The notes beneath the pieces are model-generated. The model searched no databases. It had not been told where the DNA came from and saw nothing but the letters and a program-made list of their open reading frames with translations. From NCBI GenBank assembly GCA_033439255.1, contig CM065880.1, positions 1,674,001 through 1,738,000 on the forward strand: DNA of 64,000 bases. Reading direction: 5' to 3'. Position numbers and translations under genes: made by a program. The DNA is from Hericium rajendrae. Its lineage: Eukaryota; Basidiomycota; Agaricomycetes; Russulales; Hericiaceae. Positions within the stretch are counted from its first letter, which is position 1; every line of letters begins with the position of its first letter. Shown piece by piece: positions 1 to 64,000 of this stretch.

Positions 1-240
1 AGGGTGTAGTCTCTCAGACACAGTCAGATTTTGGATATCTTTCAGATTTTTTGCTGTCAGACAGATCAGGCAGGGTATAGTCTTCCAGACACAGTCAGAT
101 TTTGAATATTCTCCAGCTTCTGAATGTTTATCAGATTTATTTTTTTGTCAGTTTAGCCAGACAGGTGTAATCTCTCAGACATAGTCAGATATCAACTTAC
201 ATTTAAATTTTAGCTCAGTATCAAATCAAGCAGAATAATC
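1..240. repeat. TCAGAT-rich degenerate satellite
   Basis: AT-rich sequence built from irregular copies of CAGAT/TCAGAC words, including two copies of a segment that reads 'gtatagtcttccagacacagtcagattttg' in variant form around positions 5 and 75. No open reading frame stands out. The same vocabulary recurs at 12,000-12,960 and 16,000-16,380, so this is probably the edge of a related repeat that continues to the left of the window. Confidence 0.6.
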
Positions 241-649
241 AAAAATTAACAAGTGTAGGTGTCAACTTGCAAGGCATGTTAGTATCTGATGCAACTGCTA
301 TAGGTCATGCAGATACAATTAGATACTGTCAGATGTCTTGCAGGTCAAATAAAAAGTTTTGAAGATTTCTGATTAATTAAAGTAAACTAAAAATTGCTCT
401 AATTCATGTACTAGGCATTTGCTGATATAGAAAGTGGTTGACAAAGTTATTACAAAGTCAAAGTTCAAGTGGATCACCTTTAGCTGTAAACTTCCTCTAG
501 AATAGTAGACTAAGGTTACAGATTACATTCAGTAAAACTATGGTCAAAATAGTACAATATAATGTATAAGAGCTTATTGAGAAGCAATTACATAGGGCTT
601 TCAACAAAAACTAATTGAGATAAATCAAGATCTCTAGTTTAAGAAGATC
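241..649. other. AT-rich sequence, no gene seen
   Basis: No coding frame, splice-signal pattern or RNA gene is visible. Weak similarity to the tandem repeat that follows begins near 590. Confidence 0.5.
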
Positions 650-1560
650 AAAAGCAGAAATGATCCTGCACAAATGAGTTTTGCAAGTATCAGACTATAC
701 AAGATCTTATTGAGATGCAGTAAATTAAACCTTTCTAATGCATCTAAGATTGAGACAAAGCACTTAAAATTGACTAAGATATTATTTAATCTTCTTTCAA
801 AATAAAACTACATCACATTTCATGAGTTTTGCACATAACATGACATATAAAGGCTTGTTGGAAAGCAGTTGAAAATATCTTTTGAAAATATCTAAGAACA
901 TTGAAATCAGATATGAATTGAATGAGGTACCCCTCTATCTTTTTCTTAGAAGATCAAAAACAAAAATGGATTGCATCCTATGACTTTTGAACATGACATA
1001 GTCTATGAAAGCTTGTTGGAAAGCTATTTTTCACACCTTCTCAATGCATTCAAGATCGAGAAAAAATGCCCAAAATTGACTAAGATATCATTTAATCTTT
1101 CTTCAAAACAAAAATGCATTGTATTCCATGAGTTCAAGACATAACACAATGTATAAAGGCTCGTTGAAAAGCGGCTGAAAGGGCCTTTCCGATGCATCTA
1201 AGAACATTGAAATCAGATACAAATTGAGCGAGGTACCCCTCTATCTTCTTCTCAGAAGATCAAAAACAAAAATGGATTGCATCTTATGAATTTTTCACAT
1301 GACACAGTCTATGAGGGCTTGTTGGAAAGTGATTATTCATCCCTTTCCAATGCATCTAAGATCGAGAAAAAGTGCTTAGAATTGACTAAGATATCATTCA
1401 ATCTTCATTCAAAACAAAAATGCATCGCATTTCATGAGTTGGATACACAACATGGCGTATAAAGGCTTGTTGGAAAGCAGTTGAGAAGATCTTTCCAACG
1501 CATCTAAGAACGTCAAAATCGGATACAAATTGAGTGAGCTACAAGCACTAGATCATATGT
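650..1560. repeat. Three tandem copies of a ~308-bp repeat
   Basis: The phrase caaaaatggattgcatc occurs near 962 and 1270, and ttgttggaaag recurs with the same offset, giving a period of about 308 bp; a more diverged copy starts near 650. Each unit contains two related half-units that begin with 'ttggaaagc' and continue to 'atgcatctaag'. The short ORF at 1277-1462 lies in the repeat and is not maintained in the other copies, so it is not called as a gene. Confidence 0.75.
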
Positions 1561-1704
1561 CTTTGTTCTATTGTGGCTATGTGGCTGATTTAAACTCCGA
1601 TTAAAAGACATATCAGATGAGTTTGCTCCGAAATATCTCTCTCTCTGCAACCACCATCATCTCTGCTCTTGAAGGTAAGTTTGTTATCTTTGTTACCTTT
1701 GACT

Positions 1705-2285
1705 CATCAGGAAGGTTGACAACTTTCTGATTGACCTGACAATTTTTAACTCTACTGACAGCTCCTGATTGACCTGATCCACCTGAAAGCAATCTTGAGA
1801 AGCAAATATCTGATCGAACTTTTACATTCAAGGAAAGACATTTATTGTCAGATATAAAAGTTTTTAATCTCTAACTAATAGATATATCAAAATCTTTGAT
1901 ATCTAAAATTTTTGAAAATCTGAGAGTGTCTGATTTTAAATCTGGAGGTCAAATATCAGTCAGATGGATCAGACAGTGTCAAACACCATCAGATGCTCTC
2001 AGACAGTTGCAGATAATTTTCAGATATTTGACCTCCAGATTTGAAAAAATTCTCAGATCAGACACTCTCAGATTTAGAAAATTTCAGATATCAGAGATTT
2101 TGTTATATCTATTAGTTAGAGATTACAAACTTATATATCTGACAATAAATGTCTTTACTTAAATGTAAAAGTTTGATCAGATATTTGCCTGTTAAGATTG
2201 CTTTCAGGTGGATCAGGTCAATCAGTAGCTGTCAGTAGGGTTAGAAATTGTCAGGTCAATCAGAAAGTTGTCAACCTTCCTGATG
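1705..2285. mobile_element. 581-bp foldback (palindromic) element, copy 1
   Basis: The element starts CATCAGGAAGGTTGACAAC and ends with the reverse complement GTTGTCAACCTTCCTGATG. The inverted repeats extend through most of its length, so the whole unit can fold on itself. A second copy of exactly the same length lies at 6663-7243. No transposase is encoded; the 88-codon frame inside both copies spans the palindrome and is a by-product of the repeat. No clear target-site duplication was found. It is best described as a non-autonomous foldback or MITE-like element. Confidence 0.85.
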
Positions 2286-3260
2286 CTTCATTTTCGCTTT
2301 TTTGTAGTTATGTGACTACTACTTCTAAGATAAGTATTGTTGACTTTGTTATCTTTCTGATCTATTTTCGCTTTTTTATAGTGTTGCTACGCTTCTAAGG
2401 TAAGCATTTGTTATCTTTGTTATCTTACTACAATTAATGTTGTTATTTTTTTGTACACTTTTCACTTTTTTGTAGTCATTGCTATAACTGTAAGGTAAAG
2501 TTTGTTACCTTTTAAGTCGTTATCTTTTTGCTTTTTGTAGTGTTTGTTACATTGCTAAGGTAAGTTTTGTTATCTTTGTTATCTGATTACAACTGATGTT
2601 GTTATCTTTTTTGTACACTTTCACTTTTTTGTAGTCATTGCTACAATTGTAAGGTAAGTTTTGTTATCTTTCTTAAGTTTTCACTTTTTGTAGTGTTTGT
2701 TACATTGTTAAGGTAAGTTTTGTTACCTTTGTTATCTTATTACAACTGATGTTGTTATCTTTCTAGTTCATTTTCGCTTTTTTGTAGTCTTTGTTTATAC
2801 TTTTTAGGTATGATTTGTTATCTTTCTTATGTTGCTTACACTAATGTTGTAACCTTTTCACTATATTTCACTTTTTTGTAGTCTTTCTTATCATTGTAAG
2901 TTATGTTTTCTTATGTTTTCTTACATTTTCACTTTTTGTACACTTTGGTATACTTTTAAGGTAAGCTTTGTTATCTTTCTTATGTTCCTTACATCTACAT
3001 TGTTATCTTTCTAGTATATTTTCGCTTTTTGTAGTCTTAACAACACTTCTAAGATAAGTTTGTTATCTTTGTTATCTTGTTGAGACTAATAAAGTTGTAG
3101 TCTTTCAGATTTATTTTTGCTTTTTTGTAGTCATCATAAGGTAAGTGTTGTTATCTTTTTAATCAATTTTTGCTTTTTCTTATCTTTGTAATGTTTGTTA
3201 TGTTTTTCAGTCTGATTTTGTTATATTTGTAGCCTTTTTGCTTTTTTTTTGTAGTTGAGA
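2286..3260 (+). repeat. Array of intron-like units separated by ~19-nt micro-exons
   Basis: On the plus strand the sequence repeats a fixed order: AAG|GTAAGTTT, a T-rich body with TTGTTATCTTTG, a branch-like CTAATGTTG or CTGATGTTG, and an acceptor TTTTCGCTTTTTTGTAG or close variant. Between acceptor and next donor lie short segments of nearly constant length, such as TGTTTGTTACATTGCTAAG (19 nt) and TCATTGCTACAATTGTAAG (19 nt). Acceptors fall near 2307, 2381, 2475, 2540, 2634 and onward, so longer and shorter spacers tend to alternate. The match to spliceosomal intron signals is seen in the sequence; actual splicing is inference. Confidence 0.7.
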
Positions 3261-3399
3261 TCAGAATGATTACTTATGTAGTTGATATAATATTTGTGTA
3301 GTCTATAGATATATTAATTGATTGAAAAGCATAAATTCAATGTATGATATCAGATTTAAAATTGTTATCAGGTTTAAAGCTGCTGTCAACTTTAAATCT

Positions 3400-3600
3400 G
3401 AGACCAGATATAAAATCTGAGAACAGACATGAAATCTGGAGCAGATATGAAATCTGGAGCCAGACATGAAATCTGGAGCCAGACATGAAATTTGGAGCCA
3501 GACATGAAATCTGGAGCCAGACATGAAATTTGGAGCCAGGCATAAATCTGAGATCAGAAGTAAAATCTGAGGCCAGATATAAATCTGATTGTATCTGTGA
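3400..3600. repeat. 20-bp tandem minisatellite
   Basis: Direct repeats of aaatctggagccagacatg with a period of about 20 bp run from about 3428 to 3545 and fade into TCAGAT-type words on both sides. The minus-strand frames here (repeating SGSRFHVWLQ-like residues) are produced by the repeat in several frames and are not genes. Confidence 0.8.
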
Positions 3601-4149
3601 TACTATACCCTGCATGATTGCCTGATGTGTCTGAATGTTGCTCCCAGGTGCAATCAGACATGGCCAGAAAGTTTGTAAGAGTACTGATCATCTGAGAAAT
3701 TTACTACTGGTATATAACACTATGTAGGCTATATAGCTTTCCTAGGTCCATAGCTGTCCTCTTTTCTACATAGCAGTCTCATAGCAGTCAAGTAATCTAT
3801 GCATAGCTATCATAGCTGACCATAGCTACCATAGCATAGGGTATAAGCTATCATAGCTACCATAGCTACCATAGCATATGGTCTAAGATATCATAGCTGT
3901 CATATTTATTATAGTATAAAATAGCTAGAGAAGCTATATCAACTATATACTATATCACCATTGTCATATTATATCTAGCTAGTAAGATTGCTATTCACAC
4001 TATATCACTTCTATCAAATATGTAGTTCTAGCATGTTGAAAAAATTATTAGCTCGACAATTTGATATATCTTAATCACAAATATTAAAAGCTTGAAAATT
4101 ATTATATTTTTCATATAATTTTATTATATGACACTACTAGCTACAAAGA

Positions 4150-4410
4150 TCACTATCTAACTACAAAAGATAACAAGCATATAACACCTATAAAAAGCGA
4201 AAATATAAATAAGACAAAGACATTAATATTAGAAGATGATAAAGATAACATAGAAGCTTACCAAACTAACACAAAAGCGAAAACTTACAAGAGTATGTAG
4301 ACATAACACTGCTTATCTAGTAAGCATACAAAAGTACTGTATAACAAGTATACAAACATTAGTATCAGGCATGATAGACGAAGAATAGAAACTTACCTTA
4401 AGAGAGAACA
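4150..4410 (-). repeat. Intron-like array, minus strand, in element A
   Basis: Read on the minus strand, donors of GGTAAG(T/C)TT type (near 4395 and 4260) and acceptors of TTTTCGCTTTTTATAG type (near 4195 and 4275) repeat as in the array at 2286-3260. The orientation is opposite. It follows a minus-strand TATATAAGG motif near 4630, so a minus-strand transcript would begin just upstream of it. Confidence 0.6.
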
Positions 4411-4614
4411 ACGATAAGAAAAGAGAAATGATAAGAAAAAAAGAACAATGACAACGAGCGATAAAGACCGACGACGATGAGAGAGGCACCGACAACGACG
4501 AGAGAGGCACCGACGATGACAAGACAGGTAGCGACGACGACGAGGGACGGAGCGACGACGTCGAGGATGACGTGGCAACAAGGATGGTGGGGGTTTAGGA
4601 GCAAGAGGTAACGC

Positions 4615-4720
4615 GCGTCGCGCAAGCCTTATATACGAATCCCGGGCGAAGCCGAGAATCGTGGCTGCCGGGCGAAGCCGAGCGCCGTGTCAGAGGCTAA
4701 GTGGCAGACGTGATAACTTT
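4615..4720. other. Conserved GGGCGAAGCCGAG block
   Basis: A CTTATATA motif is followed by two copies of CCGGGCGAAGCCGAG separated by about 20 bp. The same block occurs in B (about 8560-8640) and C (about 17,425-17,510), and in altered form in D (about 18,530-18,625). The role is unknown. Its conservation and position beside TATA-like words suggest a regulatory or terminal-binding site of the element. Confidence 0.6.
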
Positions 4721-5033
4721 GACTCTGCCGTCCGGTCTTGTGTGCTGCATTATGTAGATAATCGGCCCATTCAATCCATGTAGATTACTATTTTATAATA
4801 CTGTACTTTGTTTTATAATTATAGGCATTTTATTCGATTTGCGACGTCGCGAGAAACTTTGACTCGCTCGTTCGGTTCCTGAAGCACCGAAGTCGCGTCG
4901 AGACTTCTCACTTGCTCAGTCTTCACCTCTGCCCTTACTCTGTCCGTCCCTCTCTGGCTCGCCTCGCTTCACTCCTCCTTCTATCGACAATCAAGACGGA
5001 TCAAGCGGGGTTTTGTTCGCTGGAGGGCTGCAG

Positions 5034-5107
5034 GTGAGTAAAAAAAGCTATTCTTTCGTGTTCATTCACTACTAACGCAGAGTGTCGCTCGTCCTCGAGC
5101 GACACTC
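5034..5107 (+). other. Intron-hairpin module, element A
   Basis: CAG|GTGAGTA at 5034 opens a 47-nt intron-like segment that ends TACTAACGCAG at 5080, so the branch-like TACTAAC is only a few bases from the acceptor. It is followed at once by a perfect 12-bp hairpin (GAGTGTCGCTCG, 4-nt loop, reverse complement) at 5080-5107. The upstream region (about 4900-4980) is pyrimidine-rich, as at many fungal transcription starts. Splicing and RNA folding are inferred. Confidence 0.7.
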
Positions 5108-5139
5108 GTTCTTTCGACACCCCCACGCCTCCCATCTCC

Positions 5140-6260
5140 TCTCCCGCGTCTCCGTCCCCCTTCGCCTTCAACCGTCTCCCTCCGCGCTCTCAACGACGCC
5201 ACCGCCGCCCTCCGCTGCCCGCACGCAACCCCAACACCCCGCGCCCAAACCACCCGCACTCCGATCCCCCCCTTTTGTGCGCACGGCCACGGACGACGCA
5301 CGGACGTCGTTCCGCACCGTCTGTGTGCCATAAACGACGTGCGCGCACTCGCCACGTCATCCCTCAGCGCGCGCCGTAGAGTCCCGTTGCCGTGGCAACG
5401 AGACTCGGACGTCTCGCCACGCCTCAAGCCCCGCATCCCGCGCGCTCGTCGCACTCGCGCAACGCCCCCACGCCTCGGAGACACGCGCACAACACTTCGG
5501 ACAAGCGCACAACGCCCCGGACACATACGTTCAATACCCAGGCGCGCCCCACCGCGACGCCTCGCACGCGGGCCCTGCATCTCGCGTCCCGCGCCGCTCT
5601 CTCGCGTGCGCAGGCTTGCCTGTCGTGCACGGGCCCGCGGCAGCACGACGACTCGCATACGTCCCCCTCTGTGCCTCGCGCGCGCCTCCGTGCCTCAAAC
5701 ACGTCCCTGCGCCTTGCGATTCCGGCACGCGGGCTTTCCGCGTCACGCTCGGGCCTGCCGCGTCGCGCGTATCCCCCGCGCTTCGTGCACAGAGCCCGCT
5801 CCCGGCGCTTCACGCACGCCCTGCGGGCCTGTGCACCCACCGCGGGCCTTGCGCCGCCCCGCAAGTCTCGCGCGGCCTGCTGACGTCTCGTTCACGGGCC
5901 CGTCATATACTGACGCCTCGCGCACGCTCGCCGTGCCTCGCACATTTCCAGCGCCTCCCACCTCCGGCGTGCGGGCCTGCCGCATCGCGCATGCCCTGCA
6001 AGCCCGCCTCCCGCGCCTTGCGCGTGGGCCCGCCGCCGGCCCTCACCTCATGCCGCCTTCGATGCCTCCCGCCTGATCTCGTGCCTCATGTGCACGCCCC
6101 GCGCCTCGCGCGCACGCTCCGCTGCCCCGAGCACCTCGCGGCGCCTCTACTTGCCCACCGATACCTCGTCGTCCCTCGTTCTCCCCCCACGCGCCTCTCG
6201 CACGCTCCCGCCGTACCTTGCCCATGACTGCTGCATCATGCCGTGCCTCGTGCACATGTG
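5140..6260. repeat. GC-rich degenerate repeat region of element A
   Basis: Very GC-rich DNA made of loosely repeated words such as 'cctcgcgcacg', 'cgggcc' and 'gcccgc'. Several long open frames cross it on both strands (for example 5339-6076 plus and 5062-5658 minus), but they overlap one another, are arginine/alanine/proline-rich and are not kept in copy B, so no gene is called. A palindromic GTTGCCGTGGCAAC lies at 5386-5399. Confidence 0.65.
5386..5399. promoter_or_regulatory. X-box-like palindrome (RFX-type site), element A
   Basis: GTTGCCGTGGCAAC is a 14-bp palindrome that matches the RFX X-box consensus (GTNRCC then RGYAAC) in both halves. The equivalent place in element B (9356-9369) carries the exact form GTTGCCATGGCAAC. 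The sequence match is seen; binding by an RFX factor is inference. Confidence 0.45.
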
Positions 6261-6662
6261 TATCCTGCCAGTGCGCGCGTGCCTGTGGTATTTGTATTGT
6301 AGTGTACTTGTCTGTAGTAGTAGTTATGTTGAATATAATTGATTTTGACTTTGAATATCTGGTACCTTGGTACCTATTCGACTCGACATAGTATTGATAG
6401 TACTGATAGTAGTCATAGCTTACCTTACCAAGTGTGATAGTGCTATATATCTCAAACTGCTGGCTATGGAAGCTATGGTAGCATTATATAACTGACACTA
6501 CTAGCTATGAAAGCTATGGAAGCTCTCATAGCTCTACATAGCTAGATAGGCAAGCTACATAGCTTCTATAGCTTAATGATAGCACCTATAATATAACCTG
6601 CAGCTATATAAAATTCAGTTTTCTCAGATGATTTGAAGATTGATCAAAATGTGATATATATA

Positions 6663-7243
6663 CATCAGGAAGGTTGACAACTTTCTGATTGACCTGACAA
6701 TTTCTGACCCTACTGACAGCTCCTGATTGACCTGATCCACTTGAAAGCAATCTTAACAGGCAAATATCTGATCAAACTTTTACATTTAAGTAAAGACATT
6801 TATTGTTAGATATATAAGTTTGTAATCTCTAACTAATAGATATAACAAAATCTCTGATATCTGAAATTTTCTAAATCTGAGAGTGTCTGATCTGAGAATT
6901 TTTTCAAATCTGGAGGTCAAATATCTGAAAATTATCTGCAACTGTCTGAGAGCATCTGATGGTGTCTGACACTGTCTGATCCATCTGACTGATATTTGAC
7001 CTCCAGATTTGAAATCAGACACTCTCAGATTTTCAAAAATTTTAGATATCAAAGATTTTGATATATCTATTAGTTAGAGATTAAAAACTTATATATCTGA
7101 CAATAAATGTCTTTTCTTGAATGTAAAAGTCTGATCAGATATTTGCTTCCCAAGATTGCTTTCAGGTGGATCAGGTCAATCAGAAGCTGTCAGTAGGGTT
7201 AGAAATTGTCAGGTCAATCAGAAAGTTGTCAACCTTCCTGATG
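6663..7243. mobile_element. 581-bp foldback element, copy 2
   Basis: Same length and nearly the same sequence as the copy at 1705-2285, with the same CATCAGG...CCTGATG ends. The internal asymmetric part is in the opposite orientation, since the 88-codon frame seen on the plus strand at 1896-2162 appears here on the minus strand at 6786-7052. The two copies lie on either side of element A. Confidence 0.85.
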
Positions 7244-7623
7244 CTAGGTATATATAAAATAAGTTCTTAGCCAAATCTGATCAGTACCAAAGATGTCATA
7301 AATAGTACAGCCCTCTGAGCATCACCTGGTCCCATCATTGCTTGAGCCAACTATTGCTGCTTAAGCCAAAGAAAGCAGAAGCAGATTTTATATTCTGAGA
7401 AGAAGTATATTGTGATGCAACAGTTGCAAATACTGGCAAATACTGGGAGTCCTCACCATGGCTAGCGGGTGTTGAAGAGCAGAGGTGTGTGCAATCCTCG
7501 AGTCCAAGCGAGATGCCCGAGTTGAAGTCGAATGAGAAGTCTCAGTTCAGCTCGACAAAGACTTCTAAAAGCTGGAAGGACAGAGGACAAGGCAGGCAAA
7601 CTCACCTGTTACCTTGAATAACA
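7244..7623. other. Unassigned sequence left of element B
   Basis: No convincing ORF. The composition is intermediate, unlike the AT-rich elements on either side, so it may be the remains of an older element or exon that B interrupted; the continuation would be at 10,670. A minus-strand donor-like GGTGAGTTT lies near 7600. Confidence 0.35.
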
Positions 7624-8149
7624 CATCTGAGAAAATCGACATGGCTATAGAGCTCTATATAGATTATATAAATGTCATAGGGCCATAGCTATGCCACCTA
7701 TTCTATAGATGGCCATAGAAGGGAGTCATCTATAAAGTGCTATAGAGCTACTTAGGATAGTTATAGAGTGCTATAATAGCTATAGAGCTACAAGACATAG
7801 CTATGAAGCTATGAGAGTAGCTATATAGAATATATTCACTATACACATTATGCAGAATATATTTGCTACAGATGTCATGAATGCTCTGGTGGTTACAATT
7901 AGCTGAGTACTCTACATATTTTTAATAGACTACAATGTTTTAATTGAAATTTATAGTCATACTAGACTTAATACGACTCTACAAATATCTACATATTGAT
8001 AAAGTAAACCATTCACTAAGATCACACAAAAGATAAAGAAGAGCAAAATATTTCATTGACTAATTACAACATAATAATACACTACAACATTATATAACAC
8101 AAAACTCTAAACAATATGAACATTAGTCAAGTTAATATGAAACACTACA

Positions 8150-8410
8150 AGACTTACCAATAGTAAATACTACAAAAAAGCGAAATTGTCTAAGAAAAAA
8201 AGAAGACATTAGTATTAGAAGATAACAAAGATGATATATAAAAGCTTACCAAACTAACAAAAAAGCGAAAACCTACAAGACAATCTGAAGACATTAGCAT
8301 AAGACATAAGATAGCTTACCTAGCAAGCATACAAAGGGACTATAACAAGTATGAAGACATTAACACAAAATATATGAGATGAAGAATAAAAGCTTACATT
8401 AATAAAGATA
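8150..8410 (-). repeat. Intron-like array, minus strand, in element B
   Basis: On the minus strand, GGTAAGC/GTAAGCTTT donors (about 8160, 8250, 8320, 8395) alternate with TTTTCGCTTTTTTGTAG-type acceptors (about 8175, 8265), as in the other arrays of this family. Confidence 0.55.
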
Positions 8411-8950
8411 GCAACAATGAGCAACACACGACGACGACGGAGGAAGCAGCGACGACGGAGGAAGCAATGACGACAAGCGAGCAAAGGATGATGACAAAAC
8501 GTCGACGTGGCAAGACAAGGTGGGGGTTAAGAGGAAGAGGCAACACGCGTCGTGCGAGCCTTATATATGAATCTCGGGCGAAGCCGAGAATCGTGGCTGC
8601 CGGGCGAAGCTGAGCGTCACATCAGAGGACTAAGTATTAGATTTCGTTGTTTTGACCCTACCGTCCAGTAATGTACCATATGCTTGCTACAAATGTAGCT
8701 CATGTATTGCACTCAGATACATGATATATCGCTCGTCCCTTTTTTTTCGTATTTATAGCTTTTTTACTCGATTTGTTGAGTCCCTTCGTGGATTCGGTGG
8801 CTGAAGCACTGAGACAATGCGTCGAGACTTACTCCCTCTCAGTGCTCACCACTCTCCCTTCTCCATGTGTCTTCCCTCTCTCCCCTTTTTTCATCGTCTC
8901 TCAAGCTTCAACATGGCAGGGATGGAATTGTAGCAGGCAGAGGGCAGCAG

Positions 8951-9023
8951 GTAAGTAAAAATTGTGCTGTTTTATTATCTCTTTGTACTAATACAGAGTG
9001 TCGCTCGTTTTCGAGCGACACTC
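8951..9023 (+). other. Intron-hairpin module, element B
   Basis: CAG|GTAAGTA at 8951 opens a 46-nt intron-like segment with GTACTAATACAG at its end (8996). A perfect hairpin follows at once: GAGTGTCGCTCG, loop TTTT, reverse complement, 8996-9023. The stem sequence is identical to that of copy A although the surrounding GC-rich DNA has decayed, which suggests that the stem was conserved. Confidence 0.7.
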
Positions 9024-9355
9024 ATTCTTTTGACACCCCCACACCCTTTATCGACATCCCCACGCCCTCCATCGCCCGTCCCACATCCCTGTCGCCCCCT
9101 TCACCCTTAGTCACCCCTTCCGCCTTCCCAACGAGGCCGCCAATGCCCCTTGCTGCTCACGCACGCAACCCCAATGCCCCACGCCCAAACCCTGTCACCC
9201 GCACCTCGGTGCCGGCTTTCACACGCATGGCCACCGACTACGCACGGGTGACTTTCCACGCCGTCTCCACGTTGTCAACGACGTGTGCACAGGCCATGTC
9301 ACCTCCCATGCCATCGACATCTGTGCAACCGTCGAGTTCCGTTGCCATGAGTTCC

Positions 9356-9369
9356 GTTGCCATGGCAAC
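9356..9369. promoter_or_regulatory. X-box-like palindrome, element B
   Basis: GTTGCCATGGCAAC is a perfect 14-bp palindrome and a full match to the RFX X-box consensus. A half copy (gttgccatgag) lies just upstream at 9341. It corresponds to 5386-5399 in element A. Confidence 0.45.
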
Positions 9370-10669
9370 GGGACTTGGGGCATCATTTGTGCACACAACC
9401 TGCAGCCCTGCACATTTGCCTCATGCTGCGCGCTCGCACCCCATATCCTGCTCGAACCTGCAACACGCAAGACCTTGTGCCCGCAGGCAAGACCCTGCGC
9501 CCGCGTGCCCCACGCCTCGTATGTGCGCGCAATGTCTCGTGCTTGCATTCCACACCCACACCACCTGCGCAATGTCCCGCCCGTCTGCACAATCTCCCGC
9601 CCACCTGCGCAATATCTCGCCCACCTGCACAACGTCCCACCAGTGCGATAATGGCCTGCCCATGCACATAACAGTCCGTGCGTGTGTGCAAGGCCACGCA
9701 CGTCTGCTCAACGTCCCATGCACGTCCACGGATGCCAGCGATGCCAGACACGGCCTCGCATGCACACAGACGTCCGTCCACGCATGGGTACGTCCCTGGT
9801 ACGTCCACGCATGACCTCACTTCACGGCAGCGCACTCGCGATGTCCCGCATTCACACCCAATGCCCTGTGCCTTGTGCCTCCACCGCACACATGTGCGCC
9901 TCCCAGCACATGCATCCCACCATCCTGCGTGCACTGCACTGCTCTGCCTGCCCGCTCCAAGCTCTGCCTGCATGCACAACACCTTGTCCACGCACGCCAT
10001 GCCCTACACGCGCATATGTGCGCTTCACGTCTCCTCGCACATCAATGCCCTGCATGCATGCGTGATGCCCCGCACCCTGCCCAACATCCTGTGCTTGTGC
10101 GTGCATGCTCGCACCCCGTGTCCCACCTGCGCGCCACGCGCCTTCGCATTCGTGCCCATGCACAGCCATTCGCGTGCCCTCTGCATCTGTGCCTTCAACA
10201 AGTGCCGGTGTACTCAACAGGTGCTGGCACTTGATGGTGCTTAATGGCACCAGTGCTCCTGCCGGCATTCGACTTAAGTATTTCTAGTTAGAAATTCTTT
10301 ACTCCTGTACTTACTTATGACTTGAATAATATAAATGGACTTGACTATGTTTGGTGTGACTTATATCATATGTATACTCCAGATAATGTGCATAAATGCT
10401 GTGTATCTCATAGATATTATAGCATATAGCTTATGCTTACAAGGTGATATAGTGGATGTAGGCTATATAGGCTTTATAGCAAGTAGAGACATGTCTATAG
10501 CTTCCATAGCTGTGTTAATTAACTATATAGGCCTACATAGGTGACATAGATGGCTATATAGTCTATATAGCTAATATAGACCTATGTATCTGTATAAATT
10601 AAATATATAGCTTCTTATAGCTTAGATAATTGTGGCTGATAGCTATATAAATTTGGGATTTTTCAGATG

Positions 10670-11946
10670 CGGGTCATGGAGAGAAGAGGGAGACGAAGCA
10701 GATTACTCACCAAAGACAGCCTTTGGCCAGATTTGCATGTGTGGGCATGCTTCGACTTCTTCATTCAGAAGCAAGGCATGAGTGCTTGTTCCAAGCATGC
10801 ACGCAGATGTCATTCGAGAGGGAGAAAAAAGCAAGAAAGAAGGAATAAGATTCAGAAGAAGATAGACAATGATAGATGCTTTTTTACTATACAAGACGTA
10901 TGCTAAATATGAGTGGAAATAAGATTGCAGGTCTGCTCTCGACTGTACAGTAGGTCAACCGGTGTGGCTTGACTACCTAATTGGGAAGGCAATGCTTCCG
11001 GGCCTGGCTACCTCGAGGTTCCACATTGGCGTGTGATGGCACCCAGTGCCTGACATTGCATAATGTCGATGGGACACGATGGCAGTACTGTGGGACTCGC
11101 AGGTGAGCATGTCCCAGGACACAAAACTGGCATGTGCCGGGGTGCATCCGCTGTGGCAACCCTGCATAGCACGAGCTGCGTGCTCTGCATGTCTCACCCA
11201 CCCCTCCTGCCCATGACGGCAATGTCTGTCAATGCTTCAGGCCGATCTGCTCGGTGTCACTGCTGTCACTGCACATTTTGCCATGTGAAGTGTGACTGTG
11301 ATGCCACCTGCAGCTGTCCCATTCGACCGTTCGAGATGGCACCCATGCCCTCTCTCATGGCCTCATGCCTCGGTCTGAGTCATGATGCTGCCGGTGCACA
11401 TGTCGTGACATGCGGCACCGTCGACCTGCATGCATGCATGGAGTGTCTGGCCCCAACCCCCTTCTCCTCTCGACCATGCTACTCTCACTGCTGCACATCC
11501 GTTGCACATCCCATAACACTATACGACTTATTAGCTATATCTCGTATATCTCATATAATATCTAGCCTACTCTACCTGCTCTCATTCCCCCAGCTCTCAT
11601 TCCCCCTGACCGTGCTGCCTTGCCAACCTGTTGGCAACCTGCTGTCCTGCTTGCCTGTCCCTACTGTCAAGAGCTCATGCCTGTGCCTGATCCCCCTCTG
11701 TATTCACATCGGCAAGTGTGAGTTGTGATAGCAATTGAGCACCTGACCCCATTCCTGACTCATGTTTTCCCCAATCCCTGACCTCTTCACATTCCCGAAT
11801 GCCATCAATGGGTGCTCACTAGTCGATTGCCTCACTAGTCAATATCTGCATGTGGTACGGTCCGACTCGACCTCACCAGATTTGACCCATTAAACATGAC
11901 AGACATGTGTGCAGCAAGCACACGCATTGCTTTGAGTGTGTTCATG
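10670..11946. other. Unassigned sequence between elements B and F
   Basis: Moderate GC content. Frames at 10,667-10,906 (basic, Arg/Lys-rich) and 11,063-11,728 (Cys/His/Met-rich) are the longest, but neither has a recognisable domain. Splice-like signals occur near 11,102 (GCAGGTGAGCATG). This may be the remains of a transposon protein gene into which B and F inserted. No function is assigned. Confidence 0.3.
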
Positions 11947-12039
11947 CATCAGGAAATGAGGAATCTTCTGACTAGTCTGATTGTCTGACTTTTGTCTGAG
12001 AGTTCTGAACAGGTCCATTTGTCTGACTCACATATGAAT

Positions 12040-12935
12040 AAAATAGTGTGTAGATCATTTTGTAAAATCAGAAGAATATCAGATATAAGCAGACCTATCA
12101 GATTCTTAAAAATCTGTCAGATGAAGGTAATTTTGTCAGACATTGAATAAAAGTCAGATCATTGCTACTTTTCAGATGAAGTCAGGTAGGTCTCTATCGT
12201 CCAGATGTTCTCAGACATGTCAGATTCTTGGACATCTGTCAGATGAAGGTAATTTTGTCAGACATTCAACAAATGTCAGATCATTGCTACTTTTCAGATG
12301 AAGTCAGGTAGGTCTCTATTGTCCAGATGTTTTCAGACATATCAGGTTTTTATATATTTGTCAGATGAAGATCATTTTGTCAGACAGTTAATAAATGTCA
12401 GACTATTGCTACTTTTCAGATAAAGTCAGGTAGGTCTCTATCATTCAGATGTTTTCAGATACATTAGACATTTTGAACTTTTGTCAGATGAAGATCATTT
12501 TGTTAGACAAGGGAATAAAAGTCAGATAGTTGCTACTTTTTAGATGAAGTCAGGTAAGTCTCTATCATCCAGATTTTTTCAGACATGTCAGAGTCTTAAA
12601 AATCTGTTAGCTGAAGATCATTTTGCTAGACATTTGATAAATGTCAGATAATTGCTACTTTTCAGACAGAGTCAGATAAGTCTATTATTCAGATACTTCT
12701 AGATATGTCAGACCTCTGAACTTTGGTCAGACACTACTAAGTCTTTTAGAGATTGGATTGAAGTCAAACAGCTGCTACTTTTCAAATAAAGTCAAATAAG
12801 TCCTTATCATGTAGGTACTTTTAGACATATAAGACTTATGAACTTGTTTCAGGCATTATTCATGCTGTCAGACATTAAATGAGAGTCAGACAGTAGCTGT
12901 TTATCAGATAAAGTCAGATAGGTCTTCAGATACAT
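12040..12935 (+). repeat. ~122-bp satellite, about seven units
   Basis: The phrase attgctacttttcagat recurs near 12,161, 12,283, 12,405, 12,529, 12,651 and 12,771, giving a period of 120-124 bp, with a more diverged unit near 12,890. Each unit also has 'aagtcaggtaggtctctat' and 'ttttgtcagaca' words. It is non-coding. Confidence 0.8.
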
Positions 12936-13179
12936 CAGACATCTAAATTTTTATCAGATGTTTATAGTGGTCTTAGACTTAAAGGTCAGAAAGTGAATGT
13001 AAGCCAGACAGAAATCAAATCCAAGCTTAAACCTGAATCTGAATGGAAATCAGACTTTGATTTTAAATTGAACGTGAGCTCAATCAATCTGAACTCAGGC
13101 TGAGAACTCATAACAGCTTTGCAAAGTCTAGATTTAACATTCATAGATAGACAACTTGACACGATAATCGAAGGCTCAG

Positions 13180-13905
13180 GGCAGGTAGATATGATAATCA
13201 AAGGCCCACGCATCTGTAGGGCCCGAAACGAGAATGTTTCGGGCCCCACAGCCTGCGCGGGCAGGTAAATACGAAAAGAGAAGGTCCGCACATCTGTAGG
13301 GCCCGAAATGAGAATGTTTCGGGCCCCACAGCCTGCGCGGGCAGGTCGACACCATAATCGAAGGCCCACGCATCTGTAGGGCCCGAAACGAGAACGTTTC
13401 GGGCACTACAGCCTGCGCGGGCAGGTAGAAATGATAATCAAAGGCCCGCGCACCTGTGGGGTCTGAAACGAAACCGTTTCGGATCCCACAGCTGCGCGGG
13501 CAGCTAGATAGGAAAATAAGAGGCCCTCGCAACTGTAGGACTCGAAACGAAAACGTTTCGGGCCCTACAAATTGCGCGGGCAGTTAGAGACGAAACTCAG
13601 ATGCCCGCGCACCTGTAGGGCTCGAAACGATAACGTTTCGGGTCCTACAAGCTGCACGGGCAGCTAGAGACGAAACTCAGAGGCCCGCGCAGCTGTAGGG
13701 CCCGAAACAAAACCGTTCCGGACCCTACAGCTGCGCGGGCAGCTAAACACGAAAGCCAGAGGCTCTCGTAACTGTAGGACCCGAAACGACAACGTTTCGG
13801 GCCCCACAGCCTGCGCGGGCATGTAGATACGAAAGGTGAAGGCCCCCGCACCTGTAGGGTCTGAAACGGTTTCGTTTCGGACCCCACAGCCTGTGCGGGA
13901 GCAAG
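13180..13905. repeat. Nine-unit array of 80-bp palindromic repeats
   Basis: Cores of CCGAAACG-nn-AACGTTTCGG type lie near 13,222, 13,302, 13,382, 13,462, 13,541, 13,621, 13,701, 13,780 and 13,861, a period of 79-81 bp. Within each unit the symmetry extends outward: GCCCGCGCA..TGTAGGG on the left pairs with CCCTACA..TGCGCGGGC on the right, so each unit is an imperfect palindrome of about 60 bp. The minus-strand frames here change frame from unit to unit because 80 is not a multiple of three; no gene is called. Confidence 0.85.
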
Positions 13906-14168
13906 CAAATGGAAAAACATAGATAAAAGGTACTTACCGACACGTGGCTCTGCGCGCAAGACGGCGGGGACCTGCGTTCATGCGGGATCGTGCGGGGTCG
14001 TGCAGGGCCGTGCACGAGAAGGCGAAGGTGTGTGGGAGTCGCGGTGGGCGTGGGACAGAAGGGCGTGGTATGCAGGGGGAGTGGAGCATGAAAGAGGGAG
14101 TTGCGCAGGGTGCGAGACACGGGAGAGGTGACGAACGGGGCGTTGATCTTGATGCAGAACAGAAAACA

Positions 14169-14244
14169 GGGAGTACTGCTCGATAACGAGCAGTACTCCC
14201 ATAGTTAGCACAAAAAATAAAGAAAAAACAAATCTTATACTCAC
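14169..14244 (-). other. Intron-hairpin module, minus strand, F-1
   Basis: Read on the minus strand: CAG|GTGAGTA at 14,244, a 47-nt T-rich body, TGCTAACTATGGGAG, then a perfect 14-bp hairpin (GGGAGTACTGCTCG, 4-nt loop, reverse complement) at 14,200-14,169. The layout is the same as in elements A and B but with a different stem sequence. Confidence 0.7.
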
Positions 14245-14309
14245 CTGAAGCCTCTAGCCTCCAGCAAGCCCGTCCCGCCTTCGAGATAATGCCACAGAAC
14301 GCGAAAACA

Positions 14310-14386
14310 GGGAGTACTGCTCGAAAACGAGCAGCACTCCCCGAGTTAGCATAATGAACAATACAATAACAAGAATAATGACTTAC
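14310..14386 (-). other. Intron-hairpin module, minus strand, F-2
   Basis: On the minus strand: TTAG|GTAAGT at 14,386, TGCTAACTCGGGGAG near 14,340, then a hairpin at 14,341-14,310 with one G:T-type change in the 14-bp stem (GCACT against GTACT). It lies directly upstream of F-1 in transcriptional sense, so the two modules are in tandem. Confidence 0.65.
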
Positions 14387-14716
14387 CTAAGCCTCAAATA
14401 AGCCCCTCCGGCCTTCAGGGCATCAGAAAACGAATGACGGAGGGGAGAAGAGACGAGGGACGAGAGACGAGAGATATGTACGACTTGATGCAGCTAGCTT
14501 GATATTTCAACGCGAGTTGTGATCTAACGGTCCAATCGGCAAACCCCGACCGGCAAACCCCGGGAACGCGCGTCGTCGTCAACGTTCAACTCGTCCTCAC
14601 TTACTGTAATCCTGTCACTTCGACTCCACTCGCCCTCGTTCCTCCTCTTTCCATTCTGTCTCTCGCTTTCCATCATCAAAACGAGCTCCGCACGGGTCTC
14701 AGAGTTCCGGGTATCA

Positions 14717-14796
14717 AAGATGAGTAATAATTCTTAATTTTTGTTGTTATCCCGTACTAATAATGAGAGTATCGCTCGTTTTCGAGCGATACTCTC
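14717..14796 (+). other. Intron-hairpin module, plus strand, F-3
   Basis: AAAG|ATGAGTAAT near 14,718 stands where the other modules have GTGAGTA, so the donor G appears mutated to A. GTACTAATAATGAGAG leads into a perfect 14-bp hairpin, GAGAGTATCGCTCG, loop TTTT, reverse complement, at 14,765-14,796. A pyrimidine-rich tract lies upstream at about 14,590-14,670. Confidence 0.6.
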
Positions 14797-14991
14797 TGTT
14801 GTATTCATTCTCTGACCCCCGCACATCCGTCGGCCCTCCTTTTCGCTGCCACCCTCATTCCGCATTTTCGCCACTGCCGCGCTCGGTGCCTCTCCCGTGC
14901 CCCCATTTCTCGTGCCCTTCGACCCTCTGCCCTTGCGCGCGGAGGGACGATGAAGGTTGAGGGGGTTTGCTAGACTCCGGAGGAGCAAAAG

Positions 14992-15067
14992 GTGAGTAAG
15001 AAATCTTGTTATTCCATTGTCTACGGTGCTGATTAGGGAGTACTGCTCGATAATGAGCAGTACCCCC
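14992..15067 (+). other. Intron-hairpin module, plus strand, F-4
   Basis: AAAG|GTGAGTA at 14,992 opens the module; GTGCTGATTAGGGAG leads into a hairpin of GGGAGTACTGCTC type at about 15,036-15,067 with one or two mismatches. This is the second plus-strand module in tandem and mirrors the two minus-strand modules across the element core. Confidence 0.6.
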
Positions 15068-15980
15068 CCTTCTCTCAACATCCTCCCCTCCTCCTCAGCT
15101 CTGCCGTGCCCTCCGCTTCTCGCAAGCATCCTTCGTTGTCCGCCAGACTCCGCAGGATGCCCGTGACCCGCATGGCCTCCACATCTCGCGTGTGGTCTGG
15201 TCATGTCGCGCCACATGGCTCCACCGTCGCAAACGTGGCTTCGCCGTTGCCCGCACGGCACTCTAGGCACCCACACCTCATGCGTGGCTGCTTTCCATGC
15301 ACGGCCCGCGATATCGTGTACGGCATCCACACTTCGCGCGTAGATCACCGCGATGTGAACAGTCCGCCATCGCACACGTGGCACCGATCAGAACGGCCCT
15401 GCACAGACTCGAGATGGCCCCGACGACCCCCTACCTGTGCCCGGCACGTGCATATGCCAGCAACACTGACATGTCATGCTGGTGAATCACAGAATAACAC
15501 AGACTGAGCAGTGAGTACCTGCCCCGTATGCACTTTCCCCTGCCCCATAGCCATGCAAAGCATTCCAGTTGGGCCTCGCCAAGGCCCAGCAGCTTGTGGA
15601 GCATGGTGGTGGGGGACCTCTCATATTCTGTCTATACTTGATCCACTAAGACCAGGTTGATGTTCAAGTCAGCCCAAGGATACGGAGAGTGAAGATAAGA
15701 TACGGTAGATATTGAGGTGCCTAGTATATTTCTGATCAGTTTACAGCTTCTAATCTGTTAACAGATTATTGATTTGACTTTCACTTGCCTCCCACCCCTC
15801 TCCTGCTCATCTCTTGATAAGATAGGGTTAGATTGACCTGCAGCAACAACATGCCATGGGATCTGCAGCCCTTAATATGTAGCATACTCTTCGTTTAGCC
15901 TATCTAGTCATGATGCTTTGAATGGTATAATATTAATGTCTGTTCTAAAATGAGTCATCTGAACCATATCTTGAGGTACA
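15068..15980. other. GC-rich then mixed sequence, no gene seen
   Basis: The frame at 15,106-15,507 (133 codons) lies in the GC-rich 3' flank of module F-4, as in A and B, and is not considered real. 15,540-15,980 shows no coding frame or repeat. Confidence 0.4.
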
Positions 15981-15989
15981 TCTGATCTA

Positions 15990-16390
15990 ATCTGATTTAT
16001 GTCTGAAATTATAATTTATCTGACTGTCAGATCAAATCTGACTTTAGACCAAAGTCTGACTTTTAGACTTTGTCTGATCTCAGATACAAATAAGAAAAAT
16101 ATCTGACAAGGTCTGACTCCCAGATAAAATCTGACTCTTAGACAGGATCTGACTCTCAGACATTTGTCTGGCATCTAAACATTTGTCTGACACTCAGACA
16201 GTGGTCTGACTCCTAGACAGCTGTCTGAGTCTCAGATGACTGTCTGACTCTCAGATGGCTATCTAAAATCAGACACTTTTGTCTGAAAGACACTGGACGA
16301 TAGAGACCTACCTGACTCATCTGACTGTCTGAATGGTCTGAATCAGATCAATCAGATACAATCAGATATCAATCAGAAATTTCCAGGTTT
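15990..16390 (-). repeat. TCAGA-rich right arm of element F
   Basis: Repeated 'tctgactctcagac' words, ending with 'ggacgatagagacctacctgac', which is the reverse complement of the satellite word of the left arm (about 12,180-12,200). The two arms of F are therefore at least partly inverted. Confidence 0.6.
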
Positions 16391-16395
16391 ACTGA

Positions 16396-16553
16396 TGTGT
16401 CCACAAAGAGAGCAGTATGGTTGCTGCTGCCAATTTGGAGCTGAACGTGTTGTCACTCTTGGGCACAATGAACAAGCAGCTCAAGTACTGGATCGAGGAG
16501 GCGAACGACACCACAGGGCTGAAGGGAAAGAAGGCCCTGGCAAAGAGTGGCAA
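16396..16553 (+). pseudogene. 5' half of an ORF interrupted by elements C/D
   Basis: The frame from 16,417 reads MVAAANLELNVLSLLGTMNK and on to KALAKSG before element C begins at 16,554 within an Asn codon. If the DNA from 16,554 to 34,014 is left out, the codon is completed and the frame continues for about 100 more codons at 34,015-34,321. The combined piece is about 145 residues, lysine- and glutamate-rich, and has no domain that I recognise. Its neighbours are transposon remains, so it may belong to an old transposon. Confidence 0.5.
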
Positions 16554-17728
16554 CATCAGAAAAATATGCAGGTCCTACATAGTTCTACATATCTTATATA
16601 GAAGTCATAGGTCCATAGCACCTCCCTTTACTACATAGCCCTCATAGCCCAAAGGAGGAGCTATGGAGTGCTATGAGATTCTATAGAGCTGAAGAGGATG
16701 CTATGAACTACTACTATAGCTATTATAGCTAAGTATGAAGCTATTATAGGATACTTAGTTATTAAATCTATTAGAGCTATGTTACCTACTTATGTTATAC
16801 TCAATATGTAAACCTTACATATCTATCACAGTAATAAGAACTATCAAAACTATTAAAAATTTTGTCTGGCTATAAAGCAAATCTTATATACATCACTATT
16901 ACTAAAAGATCATATCAAAACATTATTTCAAGATTAATTATTCAAATTTCACATTACATTAATCAATCTCATATATTACAACATCACATTCTAATATAAT
17001 CTAATAATAAACTTTATAATTTACTACAACAATATATATTTATAACTCAAAAAGATAACAAATTAATAAAACCTACTTTAATCTAAAAAGCGAAAATCTA
17101 TTGATCAAAGATATTAAATAATAAAGACACAAGACAATAAAAGATCAGCCCACCTTTACTTGAGAAGATAACAAAGACATAACTAGAGAAAACATTAGTA
17201 AAGAACATAAAACATTAAATTAAAGTTAACACACCTTAAAGATAATTGAGCAAAGGAACAACAATTAAAGAAGGAACAACAAGCAAAGAAGGAACAACGA
17301 GCAAAGAAAGCACAATGACGAGCAAAGGAGAAGCAACAGCGAGCAAGCAACAACAATGACGTCAACGTCGACATGGTGAGAGATGGTGGGGGTTAGAGAG
17401 CAAGAGGCAACGCACGTTGCATGAGCCTTATATATGATTCCCGGGCGAAGCCGAGATTCGTGGCTGCTGGGCATTGCTGAGCACTGCGTCAGAGACTGAG
17501 TAAGTATTAGATTTCATTAACTTGTGTTTGCTGATTCGTAGCATACGGTACATAAGTTAGACATGTAGCTATACATTCGAATGATATGAATGTATTTTAT
17601 ATGTAGTCTTTTTTTCCTAAATTATAGTGATTTTATTCGATTAACAATGTTCGAGATGTTTGAACTCGCACAATCGGTAGCTCGAGCACTAAGGTGCCGC
17701 ATCATTCAACTTGTCCTTATCCTCACTC
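16554..17728 (+). mobile_element. Large TIR element, copy C (left part)
   Basis: Starts CATCAGAAAAA and shows the family order: 'catagg/ctatgg' words, AT-rich DNA, minus-strand intron-like array (about 17,080-17,240), GGGCGAAGCCGAG block and TATATATG (about 17,420-17,510), then the pyrimidine-rich tract. It is cut at 17,728 by the start of element D. No separate right end of C is visible after D, so either D and C recombined or the right half of C was lost. Confidence 0.6.
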
Positions 17729-18868
17729 CATCTGAGAAATTTAACAGTGGTATATAGCACTATGTAGCCTATATAGCTCTAATAGGGCCATAGCAGTCTC
17801 CTTTTTTACATAGCCCCTCATAGCAGCAAGACAATCTATATAGGGCTATCATAAGCTATCATAGCTATCATAGGGTGAGGCAGTAACTATCATAGCTATC
17901 ATAGCTGCTATAGTATATAGTGATTATCATAGCTATATTAGCTATGTGATTTATCTTTGGTATCATATTATATCTAACTAATAAGATTGCTATCTACTCT
18001 ATATCATATTTATCAACAATTTTGCTCAAAGAATGCTATAAACTTAACAATAAAATAAAATAACTATAACACATCTGAGACATTTAAAACATCGAAATCT
18101 TAAAAGCATTATATTTCAAACAGTACTTAATTACTACATCTACTACTACAAATCTATGATACACTACAAAATAAGATAAAACTAAAAGATAAGATAAGAT
18201 AAGAGATAGACATAAGATAAGAGATAAACATAAGAGATAACTCAAAAGATAAAAGATAAGATAAGACTGACTTCAAAGATAAGAAAAAAGTGAAAATAAT
18301 CTACAAGTCAACAAATGAGTATATAAGATAAAGATATAGATAAAAACATAAGACTTACCTAAGGAAATAAAAGCAAAAATGTAAAGTCTACAATAAACAA
18401 TAGGGTTAGTGAACAAGAAAACAATATAACAACTTACCGAATAAAAGAAAGTTGAAGCACAAGAGGAAAGAATGATGAAAGACGAGAGATGGTAGTGGTA
18501 GGGAAGAGAGAGAGACAGCACGTCGTGCACGCCTTATATAGACGTGGCGAGCGGAGCGCCAAATGTGAGTGATGCGACTCGGCCCGGGCACTGCCGGATG
18601 CTGCATCAGAGGCTAAGGCGGCAGATTTTCTTAAGTTCGTATCGCTGCCCGGTAGCCTGTAGTACAGTAGCTAGGTATTTAGCTCATTCAATCATATTTT
18701 ATTGATGGAATGTATCTACTGTTGTTTTTCTACATTTTCTCCTATTTTATTTGATTTACTAACCTCGAAACATTCGAACTCGCGCGCGTTTGGTGGCTGA
18801 GCCACCGAAACGCGCGTCGAAGTTCGAATGTTCGACTCGTCTCCCACCACCACTCCCCTCACCGCGCG

Positions 18869-20096
18869 TTGACCCCGAAATCCCTGGTAGGGTATTCGCC
18901 GGAAACTCCCGATTTCCTGCGAATACCCGCGCAGGGTATTTTGTTGAATGTTCGTTGGGAATTTCAATGGTTTACGCGATATCCTGCCAATACCATGCAA
19001 ATTTCCTGCACTAGTGTCCTAGGCCTGGGGCTAGCGCACCCTTGCAGTATCCTTGCTTATTATATATTTAATGCACACAATCATTCTGTGAGAAAATCAT
19101 ATTTCTCATAGTAATAAGATCGTGAAGTGTACAAAGCCGTAAGATACAAAGACAAGGCTGCTATCGACAGTATATATGTATGCCCAAGTACCTAAACTAT
19201 CACTTGTCGCAAACAACTTTAAGTACATAGCTGTTGACTCACCGTGCGGCACTTGCATGAACACTGCGTCGACATGGCACAGCGAGGTGAACGTGAGGGA
19301 ACAAAGTGAACTGTACGCACATTTGCCTGAAGAGGTAGTGCATAATCGGGCTCGCATTGCACGTAGCGCTGCTATTCGATGCGGAGAAAAGTGAGATCAT
19401 ACCAAAACATCACTATGGCATGGCGTCAATGGAAGTCATGGATGCAGAAGGACTCACAAATTAGAGAGCCTCCATCGGACCATGTCTTGGCACTTGTGCT
19501 TGTGATGCCGCCCCGATACAAGGCTATATGCAGCTATATGCGATCAACATGGGTCATATACCTTCAGGACGTACCTCATAGTATGCGATCTTGCCAGGAA
19601 CAGAGCGCACCATGGTACAGTTCCCAACAAACTTCGAAGAGTCAGGTAAGCACGACATACCTCGTTGCAAAGAGATCACACTGCAACATCAAAGAGTGGT
19701 TCAGTTGCCAAATAAACCAGCTACACGCAGATCGAGGTGCACGTGTGGGGCGCGGGGCTAGTGACAGGTGACAGGCGATAAGCAGCAGGCGATAGCTACA
19801 CGCGGTGGGCGAACGACGATGGCGAGGGATGAGCAGCGGCGGGAGCGACTCGGGCGGCAACGACGGCGATTGTGGTGGTTGAGAGCAAAGTCGCTAGGGT
19901 CAAGGGTTTCCAGACGTGCGCGACTTAGCAGAAATCGATGCACATGGGACATTTTTATTGTACCGCTTACACGTGAAGAGAGACCTAATATCCTGCTAGG
20001 AAAGTTGCCTTTTTTCGGCCCTGGCTGGATATTCACAGGAAACTTCAGGGTATTGCCTATTTCCTACAAATATCCTGCCCCGATTTTCGGGGTCAA
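18869..20096. mobile_element. 1.2-kb inverted-repeat element inside D
   Basis: Begins TTGACCCCGAAA and ends TTTCGGGGTCAA. Subterminal sequences on both sides carry GGTATTC/GGATATT and GGAAAC/GGAAAT words in inverted relation. The frames inside (19,176-19,394 and 19,379-19,771) are short and without a recognisable domain, so the element is probably non-autonomous. The DNA on its two sides joins naturally into the pyrimidine-rich 5' part of element D. The target duplication is unclear. Confidence 0.65.
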
Positions 20097-20191
20097 CACG
20101 CAGTGCCTCCCTCTCCTCCCCTCCCTCCCTCCGTCCCCTCCCATCAATCCGAACACCGAAGGAGGGTATTCAGGTGACGAGGGCCGCTAAG

Positions 20192-20265
20192 GTGAGTAAA
20201 AAAAACTTCTCGTTCTGTCTATTCGTGCTGACGTAGAGAGTACCGCTCGTTCGAGCGGTACTCTC
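20192..20265 (+). other. Intron-hairpin module, element D
   Basis: AAG|GTGAGTA at 20,192, a 45-nt body ending GTGCTGACGTAG at 20,236, then a perfect 14-bp hairpin GAGAGTACCGCTCG, loop TT, reverse complement, to 20,265. The stem differs from those in A and B at paired positions, so the stem is kept although the bases changed. Confidence 0.7.
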
Positions 20266-20764
20266 GACCTCCTCTCTCCCGCGCCTCTCCCTGCCCCCTT
20301 CCGCCGTCGCCTCGCCATCGCCTCCCACCTCGCCGTCTCCTCGCTGTCGCCTCCTGTCACCTCCTCGCCTCCTCGTCACCTCCTCGTCGCCTCCTCGTCG
20401 CTCAGTGTCGCCGTCGCCTCCCCATCGCTCAGCACCGCCGTCACGCCTGCAGTGGCTGGCGTACCATTTCTCAATGCCCACGCCCACGTGTGCCAGTGCA
20501 CGCAGCCTGCCGAACAACGCCCACGCCCGCCTGTTGCCTCGCGCACGGGCTATACCCCTTGCGTATGGCCTCGCGAACCCGCACATGGTGCTGCTGCGTG
20601 GCACATGGGCCAGACGTGCTGCGCGTGGTCCGTCTCGCGCACGAGCCCACGGATTGCGCGCAACCCGGCCATGCTGCGTGCGGCCTTGCCAGCGGACGGC
20701 CGGAGCCTCGCGCGGGCATGCCAGCTGACACACGCACGCCCACACGTCGTGCGTGGCCATGCGC

Positions 20765-21783
20765 TGATGCGCCCTTTAGCGCGCCTTGCAACGGCATTGC
20801 CCACTCCCCGCCTCCTTGCCCGTCCCGCTTCACTTCACCTCAGCCGCACCAAGTCCGCCCACCGCGACGTTGCTCCCCGCACAGGACAAGCGCCCCCACG
20901 GGTTCGGGACCGACCGGGTCAGACTAAAGCCGGCGTCCCGTGGTCCGATGCACCGAACGGGCAGGAGATCAACCGGCCGGACGAGTCAGCGGCACAGGAA
21001 CAGAAGCGCGCCCAGAGAACCAGCCGGCTCAATCAACGTGCCCTCGAACGCCCACACGCCCCCGGATCACGAGCGGCGCCCGCGACCAGCGCTACTGACG
21101 TCATCCCAGCCATTCCAGCTCGACGTGCCCGCCGTTCCCGACGCACGCCCCGGGCGACGTTGTAAGGCGGCACCTTTGATTCGTTCGTACCACGCGCATG
21201 CCCTCTGCCCTGCACGGGCCGAGCCGCAACGACTCCACTCGCCAAGGGACCCGGAGCAGGCAGGATCAGGAAGGAATTGGAGATTGGGTCGGTCAGCGGG
21301 AGGTTGTCGTAGGGAGTCGCGCCGGGCCGCCAGAGGCGGCCTTGCCCATTTGTACCGTAGCTACTGACTTAGAGAAGCAGAACGGAATCTGCCTTTTTCC
21401 CCTCAGAGCTCAGATCTCACAAAGCCCGCCGTTTGACGTTCTCACCCCAGTCTCTAAGCACGTCTCAGACGTAGCTCTTCTCACTTTCTTGTGTCGCTCA
21501 TCATATTCGTCGTACTCGTCGCCGCGCCGTTATCTACAAGCCGTATCACCTAAGACCCATGAGTCTTGTCGTACCGTCATCGTCCCTAGCAGAGCCGTGT
21601 CGGAAGTCGCCCGCGTGCAGCAAGCTCGCCCTCCGCGGCCTTGCTCCCCTACCCGTAGTACGATCACCCGTCAGCTACACGTCTCGGTGCTCCCCTCTTG
21701 AGATACTTGGTCCCCTCGCACCCCCCGGTACTCTGTTGGTTTTGGTTTTGGCTGCCGCCTCCATTCCCAGGGTCCACACATCA
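20765..21783 (+). repeat. 5' LTR of the gypsy element
   Basis: 1,019 bp, TGATGCGCCC...CACACATCA. The frames of 100-240 codons that cross it (for example 20,786-21,367) also occur in the 3' LTR and reflect its GC content. It differs from the 3' LTR by about 12 bases, all of them C-to-T or G-to-A changes at CG positions. Confidence 0.95.
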
Positions 21784-21786
21784 TTT

Positions 21787-21804
21787 TGGAGCCCACCGCG
21801 AGGG
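21787..21804 (+). other. Probable primer-binding site
   Basis: TGGAGCCCACCGCGAGGG begins 3 bases after the 5' LTR. It opens with TGG (complement of tRNA CCA) and runs into GAGGGTTC, whose complement GAACCCTC fits the 3' side of a tRNA T-arm. The tRNA species is not determined. Confidence 0.6.
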
Positions 21805-22105
21805 TTCCATACTCAAAATAGAGCCGTGTCGTACTAGGAGTAGCGCACGGTCGAATCCAGATCGTACCCTCGAACAAGAAGTCCGTGTTGCGACTCAGGA
21901 CCCTCAGCAAGTTTCCCCCGACCTACCGTCACCTTTCCCGCCGGTTCCAACTCCCACTAGTCCCCTTACTCCCATCGACGAAGAGTTCGAAATTCCCGAG
22001 CTCGAGCGTTCCTTCATCGTTCCTACTCCACCCGTATCGCCAACTCTGGCGCCGCTAGCCCCTGCACGTTTCCCCTTCCCCAGGCCACCAAGTATCCAAC
22101 CAGTC

Positions 22106-24613
22106 ATGCCGCCCCCCTCCATGCCTATGCGCGGCGAGAGCGGTGCTCCCAAGTTCGACACCAACTCCCCCTGCGAGCTGGGCCGTTACTTCCTCGATCT
22201 CGAATTTTGTTTTCAGCGTTCCTCCGTGGCAGATGACGCAGAGAAAAAGAGTCATGCGGTCCGTCTCCTCTCAGACGTTGATGCACAAGAGCTGTGGCGG
22301 TCCGAGGCCAAGTACGCCGCCGGCACTTGGGACGAATTCAAGAAAGCTATCCACGAACTCTACCCGGGCTCGGCTAAGGAGAATACCTTTTCGCGTCAAG
22401 ATTTGGAGTCACTTGTCCACCGAACTGCCGAGTCCACCCTCAGTTCCGTCGGCGAACTTGGTGCGTTCTCGCGCGAGTTCACGGTCATCACGCGCTACCT
22501 GAAAGGCAAGAACCGCATCTCCGATATCGAGGAACAACGCTGGTTTTTGGCGGCGCTCCCCGAACGTCTTCGCCTGCGGGTAGAGGACCGCCTTGCTCTT
22601 ACCAAGCCTGATCACCATCCCGACGATCCGCACCCGATCAACGACGTCTATAGGGCCGCAGAGTGGTGCATGTATGGCACTGCCATCACCCCCGACCCGT
22701 ACCTGCGTGGACCGTCGTCAACTCAAGCCACCGCGTCGTCATCAACCGCCGATGCAGGCTCAGGAACGACTATCCAGATTAAGAGTGAGCAGTTAGCGTC
22801 ACTGGCCGATATCCTCTTGAGGAGCGCGCAGCAGCCGTCGCGTCAACCGATGGTCTCTGGAGGTAATCAAGGCGCGCCAATGCGCGGGCGAATGGGGTCG
22901 GATCAGTGCAACTTCTGTGGGAACGTGGGGCATTTCGTGCGCGAATGCATGACAGCCCGGGAATACATGGCCGCCGGCAAGTGCAAGAAGGACGTCCAAG
23001 GCAAGATGGTCTTACCCTCTGGGGCTTGGCTCCCGCAAGGACCCCCAGGCGCGACTATGGCCGAACGGATCGACGAATACCACCGTATGAACCCCAATCA
23101 GCGAGCCACGGGTCAGCTTATGATGGGTGTAGCCGGTACCCACCAGGCAAGTTCGCCGCGGGCGGGGCTCCCTCCCTACAGCTATCGCATCGCGCCGGCA
23201 TACGCTCAGACCACCGCGTCCCCCTATACCCAGGTCCAGGCAGGGTTGTACCAGCTCACCACAGACGCGCGGATCGAGAGCCTGGAGGGCGAGTTACGGC
23301 GGTTATACCAGTTGAAGGACGCCTCGGTTGTGCCCCCACCCAATGCCACGGCCAGCCGTGATAGAGCTAACCGGGCGTTGGAACGAGCTCGCAGGATGGA
23401 AGAGCCTGCCCGCCAACCAGCCCCTCCACGATTGCCCCGTGCGCCACCGCGCCCGACCATCGAGGACGAACCAGAGCCGCCGCGGGCGTCCCTGCCCCCT
23501 CCGCAAGCTTCACCGGCCCCAGGCCCGGAACGAGACGTCCCCCCCCACCTTCTATCTCAACCTGTGGTACGCGACAACCTCCGCGACCCTGATGGTCTCA
23601 TCCACCCATTTGCCAGAGCCCGCGACGGTGCAAGGCCCGCGCAAGTCCCAGTGATCGAAGTAGTCGAAGAGACGGGCCCAACCCGTCGTGCGCAAGACTC
23701 AGTCGGGCAAGACGTGCTGGACCGCGTGTTCGCGCGCGCCATGTCCCTCCCTATCGAGGTCACCCAGGGCGAGCTCTGGTCCCTGGCTCCTGCACTACGC
23801 ACGAAATACAAGGAGGCAGTCTCACGGCGTCACACGCGTCCGGTGGCGGGACAGAACCTGTTGGAAGTCCTTAACGAGACTGACCTGCTCTCCGAGCTGC
23901 CAGGTGAAGATGCAGTCGAGGAGCTGGCCTCGCCAGCGCGTCAAGTAGAGCTCGCTGCAGGTATCCAGTTTGCGAGCGAGCCCGCCGAAGGCGACCGTGT
24001 GCAGCACCCGGCCTCGCCCCCTCATCCACGAGTATCTATCCTTTCGCACCAGTGCGCCGAGCCGCCGGAAGGTGCTGTCGTCCTCCCGGATCCCTACGAG
24101 CAGTACCTCAAGCAACTCCGCCCGGACGAAAAGCCTAAACCCCTGATCATCTCGCGCGAGTCTGCGGCGCTGCGTTCTATTGCAGCACTCATAGATCATC
24201 AAGAACCGGTCGAGTGCATCTTGGACCCAGGTTCTCAGGTCATCTCCATGTCAGAGAGCGTTTGCTACACCTTAGGCCTGTCGTATGACCCCACGATTAT
24301 CCTCACTATGCAATCCGCCAACAGCGAACTTGATGACTCGCTGGGCCTGTGCCGAAACGTGCCTGCAGTCTTCGGCAACATTGTTCTCTACCTCCAAATA
24401 CACGTCCTCCGGTCGCCCGCCTACGATATCCTACTCGGACGCCCCTTCGATGTGCTTACCGAGTCAGTCGTGCGCAGCTACCGCAATGAAACACAGACCA
24501 TCACCATCTTCGACCCAAACACCGGCGAAGCAGCCACGATCCCCACCCATCCGCGCACTGACATTCAGTATACGCTCGCAGCAAAGGAGGATTTTCGCGC
24601 TTCGATGATTTGA
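22106..24613 (+). CDS. Gag-protease polyprotein of the gypsy element
   Basis: Structural protein of the retrotransposon particle with a retropepsin at its C-terminal end. The frame is open from 21,698, inside the LTR; the first Met after the LTR is at 22,106 and opens a sensible protein of about 835 residues. A helical capsid-like part (about residues 10-200) is followed by a CCHC zinc knuckle, CNFCGNVGHFVREC, coded at 22,907-22,948. A Pro/Arg-rich linker leads to a protease-like domain near 24,200-24,600 with DPGS in place of the usual D-S/T-G and a later ILLGRPF motif. The downstream pol frame is -1 relative to this one and overlaps its end, so frameshifting is likely. Pro at the active-site motif is unusual but occurs in some gypsy proteases. 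Confidence 0.88.
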   Translation: MPPPSMPMRGESGAPKFDTNSPCELGRYFLDLEFCFQRSSVADDAEKKSHAVRLLSDVDAQELWRSEAKYAAGTWDEFKKAIHELYPGSAKENTFSRQDLESLVHRTAESTLSSVGELGAFSREFTVITRYLKGKNRISDIEEQRWFLAALPERLRLRVEDRLALTKPDHHPDDPHPINDVYRAAEWCMYGTAITPDPYLRGPSSTQATASSSTADAGSGTTIQIKSEQLASLADILLRSAQQPSRQPMVSGGNQGAPMRGRMGSDQCNFCGNVGHFVRECMTAREYMAAGKCKKDVQGKMVLPSGAWLPQGPPGATMAERIDEYHRMNPNQRATGQLMMGVAGTHQASSPRAGLPPYSYRIAPAYAQTTASPYTQVQAGLYQLTTDARIESLEGELRRLYQLKDASVVPPPNATASRDRANRALERARRMEEPARQPAPPRLPRAPPRPTIEDEPEPPRASLPPPQASPAPGPERDVPPHLLSQPVVRDNLRDPDGLIHPFARARDGARPAQVPVIEVVEETGPTRRAQDSVGQDVLDRVFARAMSLPIEVTQGELWSLAPALRTKYKEAVSRRHTRPVAGQNLLEVLNETDLLSELPGEDAVEELASPARQVELAAGIQFASEPAEGDRVQHPASPPHPRVSILSHQCAEPPEGAVVLPDPYEQYLKQLRPDEKPKPLIISRESAALRSIAALIDHQEPVECILDPGSQVISMSESVCYTLGLSYDPTIILTMQSANSELDDSLGLCRNVPAVFGNIVLYLQIHVLRSPAYDILLGRPFDVLTESVVRSYRNETQTITIFDPNTGEAATIPTHPRTDIQYTLAAKEDFRASMI

Positions 24614-27600
24614 TCGAAGATCAAGGAGAGGTCGCCTTCATCGTTGATTTCGACTCGGAGACGCCGCAAATCACGGCTTATGCCACTATACCCCCAGAAT
24701 GTTCCGAAAACCCAGAAAAATGCCAAGATCATCTTCAATCTCTTTATCTCTATGCCTGTGATGCCTCGCTTCTCGACTCTAGTCCGGGGGGTCCTTCGCT
24801 TTCGGATGCCCCCGATAAATCTAATTTGTTGTCCGCCTTTCTCTCCGCTACAGCCTGCAAGTCCGCTTCCGCTTCCAAGCAAGGTCGCCCGGGTCCGCCG
24901 CCTCCTGGCGCGACAGATACCGGTCCTCCTATCGCCTCTTACACCGCAAAGAAATACAAGCCAGTTGCCCAAAAAGTCCGCCCAGTATTTACGGACCTCC
25001 CCGAGCGTTTTCGGGTTCTCCGTAACATCAAAGGTGACCCTCTCCAAGACCTGCCGGAGTTATCTCCCAATCCGCCCCCGTTCGCTCCCACCGCCCGCTA
25101 TACCGAAGAAAGAAAAGCGGTTATCGATCGCGCCCATCCAGAAGGTTTCCTCTGGCCCTCCGAGCGTGACCTACTCCACCATTTCATGTGTCTCCACGAT
25201 ACCGCCTTCGCCTGGGACGATTCAGAGCGGGGACATTTCCGCGAAGACTTCTTCCCCTCAGTGGTTATGCCGGTGATACCGCACACCCCCTGGGTCTTGA
25301 AGAACCGTCCAATCCCGCCAGGCATCCATGACAAGGTCTGCGAGATTATCCGTACCAAGATCGCCGCCGGCGTATATGAGCCTTCGTCGTCGTCATATCG
25401 CTCATGCTGGTTCTGCGTCACCAAAAAGGATGGTACAAGCCTGCGCATTGTGCACAGTCTCGAACCACTCAACAAGGTCACCATCGCTCACTCGGGCGTC
25501 CCGCCTTTTACCAACCAGCTCGCCGAGCAGTTCGCCGGGCGTGCTTGCGGCGGCATCCTCGATCTCTACGTTGGTTACGACGAGTGACTCTTGGCGGAGG
25601 AGTCCTGCGACATGACCACGTTCCAAACCCCGTTCAGGCCCAAACGGCTCGTTACGCTGCCCATGGGGTGGATGAACTCCGTGCCTATCTTCCACGACGA
25701 CGTTACCGAAATCCTCCGGCCAGAAATCCCAGCTGTCACCATGCCCTATATCGATGATGTCCCCATTAAAGGCCCAGCTACCCGTTACGAGTTGCCCGGC
25801 GGAAATTTTGAAACTATACCCTGGAACCCAGGTATCCGTCGCTTTGTCTGGGAACACTTCCAGGGCGCGAACCGTGTCGTCCAACGCATGAAATATTGCG
25901 GTGGTACCTTCTCAGGGAAAAAGACTGTCCTTTGCGTGCCGGAAATCATCGTCGTCGGCCATAGATGCACGCCGGCGGGCCGTTTGCCAGAACTCAGCAA
26001 CCTCGCCAAGGTCAGCAACTGGCAACCTTGTACCGACCTCTCGGACGTTCGCGCTTTCCTCGGGACCATTGGCGTGGCCCGCATCTTCATCAAGAACTTT
26101 GCAAAACGTGCTCACCATCTGGTACGGCTTACGTGCAAGGACACCCCATTCGAGTTCGGCCCAGACCAGTTGGCTGCGCAGGAAGACCTTAAGCAAGCGC
26201 TACTCGCATCACCCGCCCTGCACGCGATAGATTACGAGTCTCCCGCCTCAGTGATCCTGGGCGTCGACACCTCCTATATTGCCATCGGTTACCTACTCTG
26301 TCAACAGGATGTGGACGACCCCAAAGTTCGCCGGTATGCTCGCTTCGGCTCTATCGCCCTGAACGACCATGAGGCGCGCTTCTCCCAACCAAAGCTGGAA
26401 TTATATGGCCTATACCGGAGCCTTCGCGCACTCAAACTCTGGCTCATTGGCGTTCGCAACCTGATTATCGAAGTCGACACCCGTTATATATCCGGCATGC
26501 TGAATAATCCCGATCTCGCCCCTAGTGCGTCCATGAACCGGTGGATCGTCGGCATCCTCATGTTTCAATTTACCCTGGTCCACGTCCCTGGCGAGAAGCA
26601 TGGGCCGGATGGCCTCTCCCGGCGCCGCCCCCAGGACGATGATGCGCCCGAACCCGATGACGACTTCGACGACTGGGTCGACCGTGCTTATGGCTTTGTA
26701 CACATAATAAATGTGCCTCGGATCGGCCACGACCGCCCTCAGCTGGCCCAACAGCTCATCTCGACCAATGTCGCCGCCGGCGATTTTGTCGCGCCTCCTC
26801 CGCAAGACCACTTGGCGTCCTACGCAGACGTTCCAAGGTCCGAAAAATCCCTCCTCACGGATGCCCGACTGCGCGCCGTCACCGACTTCCTGCTCCATCC
26901 GATCTGCCCTGACGGACTGACGGACCGGGAATACGCTCGCTTCCTGCGTTATTGCCGCGACTTCTTCATGAAAGGTGGCCGCCTCTGGAAGCGCGACAAG
27001 ACAAATGCGCACAAACTAGTGCTCCCGCCGACCGGCCGCTGGGCTGCTCTCGTTGAGACTCACGAGTCCGCGGGACACCGTGGCGTCGCCGCAACCGCCC
27101 TCCTGCTCGCGGTCCGTTTCTGGTGGCCTTTTATGGGCTCGGATGTCGCTTGGTTCGTCCGTTCATGCCATATTTGCCAAGCGTTCCAGATCCGCAAAGT
27201 TCTTATCCCGCCAACGGTTGCGGTGCCCGTGCCTTTATTTGTGAAAATGTACATGGATACCATGCACCTGCCGAAATCCAACAATATGCAATACCTGGTC
27301 CAAGGGCGCTGCTCGGTGTCCCACTTTCCCGAATGGTGCATGCTGCGCAAAGAACGCAGCGAGCACATTGCTGATTGGATTTACCAAGACATCTTGTGCC
27401 GCTGGGGTATGCTCACCGAAATCGTGTCCGACAACAGCGGCCCGTTCGTTAAAGCCTTGACGCAGCTGGAAAAGAAGTACCACGTCCGGCATATCCGCAT
27501 CTCGGGCTATAACTCGAGAGCCAACGGCATCGCTGAGCGTGCACACTTTGACGTACGCCAAGCCCTGATCAAGGCCGCCGACGGCGTGGAGAAGAATTGG

Positions 27601-28266
27601 AGCTACTCAGCCCACTCCGTGTTCTGGTTGGAACGTATCACCATCCGCCGGCGCATGGGCTGTTCCCCATACTTCGCGGTAACCGGTACGCACCCCCTGA
27701 TGCTGCTCGATATCACGGAAGCCACCTACCTGCTACCGCCGCCCGAGGCGATCTTGTCCTCTACCGACCTGATCGCCTCCCGCGCTCTTGCCCTGCAGAA
27801 GCGTCAAAAGGACCTTCAGCGACTTCACAGCCGCGTCTACGAGGCCCGCCTCCAGGCAGCACGAAAATTCGAACTGGAACATGAACGCACGATCCGCGAC
27901 TTTGACTTTCGCCGCGGCGAACTGGTACTTGTCCGCAATTCCGCGTACAGCACCAGCCATTCCCGGAAGACCAAACTGCGCTACCTAGGCCCGTACCTCG
28001 TCCTCGGCCGCAACAAGGGGCGTGCTTACCTCTTGTGTGAGCTCGACGGTACGTTATTCGACTGGCCCACCGCAGCCTACCGCGTTGTCCCGTATTTCGC
28101 CCGTACCATCCTCGATCACCCGCCATTGGAAGATTTCCTCGATGTCGGCATCGAGCAGTTTGAACGTTTACTCGCCTCCACCGTCACAGACCCGGATGAT
28201 GAAACCGCCGGCAGCGACCTCGGCGGTCGACAGGTCCCGACCAAGTTCGCCCGCGGCGTCCTCTGA
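24610..28266 (+). pseudogene. Pol (RT-RNase H-integrase) with one in-frame stop
   Basis: Reverse transcriptase, RNase H and integrase of the Ty3/gypsy type. The RT has the catalytic YIDD at about 25,748 and a fingers/palm region upstream (MPVIPHTPWVLKNRP onward). RNase H follows (VILGVDTSYIAIGYLL at about 26,250). Integrase shows the HHCC zinc finger (27,060-27,180), the D..D..E core (MDTMHLP, SDNSGPF, NGIAERAHF) and a GPY/F-type module near 27,990; no chromodomain is visible. A TGA at 25,585-25,587 interrupts the RT frame where related proteins have Arg; a single CGA to TGA change at a CpG explains it. Both parts lie in the same frame. The frame before 24,610 overlaps the end of gag in -1 phase, so the start codon is probably not used alone. 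Confidence 0.93.
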
Positions 28267-28302
28267 CCACTCGACTAGCGAGGAGGACTGAGGGCAGTCC
28301 AT

Positions 28303-28319
28303 TTTTCAGTTAGGGGGAG
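28303..28319 (+). other. Polypurine-tract copy directly after pol
   Basis: TTTTCAGTTAGGGGGAG lies 36 bp after the pol stop codon. The identical 17-mer is found at 31,770-31,786 and at 31,973-31,989, the last directly before the 3' LTR. This first copy is where the 3' LTR would begin in a gypsy element without the extra 3.7 kb. Confidence 0.85.
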
Positions 28320-28626
28320 TAGAGGCCGTCAGTCAAGCGTGTCGACGACCTTGGACGCCCCACCAATACCCACACGCACGAAATAAATCTATTGTTACTT
28401 GCATTTCGACAAACTCGCCTTGGGCGATCTTCATACCATCCACCACTCAGATGTTACCTTCACCAATCGTATAGGCCCTGACAAGATCGCCTGGGGCGAC
28501 TTTGTTTCTTTCTGGTTTTCCCCTTTAGATTCACACAGGTTCAGACTTCAAGATGGGCTCCCATTCGGCAGGAGCAACGATACAGTAGGACTCGGCGTCC
28601 CGATTACGAGCAACCTATAGTAAAAA

Positions 28627-28646
28627 GCCGGGCCTAAGGCCCGGGC
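28627..28646. terminator. GC-rich hairpin near the 3' end of the antisense gene
   Basis: GCCGGGCCTAAGGCCCGGGC forms a strong stem between pol and the end of the antisense gene. An AATAAA lies on the plus strand at about 28,382. A role in 3'-end formation of convergent transcripts is inference. Confidence 0.3.
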
Positions 28647-28747
28647 AACACAAAACGTATGTGACAACTTCCACGACGACAAAACAAGATAGCAAATTTA
28701 AAAGGGGAGGGTCTTTCCCTCCCCACGCAAAGTGACAGCCCCGCTCG

Positions 28748-30668
28748 TCAGGAGTCAGCCGGCACGACTTCCTCTGACGCGGCCACCTCAGCGACAGGAG
28801 CCGCCGTCGGCTCCAACGGCTCACCAGGACCCTCAACCGAAGGAACGGGGGACTCCCTCGCGAGCGGGCGCGAAGACGGACCCGCGGTGGGACTCGCCGC
28901 GGCCTCCTCCTCTGCGTCGCTAGCGGCGTCCGCAGGCTCGTCCTTGGCGACCTTGCCCTCTTCATCCGCCTCCGCCGCGATATACTCGCCGCGCGTGCCC
29001 GTATAGAGGGCCGTGACGAGCCTCTCGACGGCGAGGATCTGGCCGTGGTTCGACATGCATTGGAGGTACAAACCGACGAGCTGCCGCTCGGTCTCCGCGA
29101 GCAGGGTGCAGCGGAGCGACGAATCGCGCGGAATGCACGCGTAGGGGTTGACGTAGTCCCAGGCCCCTGGACGGAAGCCATCGGAGACCGGGAACGGAAG
29201 GCGAGATGCGAGCGCCTCGAACGGGGCTGTAGGACGGTCACCCGGTCAGCAAACGCGTAGCAACAGTGGGGTAGCAACTTACGGAGCGCGCCCGCGGAGT
29301 CTGGTATCCCCGGCAAGACCACGGGGGAGTCGGCCACCTGGTCGCGACCAGAAGAAGCCGCGGCGGCGCGTGCGGCAACGGGATCCACGACGGGCGCACC
29401 CATCCGCGTCAGATGCGCGTTGAGGTCGACACAGGCGAGGCAGGAAGTGCGCTTCTCGCTGCACTCGCAGCATCGCTCGTGCTTCGCGCGCCCGACGTTC
29501 TTCGCAGGGAGGACCCGGCGGAGGCACTCCTTGCCCTCGTTGATGCACGCGGTGCACCACTGCTCGGGCAGGCACTACGCAAACAGAAAATTAGCGTCGA
29601 GCACAGGTGGAGGAGATGGGTACTTACCGGACCCCACTTCTCATCGGGCTCCTTGGCCTTGGCCTTCCCTTTCCCCTCGTTCGCAGCGACGGCGCCAGCC
29701 GGCCCCGTACGTGCCCTCTTCGCCGGCGGGGGCACTTCGACAATCTCGTCCCCTGCCTCCTCCTCCTCGACAGGTGCTACGGCCTTGCGTTTGGCCGCGC
29801 GAGTCGCGGCGGACACTGGAGCGTCCAGAGCCGGGTCTACGTCCCGCTCGGCGGACGCGTCTACGACACCGGTGGCGGTCAACAGGGCGGCGACTTTGAG
29901 GCGGTCTTGCTCACCGGTCTGCGAGCGGGGCGGCGACGGAGCCCTGGTGCATGTGGAAGACGAGGCCTGCGGGGTCTCGTTGGTTGGCGCGGCCGCCCTT
30001 TTGCCCTTAGGGGGCCCTGTCTTGCGCGTTGAAACGGGCGCGACCTGCGCGGGCCCCTTGCCCTTGGGTGTCGCGGCCGCAAGCGGGGTGTCGTTGTCGC
30101 TCTCCTCGAGCTCGTCGGTCTCCCGGTCCTCTGTCTCGGTCGGGTCTTCGGGGGGCTCGAAGACGTCGAGCACCTTGGCACCCCACTTGCGGTCGGACTT
30201 CAGCTCGAGGCGGCTGAAGACTACACGGGCGTCGGCGATCCCACGACGGAAGAAATCGTTGTCGAGGTGGGTCGGTCGACCTCAAGAGAGGGCCCTGTCA
30301 GGAGTGGTGGTCAGCGGGGACGGAAGCAAAACGTGCGCCGGCGGACTCACCAAGCAACTGGCAACCTGGGTGATCCACTCTGCCCAGACATTGCCGGGGT
30401 CGCCTTCGCGCGGGTGGCCTGACCCGAAGAGGCGTTCGAGAGCCTGAATACCCTTGGGGCGGTTGTCGACGTACGCGCGAGCCATGGGAGACGAGGTGCT
30501 AAGGAGCGAGTCGCCTCGCAACTCAGTGTTCATAAGGACTCCGCGACAAGACGGAAGCGCCTGGCGAATTGCCTCCGGAGAAGCCCCCGCGTACAGGTAG
30601 CTTCGCAGCTTCGCGCAGAAGCCCGCGATGCGGGCACCCGGCCAAAACAGTTGTCGCTTCGGACTCAA
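28748..30668 (-). CDS. Antisense cargo gene 2: Zn2Cys6-like protein in the retrotransposon
   Basis: Minus-strand spliced gene downstream of pol. Parts in order: a W/F/Y-containing segment (30,668 to about 30,355), an acidic Pro/Lys-rich stretch (about 30,280-29,628), a 53-nt intron (29,627-29,575), a Cys-rich segment, a second intron (29,282-29,227), and a C-terminal part that ends at 28,748. Both introns have GTAAGT donors, TAG/CAG acceptors and matching phases. The Cys-rich exon starts at 29,574 and has the spacing C-x2-C-x6-C-x16-C-x2-C-x6-C, as in fungal Zn2Cys6 DNA-binding clusters; a DNA-binding role is inference. The junction around 30,280-30,355 is unclear: a GTGAGT donor is present but the phase does not match, so a frameshift or another exon is possible. 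The first codon is not certain. Confidence 0.6.
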
Positions 30669-30838
30669 TCAGGATCTCAGGCCCCGATTGGCGCCCATTT
30701 GTCATTTCAGCCGCGTCTCGCGAACAGGAAGCCTATTCAACGACGGGCAAGTCCCACAGACAGCATAGTGCACCTTGGCACCAGAATAGTTCAATTGAGT
30801 GGCGAGGCATGCTCGCCACCGGCATACATCGTACTATA

Positions 30839-31591
30839 CTAATCCGCGGCCCCTCCCACGACCCTGTCACGGGCGCCCTCCTCGTCTGCTCGGTAGGGCG
30901 GAAGCCGCAGCAGCTCGGCCAAGTCGAGTGCCTCCGCCACTAGGCGGTGCATCGTCTCTAGCTCATGCGGATCCTCGCTCACCTCTCCCCCGGCGTCTTC
31001 CCATGGCAACTCCGGCGCAGAGACCGCTTGATGCAGCCTGGCGAACAACGGCTCCAGAGCCCGCTTGCAGGCCTCCGCGTCTATGACGTCATACTGGTAC
31101 TTGCGGCAGGTGATATCGATTTCCTCCAGGGCCACCGCACGGCGCGTCTCCCACAGCTCGGACTCGGCCACGGACAGGCGGTCCGCGGCATCTACCTGAT
31201 GGTGCTCCAGGGAATCGAGCCACTCGCGCTTCAGCGACGGCATGAGGTACCAACCCCAGTCGAGCCAACGGCAGACTTTCCCGGACGCGCGGGCGGCCTC
31301 GGACAGGAAGTGGTCTGACATCTGCGTGATGTCATCCTGCAGACCCACGTCGATGGCGCCAGCGTAGCGCTGGTAGTCCTTCTGGAGTCCCGAGAATTAG
31401 CAGGTACGCAACAACGCCGCAAACGAGCTTGGACGTACTACGGCGACCATGAGGTCTCGACCCCAGATCTCGCGTTCCCGGATGACCGCGTCGCGCTTGG
31501 ACAGCGTGGACGCATCGAGCGGGGTCCACGAGCACTCCGAAAGGAGCCAGGTCACTTTCTGGCGGAAGACTTGATCAAGGAAGGTGTTCAT
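30839..31591 (-). CDS. Antisense cargo gene 1: hypothetical 231-aa protein in the retrotransposon
   Basis: Two-exon gene on the minus strand: exon 1 31,591-31,439, a 57-nt intron 31,438-31,382 (GTACGT donor, GCTAAT branch, CAG acceptor), exon 2 31,381-30,839. The splice is in phase 0 and gives about 231 residues, starting MNTFLDQVFRQKVTWLLSE and ending RVVGGAAD. The product is helical, rich in Leu/Glu/Arg/Trp, with heptad-like stretches (about residues 90-150), no membrane segment and no domain that I recognise. A TATA box lies about 65 bp upstream. Transcription would run against gag-pol, from just inside the 3' end of the element toward gene 2. It could be a trans-acting accessory protein or a captured host gene. 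Confidence 0.65.
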
Positions 31592-31652
31592 CGGGACAAG
31601 ACTGCCGGGCGCGAAGATGGCTCGGAGTTGAGTGCCCTCCCGGGGCGTAGAT

Positions 31653-31663
31653 GCCTTTTATAG
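31653..31663 (-). promoter_or_regulatory. TATA box of the antisense genes
   Basis: CCTATAAAAGG on the minus strand, about 65 bp before the ATG at 31,591. It is the clearest TATA box in the retrotransposon and is outside the LTR. Confidence 0.6.
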
Positions 31664-31680
31664 GCTCGCTGCAGCACACC

Positions 31681-31991
31681 CGCCCAGGGCGCCGTCGCAC
31701 AATCGGCTTCATGCATGTCCGCGCCCGAATCCCTCGTGGGGCTCCAGATTAGACTACGGAGAGTCTAAATTTTCAGTTAGGGGGAGAATGATGCGCCCTT
31801 TAGCGTGCCTTGCAACGGCATTGCCCACTCCCCGCCTCCTTGCCCGTCCCGCTTCACTTCACCTCAGCCGCACCAAGTCCGCCCGCCCAGGGTGCCGTCG
31901 CACAATCGGCTTCACGCATGTCCGCGCCCGAATCCCTCGTGGGGCTCCAGATTAGACTACGGAGAGTCTAAATTTTCAGTTAGGGGGAGAA
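31681..31991 (+). repeat. 203-bp tandem duplication with polypurine tract and LTR start
   Basis: The segment containing 'gcacaatcggcttca', the polypurine tract and the first ~98 bp of the LTR is present twice, with an offset of 203 bp (TGATG at 31,789 and at 31,992). Only the second copy continues into a full LTR. Short GC-rich similarity at the junction (cgcccaggg / cgcccaccg) may have caused the repeat, for example by strand slippage in reverse transcription. Confidence 0.85.
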
Positions 31992-33010
31992 TGATGCGCC
32001 CTTTAGCGTGCCTTGCAACGGCATTGCCCACTCCCCGCCTCCTTGCCCGTCCCGCTTCACTTCACCTCAGCCGCACCAAGTCCGCCCACCGCGACGTTGC
32101 TCCCCACACAGGACAAGCGCCCCCACGGGTTCGGGACCGACCGGGTCGGACTAAAGCCGGCGTCCCGTGGTCCGATGCACCGAACGGGCAGGAGATCAAC
32201 CGGCCGGACGAGTCAGCGGCACAGGAACAGAAGCGCGCCCAGAGAACCAGCCGGCTCAATCAACACGCCCTCGAATGCCCACACGCCCCCGGATCACGAG
32301 CGGCGCCCGCGACCAGCGCTACTGACATCATCCCAGCCATTCCAGCTCGACGTGCCCGCCGTTCCCGACGCACGCCCCGGGCGACGTTGTAAGGCGGCAC
32401 CTTTGATTCGTTCGTACCACGCGCACGCCCTCTGCCCTGCACGGGCCGAGCCGCAACGACTCCACTCGCCAAGGGACCCGGAGCAGGCAGGATCAGGAAG
32501 GAATTGGAGATTGGGTCGGTCAGCGGGAGGTTGTCGTAGGGAGTCGTGCCGGGCCGCCAGAGGCGGCCTTGCCCATTTGTACCGTAGCTACTGACTTAGA
32601 GAAGCAGAACGGAATCTGCCTTTTTCCCCTCAGAGCTCAGATCTCACAAAGCCCGCCGTTTGACGTTCTCACCCCAGTCTCTAAGCACGTCTCAGACGTA
32701 GCTCTTCTCACTTTCTTGTGTCGCTCATCATATTCATCGTACTCGTCGCCGCGCCGTTATCTACAAGCCGTATCACCTAAGACCCATGAGTCTTGTCGTA
32801 CCGTCATCGTCCCTAGCAGAGCCATGTCGGAAGTCGCCCGCGTGCAGCAAGCTCGCCCTCCGCGGCCTTGCTCCCCTACCCGTAGTACGATCACCCGTCA
32901 GCTACACGTCTCGGCGCTCCCCTCTTGAGATACTTGGTCCCCTCGCACCCCCCGGTACTCTGTTGGTTTTGGTTTTGGCTGCCGCCTCCATTCCCAGGGT
33001 CCACACATCA
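31992..33010 (+). repeat. 3' LTR of the gypsy element
   Basis: 1,019 bp, TGATG...CATCA, preceded by the polypurine tract at 31,973-31,989 and followed by the target duplication GCGC. Same length as the 5' LTR with no indels seen. Confidence 0.95.
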
Positions 33011-33014
33011 GCGC

Positions 33015-34014
33015 AGGCCCACCGCCTCGCCGTGTCCCGCTACTCCGCCATGTCCCGCTACTCCCCACCGCACCTCGCGCACGCCCGCCACGTCCTGCCA
33101 TGTCCGCCACGTCCCGCGCATGCCCGCGACATCCGCGCACACCCGCCACGCCCCGTGACCCCCACTGCACCACACCGCCCTTCACTGCACCTCGCGCACA
33201 AGCCAGCGGCCGTCCCACGCCCCGCGCATGCCCGCCGCACCTCGTGCCTGCTCCCCACATCCTGTTGCACGTCGCGCACGGGCCAGCGGCAGCCAGCATC
33301 TCACGCACGGGCCCGCACACCTCGTGGACTCGGGGCGCCTCACGCTTGCCCGCTGTGCCTTGCGCACGGTCCCCAGTATCTCGCGCATGAGCCCGCCGTG
33401 CGCCACGTTTTCCGCGCACACCCCGCGTCTCGCATACGGGCTCGCCGCAGCCCGACGCCGCCGCGCACGCCACGGCTCCTCTCGCGCCTCGCGCATGGAC
33501 CTAGCACGTCGTGCACGGGTCCAACACGTCGCGCACGGGTCCAGCATCTCGCATGGGCCTGTTGTGCCTCATGCACGTCTGCTGTGCCACGTGCGTGACT
33601 ACTGTACCGCCCACGCCCGCCGCGCCTCATGCGCGTGCACTGTTTAACATTGTAGTGTACTTAATTATTGTAGTAGTAGCTGTATTAAATATAAATATAA
33701 TTGATTTTGACTTCATATCTTTCGTACTTGGTTGACTTAAGATAATAATATTAGTACTCATACCTCACTTACTGTAGGGATCATAGGGATCATAGGGACC
33801 ATAGCAAGCCAGTGAGCTTATATAGCAGCTATAGCTGCCCCTCAGAAATATATAGCACTATATAGTGTCTAACTACTGCTATATAGACTATGATAGGCCT
33901 CATAGCCTTATATAGTTGAGAAAGACAGCTACATAGATGGTTATAGACCTTATAACACTATGATAGGTCATATAAATCAACACTAGACTATATAAAATTT
34001 TAATTTCTCAGATG
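33015..34014 (+). repeat. Right part of element D
   Basis: GC-rich degenerate repeat (33,015-33,640) matching the corresponding part of element A, then 'tgtagtgtacttaattattg...ttgattttgac' (33,650-33,715), then 'catagggatcatag' words and the terminal inverted repeat at 34,001-34,014. The overlapping frames of up to 190 codons on both strands come from the GC-rich repeat and are not called. Confidence 0.65.
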
Positions 34015-34321
34015 CGAGCACCTGTATGAGCAGTTTGCACATGAGTTCAAGGTAGACAAGGAGAGATTCTTTACTTTCTTCTCTGTTGAGTCTGACAAGC
34101 AGAAGAGGGGAGGGAAAGGGGGAACAGGCCTGCACCCATCACATCCCATTGCAGATGCCATCCCACTCATGCAGACAGACATTGCGGCCAAGAGGCAGAA
34201 GCCAGAGTATGTAGATGCTGTGACTGGTCGATTCTCCCAGGAGATCTGGACAGAGAAGTGGGCTGGTCTAAACAGCGGGGAGATATGGTGGGCACTCGGG
34301 CAGGAATTTTACAAGCCCTGA
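34015..34321 (+). pseudogene. 3' half of the ORF interrupted by elements C/D
   Basis: Continues the frame of 16,417-16,553 after element D: GAG CAC CTG TAT and onward for about 100 codons, with HEFKVDKERFFTFF, a Gly/Lys-rich patch and RFSQEIWTEKWAGL, ending at TGA 34,319-34,321. No domain is recognised. The exact in-frame continuation supports the view that C/D is a clean insertion. Confidence 0.5.
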
Positions 34322-34439
34322 TTGGTGCTGACAGTGCAATAAATTTAAATCATGGATGTACAGTACAACTTGGCTCTCTAATAATGCTACAGGACCACCT
34401 TCTATTGCTTGGGGTGGTTTCGATCATACTCTGCCATGA

Positions 34440-36010
34440 ACTCATGGTTGTCATTTGGGGAGTAGAAGTACCGAAACATTGTCAAGGCCTCGACTTGAGA
34501 CCAGCCACCCCAGGCTGCGACCATGTCCACTGACCATCCCTTGTCCTTGACACGATACTGGCAGCCACCACATCGGAAGGAATGGGTGCCATACAGGGCC
34601 CAAGAATGGTAACCCAGCTTCTGCAGGTCACTTGTGAGGGCATGCCTCAGTATGCTGTTTGTCTGAGTGGTGCTTCTTTGTGAGCCTCTGCTTCTTCAAT
34701 GCAGAAGACAAATCAGAGCTCACCACAGGCTGCTGCCAGTGCTGCAGCACAGATCCTTGTTCCCCAATCCTGAGGAACAAGGGGCCAGACAATGTAACAT
34801 CTTTGCCATAGAGCATTGAGAGGCAGATGAGGGCACGAAACAGACAAACCTTGTCATCTTCATTGTTGGTGTGGAGCCACCAATTGTGAAGGAGACCTGT
34901 CTGCTGTGCCTTGTGTGTTTCAAGGTGCACTTCATAGTGCTCCTCTGCTCAGTCAAGTCTCAAGTCAGTTTACCATAATGAAAGGCCATCTGGTGGGAGG
35001 AGCTTACCTTCTCCAGGAACAAAGATGAGGCCTTCAAATTCAAACTTGGTGACCTCATCAATACACAGGAGCATGAGGAAGGCCAAGACATATGTTGTCT
35101 TGTGTGGAGCATGGCAGATGCATGTGATCAGATGGACAAGGCAAGCACCAAAGGACAAGTGACTGTGTACATATCGAATGACACCCCATCACTGCTCACT
35201 GAGTGTTTTAGGTTCCACCAAGCAGAGGTCATAAAGCCAATGCATGTTCTCGATTGAAAGTGCACAAGCTGACTGCGAGACCTCCCCGGCCTTTGCCTTC
35301 ATCTTCTCGAGCCCGGTCATGAACTGTGAGACCTCACAAGAGCATGTCAGGAGTCCCTGCCTGTGATGCCAGACATGGGAGGTATGTCAATGGCACAGTG
35401 GCCAGTGACAGCAAGCATTGACTTACCACAGGCCAGTGCTCTCATCGTACCACCATTCAACAGAGCTGCTGCTGTTTGGGCATATTGACCAGTACCACAA
35501 TGTGAGCACAGAGCAGATTGAGACAGCCATTGAGTACTACAAGTGACGGCATCAGTGAGAGATTACTGCAGCATGGTTGCTCCAGTGTCCACAGTTGGAG
35601 CAGCACTCACTTGCCTCCCCTCGAACCCAGACTCACATGCACCACATTTGTGTGTGATGAAGTTGCAGATGTGGAACAGGATGTCCTTTGTGATTACCTT
35701 GGGATCCCAGTCTCAGTTGGCCTTGAGATGGAACAGGACATAGGCCTTGATGATGCTAGATGTCCAGGGTGTGGCAACAAGCCATGAGGTGTGGTGGCAA
35801 CGGCAGAGGTATTGACACATACTGCATGTGACCCGTCCGTGTGCCCTCTGTGATTGAAGCTCGAGCAATGCTGGTGGCCTGAACGGTGAGCTCCAAGTTG
35901 TCATCATCTGGGAAGTCATTCAGCAAGTCAGCCACAAGCACGGCAATGTTCTTCAGGAGCAAATTGTACTCCTCAAGCTCAATCTTGTGCTCCTTGTCCA
36001 CTATCTGCAA
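34440..36010 (-). pseudogene. Decayed tyrosine-recombinase-like transposon gene
   Basis: On the minus strand a broken coding sequence resembles the tyrosine recombinases of agaricomycete transposons. From the N-terminal side: 'KAYVLFHLKAN' and a Cys-containing segment (35,760-35,560), then MTGLEKMKAKAGEVSQSACAL (about 35,320), then TTYVLAFLMLLCIDEVTKFE (about 35,100-35,000), then the catalytic region with HSFR (H-x-x-R, about 34,588), WGGW and the presumed nucleophile in MFRYFYSP (about 34,470). Stops interrupt the frame in at least two places (after FHLKAN and after LSEQ), and several introns are likely. The class (for example Crypton) is inference. Confidence 0.55.
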
Positions 36011-37278
36011 AGGGCCTGGGCAAGTGTGTGAGATGGGTTGTCATAGGGACTGACACGAGTCAGAGTCACCCATGGGTCAACACGGGTATACCTGCGAAAT
36101 TGACCTGCAGGTAACTGACCCACAAATCTGGATCACCCAGTGGCTGATACCTGTCTGGATCCAGGTCAAGGCCTTCTGAAATTTCACTGACCCGCGAGTT
36201 ACCTGCGAGTTACCTGCAGTTCAGAGTTTACTCAGCCACACACTGCAACAGGGTGATCATTCTATGATTTCTATGACTACTTTATTTACATTGTCCTGTA
36301 TTATCAACTGTGAATTCATCATGTCTGGTTTTGTATGCATGTTCGTGCTGTTGCGGATGCGTGCATGAGCCATTATGCAAGTTAAGATGCACTAGTGTTG
36401 GGGCTTTGGCGCATGGGTAATGGTGCAAACAGAACTGATGGGCGCACGACAGAATAGCATGCAGAGGTGGTGGGTGTGTGCCCAGGACTATTGGGAGATA
36501 ACTGGCAGGTGAGCGAATGTCTGCAGACAGTGTCAGTGGTCGCGCTCGTACTTTCAGGCAGGCGGGGACAATGTATACAGCACACACTTCACCCCAGCAA
36601 AGAGGGACCTGTAGATCTTGTCATTGGGTGCGAGCAGCCTGTCCTGCAGCGAACACGTCCTGCTGACATCTGGCATTGCCGAGGATCTTGACATAGAGCA
36701 CAACGGGCAAAAGATAGATGGGGCATTCTGACCGTGACAGGTCGTGGGATGACTGCGCATAGTCAATCATGCATTGGTATATGATGGCGACATTTTCAAG
36801 CTGCTGCACCATGCTCATGCTTTCAGGCAGGCGAGGACGGCATGTGGACACGCTTACATGCTACGCCAGTGCCATATGTGATCTTGAGAGATAAAGATCT
36901 TGCGCATGTGAGTGCAGGTTGTGAAAGATGGGTAGGGGCTGAGGTGCATGGTTGACATCTTGATGAGCATGTTTCAGGTGCTGGGACGGTTGTCGGAACA
37001 TGCAGGTGATGACAAATGGTGGGAACGATGTGCGAGAGGCGATGGAAGCATTGAGAGATCGTGCAGAATTGTAGACTGCTGAATAAAGCTTGAAGAACAA
37101 CATCAAATGAGTCTCGCTCATTGTCGAGTGAGACCCCAAGTTTAGTACAGTACAATGAATCAAAAAGTCCTTTGACTCATCTGAACTCCCTCTGCCACCT
37201 ACAAAGCCCTCCTTGCTGTGAACTTGAGTCAAAATCACAAAGAGGGGAAGATAAAAAATGGTGTAGTAAGTAGTGAGG

Positions 37279-37560
37279 CCAACTGACCTGCGAGTGACCT
37301 GTGATGTCATGGGTACCCGACCCACAGCTCCGGATCACCCAGTGGCTGAAACCCATGCGGATCCAGGTCAGCCCTTGCGCTGACCTCAAAACCCATGGGT
37401 TAGGGTTCGACACGAGTGCACTCGCGGGTGACCCGGATCCGAACCTGTGGGTATTCAAGGTGGCAAGAGGTCTGACCTGGATCCGGACGGGTTTCAGCCA
37501 CCGGGTGATCCGGAGCTGCGGGTCAGGTACCTGCGGCGCCACGGGTTATCCGCGAGTCGG
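37279..37560. mobile_element. 280-bp palindromic element nested in the 3-kb element
   Basis: Two arms, 'acctgcgagtgacctg...ggatcacccagtggctgaaaccc..ggatccaggtcag' and its complement from about 37,480 to 37,555, surround a short GC-rich centre. The arms are related to the ends of the surrounding 3-kb element, so both belong to one family. Confidence 0.6.
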
Positions 37561-38091
37561 TTCTTATTAGCATCGTTTCCCTCATCAACACGCTATGATA
37601 ATGACCCGAACATCTTGTTCTCCATCCCGCTGCGCCAGACTGTGCGCTGTGTACTCAGTATCATCTGCGACAAGACGACGTCAAGGCTCGCACGGCAACT
37701 TTTCTGCACTTAGACGCAAATCTGTGCTGAGAGTGCAGGAGATGTGCAGCATGACCTTGCGTGCGGACAAGGTACGTATAGCTTCAAGTGTCAATCTCGT
37801 GCAACGTGTCGAGCTAAGCATAGGACGCGGGATGTCCTCTTTGCCTGCCTACTCCATCGCAAGCGCCGCTGCTTCCTTTTGCACAACAACACTGCCGCCT
37901 CGCGTTCTACGTGTTCCCCATTCCATCAGCACCCAACTCTCCGCGCGCTGCCATATTACGCGTGTGCACCAGCAGCACATACGTCATCTCCTACCACCTT
38001 CGCCAGCGCTTTCAACTCAACGGTAGGGAGGGCTTGTAGTGGGTAGAGGGCATAAGGTGCATCCAAACATTCATCATCATCATTGTACCAT

Positions 38092-38117
38092 AGTCTCGCT
38101 CGATTATGAGCGAGACT
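38092..38117 (+). other. Hairpin of the CGCTCG family
   Basis: AGTCTCGCTC, a short loop, GAGCGAGACT. As in elements A-F, it follows a GGGAGGGCTTGTAG...GTAGAGGG segment by about 60 bp and is followed by GC-rich DNA. The intron-like donor is not preserved. Confidence 0.4.
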
Positions 38118-39009
38118 CATCCTTCGACAATCCACGGTGTCCAACCGTTCCTCGACACCAACTCACCCTTCGTGCACCGTCCGCGCACCTACGCGCACGT
38201 CGTCGCCCGTGGTTTCGATCGACTCCGTCAGCGTCCACAAGCCTCTTCATCGACAAATCAATCCCGCGCCGCATCCCCTACCCACTCACGCTGGATGCAC
38301 AGCTCTGGCGTAGCGCCCGAATGATCAACATTAACTATTGAGCCTTGAGGCTCGACTCCACTCGTTCATCACTCGCGCGGATGCCCGCATCTGTGTCTCT
38401 CCCATATCCGGCGGCGTGCAGTGTCCGTGCATGCCTTCACCCACCTTTGCACGCTTGGAACAGTGCGTACCTGCTTCACTCCGTGAGTGCAAGCACGCGC
38501 ATGCATCCCCGACTACGCGCCGCCGACTGCGTGCTCCCATTCCACATGGTGCCGACTAGGTATGTCCGCGCACACCGCAGACGTGTACGCTGCCACGTAC
38601 GCAACGCGCAGTGAGTGTATGCCCCACGTCTATCTGCATATGACCCCACCATGCTAGTGTGCGCTTGCTTGTGCTCAGTGGCCCTGGATCAGATGGAGTG
38701 TGTGCAGATGCCTTGCTGGTGGGGGGGTGAAGTGGTGGCAGGCTGGGTATAATAGACATATATAGATCACGAAATGCATGCATGTACATGATAAGAGAGA
38801 AATCATATAACTTTGATAAGAAAAGAAATATGACTACAGGTTACTCGCAGGTCACTCGCGGGTTGATGCATTTCAGTAATATCTTGACCTGGATCTGGAC
38901 GGGTTTCAGCCACCGGGTGATCCGGATCCGCAGGTCAAGAACCTGCGGGTAAATTTCGCAGGTATACCTGTGCTGACCTGCAGGTGACTCTGACTCGTGT
39001 CCATCCCTA

Positions 39010-41270
39010 CCATGGGTTCGGATCTGGGTCACCCGCGAGTGCACTTGTGTCGAACCCTAAGTTGTCAATGGTCAGTGCTACTGACCTTGTCCTTGCAGCC
39101 ACTTGCTTGATCCGACCATGGTCCTTTCTTGGTGGGCTGCATGGTGGGCCGCTTGTTGACTATGGTGGCAGTCAAGATACAAGGACGGTGCACGGCGTTG
39201 AACGTGATGTCACGAGCCACACTGTCGATAATCCGATTTGGCAGTCATGCACATAAACAAACTCACCATGTCTGTGGGCAGCACCGGTACACACTCCCTG
39301 TTCCCGACCAGGTTCCCTTGTGTAGCTTACAATAGCTGGTCATGAAAACACATAAAAATGGCATTACCACTTCCAATGAATGAGACATGGCACTCATAGA
39401 GCATACCCAGAGCCCACTCACGCCTGCGTGCAGCATGTGCGTGGCACAATCATGCTGCGATACACCCTTCTCATTTTTGTCTACCTAGCAGCTATGTGTG
39501 CAACCCACCGCGGATAGCATGTGTGACTCCTCCGAAGTTTTCTTGATTTCTCTCTTCGCCGCTCTCTTCACGCTGTCGTGCCCACAAGCCCAGACATGTT
39601 GTCTGCCACCCACACGGGCATGCACCTTCCAGGTGCTGCAGCATGCATGCATGACTGCTGCCCGGTCTTGCATGCATGGCATGATTGCATGCCAGCTGAG
39701 GTGCATGGTGGCATCTGTACATGACATGCCAGGACGGCCAGCACGTCGTATGCCGAGCACACATGAGGCAAGGCAAGGCATCGACGGTGTTCTTGAGAGG
39801 AGGGAGAGGGAGGCAGAGGCAGGGAGGTGGGAAGGTTCCTACAAACCACAAGCAAACAAAAAAAAATCAGTCAGAGAAATACAGCAGCATCATGATGCAC
39901 AACATGGTGCCTACAGGCATGGCTTGCAGTGAGCAGGGATGACATACCTGCTTAACGGGTGGTGGGATGGCAGCATCACGTGGGGGCATGGAGGCCCAGT
40001 ACCTGAGCCCTGCACCCAACCTATAACACCATCCCATCCCTTCTGTCCGGCGAAGTATGTCCCTCACATCATTGGATGCAAGCTGAACTGCTGCCGCAGT
40101 CGACACAAGCACAGAAGAGGACGGGCAGGCAGGTGAGAGTGGCGACAGAGGTGGGCTGAACAAGAGGGGACAAGAGAGGGGACAAGGGGAGGAAGAGAGA
40201 GGAGGAAGGGAGGGGAGGAAGGGTCGAGCATCGAGCCGAGAGACCCGGCACAAGGTGAGGCAAGGTGAGGGACCATGGATGAGAGGGAGGAGGGGGTCAG
40301 CACATGGACAGACATGCCAAGGAGAGAGAGCCAAAAAAAATGGCCATACCATATGAGGACGTGTGTCCTGCAAGCCCTCGCAATCCAATTTTCGATGGGA
40401 CACGAATCCCTGCTGAACGTAGCGAGAAACACGGGTGTCCTGTCAAGCACCAAGGCCCCATCATTTTGATAGGACATGTGGCGCCTTCCAGGGCCTGACG
40501 TGGTGGGTGTGGGACTGCATGCTGGCGTGAAGAGGTGGGGCCGGATGGGAGATTGACAAGAGGAGGGAGGGGAGGCACATCGGCACATCGCATGTCACCT
40601 GGGCAGGGGACCGTGCTTGGACACATCAGAGCGTGATGGCCAGCGGTCGGCCTTGACCTGAACCTGCCTGGAGACATCACGCAGACATCCAGCGTGGCAT
40701 GCGTGTGAGCATGCAATGGCAGCGCAGGGACATCGAGAGGGAAGATGGAGGGAGGGAGGGTAAGGACTTGCAGGGAAGGCAGCATGAGGTGACACCGAGT
40801 GATGGCCAGCGGTGGACGTGAGGTCCCTGGGGGACCGCTGGCCCGGCCATGTCCATGCATGTCCTGTTGGGATCTAAGGATAGCATGACATCACTCGGCA
40901 TCCGGCATCCATTACATATATCATAAATAGGGGTATTCGAGTACAATACCCTCAAGCTCTCCAGTGACCCGATCATGTTCGTGCACTGAACTAACCAACC
41001 ATGGTCTGTTTTTTTTTTTTGCATTATGAGATCGGGATCATGTTCCCACTTGACAGACATTATTGGTGCAATTCCAAAGCTATGGAAAGGTGCAAATGGC
41101 TTGCAACAACCAAGGGATTTCCCCTCCTATCAGTGTGACCAGGTGCGACCGCACAATCGTAGGTGCTCGTTTGAACCGTGCAATCTTATTTCTTTTTCGA
41201 GCGTAAAACGGTTGTGCCTTTTATGGTAGTAACTTTCGAGAGAAGACCTGTTCCCTGACGGGACCAGGAA
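39010..41270. other. Intergenic or decayed repeat DNA, no gene called
   Basis: Contains several overlapping frames of 60-190 codons on both strands (39,485-40,860) without domain or splice support, 'catgcatg' words and purine-rich tracts (about 40,140-40,260). Probably degenerate transposon DNA that borders the gene-dense arm. Confidence 0.4.
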
Positions 41271-43507
41271 TTATTTTGGCCTACTAAGCTTTTGTATATC
41301 AACTGTAAAAGTGGACTGCAAAGACTCAACACCTCTTTGTCCATTGAACAAAAGATTCACAAATGAATACTTATTGACAAATGATGGATTAATTGCCATG
41401 GTGTGATCCACCATCTACATATACCACAATCAATACTAGTGCAATCTGTGAGCCAATCAAATGAATCACCTTGAAGAACTGTTTCAATCTACTTGGCATA
41501 AGAAGAATATGAGGAGCATGCATTGCATCATCTTTTGAACATAGTTGAAGATCATTCATGTGTGAGATATCAAGATTGACTTCATGTGAAAAGTCCCATG
41601 GTGTAGGAAAGATTGGGTAGAAGCTATTGGAGCAATCAACAATAATTTGGCCTTGGTGAAGATTCCACGACAGACCTTCTTTGTTGGAGGATATGCCGAC
41701 AAAGGTTGCCCATGGCATCTGTTCCCGTGCCATTAGGGTCTATCGGGTCAACTTCTTCAACCTGTTTCAGAATCTCTTCTTTCCGGAGGTGAAATAGGAC
41801 ATCAACGCTTGTAGCTGCAAACGAAACCCCATTTAGCTGGAACGAGCAGGGATTCGGGAGCAGCTTGACGCGCTAATCGAGCATCAGCGGTAAGTCTGAA
41901 TAACCAAAAAGAACGTACAGAATCGAAGGATAGCTCCGTATTCAGCTCAGCTTGTGGAAATACAAGCTGACTACTGATTGAATCTCGTATGCTGGGGACC
42001 AGAAGCACTAGGCTATCCGGAGAAGCGTCGAGGAATTCACGTAGCTGCGTAGTAAAATGTGTATGGAAAATGTCAATGGCCGCCTTGTCTACTTGACCAG
42101 ATCTTATGCTAGGATGACCAGAATCGACGAAGGGTCCAAACTTTGAGAGCGAATGAGTAATGATAGAATCAGAAAGTTCAATGGAAGACTTACGAGGAGC
42201 AGAACGTCGGGCTTAGAAGATTTCACGTTTTGCACCAGGCTGCGCCAAGGTGTAAATTGCATATCAGCCTCGACTGTATAGGGTCCGCTCGCAATGACCA
42301 TGGAGAAAGAACGATCTTCAGTTAGGTACTGCATGCTAGGCGGTTTCGGAACTAATGGTGGCAGCTAGGAAGAAACATATCAGTAAAAAGTTCAAACTTC
42401 CGATAGAAAGTGCACGTGCACGTACCGTCAAGATCTCGCTCACTGAGAACCACCCAACACCGCCATTTCTCCCCTTGAATGCAACAATGGCACCAGGGAA
42501 CATTCCGATGCTTGACTGTCCTTTTGGTCCACCCCGCATCACTACATTCGTATCGAACTTTAATGGTATTCGAGATCCTGAGCCCATCATTCGTGAAGAC
42601 TCCAGACATAGGCTGGATTCGTTGAGTTTAACGGTAGATGATGCATCAGAGTCGAGGGTGATGCGGCCCACTACCACAACATCGTGCTGCAAACAGTATG
42701 AGAGGCTGCGCGGTGTATGAATGGCAATACACATACATCAGTCGATGCTGAAGGGTCGCTCAATTCGGGGATTCCGTAGTGTTCGCGAACTAGCTCTCCT
42801 ATTTCGTCGAGCCTGTCGTCCAGAACTAGACAAGAAGTTGAAAACAAGCCATCTATTTAGCACCTTGGACGCTACCTTCACTACGCTCCGAGATTTTTTC
42901 GTACATGTATCTGACTAGGTCATAGTAAGTAAAGCATTTCGAGCGCGACGCGAGGACTCACATTCTCGTCTCTTCTTTGATGCTTCGTCAACCGTCGGAC
43001 CCTCAAAAACCACTCTCCTAGTTCGCGCAGTGTCTTGACCACCAGCGCTCATGAACGCATCTGTTACTCCAGTCCCCTCTGGCCGTGCGTTCACCAGACC
43101 AACATGAGCCTTTGCCTTGAAACGCGACCCTAGCAAACCCGTGCCACTTCCCATGCCCAAAACGCCATCAAGCTTTGACTTGACTTTCGCGGTCTCCGCG
43201 GCCTTCAGCTGGGCATTGGTGAGCTCGCGCTTCAGCTGCGCACGTAGCGTGTCCAAAGTGCCCGCAGTTACGGCAATGACAGAGCGACTGGATGCAGAAA
43301 AATGGAGAGACTCCCATTTGTAGTACAGACTCTCCCCACTAAGATTATAAGTGACACAGAGATTCACACCTATAGGGACAGGAGATTGAGAATGGGAGTG
43401 CTGGGTAGAATGTCGGAAGACCTACATTGGTCGATAAACGCGTCGTCGGCACCAGGCACACTGGCGAACCGGGCAAGCAAATCTTCGCGTATTGATGGAG
43501 AAGACAT
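41271..43507 (-). CDS. POL12: DNA polymerase alpha subunit B
   Basis: Regulatory subunit of the DNA polymerase alpha-primase complex, acting in the nucleus at replication initiation and telomere maintenance. Ten exons can be joined with matching phases (43,507-43,426; 43,369-42,962; 42,914-42,876; 42,825-42,737; 42,686-42,426; 42,364-42,194; 42,140-41,919; 41,872-41,676; 41,623-41,470; 41,414-41,271), giving about 588 residues, the normal family length. Visible hallmarks: the N-terminal helical domain with YKWESL, the OB-fold part with VVVVGRI, SSRMMGSGSR and GMFPGAIVAFKG, and the phosphoesterase-like part with GPFVDSGHP and, at the end, MAINPSF. The start ATG at 43,507 lies 361 bp from the divergent SET gene. 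Odd: exons 9-10 are markedly more AT-rich than the rest, and the donor of intron 8 is GTCTGT. Confidence 0.92.
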
Positions 43508-43868
43508 CTGCTTAAGAAACCTAGACTGAAGTACGATATAATGCGAAGTCGCAGGGTAGGGATTTGAACGCGAAACGCGTTATAGGAGACTACCAAACGT
43601 CGAGTCTAGATCGTCAACGCGTATCCTGATAAAACCCGCCCACGTATGGTGCTGGGCCTAATACACGACTGCCACCTCAACCCAAAATAGAAGGAGTGTT
43701 TTAAGGGTCCGTTTGGAGACTAGGTGCTGGGCGTTTGATCTGACGTTTCGGCAGTGGCCGTGGAAAGCCGAGAAGGCCGATGTACAAGTTGCAAGGCAAC
43801 CTAACTTATACTTAAGTGCTCGATTGCCTGCCTCGAGCTTCGAGGTAATACATCAAAGCTCGTTCCCT

Positions 43869-45433
43869 ATGTCCAAAAGCAGAGATCCCTCTCTGTATTC
43901 TTCTGCAGCTCCACAGATAGAAGACCTTCAGAAAACCACCCGTGCATCTACTGGTTCCATCTTGGTACGAGACTACTTCGTGAACAGCCTTGTCACTACT
44001 AGAGCAATTGATTTTTTGGCCCTCGACCATCCGTCTGTACAGGGAAAGTTAGCATTGATAATTACGCTTATCATTGCTGTATGGTCTCTATTTCTCGTTG
44101 AACGCCGTGAAGGTATGTAATACATAAATGATTCGACGGGATGTTTTTTATGTATGCCCTGAAGATGCGGCAGGTTATGAAAACTTGCCTCCCTTCTACG
44201 TCCAAGATCTTCCAGGCCGAGGAAAAAGTGTGATTGCTTCCCGCGATATTCAGGTGCGTCAGTCGATCAGCTTCCTGTTAGACTGGGCCTTGACCTCGTC
44301 TTACGCACAAGCGAGGAGAACTACTAATTCGTGAATCACCCTTGTTCACGGTACCTCAGTCCAGTAGGTCCCATACCGCGATCGTCGAAACACGTATGGA
44401 CATCTAATCATTGTATGTTTAACTAGTTTCGTCTTCACCTATTGAATTTATCCTTCAACAAGTCGGACAACTTTCCCCCGAGCAGTCGGAGACATTTTAC
44501 AATCTCTCATATGTACACCTTCCAGAAAACCTAACCCCTGATGCACGCAATGCACAGCTTCCCCTCGCCATTTTCCAGACTAACGCTGTAGCAGCTGGTG
44601 CGCAAGTGGGACTGTTTCCAACAATGGCGCGCCTCAATCACGGCTGCTCGTTTGCATTCAATGTTGTTTATTCTTGGAGGAGTGACGAAGGCGTTCTCGT
44701 AGTGCATGCACTCAAGGACATAAGGAAGGGGGAGGTATGTTCGCTCAGTAGATGGCAGGCCATGCTGTTAACCACTATCATTGTCCAGGAACTGCTCACA
44801 ACCTACACAGATACCAAAAAACCTCGCGACGAGCGTCGGTGAGTCTGGCATCCAGATACTTCTCCAGCCTGACAAAATGTATCACCCCACAGTGCATACT
44901 TGAAGCAATTGTACGATTTTGAATGTACGTGCGCCTGCTGCGCCCTGCCCAACACGCAGTCGGCCTCTTCTGACAAGCGCTTGTCGACAATGAGCGAATT
45001 ATACGGACAACTAGCGACATGGGGTCACGGCAGGATCGACGGGCGGGAAGCGATCAGGCTGGTGAAGCAGATATGGAGTGCCGGTGACGAAGAAGGGTAT
45101 ACAAGTGAGCGCGGGCGGCTGGCGGCGGACGCAGCGACGGTTGCATTGACGCACTCGGAGTAAGTGCTTACGACATGGATGACCGAGGCGCCACATGGCG
45201 TCCGTGGGCTGAGCGAAAGACTGACCAAAATTCTCCGCCGCTAACTGGCGCTAAGCAGTGCATCGGCCGCGATTGAATGGGCGCAGGTTGCTGTGCAGTG
45301 GGGCAGCTATGAGCTGGGAGCGGACAGTGCGCTTGTGGCGGCGATGCGGCGGGCTGCGGCGGAGCCAGGGAGAGAGGGGATGTGGGGGGCGCGAGAGAGT
45401 CTAGAGGTGGGAGGGCCGGAGGATTTGAAGTAG
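43869..45433 (+). CDS. SET-domain protein with N-terminal membrane segment
   Basis: Putative protein-lysine methyltransferase. Seven exons (43,869-44,112; 44,165-44,253; 44,312-44,363; 44,427-44,734; 44,789-44,838; 44,893-45,159; 45,259-45,433) join in phase to 394 residues. A hydrophobic stretch at about residues 58-75 (LALIITLIIAVWSLFLV) suggests a membrane anchor, which is unusual in this family. The SET domain follows at once: PGRGKSVIASRDIQRGE, then LNHGCSFAFN (the NHxC motif), then GEELLTTYTD (the ELxxxY motif). The Cys-rich FECTCACC is the post-SET part. This order is that of the small fungal SET proteins related to SMYD/SET5; substrate is unknown. Divergent from POL12. The membrane segment could also come from a wrongly chosen first exon, as its splice is only predicted. 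Confidence 0.82.
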
Positions 45434-45678
45434 TCGTAGTTATCGTAAGGAGCGGCGGTTAGCTAAGTGGAAGGTAGCGTCGGAATCGGCTGACATAATA
45501 TGGGACGGGGCCGGATCGGCAGTTTTGTGAGGAAGCGAGGCTGCAAGCATTCGATACTGATAAAGCTGGACTGCTGCGCTCCTTCTTCATCACTCCTCTT
45601 TTCCTCCCAGCTTCTGCCATCTCCTGGCCTTTCTCCCCGTCTTGCGGCCACTCTCCCCGTCTGGCCCTATTCCTTGTC

Positions 45679-48032
45679 ATGGCTGTATCTTCTTCCTCTG
45701 ACGTCGTCGTCCTTTCCGTCGGCGTCGTCTTAGCCGCTCTTTACCTATTTCGCGACCAGATCTTTACCAAGTCTCAGTCCAAGTCGCTCTCAGTTCCTGT
45801 CAAGGAGGCCAATGGCCATGGTAACCCGCGTGACTTCATCGAGAAGATGAAAGCTGGAGTATGTTTTACTTCTTCACGATCCGCTCTGTACTCTGACGTG
45901 TCCTGTAGAACAAACGTCTTGTCATCTTCTACGGCTCCCAGACAGGCACTGCCGAAGAATATGCCATCCGCATTGCTAAAGAGGCCAAGTCGAAGTTCGG
46001 TCTGGCCTCCCTGGTCTGTGATCCCGAGGAATACGACTTCGAGAACCTTGACCAGCTTCCAGAGGACTCCGCTGCGATCTTCGTCATGGCTACTTACGGC
46101 GAAGGCGAACCCACGGACAACGCCGTCCAGCTCATGCAGAACCTCGCAGACGAGTCTTTCGAATTCAGCAATGCACAACACCGATTGGATGGTCTCAAAT
46201 ACGTTGTCTTCGGCTTGGGTAACAGGACATACGAGCATTACAATGTCATCAGCCAACAGGTCGATGAGTACCTCACCAAGATGGGTGCGAACAGAATCGG
46301 CCTTCGTGGGGAGGGCGATGACGACAAGAGCATGGAGGAGGACTACCTTGAGTGGAAGGATGCCATGTGGGAAGCATTCGCGACGGCTATGGGTGTCGAG
46401 GAAGGGCAGGGCGGTGACACCGCCGACTTTGTCGTTTCCGAGTTGGAGACTCATGTTCCCGAGAAGGTTTACCACGGTATGCATGCACTTTTTTTTAGGA
46501 TCAAATCATTCTTGCTGATAACTTGTCTTCCTAGGCGAGCTGTCAGCTCGTGCCTTGACTCGCTCTCGGGGTATTCACGATGCCAAGAACCCATATGCGG
46601 CGCCGATCGGCGTTGCCCGTGAGCTGTTCCAGAACACCAATGATCGTAACTGCGTCCACATGGAGCTCAATATTGAGGGCTCTGGGATTACCTACCAGCA
46701 TGGCGATCACGTTGGTATCTGGCCCTCTAATCCGGACGTCGAGGTCGATCGTCTTCTCTGTGCTCTTGGGCTGTACGAGAAGAAGGACACAATCATCGGA
46801 ATTGAATCACTTGACCCCGCCCTCGCCAAGGTTCCTTTCCCTGTTCCCACTACTTATGCCACCGTCCTGCGCCACTACATTGATATCAGCGCGGTAGCTG
46901 GACGACAGATCCTCGGCGCTTTTGCCAAGTATGCACCCAACACGGAAGCCGAAGCGTATCTCCGTAATCTGAACACGAACAAGGAGGCATATCATGCCGT
47001 CGTCGCGGATGGCTGTCTCAAGCTTGGTGAGCTGTTGCAATTAGCAGCAGGCAATGATATCCATACCCGGCCCACAACTCTCAACACGACTTCATGGACT
47101 ATCCCCTTCGACCTTATCATATCGGCCATTCCTCGCTTGCAACCACGCTACTATTCGATATCCTCCAGCCCTAAACTTCACGCTAACTCCATTCATGTGA
47201 CCTGCGTTGTGCTCAAGTACCAATCAGCAAGCGCCCATGTCCCTGTGAAATGGGTCTACGGTGTTGGCTCAAACTACCTGCTTAATCTGAAATATGCGGC
47301 CACCGGCGAGACACTGCCTCTCGTAGGCGAGCCCGGGTCTGGTGCTGTGGAAGGCGCCTCGATTCCGTCTTACGCTATTGAGGGCCCACGAGGCGCACAC
47401 CGTGAGGGCAATATCTACAAGGTCCCCATCCATGTTCGGCGTTCGACTTTCCGGCTTCCCACGAATCCCAAAAGTCCGATTATCATGATTGGACCCGGAA
47501 CTGTGAGTTTGCCAATTCGAATCATACTTCTGCTGCTAATACAAACATCGGACAGGGTGTGGCACCTTTCCGTGGCTTTGTGCAAGAACGTGTTGCATTG
47601 GCGCGTCGGACCATTGATAAGAATGGACCCGATGCTCTCAACGACTGGGGTACCATTTCGCTGTTCTATGGCTGCCGGCGATCGGATGAGGACTTTCTGT
47701 ACAAGGACGAGTGGTCCGAATACGTCAAGGATCTGCAGGGCAAGTTCGTGCTGCATACGGCTTTCTCCCGTGAGGTCTACAAGCCAGACGGGAGCAAGAT
47801 CTATGTCCAGGACTTGCTGTGGGAGGATCGCGCGCAGGTCGCAGACGCCATCTTGAATGGGAAAGGGTATGTTTACATATGTGGTGAGGCGAAGAGCATG
47901 AGCAAGCAGGTCGAGGAGACACTTGCGAGGATCCTTGGAGAGGCCAAGGGCGGCAGCGCAGAAGTTGAAGGAACTGCTGAGGTCAAGTTGCTGAAGGAGC
48001 GTTCGCGGCTGATGCTCGATGTTTGGAGCTAA
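45679..48032 (+). CDS. NADPH-cytochrome P450 reductase
   Basis: Transfers electrons from NADPH through FAD and FMN to cytochrome P450s (ergosterol synthesis, xenobiotic oxidation) at the ER membrane. Four exons (45,679-45,858; 45,909-46,476; 46,535-47,502; 47,556-48,032) give 730 residues. Order: an N-terminal anchor at about residues 8-24 (VVVLSVGVVLAALYLF); the FMN domain with YGSQTGTAEEYA, ATYGEGEP and GLGNRTYEHYN; the connecting and FAD domain with RYYSISSSP; the NADPH domain with GPGTGVAPFRGF, YGCRRSDEDFLYKDE and YICGEAK; and the C-terminal Trp (LDVWS) that covers the flavin. All motifs are intact. The 5' leader just before the ATG (45,575-45,675) is strongly pyrimidine-rich, as is common for highly expressed fungal genes. 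Confidence 0.96.
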
Positions 48033-48477
48033 GCATGTGACGATTGTTACTTACATTTCCCTTGTCTTTCTACTGTGTTTGACCCCTTGGGCCTGACTTT
48101 CTGGTAGTTCCTAGAATTGTGGAGGCATCTTGCAATAGATACACTACTCTCCATTGAATGCATCACCACTCAATACCAGGTATTGATGTGAATGAGTCTG
48201 CATTTTCGACGATACCGATGTCTTCTTCTACCTCCGCAGTCTGCGGAACCGGGCGTGCTTGGTGCCGTCGGTATGTAGCTGAAGCGCTTATGTCACGATC
48301 GTATCTCAATTTGGGCTGACATCGCAGGGTCCGAATCGCGCTGCAGAGCCGCCGCATCAAAGTCGTAATCCGAATTCAGTGCATTTGAAATCGCACACTT
48401 TGACAGCTTGACCTCCGGATTTTTATCGATATCAACTAATCCATCTCCTTGCTCTTTGTCTTACTCTCTTAGACATC

Positions 48478-49759
48478 ATGAGTACCGCGAATGCGAAACA
48501 TCATCATGATCTTTTAGCAGGCCATCTAGGCCATCTGACCGAAGATCAGCAAACAAAATTCATGACATTCAAGGATAATCTTGCAAAAGCGAAACTATGC
48601 ACTGTGGAGATCCCGCCCGACGTGCGCGCCTCTCACGATGATGCTACCATCCTGTGCGTGTTTTACTGCGTCCGTCACGTAGTAGTCATCGATGCGATCA
48701 TACCTGTGCGGACAGACGCTTCCTTCGTGCTCGTCGCTTCGACCCCGACAAAGCGCAGAAACAGTTTGCCACGACTGAAGAGTGGCGCCGCAAACAGGAT
48801 ATCGATCGCCTCTATGCCACGTTCGACGCGGAGGAATTTGAGCATGCAAAGCACTTTTATCCACGATGGACAGGTCGGCGCGACAAGGTGTGTACACTGT
48901 GCACTAAAGTACTGCGGCTGCGAGCAAGATAATATCATGGGCTTGCATTGTACTTAGCATGGTGTTCCGGTGTATGTCTATCGCCTCGCCTCGCTCGACA
49001 GCCCGATGCAGAAAGAGCTTAATGCAATCCCCGTTGAGCGGCGGTACCAGCGCATGTACGTTGCACATTGGCTATCCAGGATAAATGCTCATTCAGCTAT
49101 TCAGCGTAGCCCTCTGGGAGTTCATGTCTCGCTTCACTCTTCCTCTTTGTGGTGCCCTTCCTCATCATTGTCCAAATGGCACTGATGAAGCACCGCACCC
49201 GCCAAATCCTACACCCATTTCAACCGTCACGTCTATCATCGACCTTGAGAACGTGTCTCTAGGTACGATGTGGGTGCTCCGTCATCACCTCCAGCAGGCC
49301 TCGGAGCTCGCAACGGCGCACTATCCAGAGACCCTCCATCGCATAGCGGTCGTCAATGCGCCAGGTTTCTTCCCAACTGTATGGAATTGGATCAAGGTAT
49401 TCCATTCCAAAAATATTTGCCAGACGGAGCACTTACGACGGGATCCGTTCTAGGTTTGGTTTGATGAAGGCACACGGAACAAAGTGTTTGTCCTCGGGAA
49501 TGACCCTGGACCGCAGCTTCGCACTTTCATCGCTCCGCAAGATCTTCCGCGTACATACGGTGGAGAGTTGGACTTCAAGTTTGGGGACGAGCCTGTTCTT
49601 GATGACGCTGCACGTGCTGTATTGGGAGAGCAAGGTGTGCCGAAGGGGCCCATCGTGTTTGCGAATGGATTTGTCACGAAACCTAGAGTACCGGATCAAG
49701 ACAACGAGAACGCGGACATGATTAGCAATCATACACAAGAAAGTGCCTCGGCGAGGTGA
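48478..49759 (+). CDS. Sec14-like CRAL-TRIO lipid-transfer protein
   Basis: Phosphatidylinositol/phosphatidylcholine transfer protein acting at the Golgi and other membranes. Five exons (48,478-48,653; 48,716-48,887; 48,958-49,055; 49,105-49,396; 49,454-49,759) join in phase to 347 residues. The N-terminal CRAL-TRIO helices carry LRFLRARRFDPDKA; the lipid-binding domain has DLENVSL, VVNAPGFFPTVWNWIK and LPRTYGGEL. The third acceptor must be the second AG of a close pair (49,104), since the first gives a stop. The C-terminal tail (VPDQDNENADMISN) is polar and probably disordered. The gene is convergent with SCC2; their stop codons are 307 bp apart. Several Sec14 paralogues exist in fungi, so the exact orthologue is not named. 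Confidence 0.93.
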
Positions 49760-50066
49760 TACTGAGGGCAAGACAATGGATTGAGACCTAGATAGTTGTC
49801 AAGGTGTATTATGCGCATGCTGACAAGATTTAGTATTTAGTAGCATACTATAGCAATTGCAAGACATTACAATATTCCCATTCATGAATGCATGATGGAC
49901 AGGCCAATGTACAGTGAGGAGTTGGTGAGGAGCATGCGAAGATGACGAAGTGATAAGTAATAAGGATAATTGAAAACTGTTTGGAAAACATCAAGTCCGT
50001 GAAGAATGCAGAGCCGATGGAGAACTGACCCACGCCCGCAATGATGGAGTGCGAGAGTGGTATATG
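49760..50066. other. Convergent intergenic region
   Basis: 3' flanks of the Sec14-like gene and the cohesin loader. No gene or repeat is seen. Confidence 0.7.
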
Positions 50067-53000
50067 CTAATTGTGTTCCTCAAAGTCTTCTTCGGGTTCT
50101 CCGGAAACGCCGTCGTCGGTCCACACTTGAAGGAACTGAGTATTTACAGAATCAGCACCCGATGCTAACATACGATGTAAGGATGACCGACCGTATCACG
50201 TTGAGCTGCCATGTCCTCGGTCGTGAGCAATGGCCTGACAGCAAACGGTAATCGTTCCCAAGTAAGAGGGTTCAAATGTCGTCGTATCGCGGCTCGATCG
50301 CCTTGTGCGTTCTTCTTCCCGATGACCCATTTCAAACATTTACTGGAAACCTTTCAAAACAGGATCAGTGGAGTAGCAGGAATACGCACTCTTCTGTGAT
50401 TCCATAAGTAGTTTTGAGATATGCTCTAAGAAGCATGACGATGGCAACAATAATGGAGCTGCGGAGCAGTGGCATCTTCTCTGGTGATTGAGCAACGTCG
50501 GACGCAGGTTCTGCGCAAATCATAGGTGAATACGCCTCGCAATACAGTATGCCAAACGTTTCCTTACGTTCATTTGCCCAGATATCTGGAGATTGAACCT
50601 GTGATTGTTGCGGGACCTCCACGCCATGCATCTCCTGATCACCGTTGGGGGTCTGCTGAGGATGTAGAGGTGCGTGTAGTTGCACTAATAGGTGCGACGG
50701 TGACAGACTCTCGATGAGGTGCATACCAACAGTCGACAGCACAGTCGTGAGACTCTTGGCAACCACAAGCACTTCCTCTTGCGTCTTGTAATCCAAAGTC
50801 GCGAAATTTTCAGCCATGTATCTCGTGAATTCAACATCATCTTGTGTGCAGACATGATCGCCTTTCAGCTCGAAGACACGCAAAAGGGATCTTAGGAAGT
50901 CAAGCCTAGAGGGACGTTTCTCGCGGACAAGTGTATACCACTGCTGAAGGAGGGCTGTTGGGTTGTTCTTTGAGACGTTATAGCCTGGGAGTTATGTTAG
51001 CAAGATATGGGTATTTTTCGAAGCGTTCTGACCTTGTACAGGTCCTGTACCAAGCTTCTTCTGATACTCGAACGACGCCCGCGCGCTGATTACGTATCGG
51101 GAGTTCAGTAACGATGAGTGTTTAGTATGTAAGATTGCATGTAGGGCATTAGCTCGGGAGCTGAGAGTAGGGCTTGGACTAGTTTCAAGGGCGATGACGA
51201 CTGGGAAGGACTACGCAAGGTCAACTACGGTCGAATGAAGATACCAGGATCGGTATGCTCACCTGCAGTGGATGTGCCAAGCCCTGCTTAATAGTGAAAC
51301 TAAGGATATCGATGGCCGCGGACTGCGTTTGACTATGTTGGGACAAGACTGCCTGGAGGATAGGATCCAGATAGCGCTGGACAATTGCCGAGCTCACACT
51401 ATCATGCTGTGAGATATACTATTGTGAAGCCTGACTTCTATGCACGTACCCAGAATCAGCAAAGCCATCGGTATTACCAACGAGTTCCTCCATATCGAGG
51501 TCGGTAGCACCAGGGTTGCCCTCTGCAATCATGTTAAGGCATGAAGAACATGACCGATGGATGCGGTAACCTACGTTGGGTCTTGGCACTATGTTTGGAT
51601 GCTTCAGAAACCAGAAATTCTTGCATAACCTTCAATAGACGTGCTCGGCTTTCCTCTTGCGCGGATGCGAAGATAGCATCCATGATCATCGCAGACGATT
51701 CCATGGTCATCAAAGTAGGTTGAGCACGAAACAAGAAACCTGGGAACGTTTGGACGACATAATCACCCTGCAGTTGATATGAAACTTACCTAAACACTGT
51801 AGAATTCTATCTCTCAAGACAGGCTCAGTGTAGCCTTGATAAAGAGCCAGCAGGCTTGTGTAGACATGCTCTGTGATAGAGCCCTAGGACTGAGGTCAGC
51901 AGATTGCAAAGAGAAGTACGCCGTTGACAAACTTTGGTCACATCATCGAGATCAGCGACCAGTTCTGCCTATAATTCAGCGTGACAATCACCAGACAAAT
52001 GACATACACCATACCCGGCTTCTCGCCCCGAAGACGGTCAAAATTACAATTTTCCACCAAAAGTGCAACAATGAAGATGAGCATGGTCAGCGCTCGAATG
52101 TCTTGCATTGGCAAAGTATCTCTCTCTTTTCGATGCATCGATTTTCGCAGGCTCCCTAGGCAGCACGGCAGCAAAAATAAACCTTTGAGAATGGATAAGA
52201 AACAGCACGGGTGTACGTACGATTACAAGACTTCAGTAGTCCTGTCAGCAGTTTGAAATCGTGCGTCAAATGAGTAACAACCGCGCACATGCACGCTACA
52301 GTTTCTTGTAGCGCCTGGATTTGGACAATCAGGACAGTGAAGATCATAGAATCGAAGGTAATGCAAGTACCAATGTGCCTCCTGCAGCAGACGGTTTGAG
52401 GATCATAGGTTGAAGCGCTGTCTGTAGCTCTACGCCGAATTTCGCAGCGGTCTTTGGCATTTGAGGAATGCTGACACGAAATGTCTTCAAAAGATAATCG
52501 GAGGTCGTCTGTTCGTCAGGCTATGTGATCACAATCAGCCACCGAATATCATTCACACCAAGATAAGGACACCAAGATAAGGAAGGGACCTACTGTACTG
52601 GCATTTTTCAGGTAAGGCAAGAGAGTGGATGCGTGAGCACTGGTGAGTATCGCAGGATAAGCGGAAGTGAATAGATATATCGTCCTGACACAATTAATCA
52701 CTGTCTGAATTCGGTGCGTCAGCGCGGCGATTCATGCTGAAAAAAGTCTGAACTCACAAAACCTGGCAGGTCGGAGGCATCGACAAGACCATCAATAAGC
52801 ACTTCGCAGATTTCGCTATATCGCTCGTGCAGACTGCTGGCTTCTGCTTCTTCTTTACCCGCCATTAGCTTGTGAAGTACGTCTTCCAACGGTGATTGCC
52901 TCTCTCTGAAGCTTCCCGAAACACTCATGATGACAGCAACCTTGGCCAAAAGCTGCGCCTTGTCCCCAGGAACAGTAGCGACGATAGCTTCCTGTTGCCT

Positions 53001-56000
53001 TGGAATCGAGGTGCCAATCGGGGAACTTGTGAACCACAGCTCTTCTATAGCTTTCACTGCCAGATCCCTCACACCTTCGTCCTCGTCGTACATCCGTAAC
53101 ACCAACCGGCTGCAGATGTCAACGCGGCGTTCAAAATCGTCACTGATACCGTAGACAGATCTTAGTAGTTTGATGACGCGCTTGCGCACACCAAGGCCAG
53201 TGTCCTTATAAACTTGGTCAGAATTAGAAGCTGTCCAAGAATCGAGTGAACCTACAGCTATCCGGTCTGCAATTTTTTGATAATAATCTCCAGCTACTTC
53301 GGGTGAATCGATGATGTATTTGCCTATGAGCTCAACGGCAGCATCTCGCACGGCAGGGGAGCTATCCAGAAGATGACTCTCAATGCCACGACGAACATTC
53401 GGCTGAGGAGTGGTTGATATTGAGAACGGTATGCGAAAAAGACAAAGTATGACTTACAGCCGATAAAATACTTGCATCACTAGTGACAATTTGTCCTAGT
53501 GCTCGTAGGGCCTTGGTACGCATGAAGACTGGTGGTGCGTCCAGCGCGTGTAGGATGACTGTTAATATGGGTTGAAATAAGTTCCTGAGATCTTGCACTG
53601 TGCCGATTTCTTCCGCAAGACGATCCGTACGCGTGACCTCGCTCTCAGATCTGAATGAATATGAGCAAGATAGTCGGCGTGTATGCGAAGAAGGCAAGTA
53701 CCCCAAGTCAAAGACATCAACGCCAGCCTCCTTCCACACGTCCCGCAGAGCGTTCTTAAGTTTGCTCCCAAACAAGAGCAGTCGCGGTTGGTCAGCGCTG
53801 ACGGAATTGAATCCTCTCTGAGCATCATCAAGTACAACATCGCATTGCTTGAGAGCGACTGCAAGCTCTTGGCCCCACGTAACTGCAGTCAGATCTCTCG
53901 CACTCTGCAAAGCAGTGAGTCTACGATTAGGCAAAAGATTATTAACGATCAGACTTGCATCGTAGGCTTGATCTTCCGATGATCGTTTCGAAAGATGGAC
54001 TGAGATATCATGATGCGCCTGAACTAATCTTGATAATTGTTTCAAGTTCGCAGAAGGCAATATCTGCATATGCGTTAAGTGAAGTTGAAGATAGTGAGAT
54101 CCATGACTGGTATACCTCGTCCAGTGGCCGCAATGCAGACTCCCCGTTGCCTTGGAACTTAAGCATACTTGCACGTAGCCGTGCAGCAATTATGCCCAGA
54201 TGATCAAGGGCAATGTTTCTGGCGGCATTATTATCGTTATCTTTTGCATTGTGAGTTGTGTGTTTAATATCGTCGAGAGAAGCCACCTATGGTATACGCC
54301 GCGGTGTCATCAAAATGAAGGAGGCGTATCACCGTATGATCCTACCATGAATTTGCAGATAATGCTCAAAAGCAAGCTAGCTGCAGGCCATTCGGGCCAG
54401 AACAAGACAGCCAATACATCCGATATGAGGTTGTCAAGGATGTTGCGATATTCGGCTTCATTGGAATTCTTCGTGGCTTTGCCCTTGCCAGATCGTTGTG
54501 TAAGGAAGACAATTATTGTCTTGGCCGCCTTCGTCGCCGACTCAAGTCCAGACAAATATAATTGTATTTCCTACACTTTGATCAATTTCAACGAAGTACC
54601 ACTTTGAAACGTACGAACCTCCGTATCCTTCTCATTGAGAAATGCTTGAGAGGTAGCGTTGCTTGGGCCTTCCTGGCACTGCGCCCCTAGCAACTGCTGT
54701 CGTGCCTTGCTCAGTCTTCGAGCCTCGTCGCGGATACCGTGAGCGGAAGTTTGAACAAGCTGCAGCAGGAGTGCAGAAACTGTACGGATAGACCGGCCGT
54801 CTCGCAAACTGCACGAGGGGTTAGATGACGCTAATGAATCTAAAGTGAGGAATGCGCACCGAAATTGCCCTGCTTTCTGCTTAGTCTCTGAAAGCTTGAT
54901 CAAAGAAGTGAGTATTTCTTCGATGATCCATGACCGCTGTTCTTCATGGTGTGCGAAGATCTTCAAAGCAAGAAGTGAATCCGGCGTCACACCATTGACT
55001 TGATGGAAAAGCTCACACTTCGGATAAGAGACAAAGCATTAAGTCGAAGTCCACGCATAGCGCTTTGACCAAAGGTGTTGAGAACCAGGTTATCTTTTCT
55101 TCCTTTCCCCCTTTCTTCCTCCCCACTATCCAGTACGAAAAAAGGTCCAATCGCAATGTAAACAGCTTGAATAACAACCGCATCGGACATCGTCACGGCA
55201 TCCGTGGATATAAGATCATTGATCCGTGGCAACACGGATGACAACGATTGGAACATCTCTCCTAGCTGCCGTCGATGGTTTTGGGATTGGTGACCTCCCT
55301 TTGCAAGAAATAACAGAAAAGGATCTGCTTGAGGCATTGCGGGCGAAAACTCAATGAATGGATAAATGATTCGGTTCAGCTGGTTTTTAACCGCCGCCAA
55401 ACACGTCGTGATCAGCTCTTCCGAATACACTTGTTTTGACAATCGATCACTGCCAAGAATCGCCATGCAGCAGTCTGCCGCAAGGATGCTATTGCGAGCC
55501 ACATCCAACTGGCGGGTAAATTCCTCCAGATTAAGATCCCTGACGCCTTCAGAGGAGGGTGGGACAGCCTCAGGACGTCTTTCGTTCTCATCATCTCGTG
55601 GAGTCTGAGATTTCGAGCGACGCGAAGACGGAACGTCCTGCCTTTTCGCACCCTTCGTATTCCTCTTCTTGACGGGTGAAGATGGCACACTCCTAGTCCC
55701 TGTAGAACCTAGATGCAGTTTGTTGCTGAAGGGATCCAAGTCTTCGCCAGCTCGTACTGTGCGCTCGAGTACTTTGAGGATCCGAGAAACAGTGGATGCT
55801 TCGATGTCCGCAATGCTCTCCGGCCTGACCTTTGTCTTTGCAGGAGTACTGGGAAGTCCGCTGTGTCCGCGAAGCCGTTTCATCGGCCTTGCTGCCTGAG
55901 CAACATGCTTAGTCAATTTGCGGATCATGTTGGGATGAAGATGGGGACGTGATGCATCGCAAGACAGTCTAGAAAAGAACTCGGTGGGTAGAGAATCCAG

Positions 56001-57436
56001 CTCCACGTCCGCGGCTAGCCCATCCTCAGCTTCAAAGATGTCCTCTAGTAACGTTATTAGTTTTTCAATAGGACCTGTATAATAGTTTTCAATTGTGTAG
56101 GAAAAATACTGGAAGCACGCATACGCACCTCTGTCATCACGGTCCCCTGTCCGTTTTGCAGACGTCTTCGCCATATCTATTATTGTAAAGCTTGTTTTCC
56201 GCGGCTGAACGTCTTCATCTTCGGAGCCGTAACCTCCAAGATCGTCGTCGTCGTCATCATCCAGTCTGATTTTCGCCTTTTTTGAAGGCGTCTTAAGTGT
56301 CGCATGCTTTGAAGACGTCGGTGTTGTGGATTGTCTCGATAGGACCGGAAGCTCTATGTATGCCTGCATTTTGCGCTTTTTAACGGTTGAAACAGGAGTC
56401 TTCGATATCGAGGTATTCATTGAAAGAGATGATGGAGGCGACGACGAAGGTGCGGAATGCGCAGGCAAGGCTGTCGTCCGCTGCGGGCCTTGCACACGCT
56501 TGATCACCGGTGACTGGATTTGCTCAACGGGTTTGCGTTTCTGCGGAGTGAGCGGTGCAGGTGGTTCTAGAGCCAAGGGATCAGGGCTCGAGGTGGGCAA
56601 CGATTCCTTCCATTCTGACTCCTGTTTCACAGGCGAGTACGAGTACTTCGCAGTCTGCGCCTTCTCCAATTCGCGGCTAGACTTATCGAGGAAATTGTTG
56701 AAGAAGGTAGCAGACTCGCGGGAATCGTAATTGTTAGATCTGGGTTGAGACGGACGTTCCACGAGGGCATTTGCCAAAGAAGATGAGGAAGAACGGATTC
56801 CTGGAGGAGGGGTGGGATACGACAGAGAAGGCATCGTATGCTGGAAGATCGACGTCGCGAATGCATTACTTGCATGCGTGGGCTGAGAAGGATAAGTCCA
56901 GGTCCGTCCGTGCGGCTGATAATTAATGTAGGAGCTGTAAAAGATGCATACAGTCCACGTTAATGCCCCACAAATTCAAAGGCTGCAAAATGCGCACTGG
57001 CTGCTCTGGTTTCCGAGATAACGTAAGGTGTCATTTCTTGTGTCGGCCCAATATCCACTGTTGCTAGAAGAGACCTGTTGTGATTGAAGATGATTGATTT
57101 CAGCCGCGTACTGAGAGTATGACGCTGGATGGGTCGGCGGGTGTGGATAATTGGGGGACTTGGTATTCTGTGACTGCATATACGACGGACCCATAGCTGG
57201 GACAGCCAATCCGCTTAGATGGCGAGCAGCTGTGACAAGATAAATCTCATTTAAGAAAAGGAGACACAAGCGTGCGACGCACCGTGAGTCGAGGGTGTGG
57301 CAGACGCGAAGGGATAGACTGCTAATAGGCGATGAGCGTCTTGGACGGAGTCGGCAGCAGCTTCGCCGACTTGGCCATTAGGGTATTGGGGGAACTTATT
57401 CGCGTTGGATCCCGAATACCAAGCATTAGAGGCCAT
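50067..57436 (-). CDS. Sister-chromatid cohesion protein, cohesin loader Scc2/Mis4/Nipped-B
   Basis: HEAT-repeat protein that, with Scc4/Mau2, loads cohesin onto chromosomes. The gene is over 7 kb with many short introns. The start MASNAWYSG is at 57,436; two introns follow (about 57,292-57,240 and 56,999-56,940), then the long exon 56,834-about 56,130. The N-terminal half is Ser/Pro-rich and disordered ([16 protein letters not shown]) with an Asp run near 56,250, and leads into [18 protein letters not shown]. The HEAT region shows [20 protein letters not shown] and [19 protein letters not shown] (53,370-53,160), and the Nipped-B C-terminal domain has [16 protein letters not shown] and [15 protein letters not shown] (50,883-50,400). 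The final exons ([13 protein letters not shown]..., then FLQVWTDDG) end at TAG 50,067. I did not resolve every internal splice, so the length (about 1,900-2,000 residues) is an estimate. Confidence 0.9.
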
Positions 57437-58368
57437 TGCGAGAAGCAATGATCAAGAGGAGCTGAAGAGGACGTCGCGAGTCGCTGTGCAGCGTGCGCGC
57501 TCTAGGCAAGGCCGCAGACGCGCCGGGTGTCACATGCCGATCCGTCCACGCGTGACATCGTGTAACAGATCCCTTACCGTCGAATACTCTAGTACCGACA
57601 TCCGTACGTACGTATCATACTCGTCTCTCTCGAAACTTGTCCACCTTATATATTACTGATACCACATTATTGGACAACTTGAAGGTATCAACAAACAATA
57701 AGACCAACCAGAGAGAGGGCATCACGTATGAATATCGACGCAGAAAGGTAAGCCTATACAGCAGACCGGTAACCAGACCAAAAAGTGCAGAATCTAATGG
57801 AAGGGTGCAAGCACCCAACCTCAAAAGAAGGAAAAATGATGCGTTGGTCAAAATGCAAAGAAGAGAGCTGTGCCAATAGTAGGATAAACTGAAAGGAACA
57901 ACTGAAGTTCGTCAACGACGTCCGGGAGCAAGTCACCTACAGAAGCCTCGAAAAAAATAACTATCGCCGTGGTCAAGAGATATCAACTGCATGAAGAGGG
58001 TATATAGCAGACAGCAGACAACACAAGTACGAAGGGCGGACACCTTGCATCACGTACAGGCTCTGAACTGCAGGCTGGCCAGAACTAAACCCGCGTTAGG
58101 ACAAACGCAAACAAGAAGGCCAGGCACGCCACCTGGAAAAAGGTGCAAGGGAGACGCTACGGATGCGGGGAGGACAGAAAGCAAAGCCCAGAACAGCGAT
58201 TGAAATATAGATATAATTAAGGAAAATGACGAAAGGCGCGAGCAGACCCAAGCGAAATTAAAGTTGCAAGCTAGTAGGATTGCGTTTTGGCAACTACAAA
58301 TGCATCAACATATCTTCAGCCCCTACTTCAAAACAGTACAATGAAATCACTCACCGGCCCCATCCCGA
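57437..58368. other. Intergenic region, SCC2 promoter side
   Basis: Contains the upstream region of SCC2 and the 3' flank of the mucin-like gene. Frames of 60-80 codons on both strands lack support. No RNA gene was recognised. Confidence 0.6.
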
Positions 58369-61300
58369 TCACCAATTCATGCTGCTCTGCTGCAGAATCG
58401 GCGCAGAGATGGCATTCGGCATGACCGGTCTACGTTCCCTTGTCTCATCTGGAGAGTTTCTGTAACTGTATTCCACTGTTGAAGCACCCATCCCCATTGT
58501 CGAGGGGCCAGGGCCAGGTTGGGCCTGATTCGAGACACCTGATGCCCCACGAAGACTGTCCTCGGCAAAGTAAAAGCTCCGTCGCCTCTGTCCACCTACG
58601 CTGTCCTGGTCGAAGTCACGACCGGCTCGGTCAGGGTATGGGTCATGTGGCAGATTTGGATCAGAGAGGCGACGATGAGCGAGCTCGCGACGACGTTTGA
58701 CGCTGCGGAAGATGAGCACGGCCAGCACAATGAGCGTGATACCGCCCAACGCGCTCACAACACCGATGATTGCATCCCGGCGAGAGTGATTCGAGGAACT
58801 GCCACCATTTCCAGATGCATTGGAATTTCCAGTAGTAGCGCCGCCACCACCTGGTACTTCATTTGGATTCGATATAGAACGCAGTGAATACGCAGGATTG
58901 ACATGTCCCGCGAGTGTTGAGTATGGGGCAGGCGAACCAGTGTAAAATTGTGAGCTCTTGACTTTGATCTCGTTCGCCAAAGTATTGACTTGTTCTGTTG
59001 GGATGTATCCAAGCCAAGTGGTCATCAACTGGTCACGGTCACTTGGCCCAGTATATGAATCCGGGATATACACCTGCAATGCGAAAGTCTTGATCTGATC
59101 TTGGGTAATTGGTAGTGCACCCTGCAAAACAGTAGGCAACCATGAAAGTAGCTGCGCCTGTGAATCTCCACTACCGGCGACAAAGATCCAAGGCAAGCTG
59201 CTATCGAAGAGTATGCTGATCAGAGTGTACTGGGACAGATCGGTGCCTTGGGGTATCGGCTGAGGTGGATAAATGCGTGCAGGAATATCATTCGGCAACG
59301 GTGCGGATACTGGAGCAGCAGTGCCTGAGGGGCCTGGCGCTGAAAGCGTTGTCGCAGGTGCGTCAGGGTCAGTGACGGTAGCACTGGCCGGTGAAGACGG
59401 CGTCGGGATCGACGTGAATAACAGTGTCGTCTGCGTCAGATAAGAAAATTCAGATGGAGGCGGCGGGGGGCTAAATGTCACTGTTTGACTAGCACTGGTC
59501 AATGTTGAGGATGAATTGGCAGTGCTGGTGCCAGTGGGGAATGAGATGACAACCGTGCTGCTGGTGACGGAACCACTAACTCCAGTTGTCGACACGGAGC
59601 CACTGACCCCAGTTGTCGACACGGAGCCACTGACCCCAGTCGTCGACACGGAGCCACTGACCCCAGTCGTCGACACGAAGCTACTGACCCCAGTTGTCGA
59701 CACGGAGCCACTGACTCCAGTCGTCGACACGGAGCCACTGACTCCAGTCGTCGACACGGGCTGCGAGGCACTGACGGACCCGCTTGTCGATCCAGTGATA
59801 GATGACGATAAAGTCACAGAGCTATGTAAATAAAGGTACTATAAGTAGGATATTCACAAAGCGAGAGCAAACAAGAAAAATACATACACAGGCAACGATG
59901 TGACTGAGGCAGACACTGAACCCGATTGGGAACCCGAGATGCTGGTCGAGATTGGAGGGAGGATTGAGGTCAAGCAGAGCGGATCATCAAGTCCACAACT
60001 GCTTGTTGCCGAAGCAGAAGCACTCCCCGACTGAGACGCAGAAGCACTCCCCGACTGAGACGTTGAAGCACTCCCCGACTGAGATACTGAAGTTGACACG
60101 GGAGGGATAATCTTACTCGTGACAGTACACAGGATATCAAGAGGATCGCAACTCGTGGCCGACGCGGATGGAGATGGAGATACCTGGCTGTGAGACGCAG
60201 CAGGAGATGTCACCGAGGGCCCCTGACTAGAAGAGGGAGTGGAAAAGATACACCCTATACCTAAAAGACCACAGTCAGAACTCGATGAAGAGACCGACGC
60301 GGGGGTCGAGTGAGGAGGGGCCGGAGGCGACGTCAATGATGTGGGGGCCACAGGCGAGGAAGATGATACATCAGTACTGGACGTGGGTGGTGGGGTAAAG
60401 ATACATCCCAGGCCCAACAGACCGCAATCGGAGGACGTAGCAGACGTCGGAGGTGAAGGGCCGGAAGAGGGCGCAGCGCTTGTCGAGTGCGGAGGTACTG
60501 GAGAAGTGGGCGCCACGGACGAGACAGATGCCGCATCACTACTGGACGTCGGTGAGGTAGGAGAGGAGAAAATGCATCCCAAGCCCAACAGACCGCAATC
60601 GGACGATGTAGGAGACGCTGGGGATGAAGGGCCCGAAGAAGGGCCCGAAGAAGGGGTGGCGGACGGAGGCGGAATTGCAGAAGAATCCGACGGTGTTGGC
60701 GCCTCGGGCGAGGAAGATGCTGTATCACTACTGGACGTTGGCGAACTGGGCGGAGTGGAAAAAATACATCCCAAGCCCAACAGACCGCAATCGGAGGATG
60801 TGGGAGACGCTGGGGATGAAGGGCCCGATGAAGGCGTAGCGGACGGGGGCGGAGTCGCTGAAGATTCCGACGGTGTTGGTGCCTCCGGCGAGGAGGATGC
60901 TGCATCACTACTGGACGTTGGTGAACTAGGCGGAGGGGAGAAAATGCATCCCAAGCCCAACAGACCGCAGTCGCGGGACGTAGAAGATGCCGATGACGAA
61001 GGGCTGGGAGAAGGCGTCGGGGACGGAGTCACAGAAGGAGGACTACTTGGCGCATCAGATGGCGAGACATCCTGCGACGATGTGCCAGAGGATGACGGAG
61101 GCGGTGATGCTGATGGGGTGGACGAATGCTGACAATCGGGACGGAGCAGGAAATCGAGACCCTCGCAATCCTTCGAAGACGAAGCAGAAGACGCAGAGGT
61201 CGATGAATCAGACGACGCCGAAGTCGACGAAACAGAAGATGCTGCTGAGGTCGACGAGGCAGACGCCGCTGAGGTCGAGAAGTCAGACGACGACGGAGTA

Positions 61301-61695
61301 GACGAGTCAGACGGCGCTGAGATCGACGACGGGGATGGCGTCGTCGCGTCAGATGAACTTGACCCGGACGATGACGTTGAAGATCCCGATGGTTGGGGGA
61401 AACCTATATGTATACGCCAAATTAGAGAAGTAGCGCAGATTGAAATAAAGCGTGTAGATATACCCAAGATATCACCCACACCGTTGCCAATTTGGCCTAC
61501 ACCACCGAGAATGTCTCCGAGACCACTACTAAGGTCCCTCTTTAGCGCAGGCGGATCGAGAGGCCTGATGGCCTTCTTCTTGAAAGCGAGAGATCTGCGG
61601 CTATGAGCAGGAGTAACGTTCGGATGATGCGCATTGACCGCCACGCAGATCCCAAAGAGAACAAGAAAAAAAAAAGAGTTTTGAATGAAGTACAT
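58369..61695 (-). CDS. Mucin-like single-pass membrane protein
   Basis: Three exons (61,695-61,464; 61,403-59,888; 59,821-58,369) join in phase to about 1,066 residues. Order: a signal peptide (FFFLVLFGICVAVNA); a basic propeptide-like part with RRSLAFKKKAIR and a Gly-rich LGDILGGVGQIGNGVGDILG; a very long Ser/Thr/Pro-rich region with five copies of DCGLLGLGCIF (one as GIGCIF) and further spaced Cys pairs; seven tandem copies of SVSTTGVSG; a folded region (about residues 770-930; PARIYPPQPIPQG, SSLPWIFVAGSG, TWLGYIP); a membrane helix (IIGVVSALGGITLIVLAVLIF); and a basic cytoplasmic tail. The layout fits a heavily O-glycosylated surface sensor, like Msb2/Hkr1-type mucins or Wsc/Mid2 proteins. 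Role inferred. Long antisense frames such as 60,341-61,132 are shadows. Confidence 0.82.
59580..59765 (-). repeat. 27-bp coding minisatellite (7 copies)
   Basis: In-frame tandem 27-bp repeat that encodes S-V-S-T-T-G-V-S-G. Copies differ by a few bases, mostly synonymous; one copy has SF in place of GS. Such repeats change length readily and alter the reach of surface mucins. Confidence 0.9.
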
Positions 61696-62288
61696 AGGTT
61701 ATGACAGGTATGTTGGCCGAGGCGGGGAGGCGGATGTGCCTTCCACGGTCGTCAAGGCAGGTTAATGGTTATTTCTAGAGACTGAGATGCTGGAAAGCAA
61801 GGACGGCTCAACACGACGAAGAGCCCGTGTAAGAGCCAGAACAGAAAAGAGCGTGGGGACTGCCTTGGTGAGCAGGCTAGGTGACGAGGGGGACAACGTA
61901 CGGGGCGGTGAGAGAGAACAAGAGTCTGTCGCACTGTTGATTATATCCTCGGCCCAGCCACCGCCTTCTCATCAATCATCAAATATTTCGACAAATCGCC
62001 TTTTAGGTTCCTGTCTCCATGGACTCCGGCCTCATCGACATCTGTTGGCGTCATTCTTCCAAACACCTATGCTCTCAGAGCACACATCAATATAGACCAT
62101 CGTCATGAGATACAGTCTGAGTCTACCACAGACTTACTACCCTCTAAAAATAACTGAACACGGGCGCTCAATAAATGGGCGCTCGCAGGTCATCGGAGTC
62201 CGAAAATGTCACGCTCTGTCCAAATGTGGACGAGTAAGTCACTTGAAGTCTTTGAAGACAATTCTCGTTAGAACACAGTACCTTCGCC
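61696..62288. other. Divergent intergenic region
   Basis: Shared upstream region of the mucin-like gene (minus) and SSF1 (plus). Small frames on both strands have no support. Confidence 0.6.
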
Positions 62289-63754
62289 ATGGCACGCAAA
62301 CGCAAGAACAGGACGCATCTTAAAGGTCCAGAATCAGCAGGGACGTCAGTTAACAGTGGTCCAAAATCTTTTGTGATCAAACATGGACAAGTGGGATCTT
62401 CATTGACGCAGCTTACCCGTGATATCAGAAAGGTCATGGAGCCCAACACTGCTAGCCGCCTCAAAGTCAGTTCACCTTTTAGTTCTTGTGAAGATTGTGC
62501 TTACATTCTTTCCCAAGCAAAGGAGCGCGCCCGAAATAAGCTGAAGGATTTCTTAACGATGGCACCTGCACTCCAGGTGACCCATTTACTCGCCTTCACC
62601 ATCACGGACATTGCGCCGTCGTTGAGAATAGTCCGTCTCTCCAATGGACCAACCCTGAGCTTCCGAATAGAGCGTTACAGTCTCATAAAGGACGTTCTGA
62701 AGGCTTCGCGAAGGTCCAAAAATCTGGGCAATGTGGAATACATGAGCCCGCCTCTGGTGCGTCTCCAGTGTCTTAATGCCTCTACATCTATTCACTCATT
62801 CTGGTACTTTATACAGCTTGTGCTTGCATCCTTCCCACCACCATCACCCACGACGCCTTCCCACCTCCCTCTGATCATGAAAACGTTTCAATCACTTTTC
62901 CCTTCGTTGTCTCCAAATACTCTTTCGCTCTCGTCCGCGCGTCGCATAGTACTTGTCTCTTACAATGCGGAGCGTGGCACCATCGACTTCAGGCACTTTC
63001 GCATCACCGTCAAGCCCTATGGCATTTCAAAGCGAGTGCGTCGCGTGCTTGAGGGAAGCGGCGCAGCATCTGCAGCACGCGTCCTCGATCTTGGGAACGA
63101 AAAGGATGTCGCAGACTTCCTCACGCGCAAGCGAGGCGAGCCTGGGCCGGGCGGCGCGGACGGATATGAGTCTGCTGCGTCGTCGGCATCGTCTGCAGCT
63201 GGAGATGACGGAGACGCGGTGTCACTTGCAGATGATTACGTCGGCAGAAACAATACCAAGGGACAGAAGAGGGCTGTCAGATTGGACGAAATTGGCCCGA
63301 GGATGGAGCTGAGGTTGGTTAAGATCACAGAGGGTGTTCCTGGGAAAGAAGGGAACGTAATTTATCATGAGTTCGGTGAGTCTTGTCTTAATAAGATCAA
63401 CACTGTCTGTTTTTCATGTATTGTTCAATATATGCAGTTAAAAAGTCGAAAGCCGAGGCGGCAGCACAAAAAGCAGATCACGCTGCTAAGGAAAAACTAC
63501 GGAAGGAGCGTAGGGAAGAACAACTGCGAAATGTTGAAAGAAAGAAGGCTTTGGGAAAAGCGGGAAACACAGGTGAGCATGATGAAGACGACGAAGGCGT
63601 CGATGGTACCCAATCCGAAAGGGAAGAGGAGGAGGGTGATTGGGATGAGGACGACGAGTTCAGCGAGGGGAGGGCCAGCGAAGATGAGGATGAATCCGAC
63701 GACCAAGAAAGTGAAACCGAGGAGGTACAGGCACGTTCAAAACGGCGGAAATGA
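62289..63754 (+). CDS. SSF1: Brix-domain ribosome biogenesis protein Ssf1/Peter Pan
   Basis: Nucleolar 60S pre-ribosome assembly factor needed for 27S pre-rRNA processing. Four exons (62,289-62,465; 62,523-62,756; 62,817-63,375; 63,438-63,754) join in phase to 428 residues. The N-terminal KSFVIKHGQVGSSLTQL and RKVMEPNTASRLKERARNKL are typical of the family, followed by the Brix core (LRIVRLSNGPTLSFRIERYSL, ARRIVLVSYN, DFRHFRITVKPYGISKRVRR) and by GPRMELRLVKITEGV at its end. The C-terminal tail is a Lys/Arg coiled region (KSKAEAAAQKADHAAKEKL), then a strongly acidic stretch and a final basic KRRK. Intron 1 has a GTCAGT donor. Confidence 0.95.
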
Positions 63755-64000
63755 GACGAGTGATGAATCGTACTTGTACATATTTGTAATATTCCGTCTG
63801 GATGCATCTCACTGCATCTTTTTGAAGAGGGGCTCGGAAATGAATAGCTGTGATGCTTTTGATTAGACTGGTGACCGTCTCTCGAACACAATGACGGACG
63901 AGTCGAGTATTGTGTTGAGAGACTGGGAGAACTCGGAGTGGCGCAATAGGCCCGCGCCTTCCTGTCAAAAAGAGTCACGCGATGTCATCACGAGCACTAA
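63755..64000. other. 3' flank of SSF1
   Basis: No complete gene in the last 245 bases. Minus-strand frames at 63,478-63,978 are mostly antisense to SSF1 and are not called. Confidence 0.6.

Follow-up and report, generated by a model that had tools for sequence, protein, structure and literature searches.

An antisense, intron-bearing module bounded by polypurine-tract copies in a Ty3/gypsy family of a Hericium-like mushroom

Sense introns in a retroelement would be erased, as genomic RNA is spliced before reverse transcription, and host-type introns in such an element are for that reason unexpected. The 64,000-nucleotide stretch of DNA analysed here (the window) holds a Ty3/gypsy element in which an antisense block carrying two predicted genes on the minus strand (A and B), both interrupted by predicted introns, sits between pol and the 3′ LTR. 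What is this block, and how do its introns persist? We consider it probable that this Ty3/gypsy element of a Hericium-like mushroom carries a permanent antisense accessory module, including a regulatory gene A and a second primer.

The element spans 20765-33010 of the window (12.2 kb) and is flanked by an apparent 4-bp target duplication, GCGC, judged by eye (20761-20764 / 33011-33014). Its two LTRs are 1019 bp each and 98.8% identical by blastn self-comparison. They flank a Ty3-like RT and RNase H and an H2C2 integrase, which place the element in Ty3/gypsy, and the nearest solved relative of pol is Ty3 Gag-Pol. In the window copy pol has two lesions, a stop (25585-25587) and a frameshift (near 28226); in copies having a longer pol tail frame, this frame stops at the position of window 28289-28291, 11 nt ahead of the first polypurine tract (PPT). 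The block starts at the usual 3′ LTR start site. The main features are:

20765..21783, plus strand: 5′ LTR (TGATG...ACATCA), from blastn self-comparison and sequence
21659..24613, plus strand: gag-type open frame with a zinc knuckle and an aspartyl-protease-like segment (Pfam matches under the curated cut-offs)
24562..28291, plus strand: pol, with RT, RNase H and H2C2 integrase, overlapping the gag frame
28285..28319, plus strand: internal hairpin (28285-28300, 6-bp stem) and polypurine tract 1 (28303-28319)
31749..31786, plus strand: hairpin (31749-31768, 7-bp stem) and polypurine tract 2 (31770-31786), the normal 3′ PPT
31679-31881 / 31882-32084, plus strand: 203-bp tandem duplication spanning the PPT region and ~99 bp at the start of the LTR
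31992..33010, plus strand: 3′ LTR, from blastn self-comparison

The initial annotation described the block as opening at one copy of a 17-bp polypurine tract and ending at two more. The tract, TTTTCAGTTAGGGGGAG, does occur at 28303, 31770 and 31973. The opening copy is general: exact tract 1 lies 37-39 nt beyond each of the 35 pol tails that reach the end of pol. The third copy (31973-31989) results from the 203-bp tandem duplication, which is private to the window copy among 25 aligned copies (mean pairwise difference 2.1%); the other 24 have a single tract before the LTR, with one mismatch in that of copy L029, and paired 3′-end tracts were thus discarded as a family trait. Block sequence matches at least 41 places, and exact tract pairs (n = 25) are spaced 3,447-3,519 bp apart. 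The order hairpin-PPT1, gene A, gene B, hairpin-PPT2 is found at the same position in the copies examined. A later single-copy insertion of the block is ruled out, since each of the 35 pol ends inspected is followed by the block, and the pol tails and tracts inspected include no copy that lacks it. These results support an antisense intron-bearing module, delimited by polypurine-tract copies, as a fixed component of this gypsy family.

The block had also been regarded as cargo inserted between pol and LTR. Capture of host genes is not supported: all 43 of the 43 first-look candidates scored for gene A exon 3, and the 50 matches listed of 51 gene B exon 2 candidates, fall within or next to copies of the element or decayed fragments, as placed by comparing coordinates with those of known copies and fragments. 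These matches revealed no host source gene. The most diverged, L047 (C1:50500-56500), was considered as a free-standing host copy and rejected, being a fragment with stops; it gives no independent sign of function. An origin of the block as host DNA taken up by the element, or as an ancient nested transposon, now dragged along without function and with the starting tract as the scar of capture, seems to us improbable. Its host-type introns (53-57 nt), the GC content at third codon positions (82-83% in the antisense genes versus 65-68% in gag and pol) and its start where a normal 3′ LTR would start, 11 nt past the pol stop, would fit such an origin, but the element-linked matches, the lack of any block-less copy among those examined and the absence of a reported inverted repeat of at least 17 nt in the block (seed 14) speak against it.

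We favour a resident module of two minus-strand genes, with the following predicted structures:

30533..28748, minus strand: predicted gene A, 4 exons (30533-30351, 30294-29628, 29574-29283, 29226-28748) and 3 introns (30350-30295, 29627-29575, 29282-29227)
31591..30839, minus strand: predicted gene B, 231 aa, 2 exons (31591-31439, 31381-30839, stop included) and 1 intron (31438-31382)
31662-31654, minus strand: TATA box TATAAAAGG, located 5′ of gene B and not part of the LTR

Minus-strand genes with in-phase spliceosomal introns at 29575-29627, 29227-29282 and 31382-31438 had been proposed from the outset, as had the TATA box. All three introns are canonical, with GTRNGT donors, CTRAY branch sites and YAG acceptors, and join open frames; the list was one short, gene A having a further intron, 30350-30295, ahead of its other two. 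The TATA box is found in 24 of 25 copies. An intron scan of the block of one copy (L002) returned four canonical introns on the minus strand and none on the plus strand, against a mean of 0.18 per strand in shuffled blocks (four or more in 0/300 shuffles). As controls, gag-pol gave none on either strand, the left 20.8 kb gave 7 (plus) and 10 (minus), and the right 31.0 kb gave 8 and 14. All four introns are kept in 25/25 aligned copies at different loci; the splice ends of three are unchanged in every copy, and the fourth has GTATGT in one. In L002 the spliced frame is the sole stop-free one of the six, with GC at codon positions 1/2/3 of 0.71/0.55/0.82 in A and 0.71/0.44/0.83 in B. The introns are retained across many insertions. 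As suggested early on, antisense orientation would account for their survival here: they would persist because the genomic RNA holds them in reverse complement, invisible to the spliceosome.

Of the 25 copies, 11 keep gene A open, with a predicted product of 539-540 aa, and in the other 14 it is broken; the window copy is frame-broken near 30275 and open for 156 codons. The protein has KR-rich stretches resembling nuclear localisation signals, and a charged, low-complexity N half followed by two C-x2-C-x6-C half-sites separated by 17 residues. Paired half-sites of this form make up the Zn(II)2Cys6 fungal cluster motif, whose linker is about 5-12 residues; gene A differs by its longer linker and has no Pfam match at E <= 0.1. 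A protein-database search (best 8,000 candidates scored) returned one relative, from Hericium alpestre, with 77% identity across 67% of A, sharing its C-terminal region and all six half-site cysteines. The conserved part of A found the same protein alone (3,632 candidates), and this relative has no PDB sequence match at E <= 1. Gene B, open in 20 of 25 copies, has no known domain (Pfam, E <= 0.1), no protein-database relative at E <= 0.001 among 4,073 candidates and no PDB sequence match at E <= 1. A start of gene A further upstream was rejected: in three copies, reading upstream from the ATG at 30533 gives ~45 further open codons, none of them an ATG, before a stop; gene A may have an additional upstream exon. 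A long coding frame in 28303-28760 was likewise rejected, as the window copy has stops in every one of the six frames there; short spliced exons may lie within it.

We asked whether differences between copies bear the mark of protein function, measuring N/S against a context-matched expectation. CpG decay makes up the majority of these differences (in the exons of A, 258/479 CpG sites are variable, versus 55/1142 others). With all variants N/S was 0.83 for A (P 0.047) and 0.75 for B (P 0.072), with the shared variants alone 0.80 (P 0.13) for A and 0.60 (P 0.078) for B, and in the diverged copy L037 0.81 (P 0.067) and 0.73 (P 0.117). Other antisense frames gave 1.01-1.39; the sense frame in the matching register also fell under 1 (for A 0.87, P 0.12; for B 0.83, P 0.17). 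The pol control (22 rows; L026, L033 and L037 set aside) was non-significant (all 0.94, P 0.39; shared 0.64, P 0.11). The signs of purifying selection on the antisense genes are weak, and no single test is strong.

This weak signal, and a gene A open in fewer than half of the copies, would be expected if the module worked through antisense RNA, with dsRNA limiting the element and the open frames as leftovers; a dsRNA role has been raised in a published account of other elements (PMC7264820). We regard this as unlikely: four canonical introns and the codon-position composition suit proteins better, and the six cysteines are kept in 24 of 25 copies (among them L029, with a stop in between) as well as in Hericium alpestre. 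In the reading that we favour, genes A and B would be transcribed from their own predicted promoters, towards pol. The KR-rich stretches and paired half-sites point to a nuclear nucleic-acid-binding product of gene A, which may tune the element's transcription or nuclear steps, a role modelled on proposals for the antisense proteins that plant elements encode and on the known function of HTLV-1 HBZ.

What the two bounding tracts do is a separate matter. The unit duplicated at the block ends exceeds 17 bp and comprises a hairpin and its tract, the stems GGACTG/CAGTCC and TTAGACT/AGTCTAA each lying 1-2 nt ahead (chance about 3e-5). The stems differ in sequence and pair perfectly in both units, the outer pair being G-C in one and A-T in the other. 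Compared with shuffles, the tract 2 region folds no better (z -0.93), the z for tract 1 being -2.10. By analogy we read the inner hairpin-PPT as a putative second plus-strand primer, comparable to the lentiviral central PPT, which might help the copying of an element lengthened by 3.5 kb. As described for lentiviruses (PMC4393142), that tract too is internal and identical to the 3′ PPT; it is, however, central and within the integrase gene, whereas tract 1 is non-central, lies 3.7 kb away from the 3′ LTR and 11 nt past the end of pol, and is preceded by a hairpin.

Alternatively, tract 1 primes nothing and is a mere relic of duplication, a reading that we hold to be a serious contender, if somewhat short of even. 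Among the 41 block matches listed, none begins at the tract 1 edge, as a tract-1-primed insertion might, and non-CpG sites seldom change anyway (12/363 in the next 428 bp), so the 0 changes in the 17 of tract 1 are unremarkable. On the other hand, the 17-nt tract is identical at both places while the adjoining hairpins have drifted with pairing kept. The fuller proposal, a Russulales gypsy lineage whose antisense orientation brings a regulatory module of two spliced genes through reverse transcription, boxed by two hairpin-PPT units of which the inner is a second plus-strand primer, is tentative and, taken whole, rather doubtful. A natural duplication of a hairpin-led polypurine tract in Ty3/gypsy would make the internal primer role testable in another kind of retroelement, and the plentiful young copies suit the family to ordinary RNA-seq testing.

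The suggestion of an undescribed lineage stands in part: no spliced antisense gene in an LTR retrotransposon was found among the literature listings searched, but plants and Botrytis have published examples of antisense genes in this location (PMC7264820, PMC11963269, PMC8365987). With Grande, RIRE2, Retand and Boty brtn already known, novelty is limited to the variant arrangement, and we regard the intron-bearing, tract-boxed form as an unusual version of antisense accessory genes known in this place.

HTLV-1 HBZ is described as a spliced antisense retroviral gene and nuclear regulator, whose transcripts begin in the 3′ LTR, where the start codon of the major spliced form also lies (PMC3185765). 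It shares the antisense location at the 3′ side of a retroelement; here splicing is predicted, the predicted promoter and introns are internal, and the proteins were compared through the Pfam scan only. A fungal case is brtn, the antisense gene of Boty / BcGypsy1 of Botrytis cinerea (Zhao et al. 2011), compared through citing descriptions only (PMC7264820, PMC8365987): it too is an added antisense gene in a fungal gypsy element, in that case of an ascomycete and with one gene named.

The plant aORF-3R genes (antisense additional ORFs) of Ty3/gypsy elements, as in Grande (gene23), RIRE2 and Retand, have, in the published descriptions, no similar genes reported outside transposons and a proposed nuclear or regulatory role (PMC7264820, PMC11963269). 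In the Retand lineage an antisense TRP28 domain (pfam04195) is given for 97% of clusters (PMC11963269), whereas A and B match no Pfam family, TRP28 included, at E <= 0.1. For the Grande gene an own promoter is reported (PMC7264820, PMC11963269); here a promoter is predicted, with a TATA box for gene B alone. Like the plant genes, A and B form open frames antisense to gag-pol, here after splicing (11/25 and 20/25 copies), and occur in most copies of the family. They differ in that the host is a basidiomycete, that two genes are predicted and both contain spliceosomal introns, and that two hairpin-PPT units bound them.

The element spans 20765-33010, and its LTRs, 1,019 bp each, are 98.8% identical in a blastn self-comparison. 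A Pfam search places H2C2 integrase and RNase H domains in pol, whose best match among solved structures is Ty3 Gag-Pol (E 8.5e-20); the RT region of the window copy carries an in-frame stop at 25585-25587. The genome holds at least 150 H2C2 integrase matches (150 of 287 candidates scored), and since those shown score above the present family's 53.9 bits, other gypsy families are abundant. The block of about 3.7 kb between the pol stop and the 3' LTR has the following features:

28285-28300, 6-bp perfect hairpin stem, unit 1
28303, tract 1, the 17-nt polypurine tract (PPT) at the block start
30533-28748, minus strand, predicted gene A, four exons
29275-30447, plus strand, open frame of 390 aa opposite gene A
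31591-30839, minus strand, predicted gene B, two exons
31679-32084, tandem duplication of 203 bp that takes in the PPT plus ~99 bp at the 3' LTR start
31749-31768, 7-bp perfect hairpin stem, unit 2
31770, tract 2, the normal 3' PPT

The initial annotation had read the block as minus-strand genes with introns in phase, and an intron scan bears this out. With GTRNGT donor, CTRAY branch and YAG acceptor motifs, the block of another copy, L002, yields on its minus strand exactly the four introns that the genes need (three in gene A, one in gene B) and none on its plus strand, including the part facing gene A. Shuffled blocks averaged 0.18 introns, and 0 of 300 reached four. The same scan gives none in gag-pol and, by strand, 7 and 10 in the 20.8-kb and 8 and 14 in the 31.0-kb window flank; the block's minus strand alone therefore exceeds its surroundings in intron density. 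We aligned the block from 25 copies (window, L002-L008 and L017-L033), omitting L034-L036, which are interrupted or truncated at the start. Splice ends do not vary at three introns in any of the 25; at the gene B intron a single copy has a GTATGT donor. The introns are kept through retrotransposition, as antisense orientation predicts. Gene A is open (539-540 codons) in 11/25 copies and gene B (231 codons; 261 in one copy) in 20/25. Third-position GC is 82-83% in both genes versus 65-68% in gag and pol; at high GC, frames such as the 390-aa sense one come cheaply. The stretch 28320-28747, which separates tract 1 from gene A, has minus-strand hairpins (e.g. 28644-28628) and varies little (12/363 non-CpG sites); signals for the gene A 3' end could lie here.

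The block is also a family trait. Searching the genome (46.8 Mb, 19 contigs) returned at least 41 matching places (of 141 first-look candidates, 40 were scored). Of 40 pol-tail matches, 35 extend to the pol end, and all 35 are followed 37-39 nt on by the exact tract, which places the block downstream of pol in other gypsy copies, the check suggested at the outset, and does not fit a later single-copy insertion, the alternative raised there. The tract occurs 81 times genome-wide (0 for a reversed-sequence control), and this list includes 25 pairs spaced 3,447-3,519 bp. One pair at L034 is spaced 6,487 bp, and one at L039 (G000:C11:1484900-1488300) 1,137 bp; the latter locus lacks 28675-30998, and hence gene A, and is possibly a natural deletion derivative. 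It retains both tracts, an LTR and most of gene B. Wider pairs and unpaired tracts also exist; of seven unpaired tracts inspected, six precede an LTR and one the block. Within the fetched loci, 30 tracts run into the block, 35 into an LTR and none into anything else, and no copy without the block was seen among the pol tails and tracts examined.

The block was said to be bounded by a duplicated 17-bp tract. The tract does stand at both ends, but the repeated unit is larger: a perfect hairpin lies 1-2 nt upstream of each tract. Perfect stems like these are seldom seen in the element, and having one at each tract by chance has a probability of ~3e-5; pairing is intact at 30/30 tract-1 and 35/35 tract-2 places, once through a T-G pair. 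RNA folding recovers both stems (z -2.10 and -0.93). The units can be aligned over ~35 nt and have the stem core GACT/AGTC in common; just outside this core, one unit has a G-C pair where the other has A-T. As the pol stop lies 11 nt upstream of unit 1, the natural reading would be that an ancestor ended in pol, hairpin-PPT and LTR, and that the unit was later duplicated around the module. In lentiviruses, a second, identical PPT is described as initiating plus-strand DNA (PMC4393142); tract 1 may do likewise. That the block ends at two further tract copies holds for the window copy but for none of the others aligned, the extra tract stemming from the 203-bp duplication, which the window copy alone of the aligned set has.

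Antisense genes between pol and 3' LTR have been published for plants and Botrytis (PMC7264820, PMC11963269, PMC8365987), which limits the proposal of an undescribed lineage. The text of PMC11963269 does not use the word "intron", that of a fungal LTR-element survey (PMC3248453) neither "antisense" nor "intron", and the listings of open-access papers (at most 20 per search) showed no LTR retrotransposon whose antisense gene is spliced; a spliced retroviral antisense gene is described, HTLV-1 HBZ (PMC3185765). The predicted module would therefore be a variation on published elements.

Neither predicted protein matched a Pfam family at E ≤ 0.1, and a PDB search with the gene B protein and P0001, a Hericium alpestre (Russulales) relative of gene A, returned nothing at E ≤ 1. 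This species supplied the only database relative of protein A among the best 8,000 candidates scored, which makes a Hericium-like host probable. Protein A has KR-rich stretches and two C-x2-C-x6-C half-sites, CTACINEGKEC and, 17 residues on, CCECSEKRTSC. Their cysteines are kept in the H. alpestre protein and in 24/25 copies, the exception (L025) being out of frame there; L029 has a stop codon between the two half-sites. The pair resembles a Zn2Cys6 cluster in which the linker is long, but we do not assign it there, because 17 residues exceed the usual linker of about 5-12 and Pfam gives no match.

Variation among copies was compared with expectation by classing variants by base change and CpG context, the gene B frame beginning 21 nt upstream of its ATG. 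N/S for genes A and B was 0.83 (P 0.047) and 0.75 (P 0.072) over all variants, 0.80 (P 0.13) and 0.60 (P 0.078) for variants common to at least two copies, and 0.81 (P 0.067) and 0.73 (P 0.117) in the diverged copy L037. In-register sense frames gave 0.87 (gene A) and 0.83 (gene B), the remaining antisense frames 1.01-1.39, and the pol control 0.94 (all) and 0.64 (common), both non-significant. These tests, individually weak and partly dependent on one another, hint at purifying selection on the predicted genes. CpG sites vary at 42%-69% depending on feature and other sites outside the tract at 3-7%, an excess expected of methylated repeats.

The two most frequently polymorphic of 29 indel sites (~5 kb alignment, 26 copies), at ~28226 and ~30275, both fall on one 8-bp palindrome with an EcoRI core, which is not rare in the genome (919 sites). 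Length variants, several in reverse-complement pairs, occur in 10/26 and 11/26 copies, respectively, reflecting either methylation-linked sequencing error or a real cutting and repair process; in the window copy they disrupt the pol tail and gene A.
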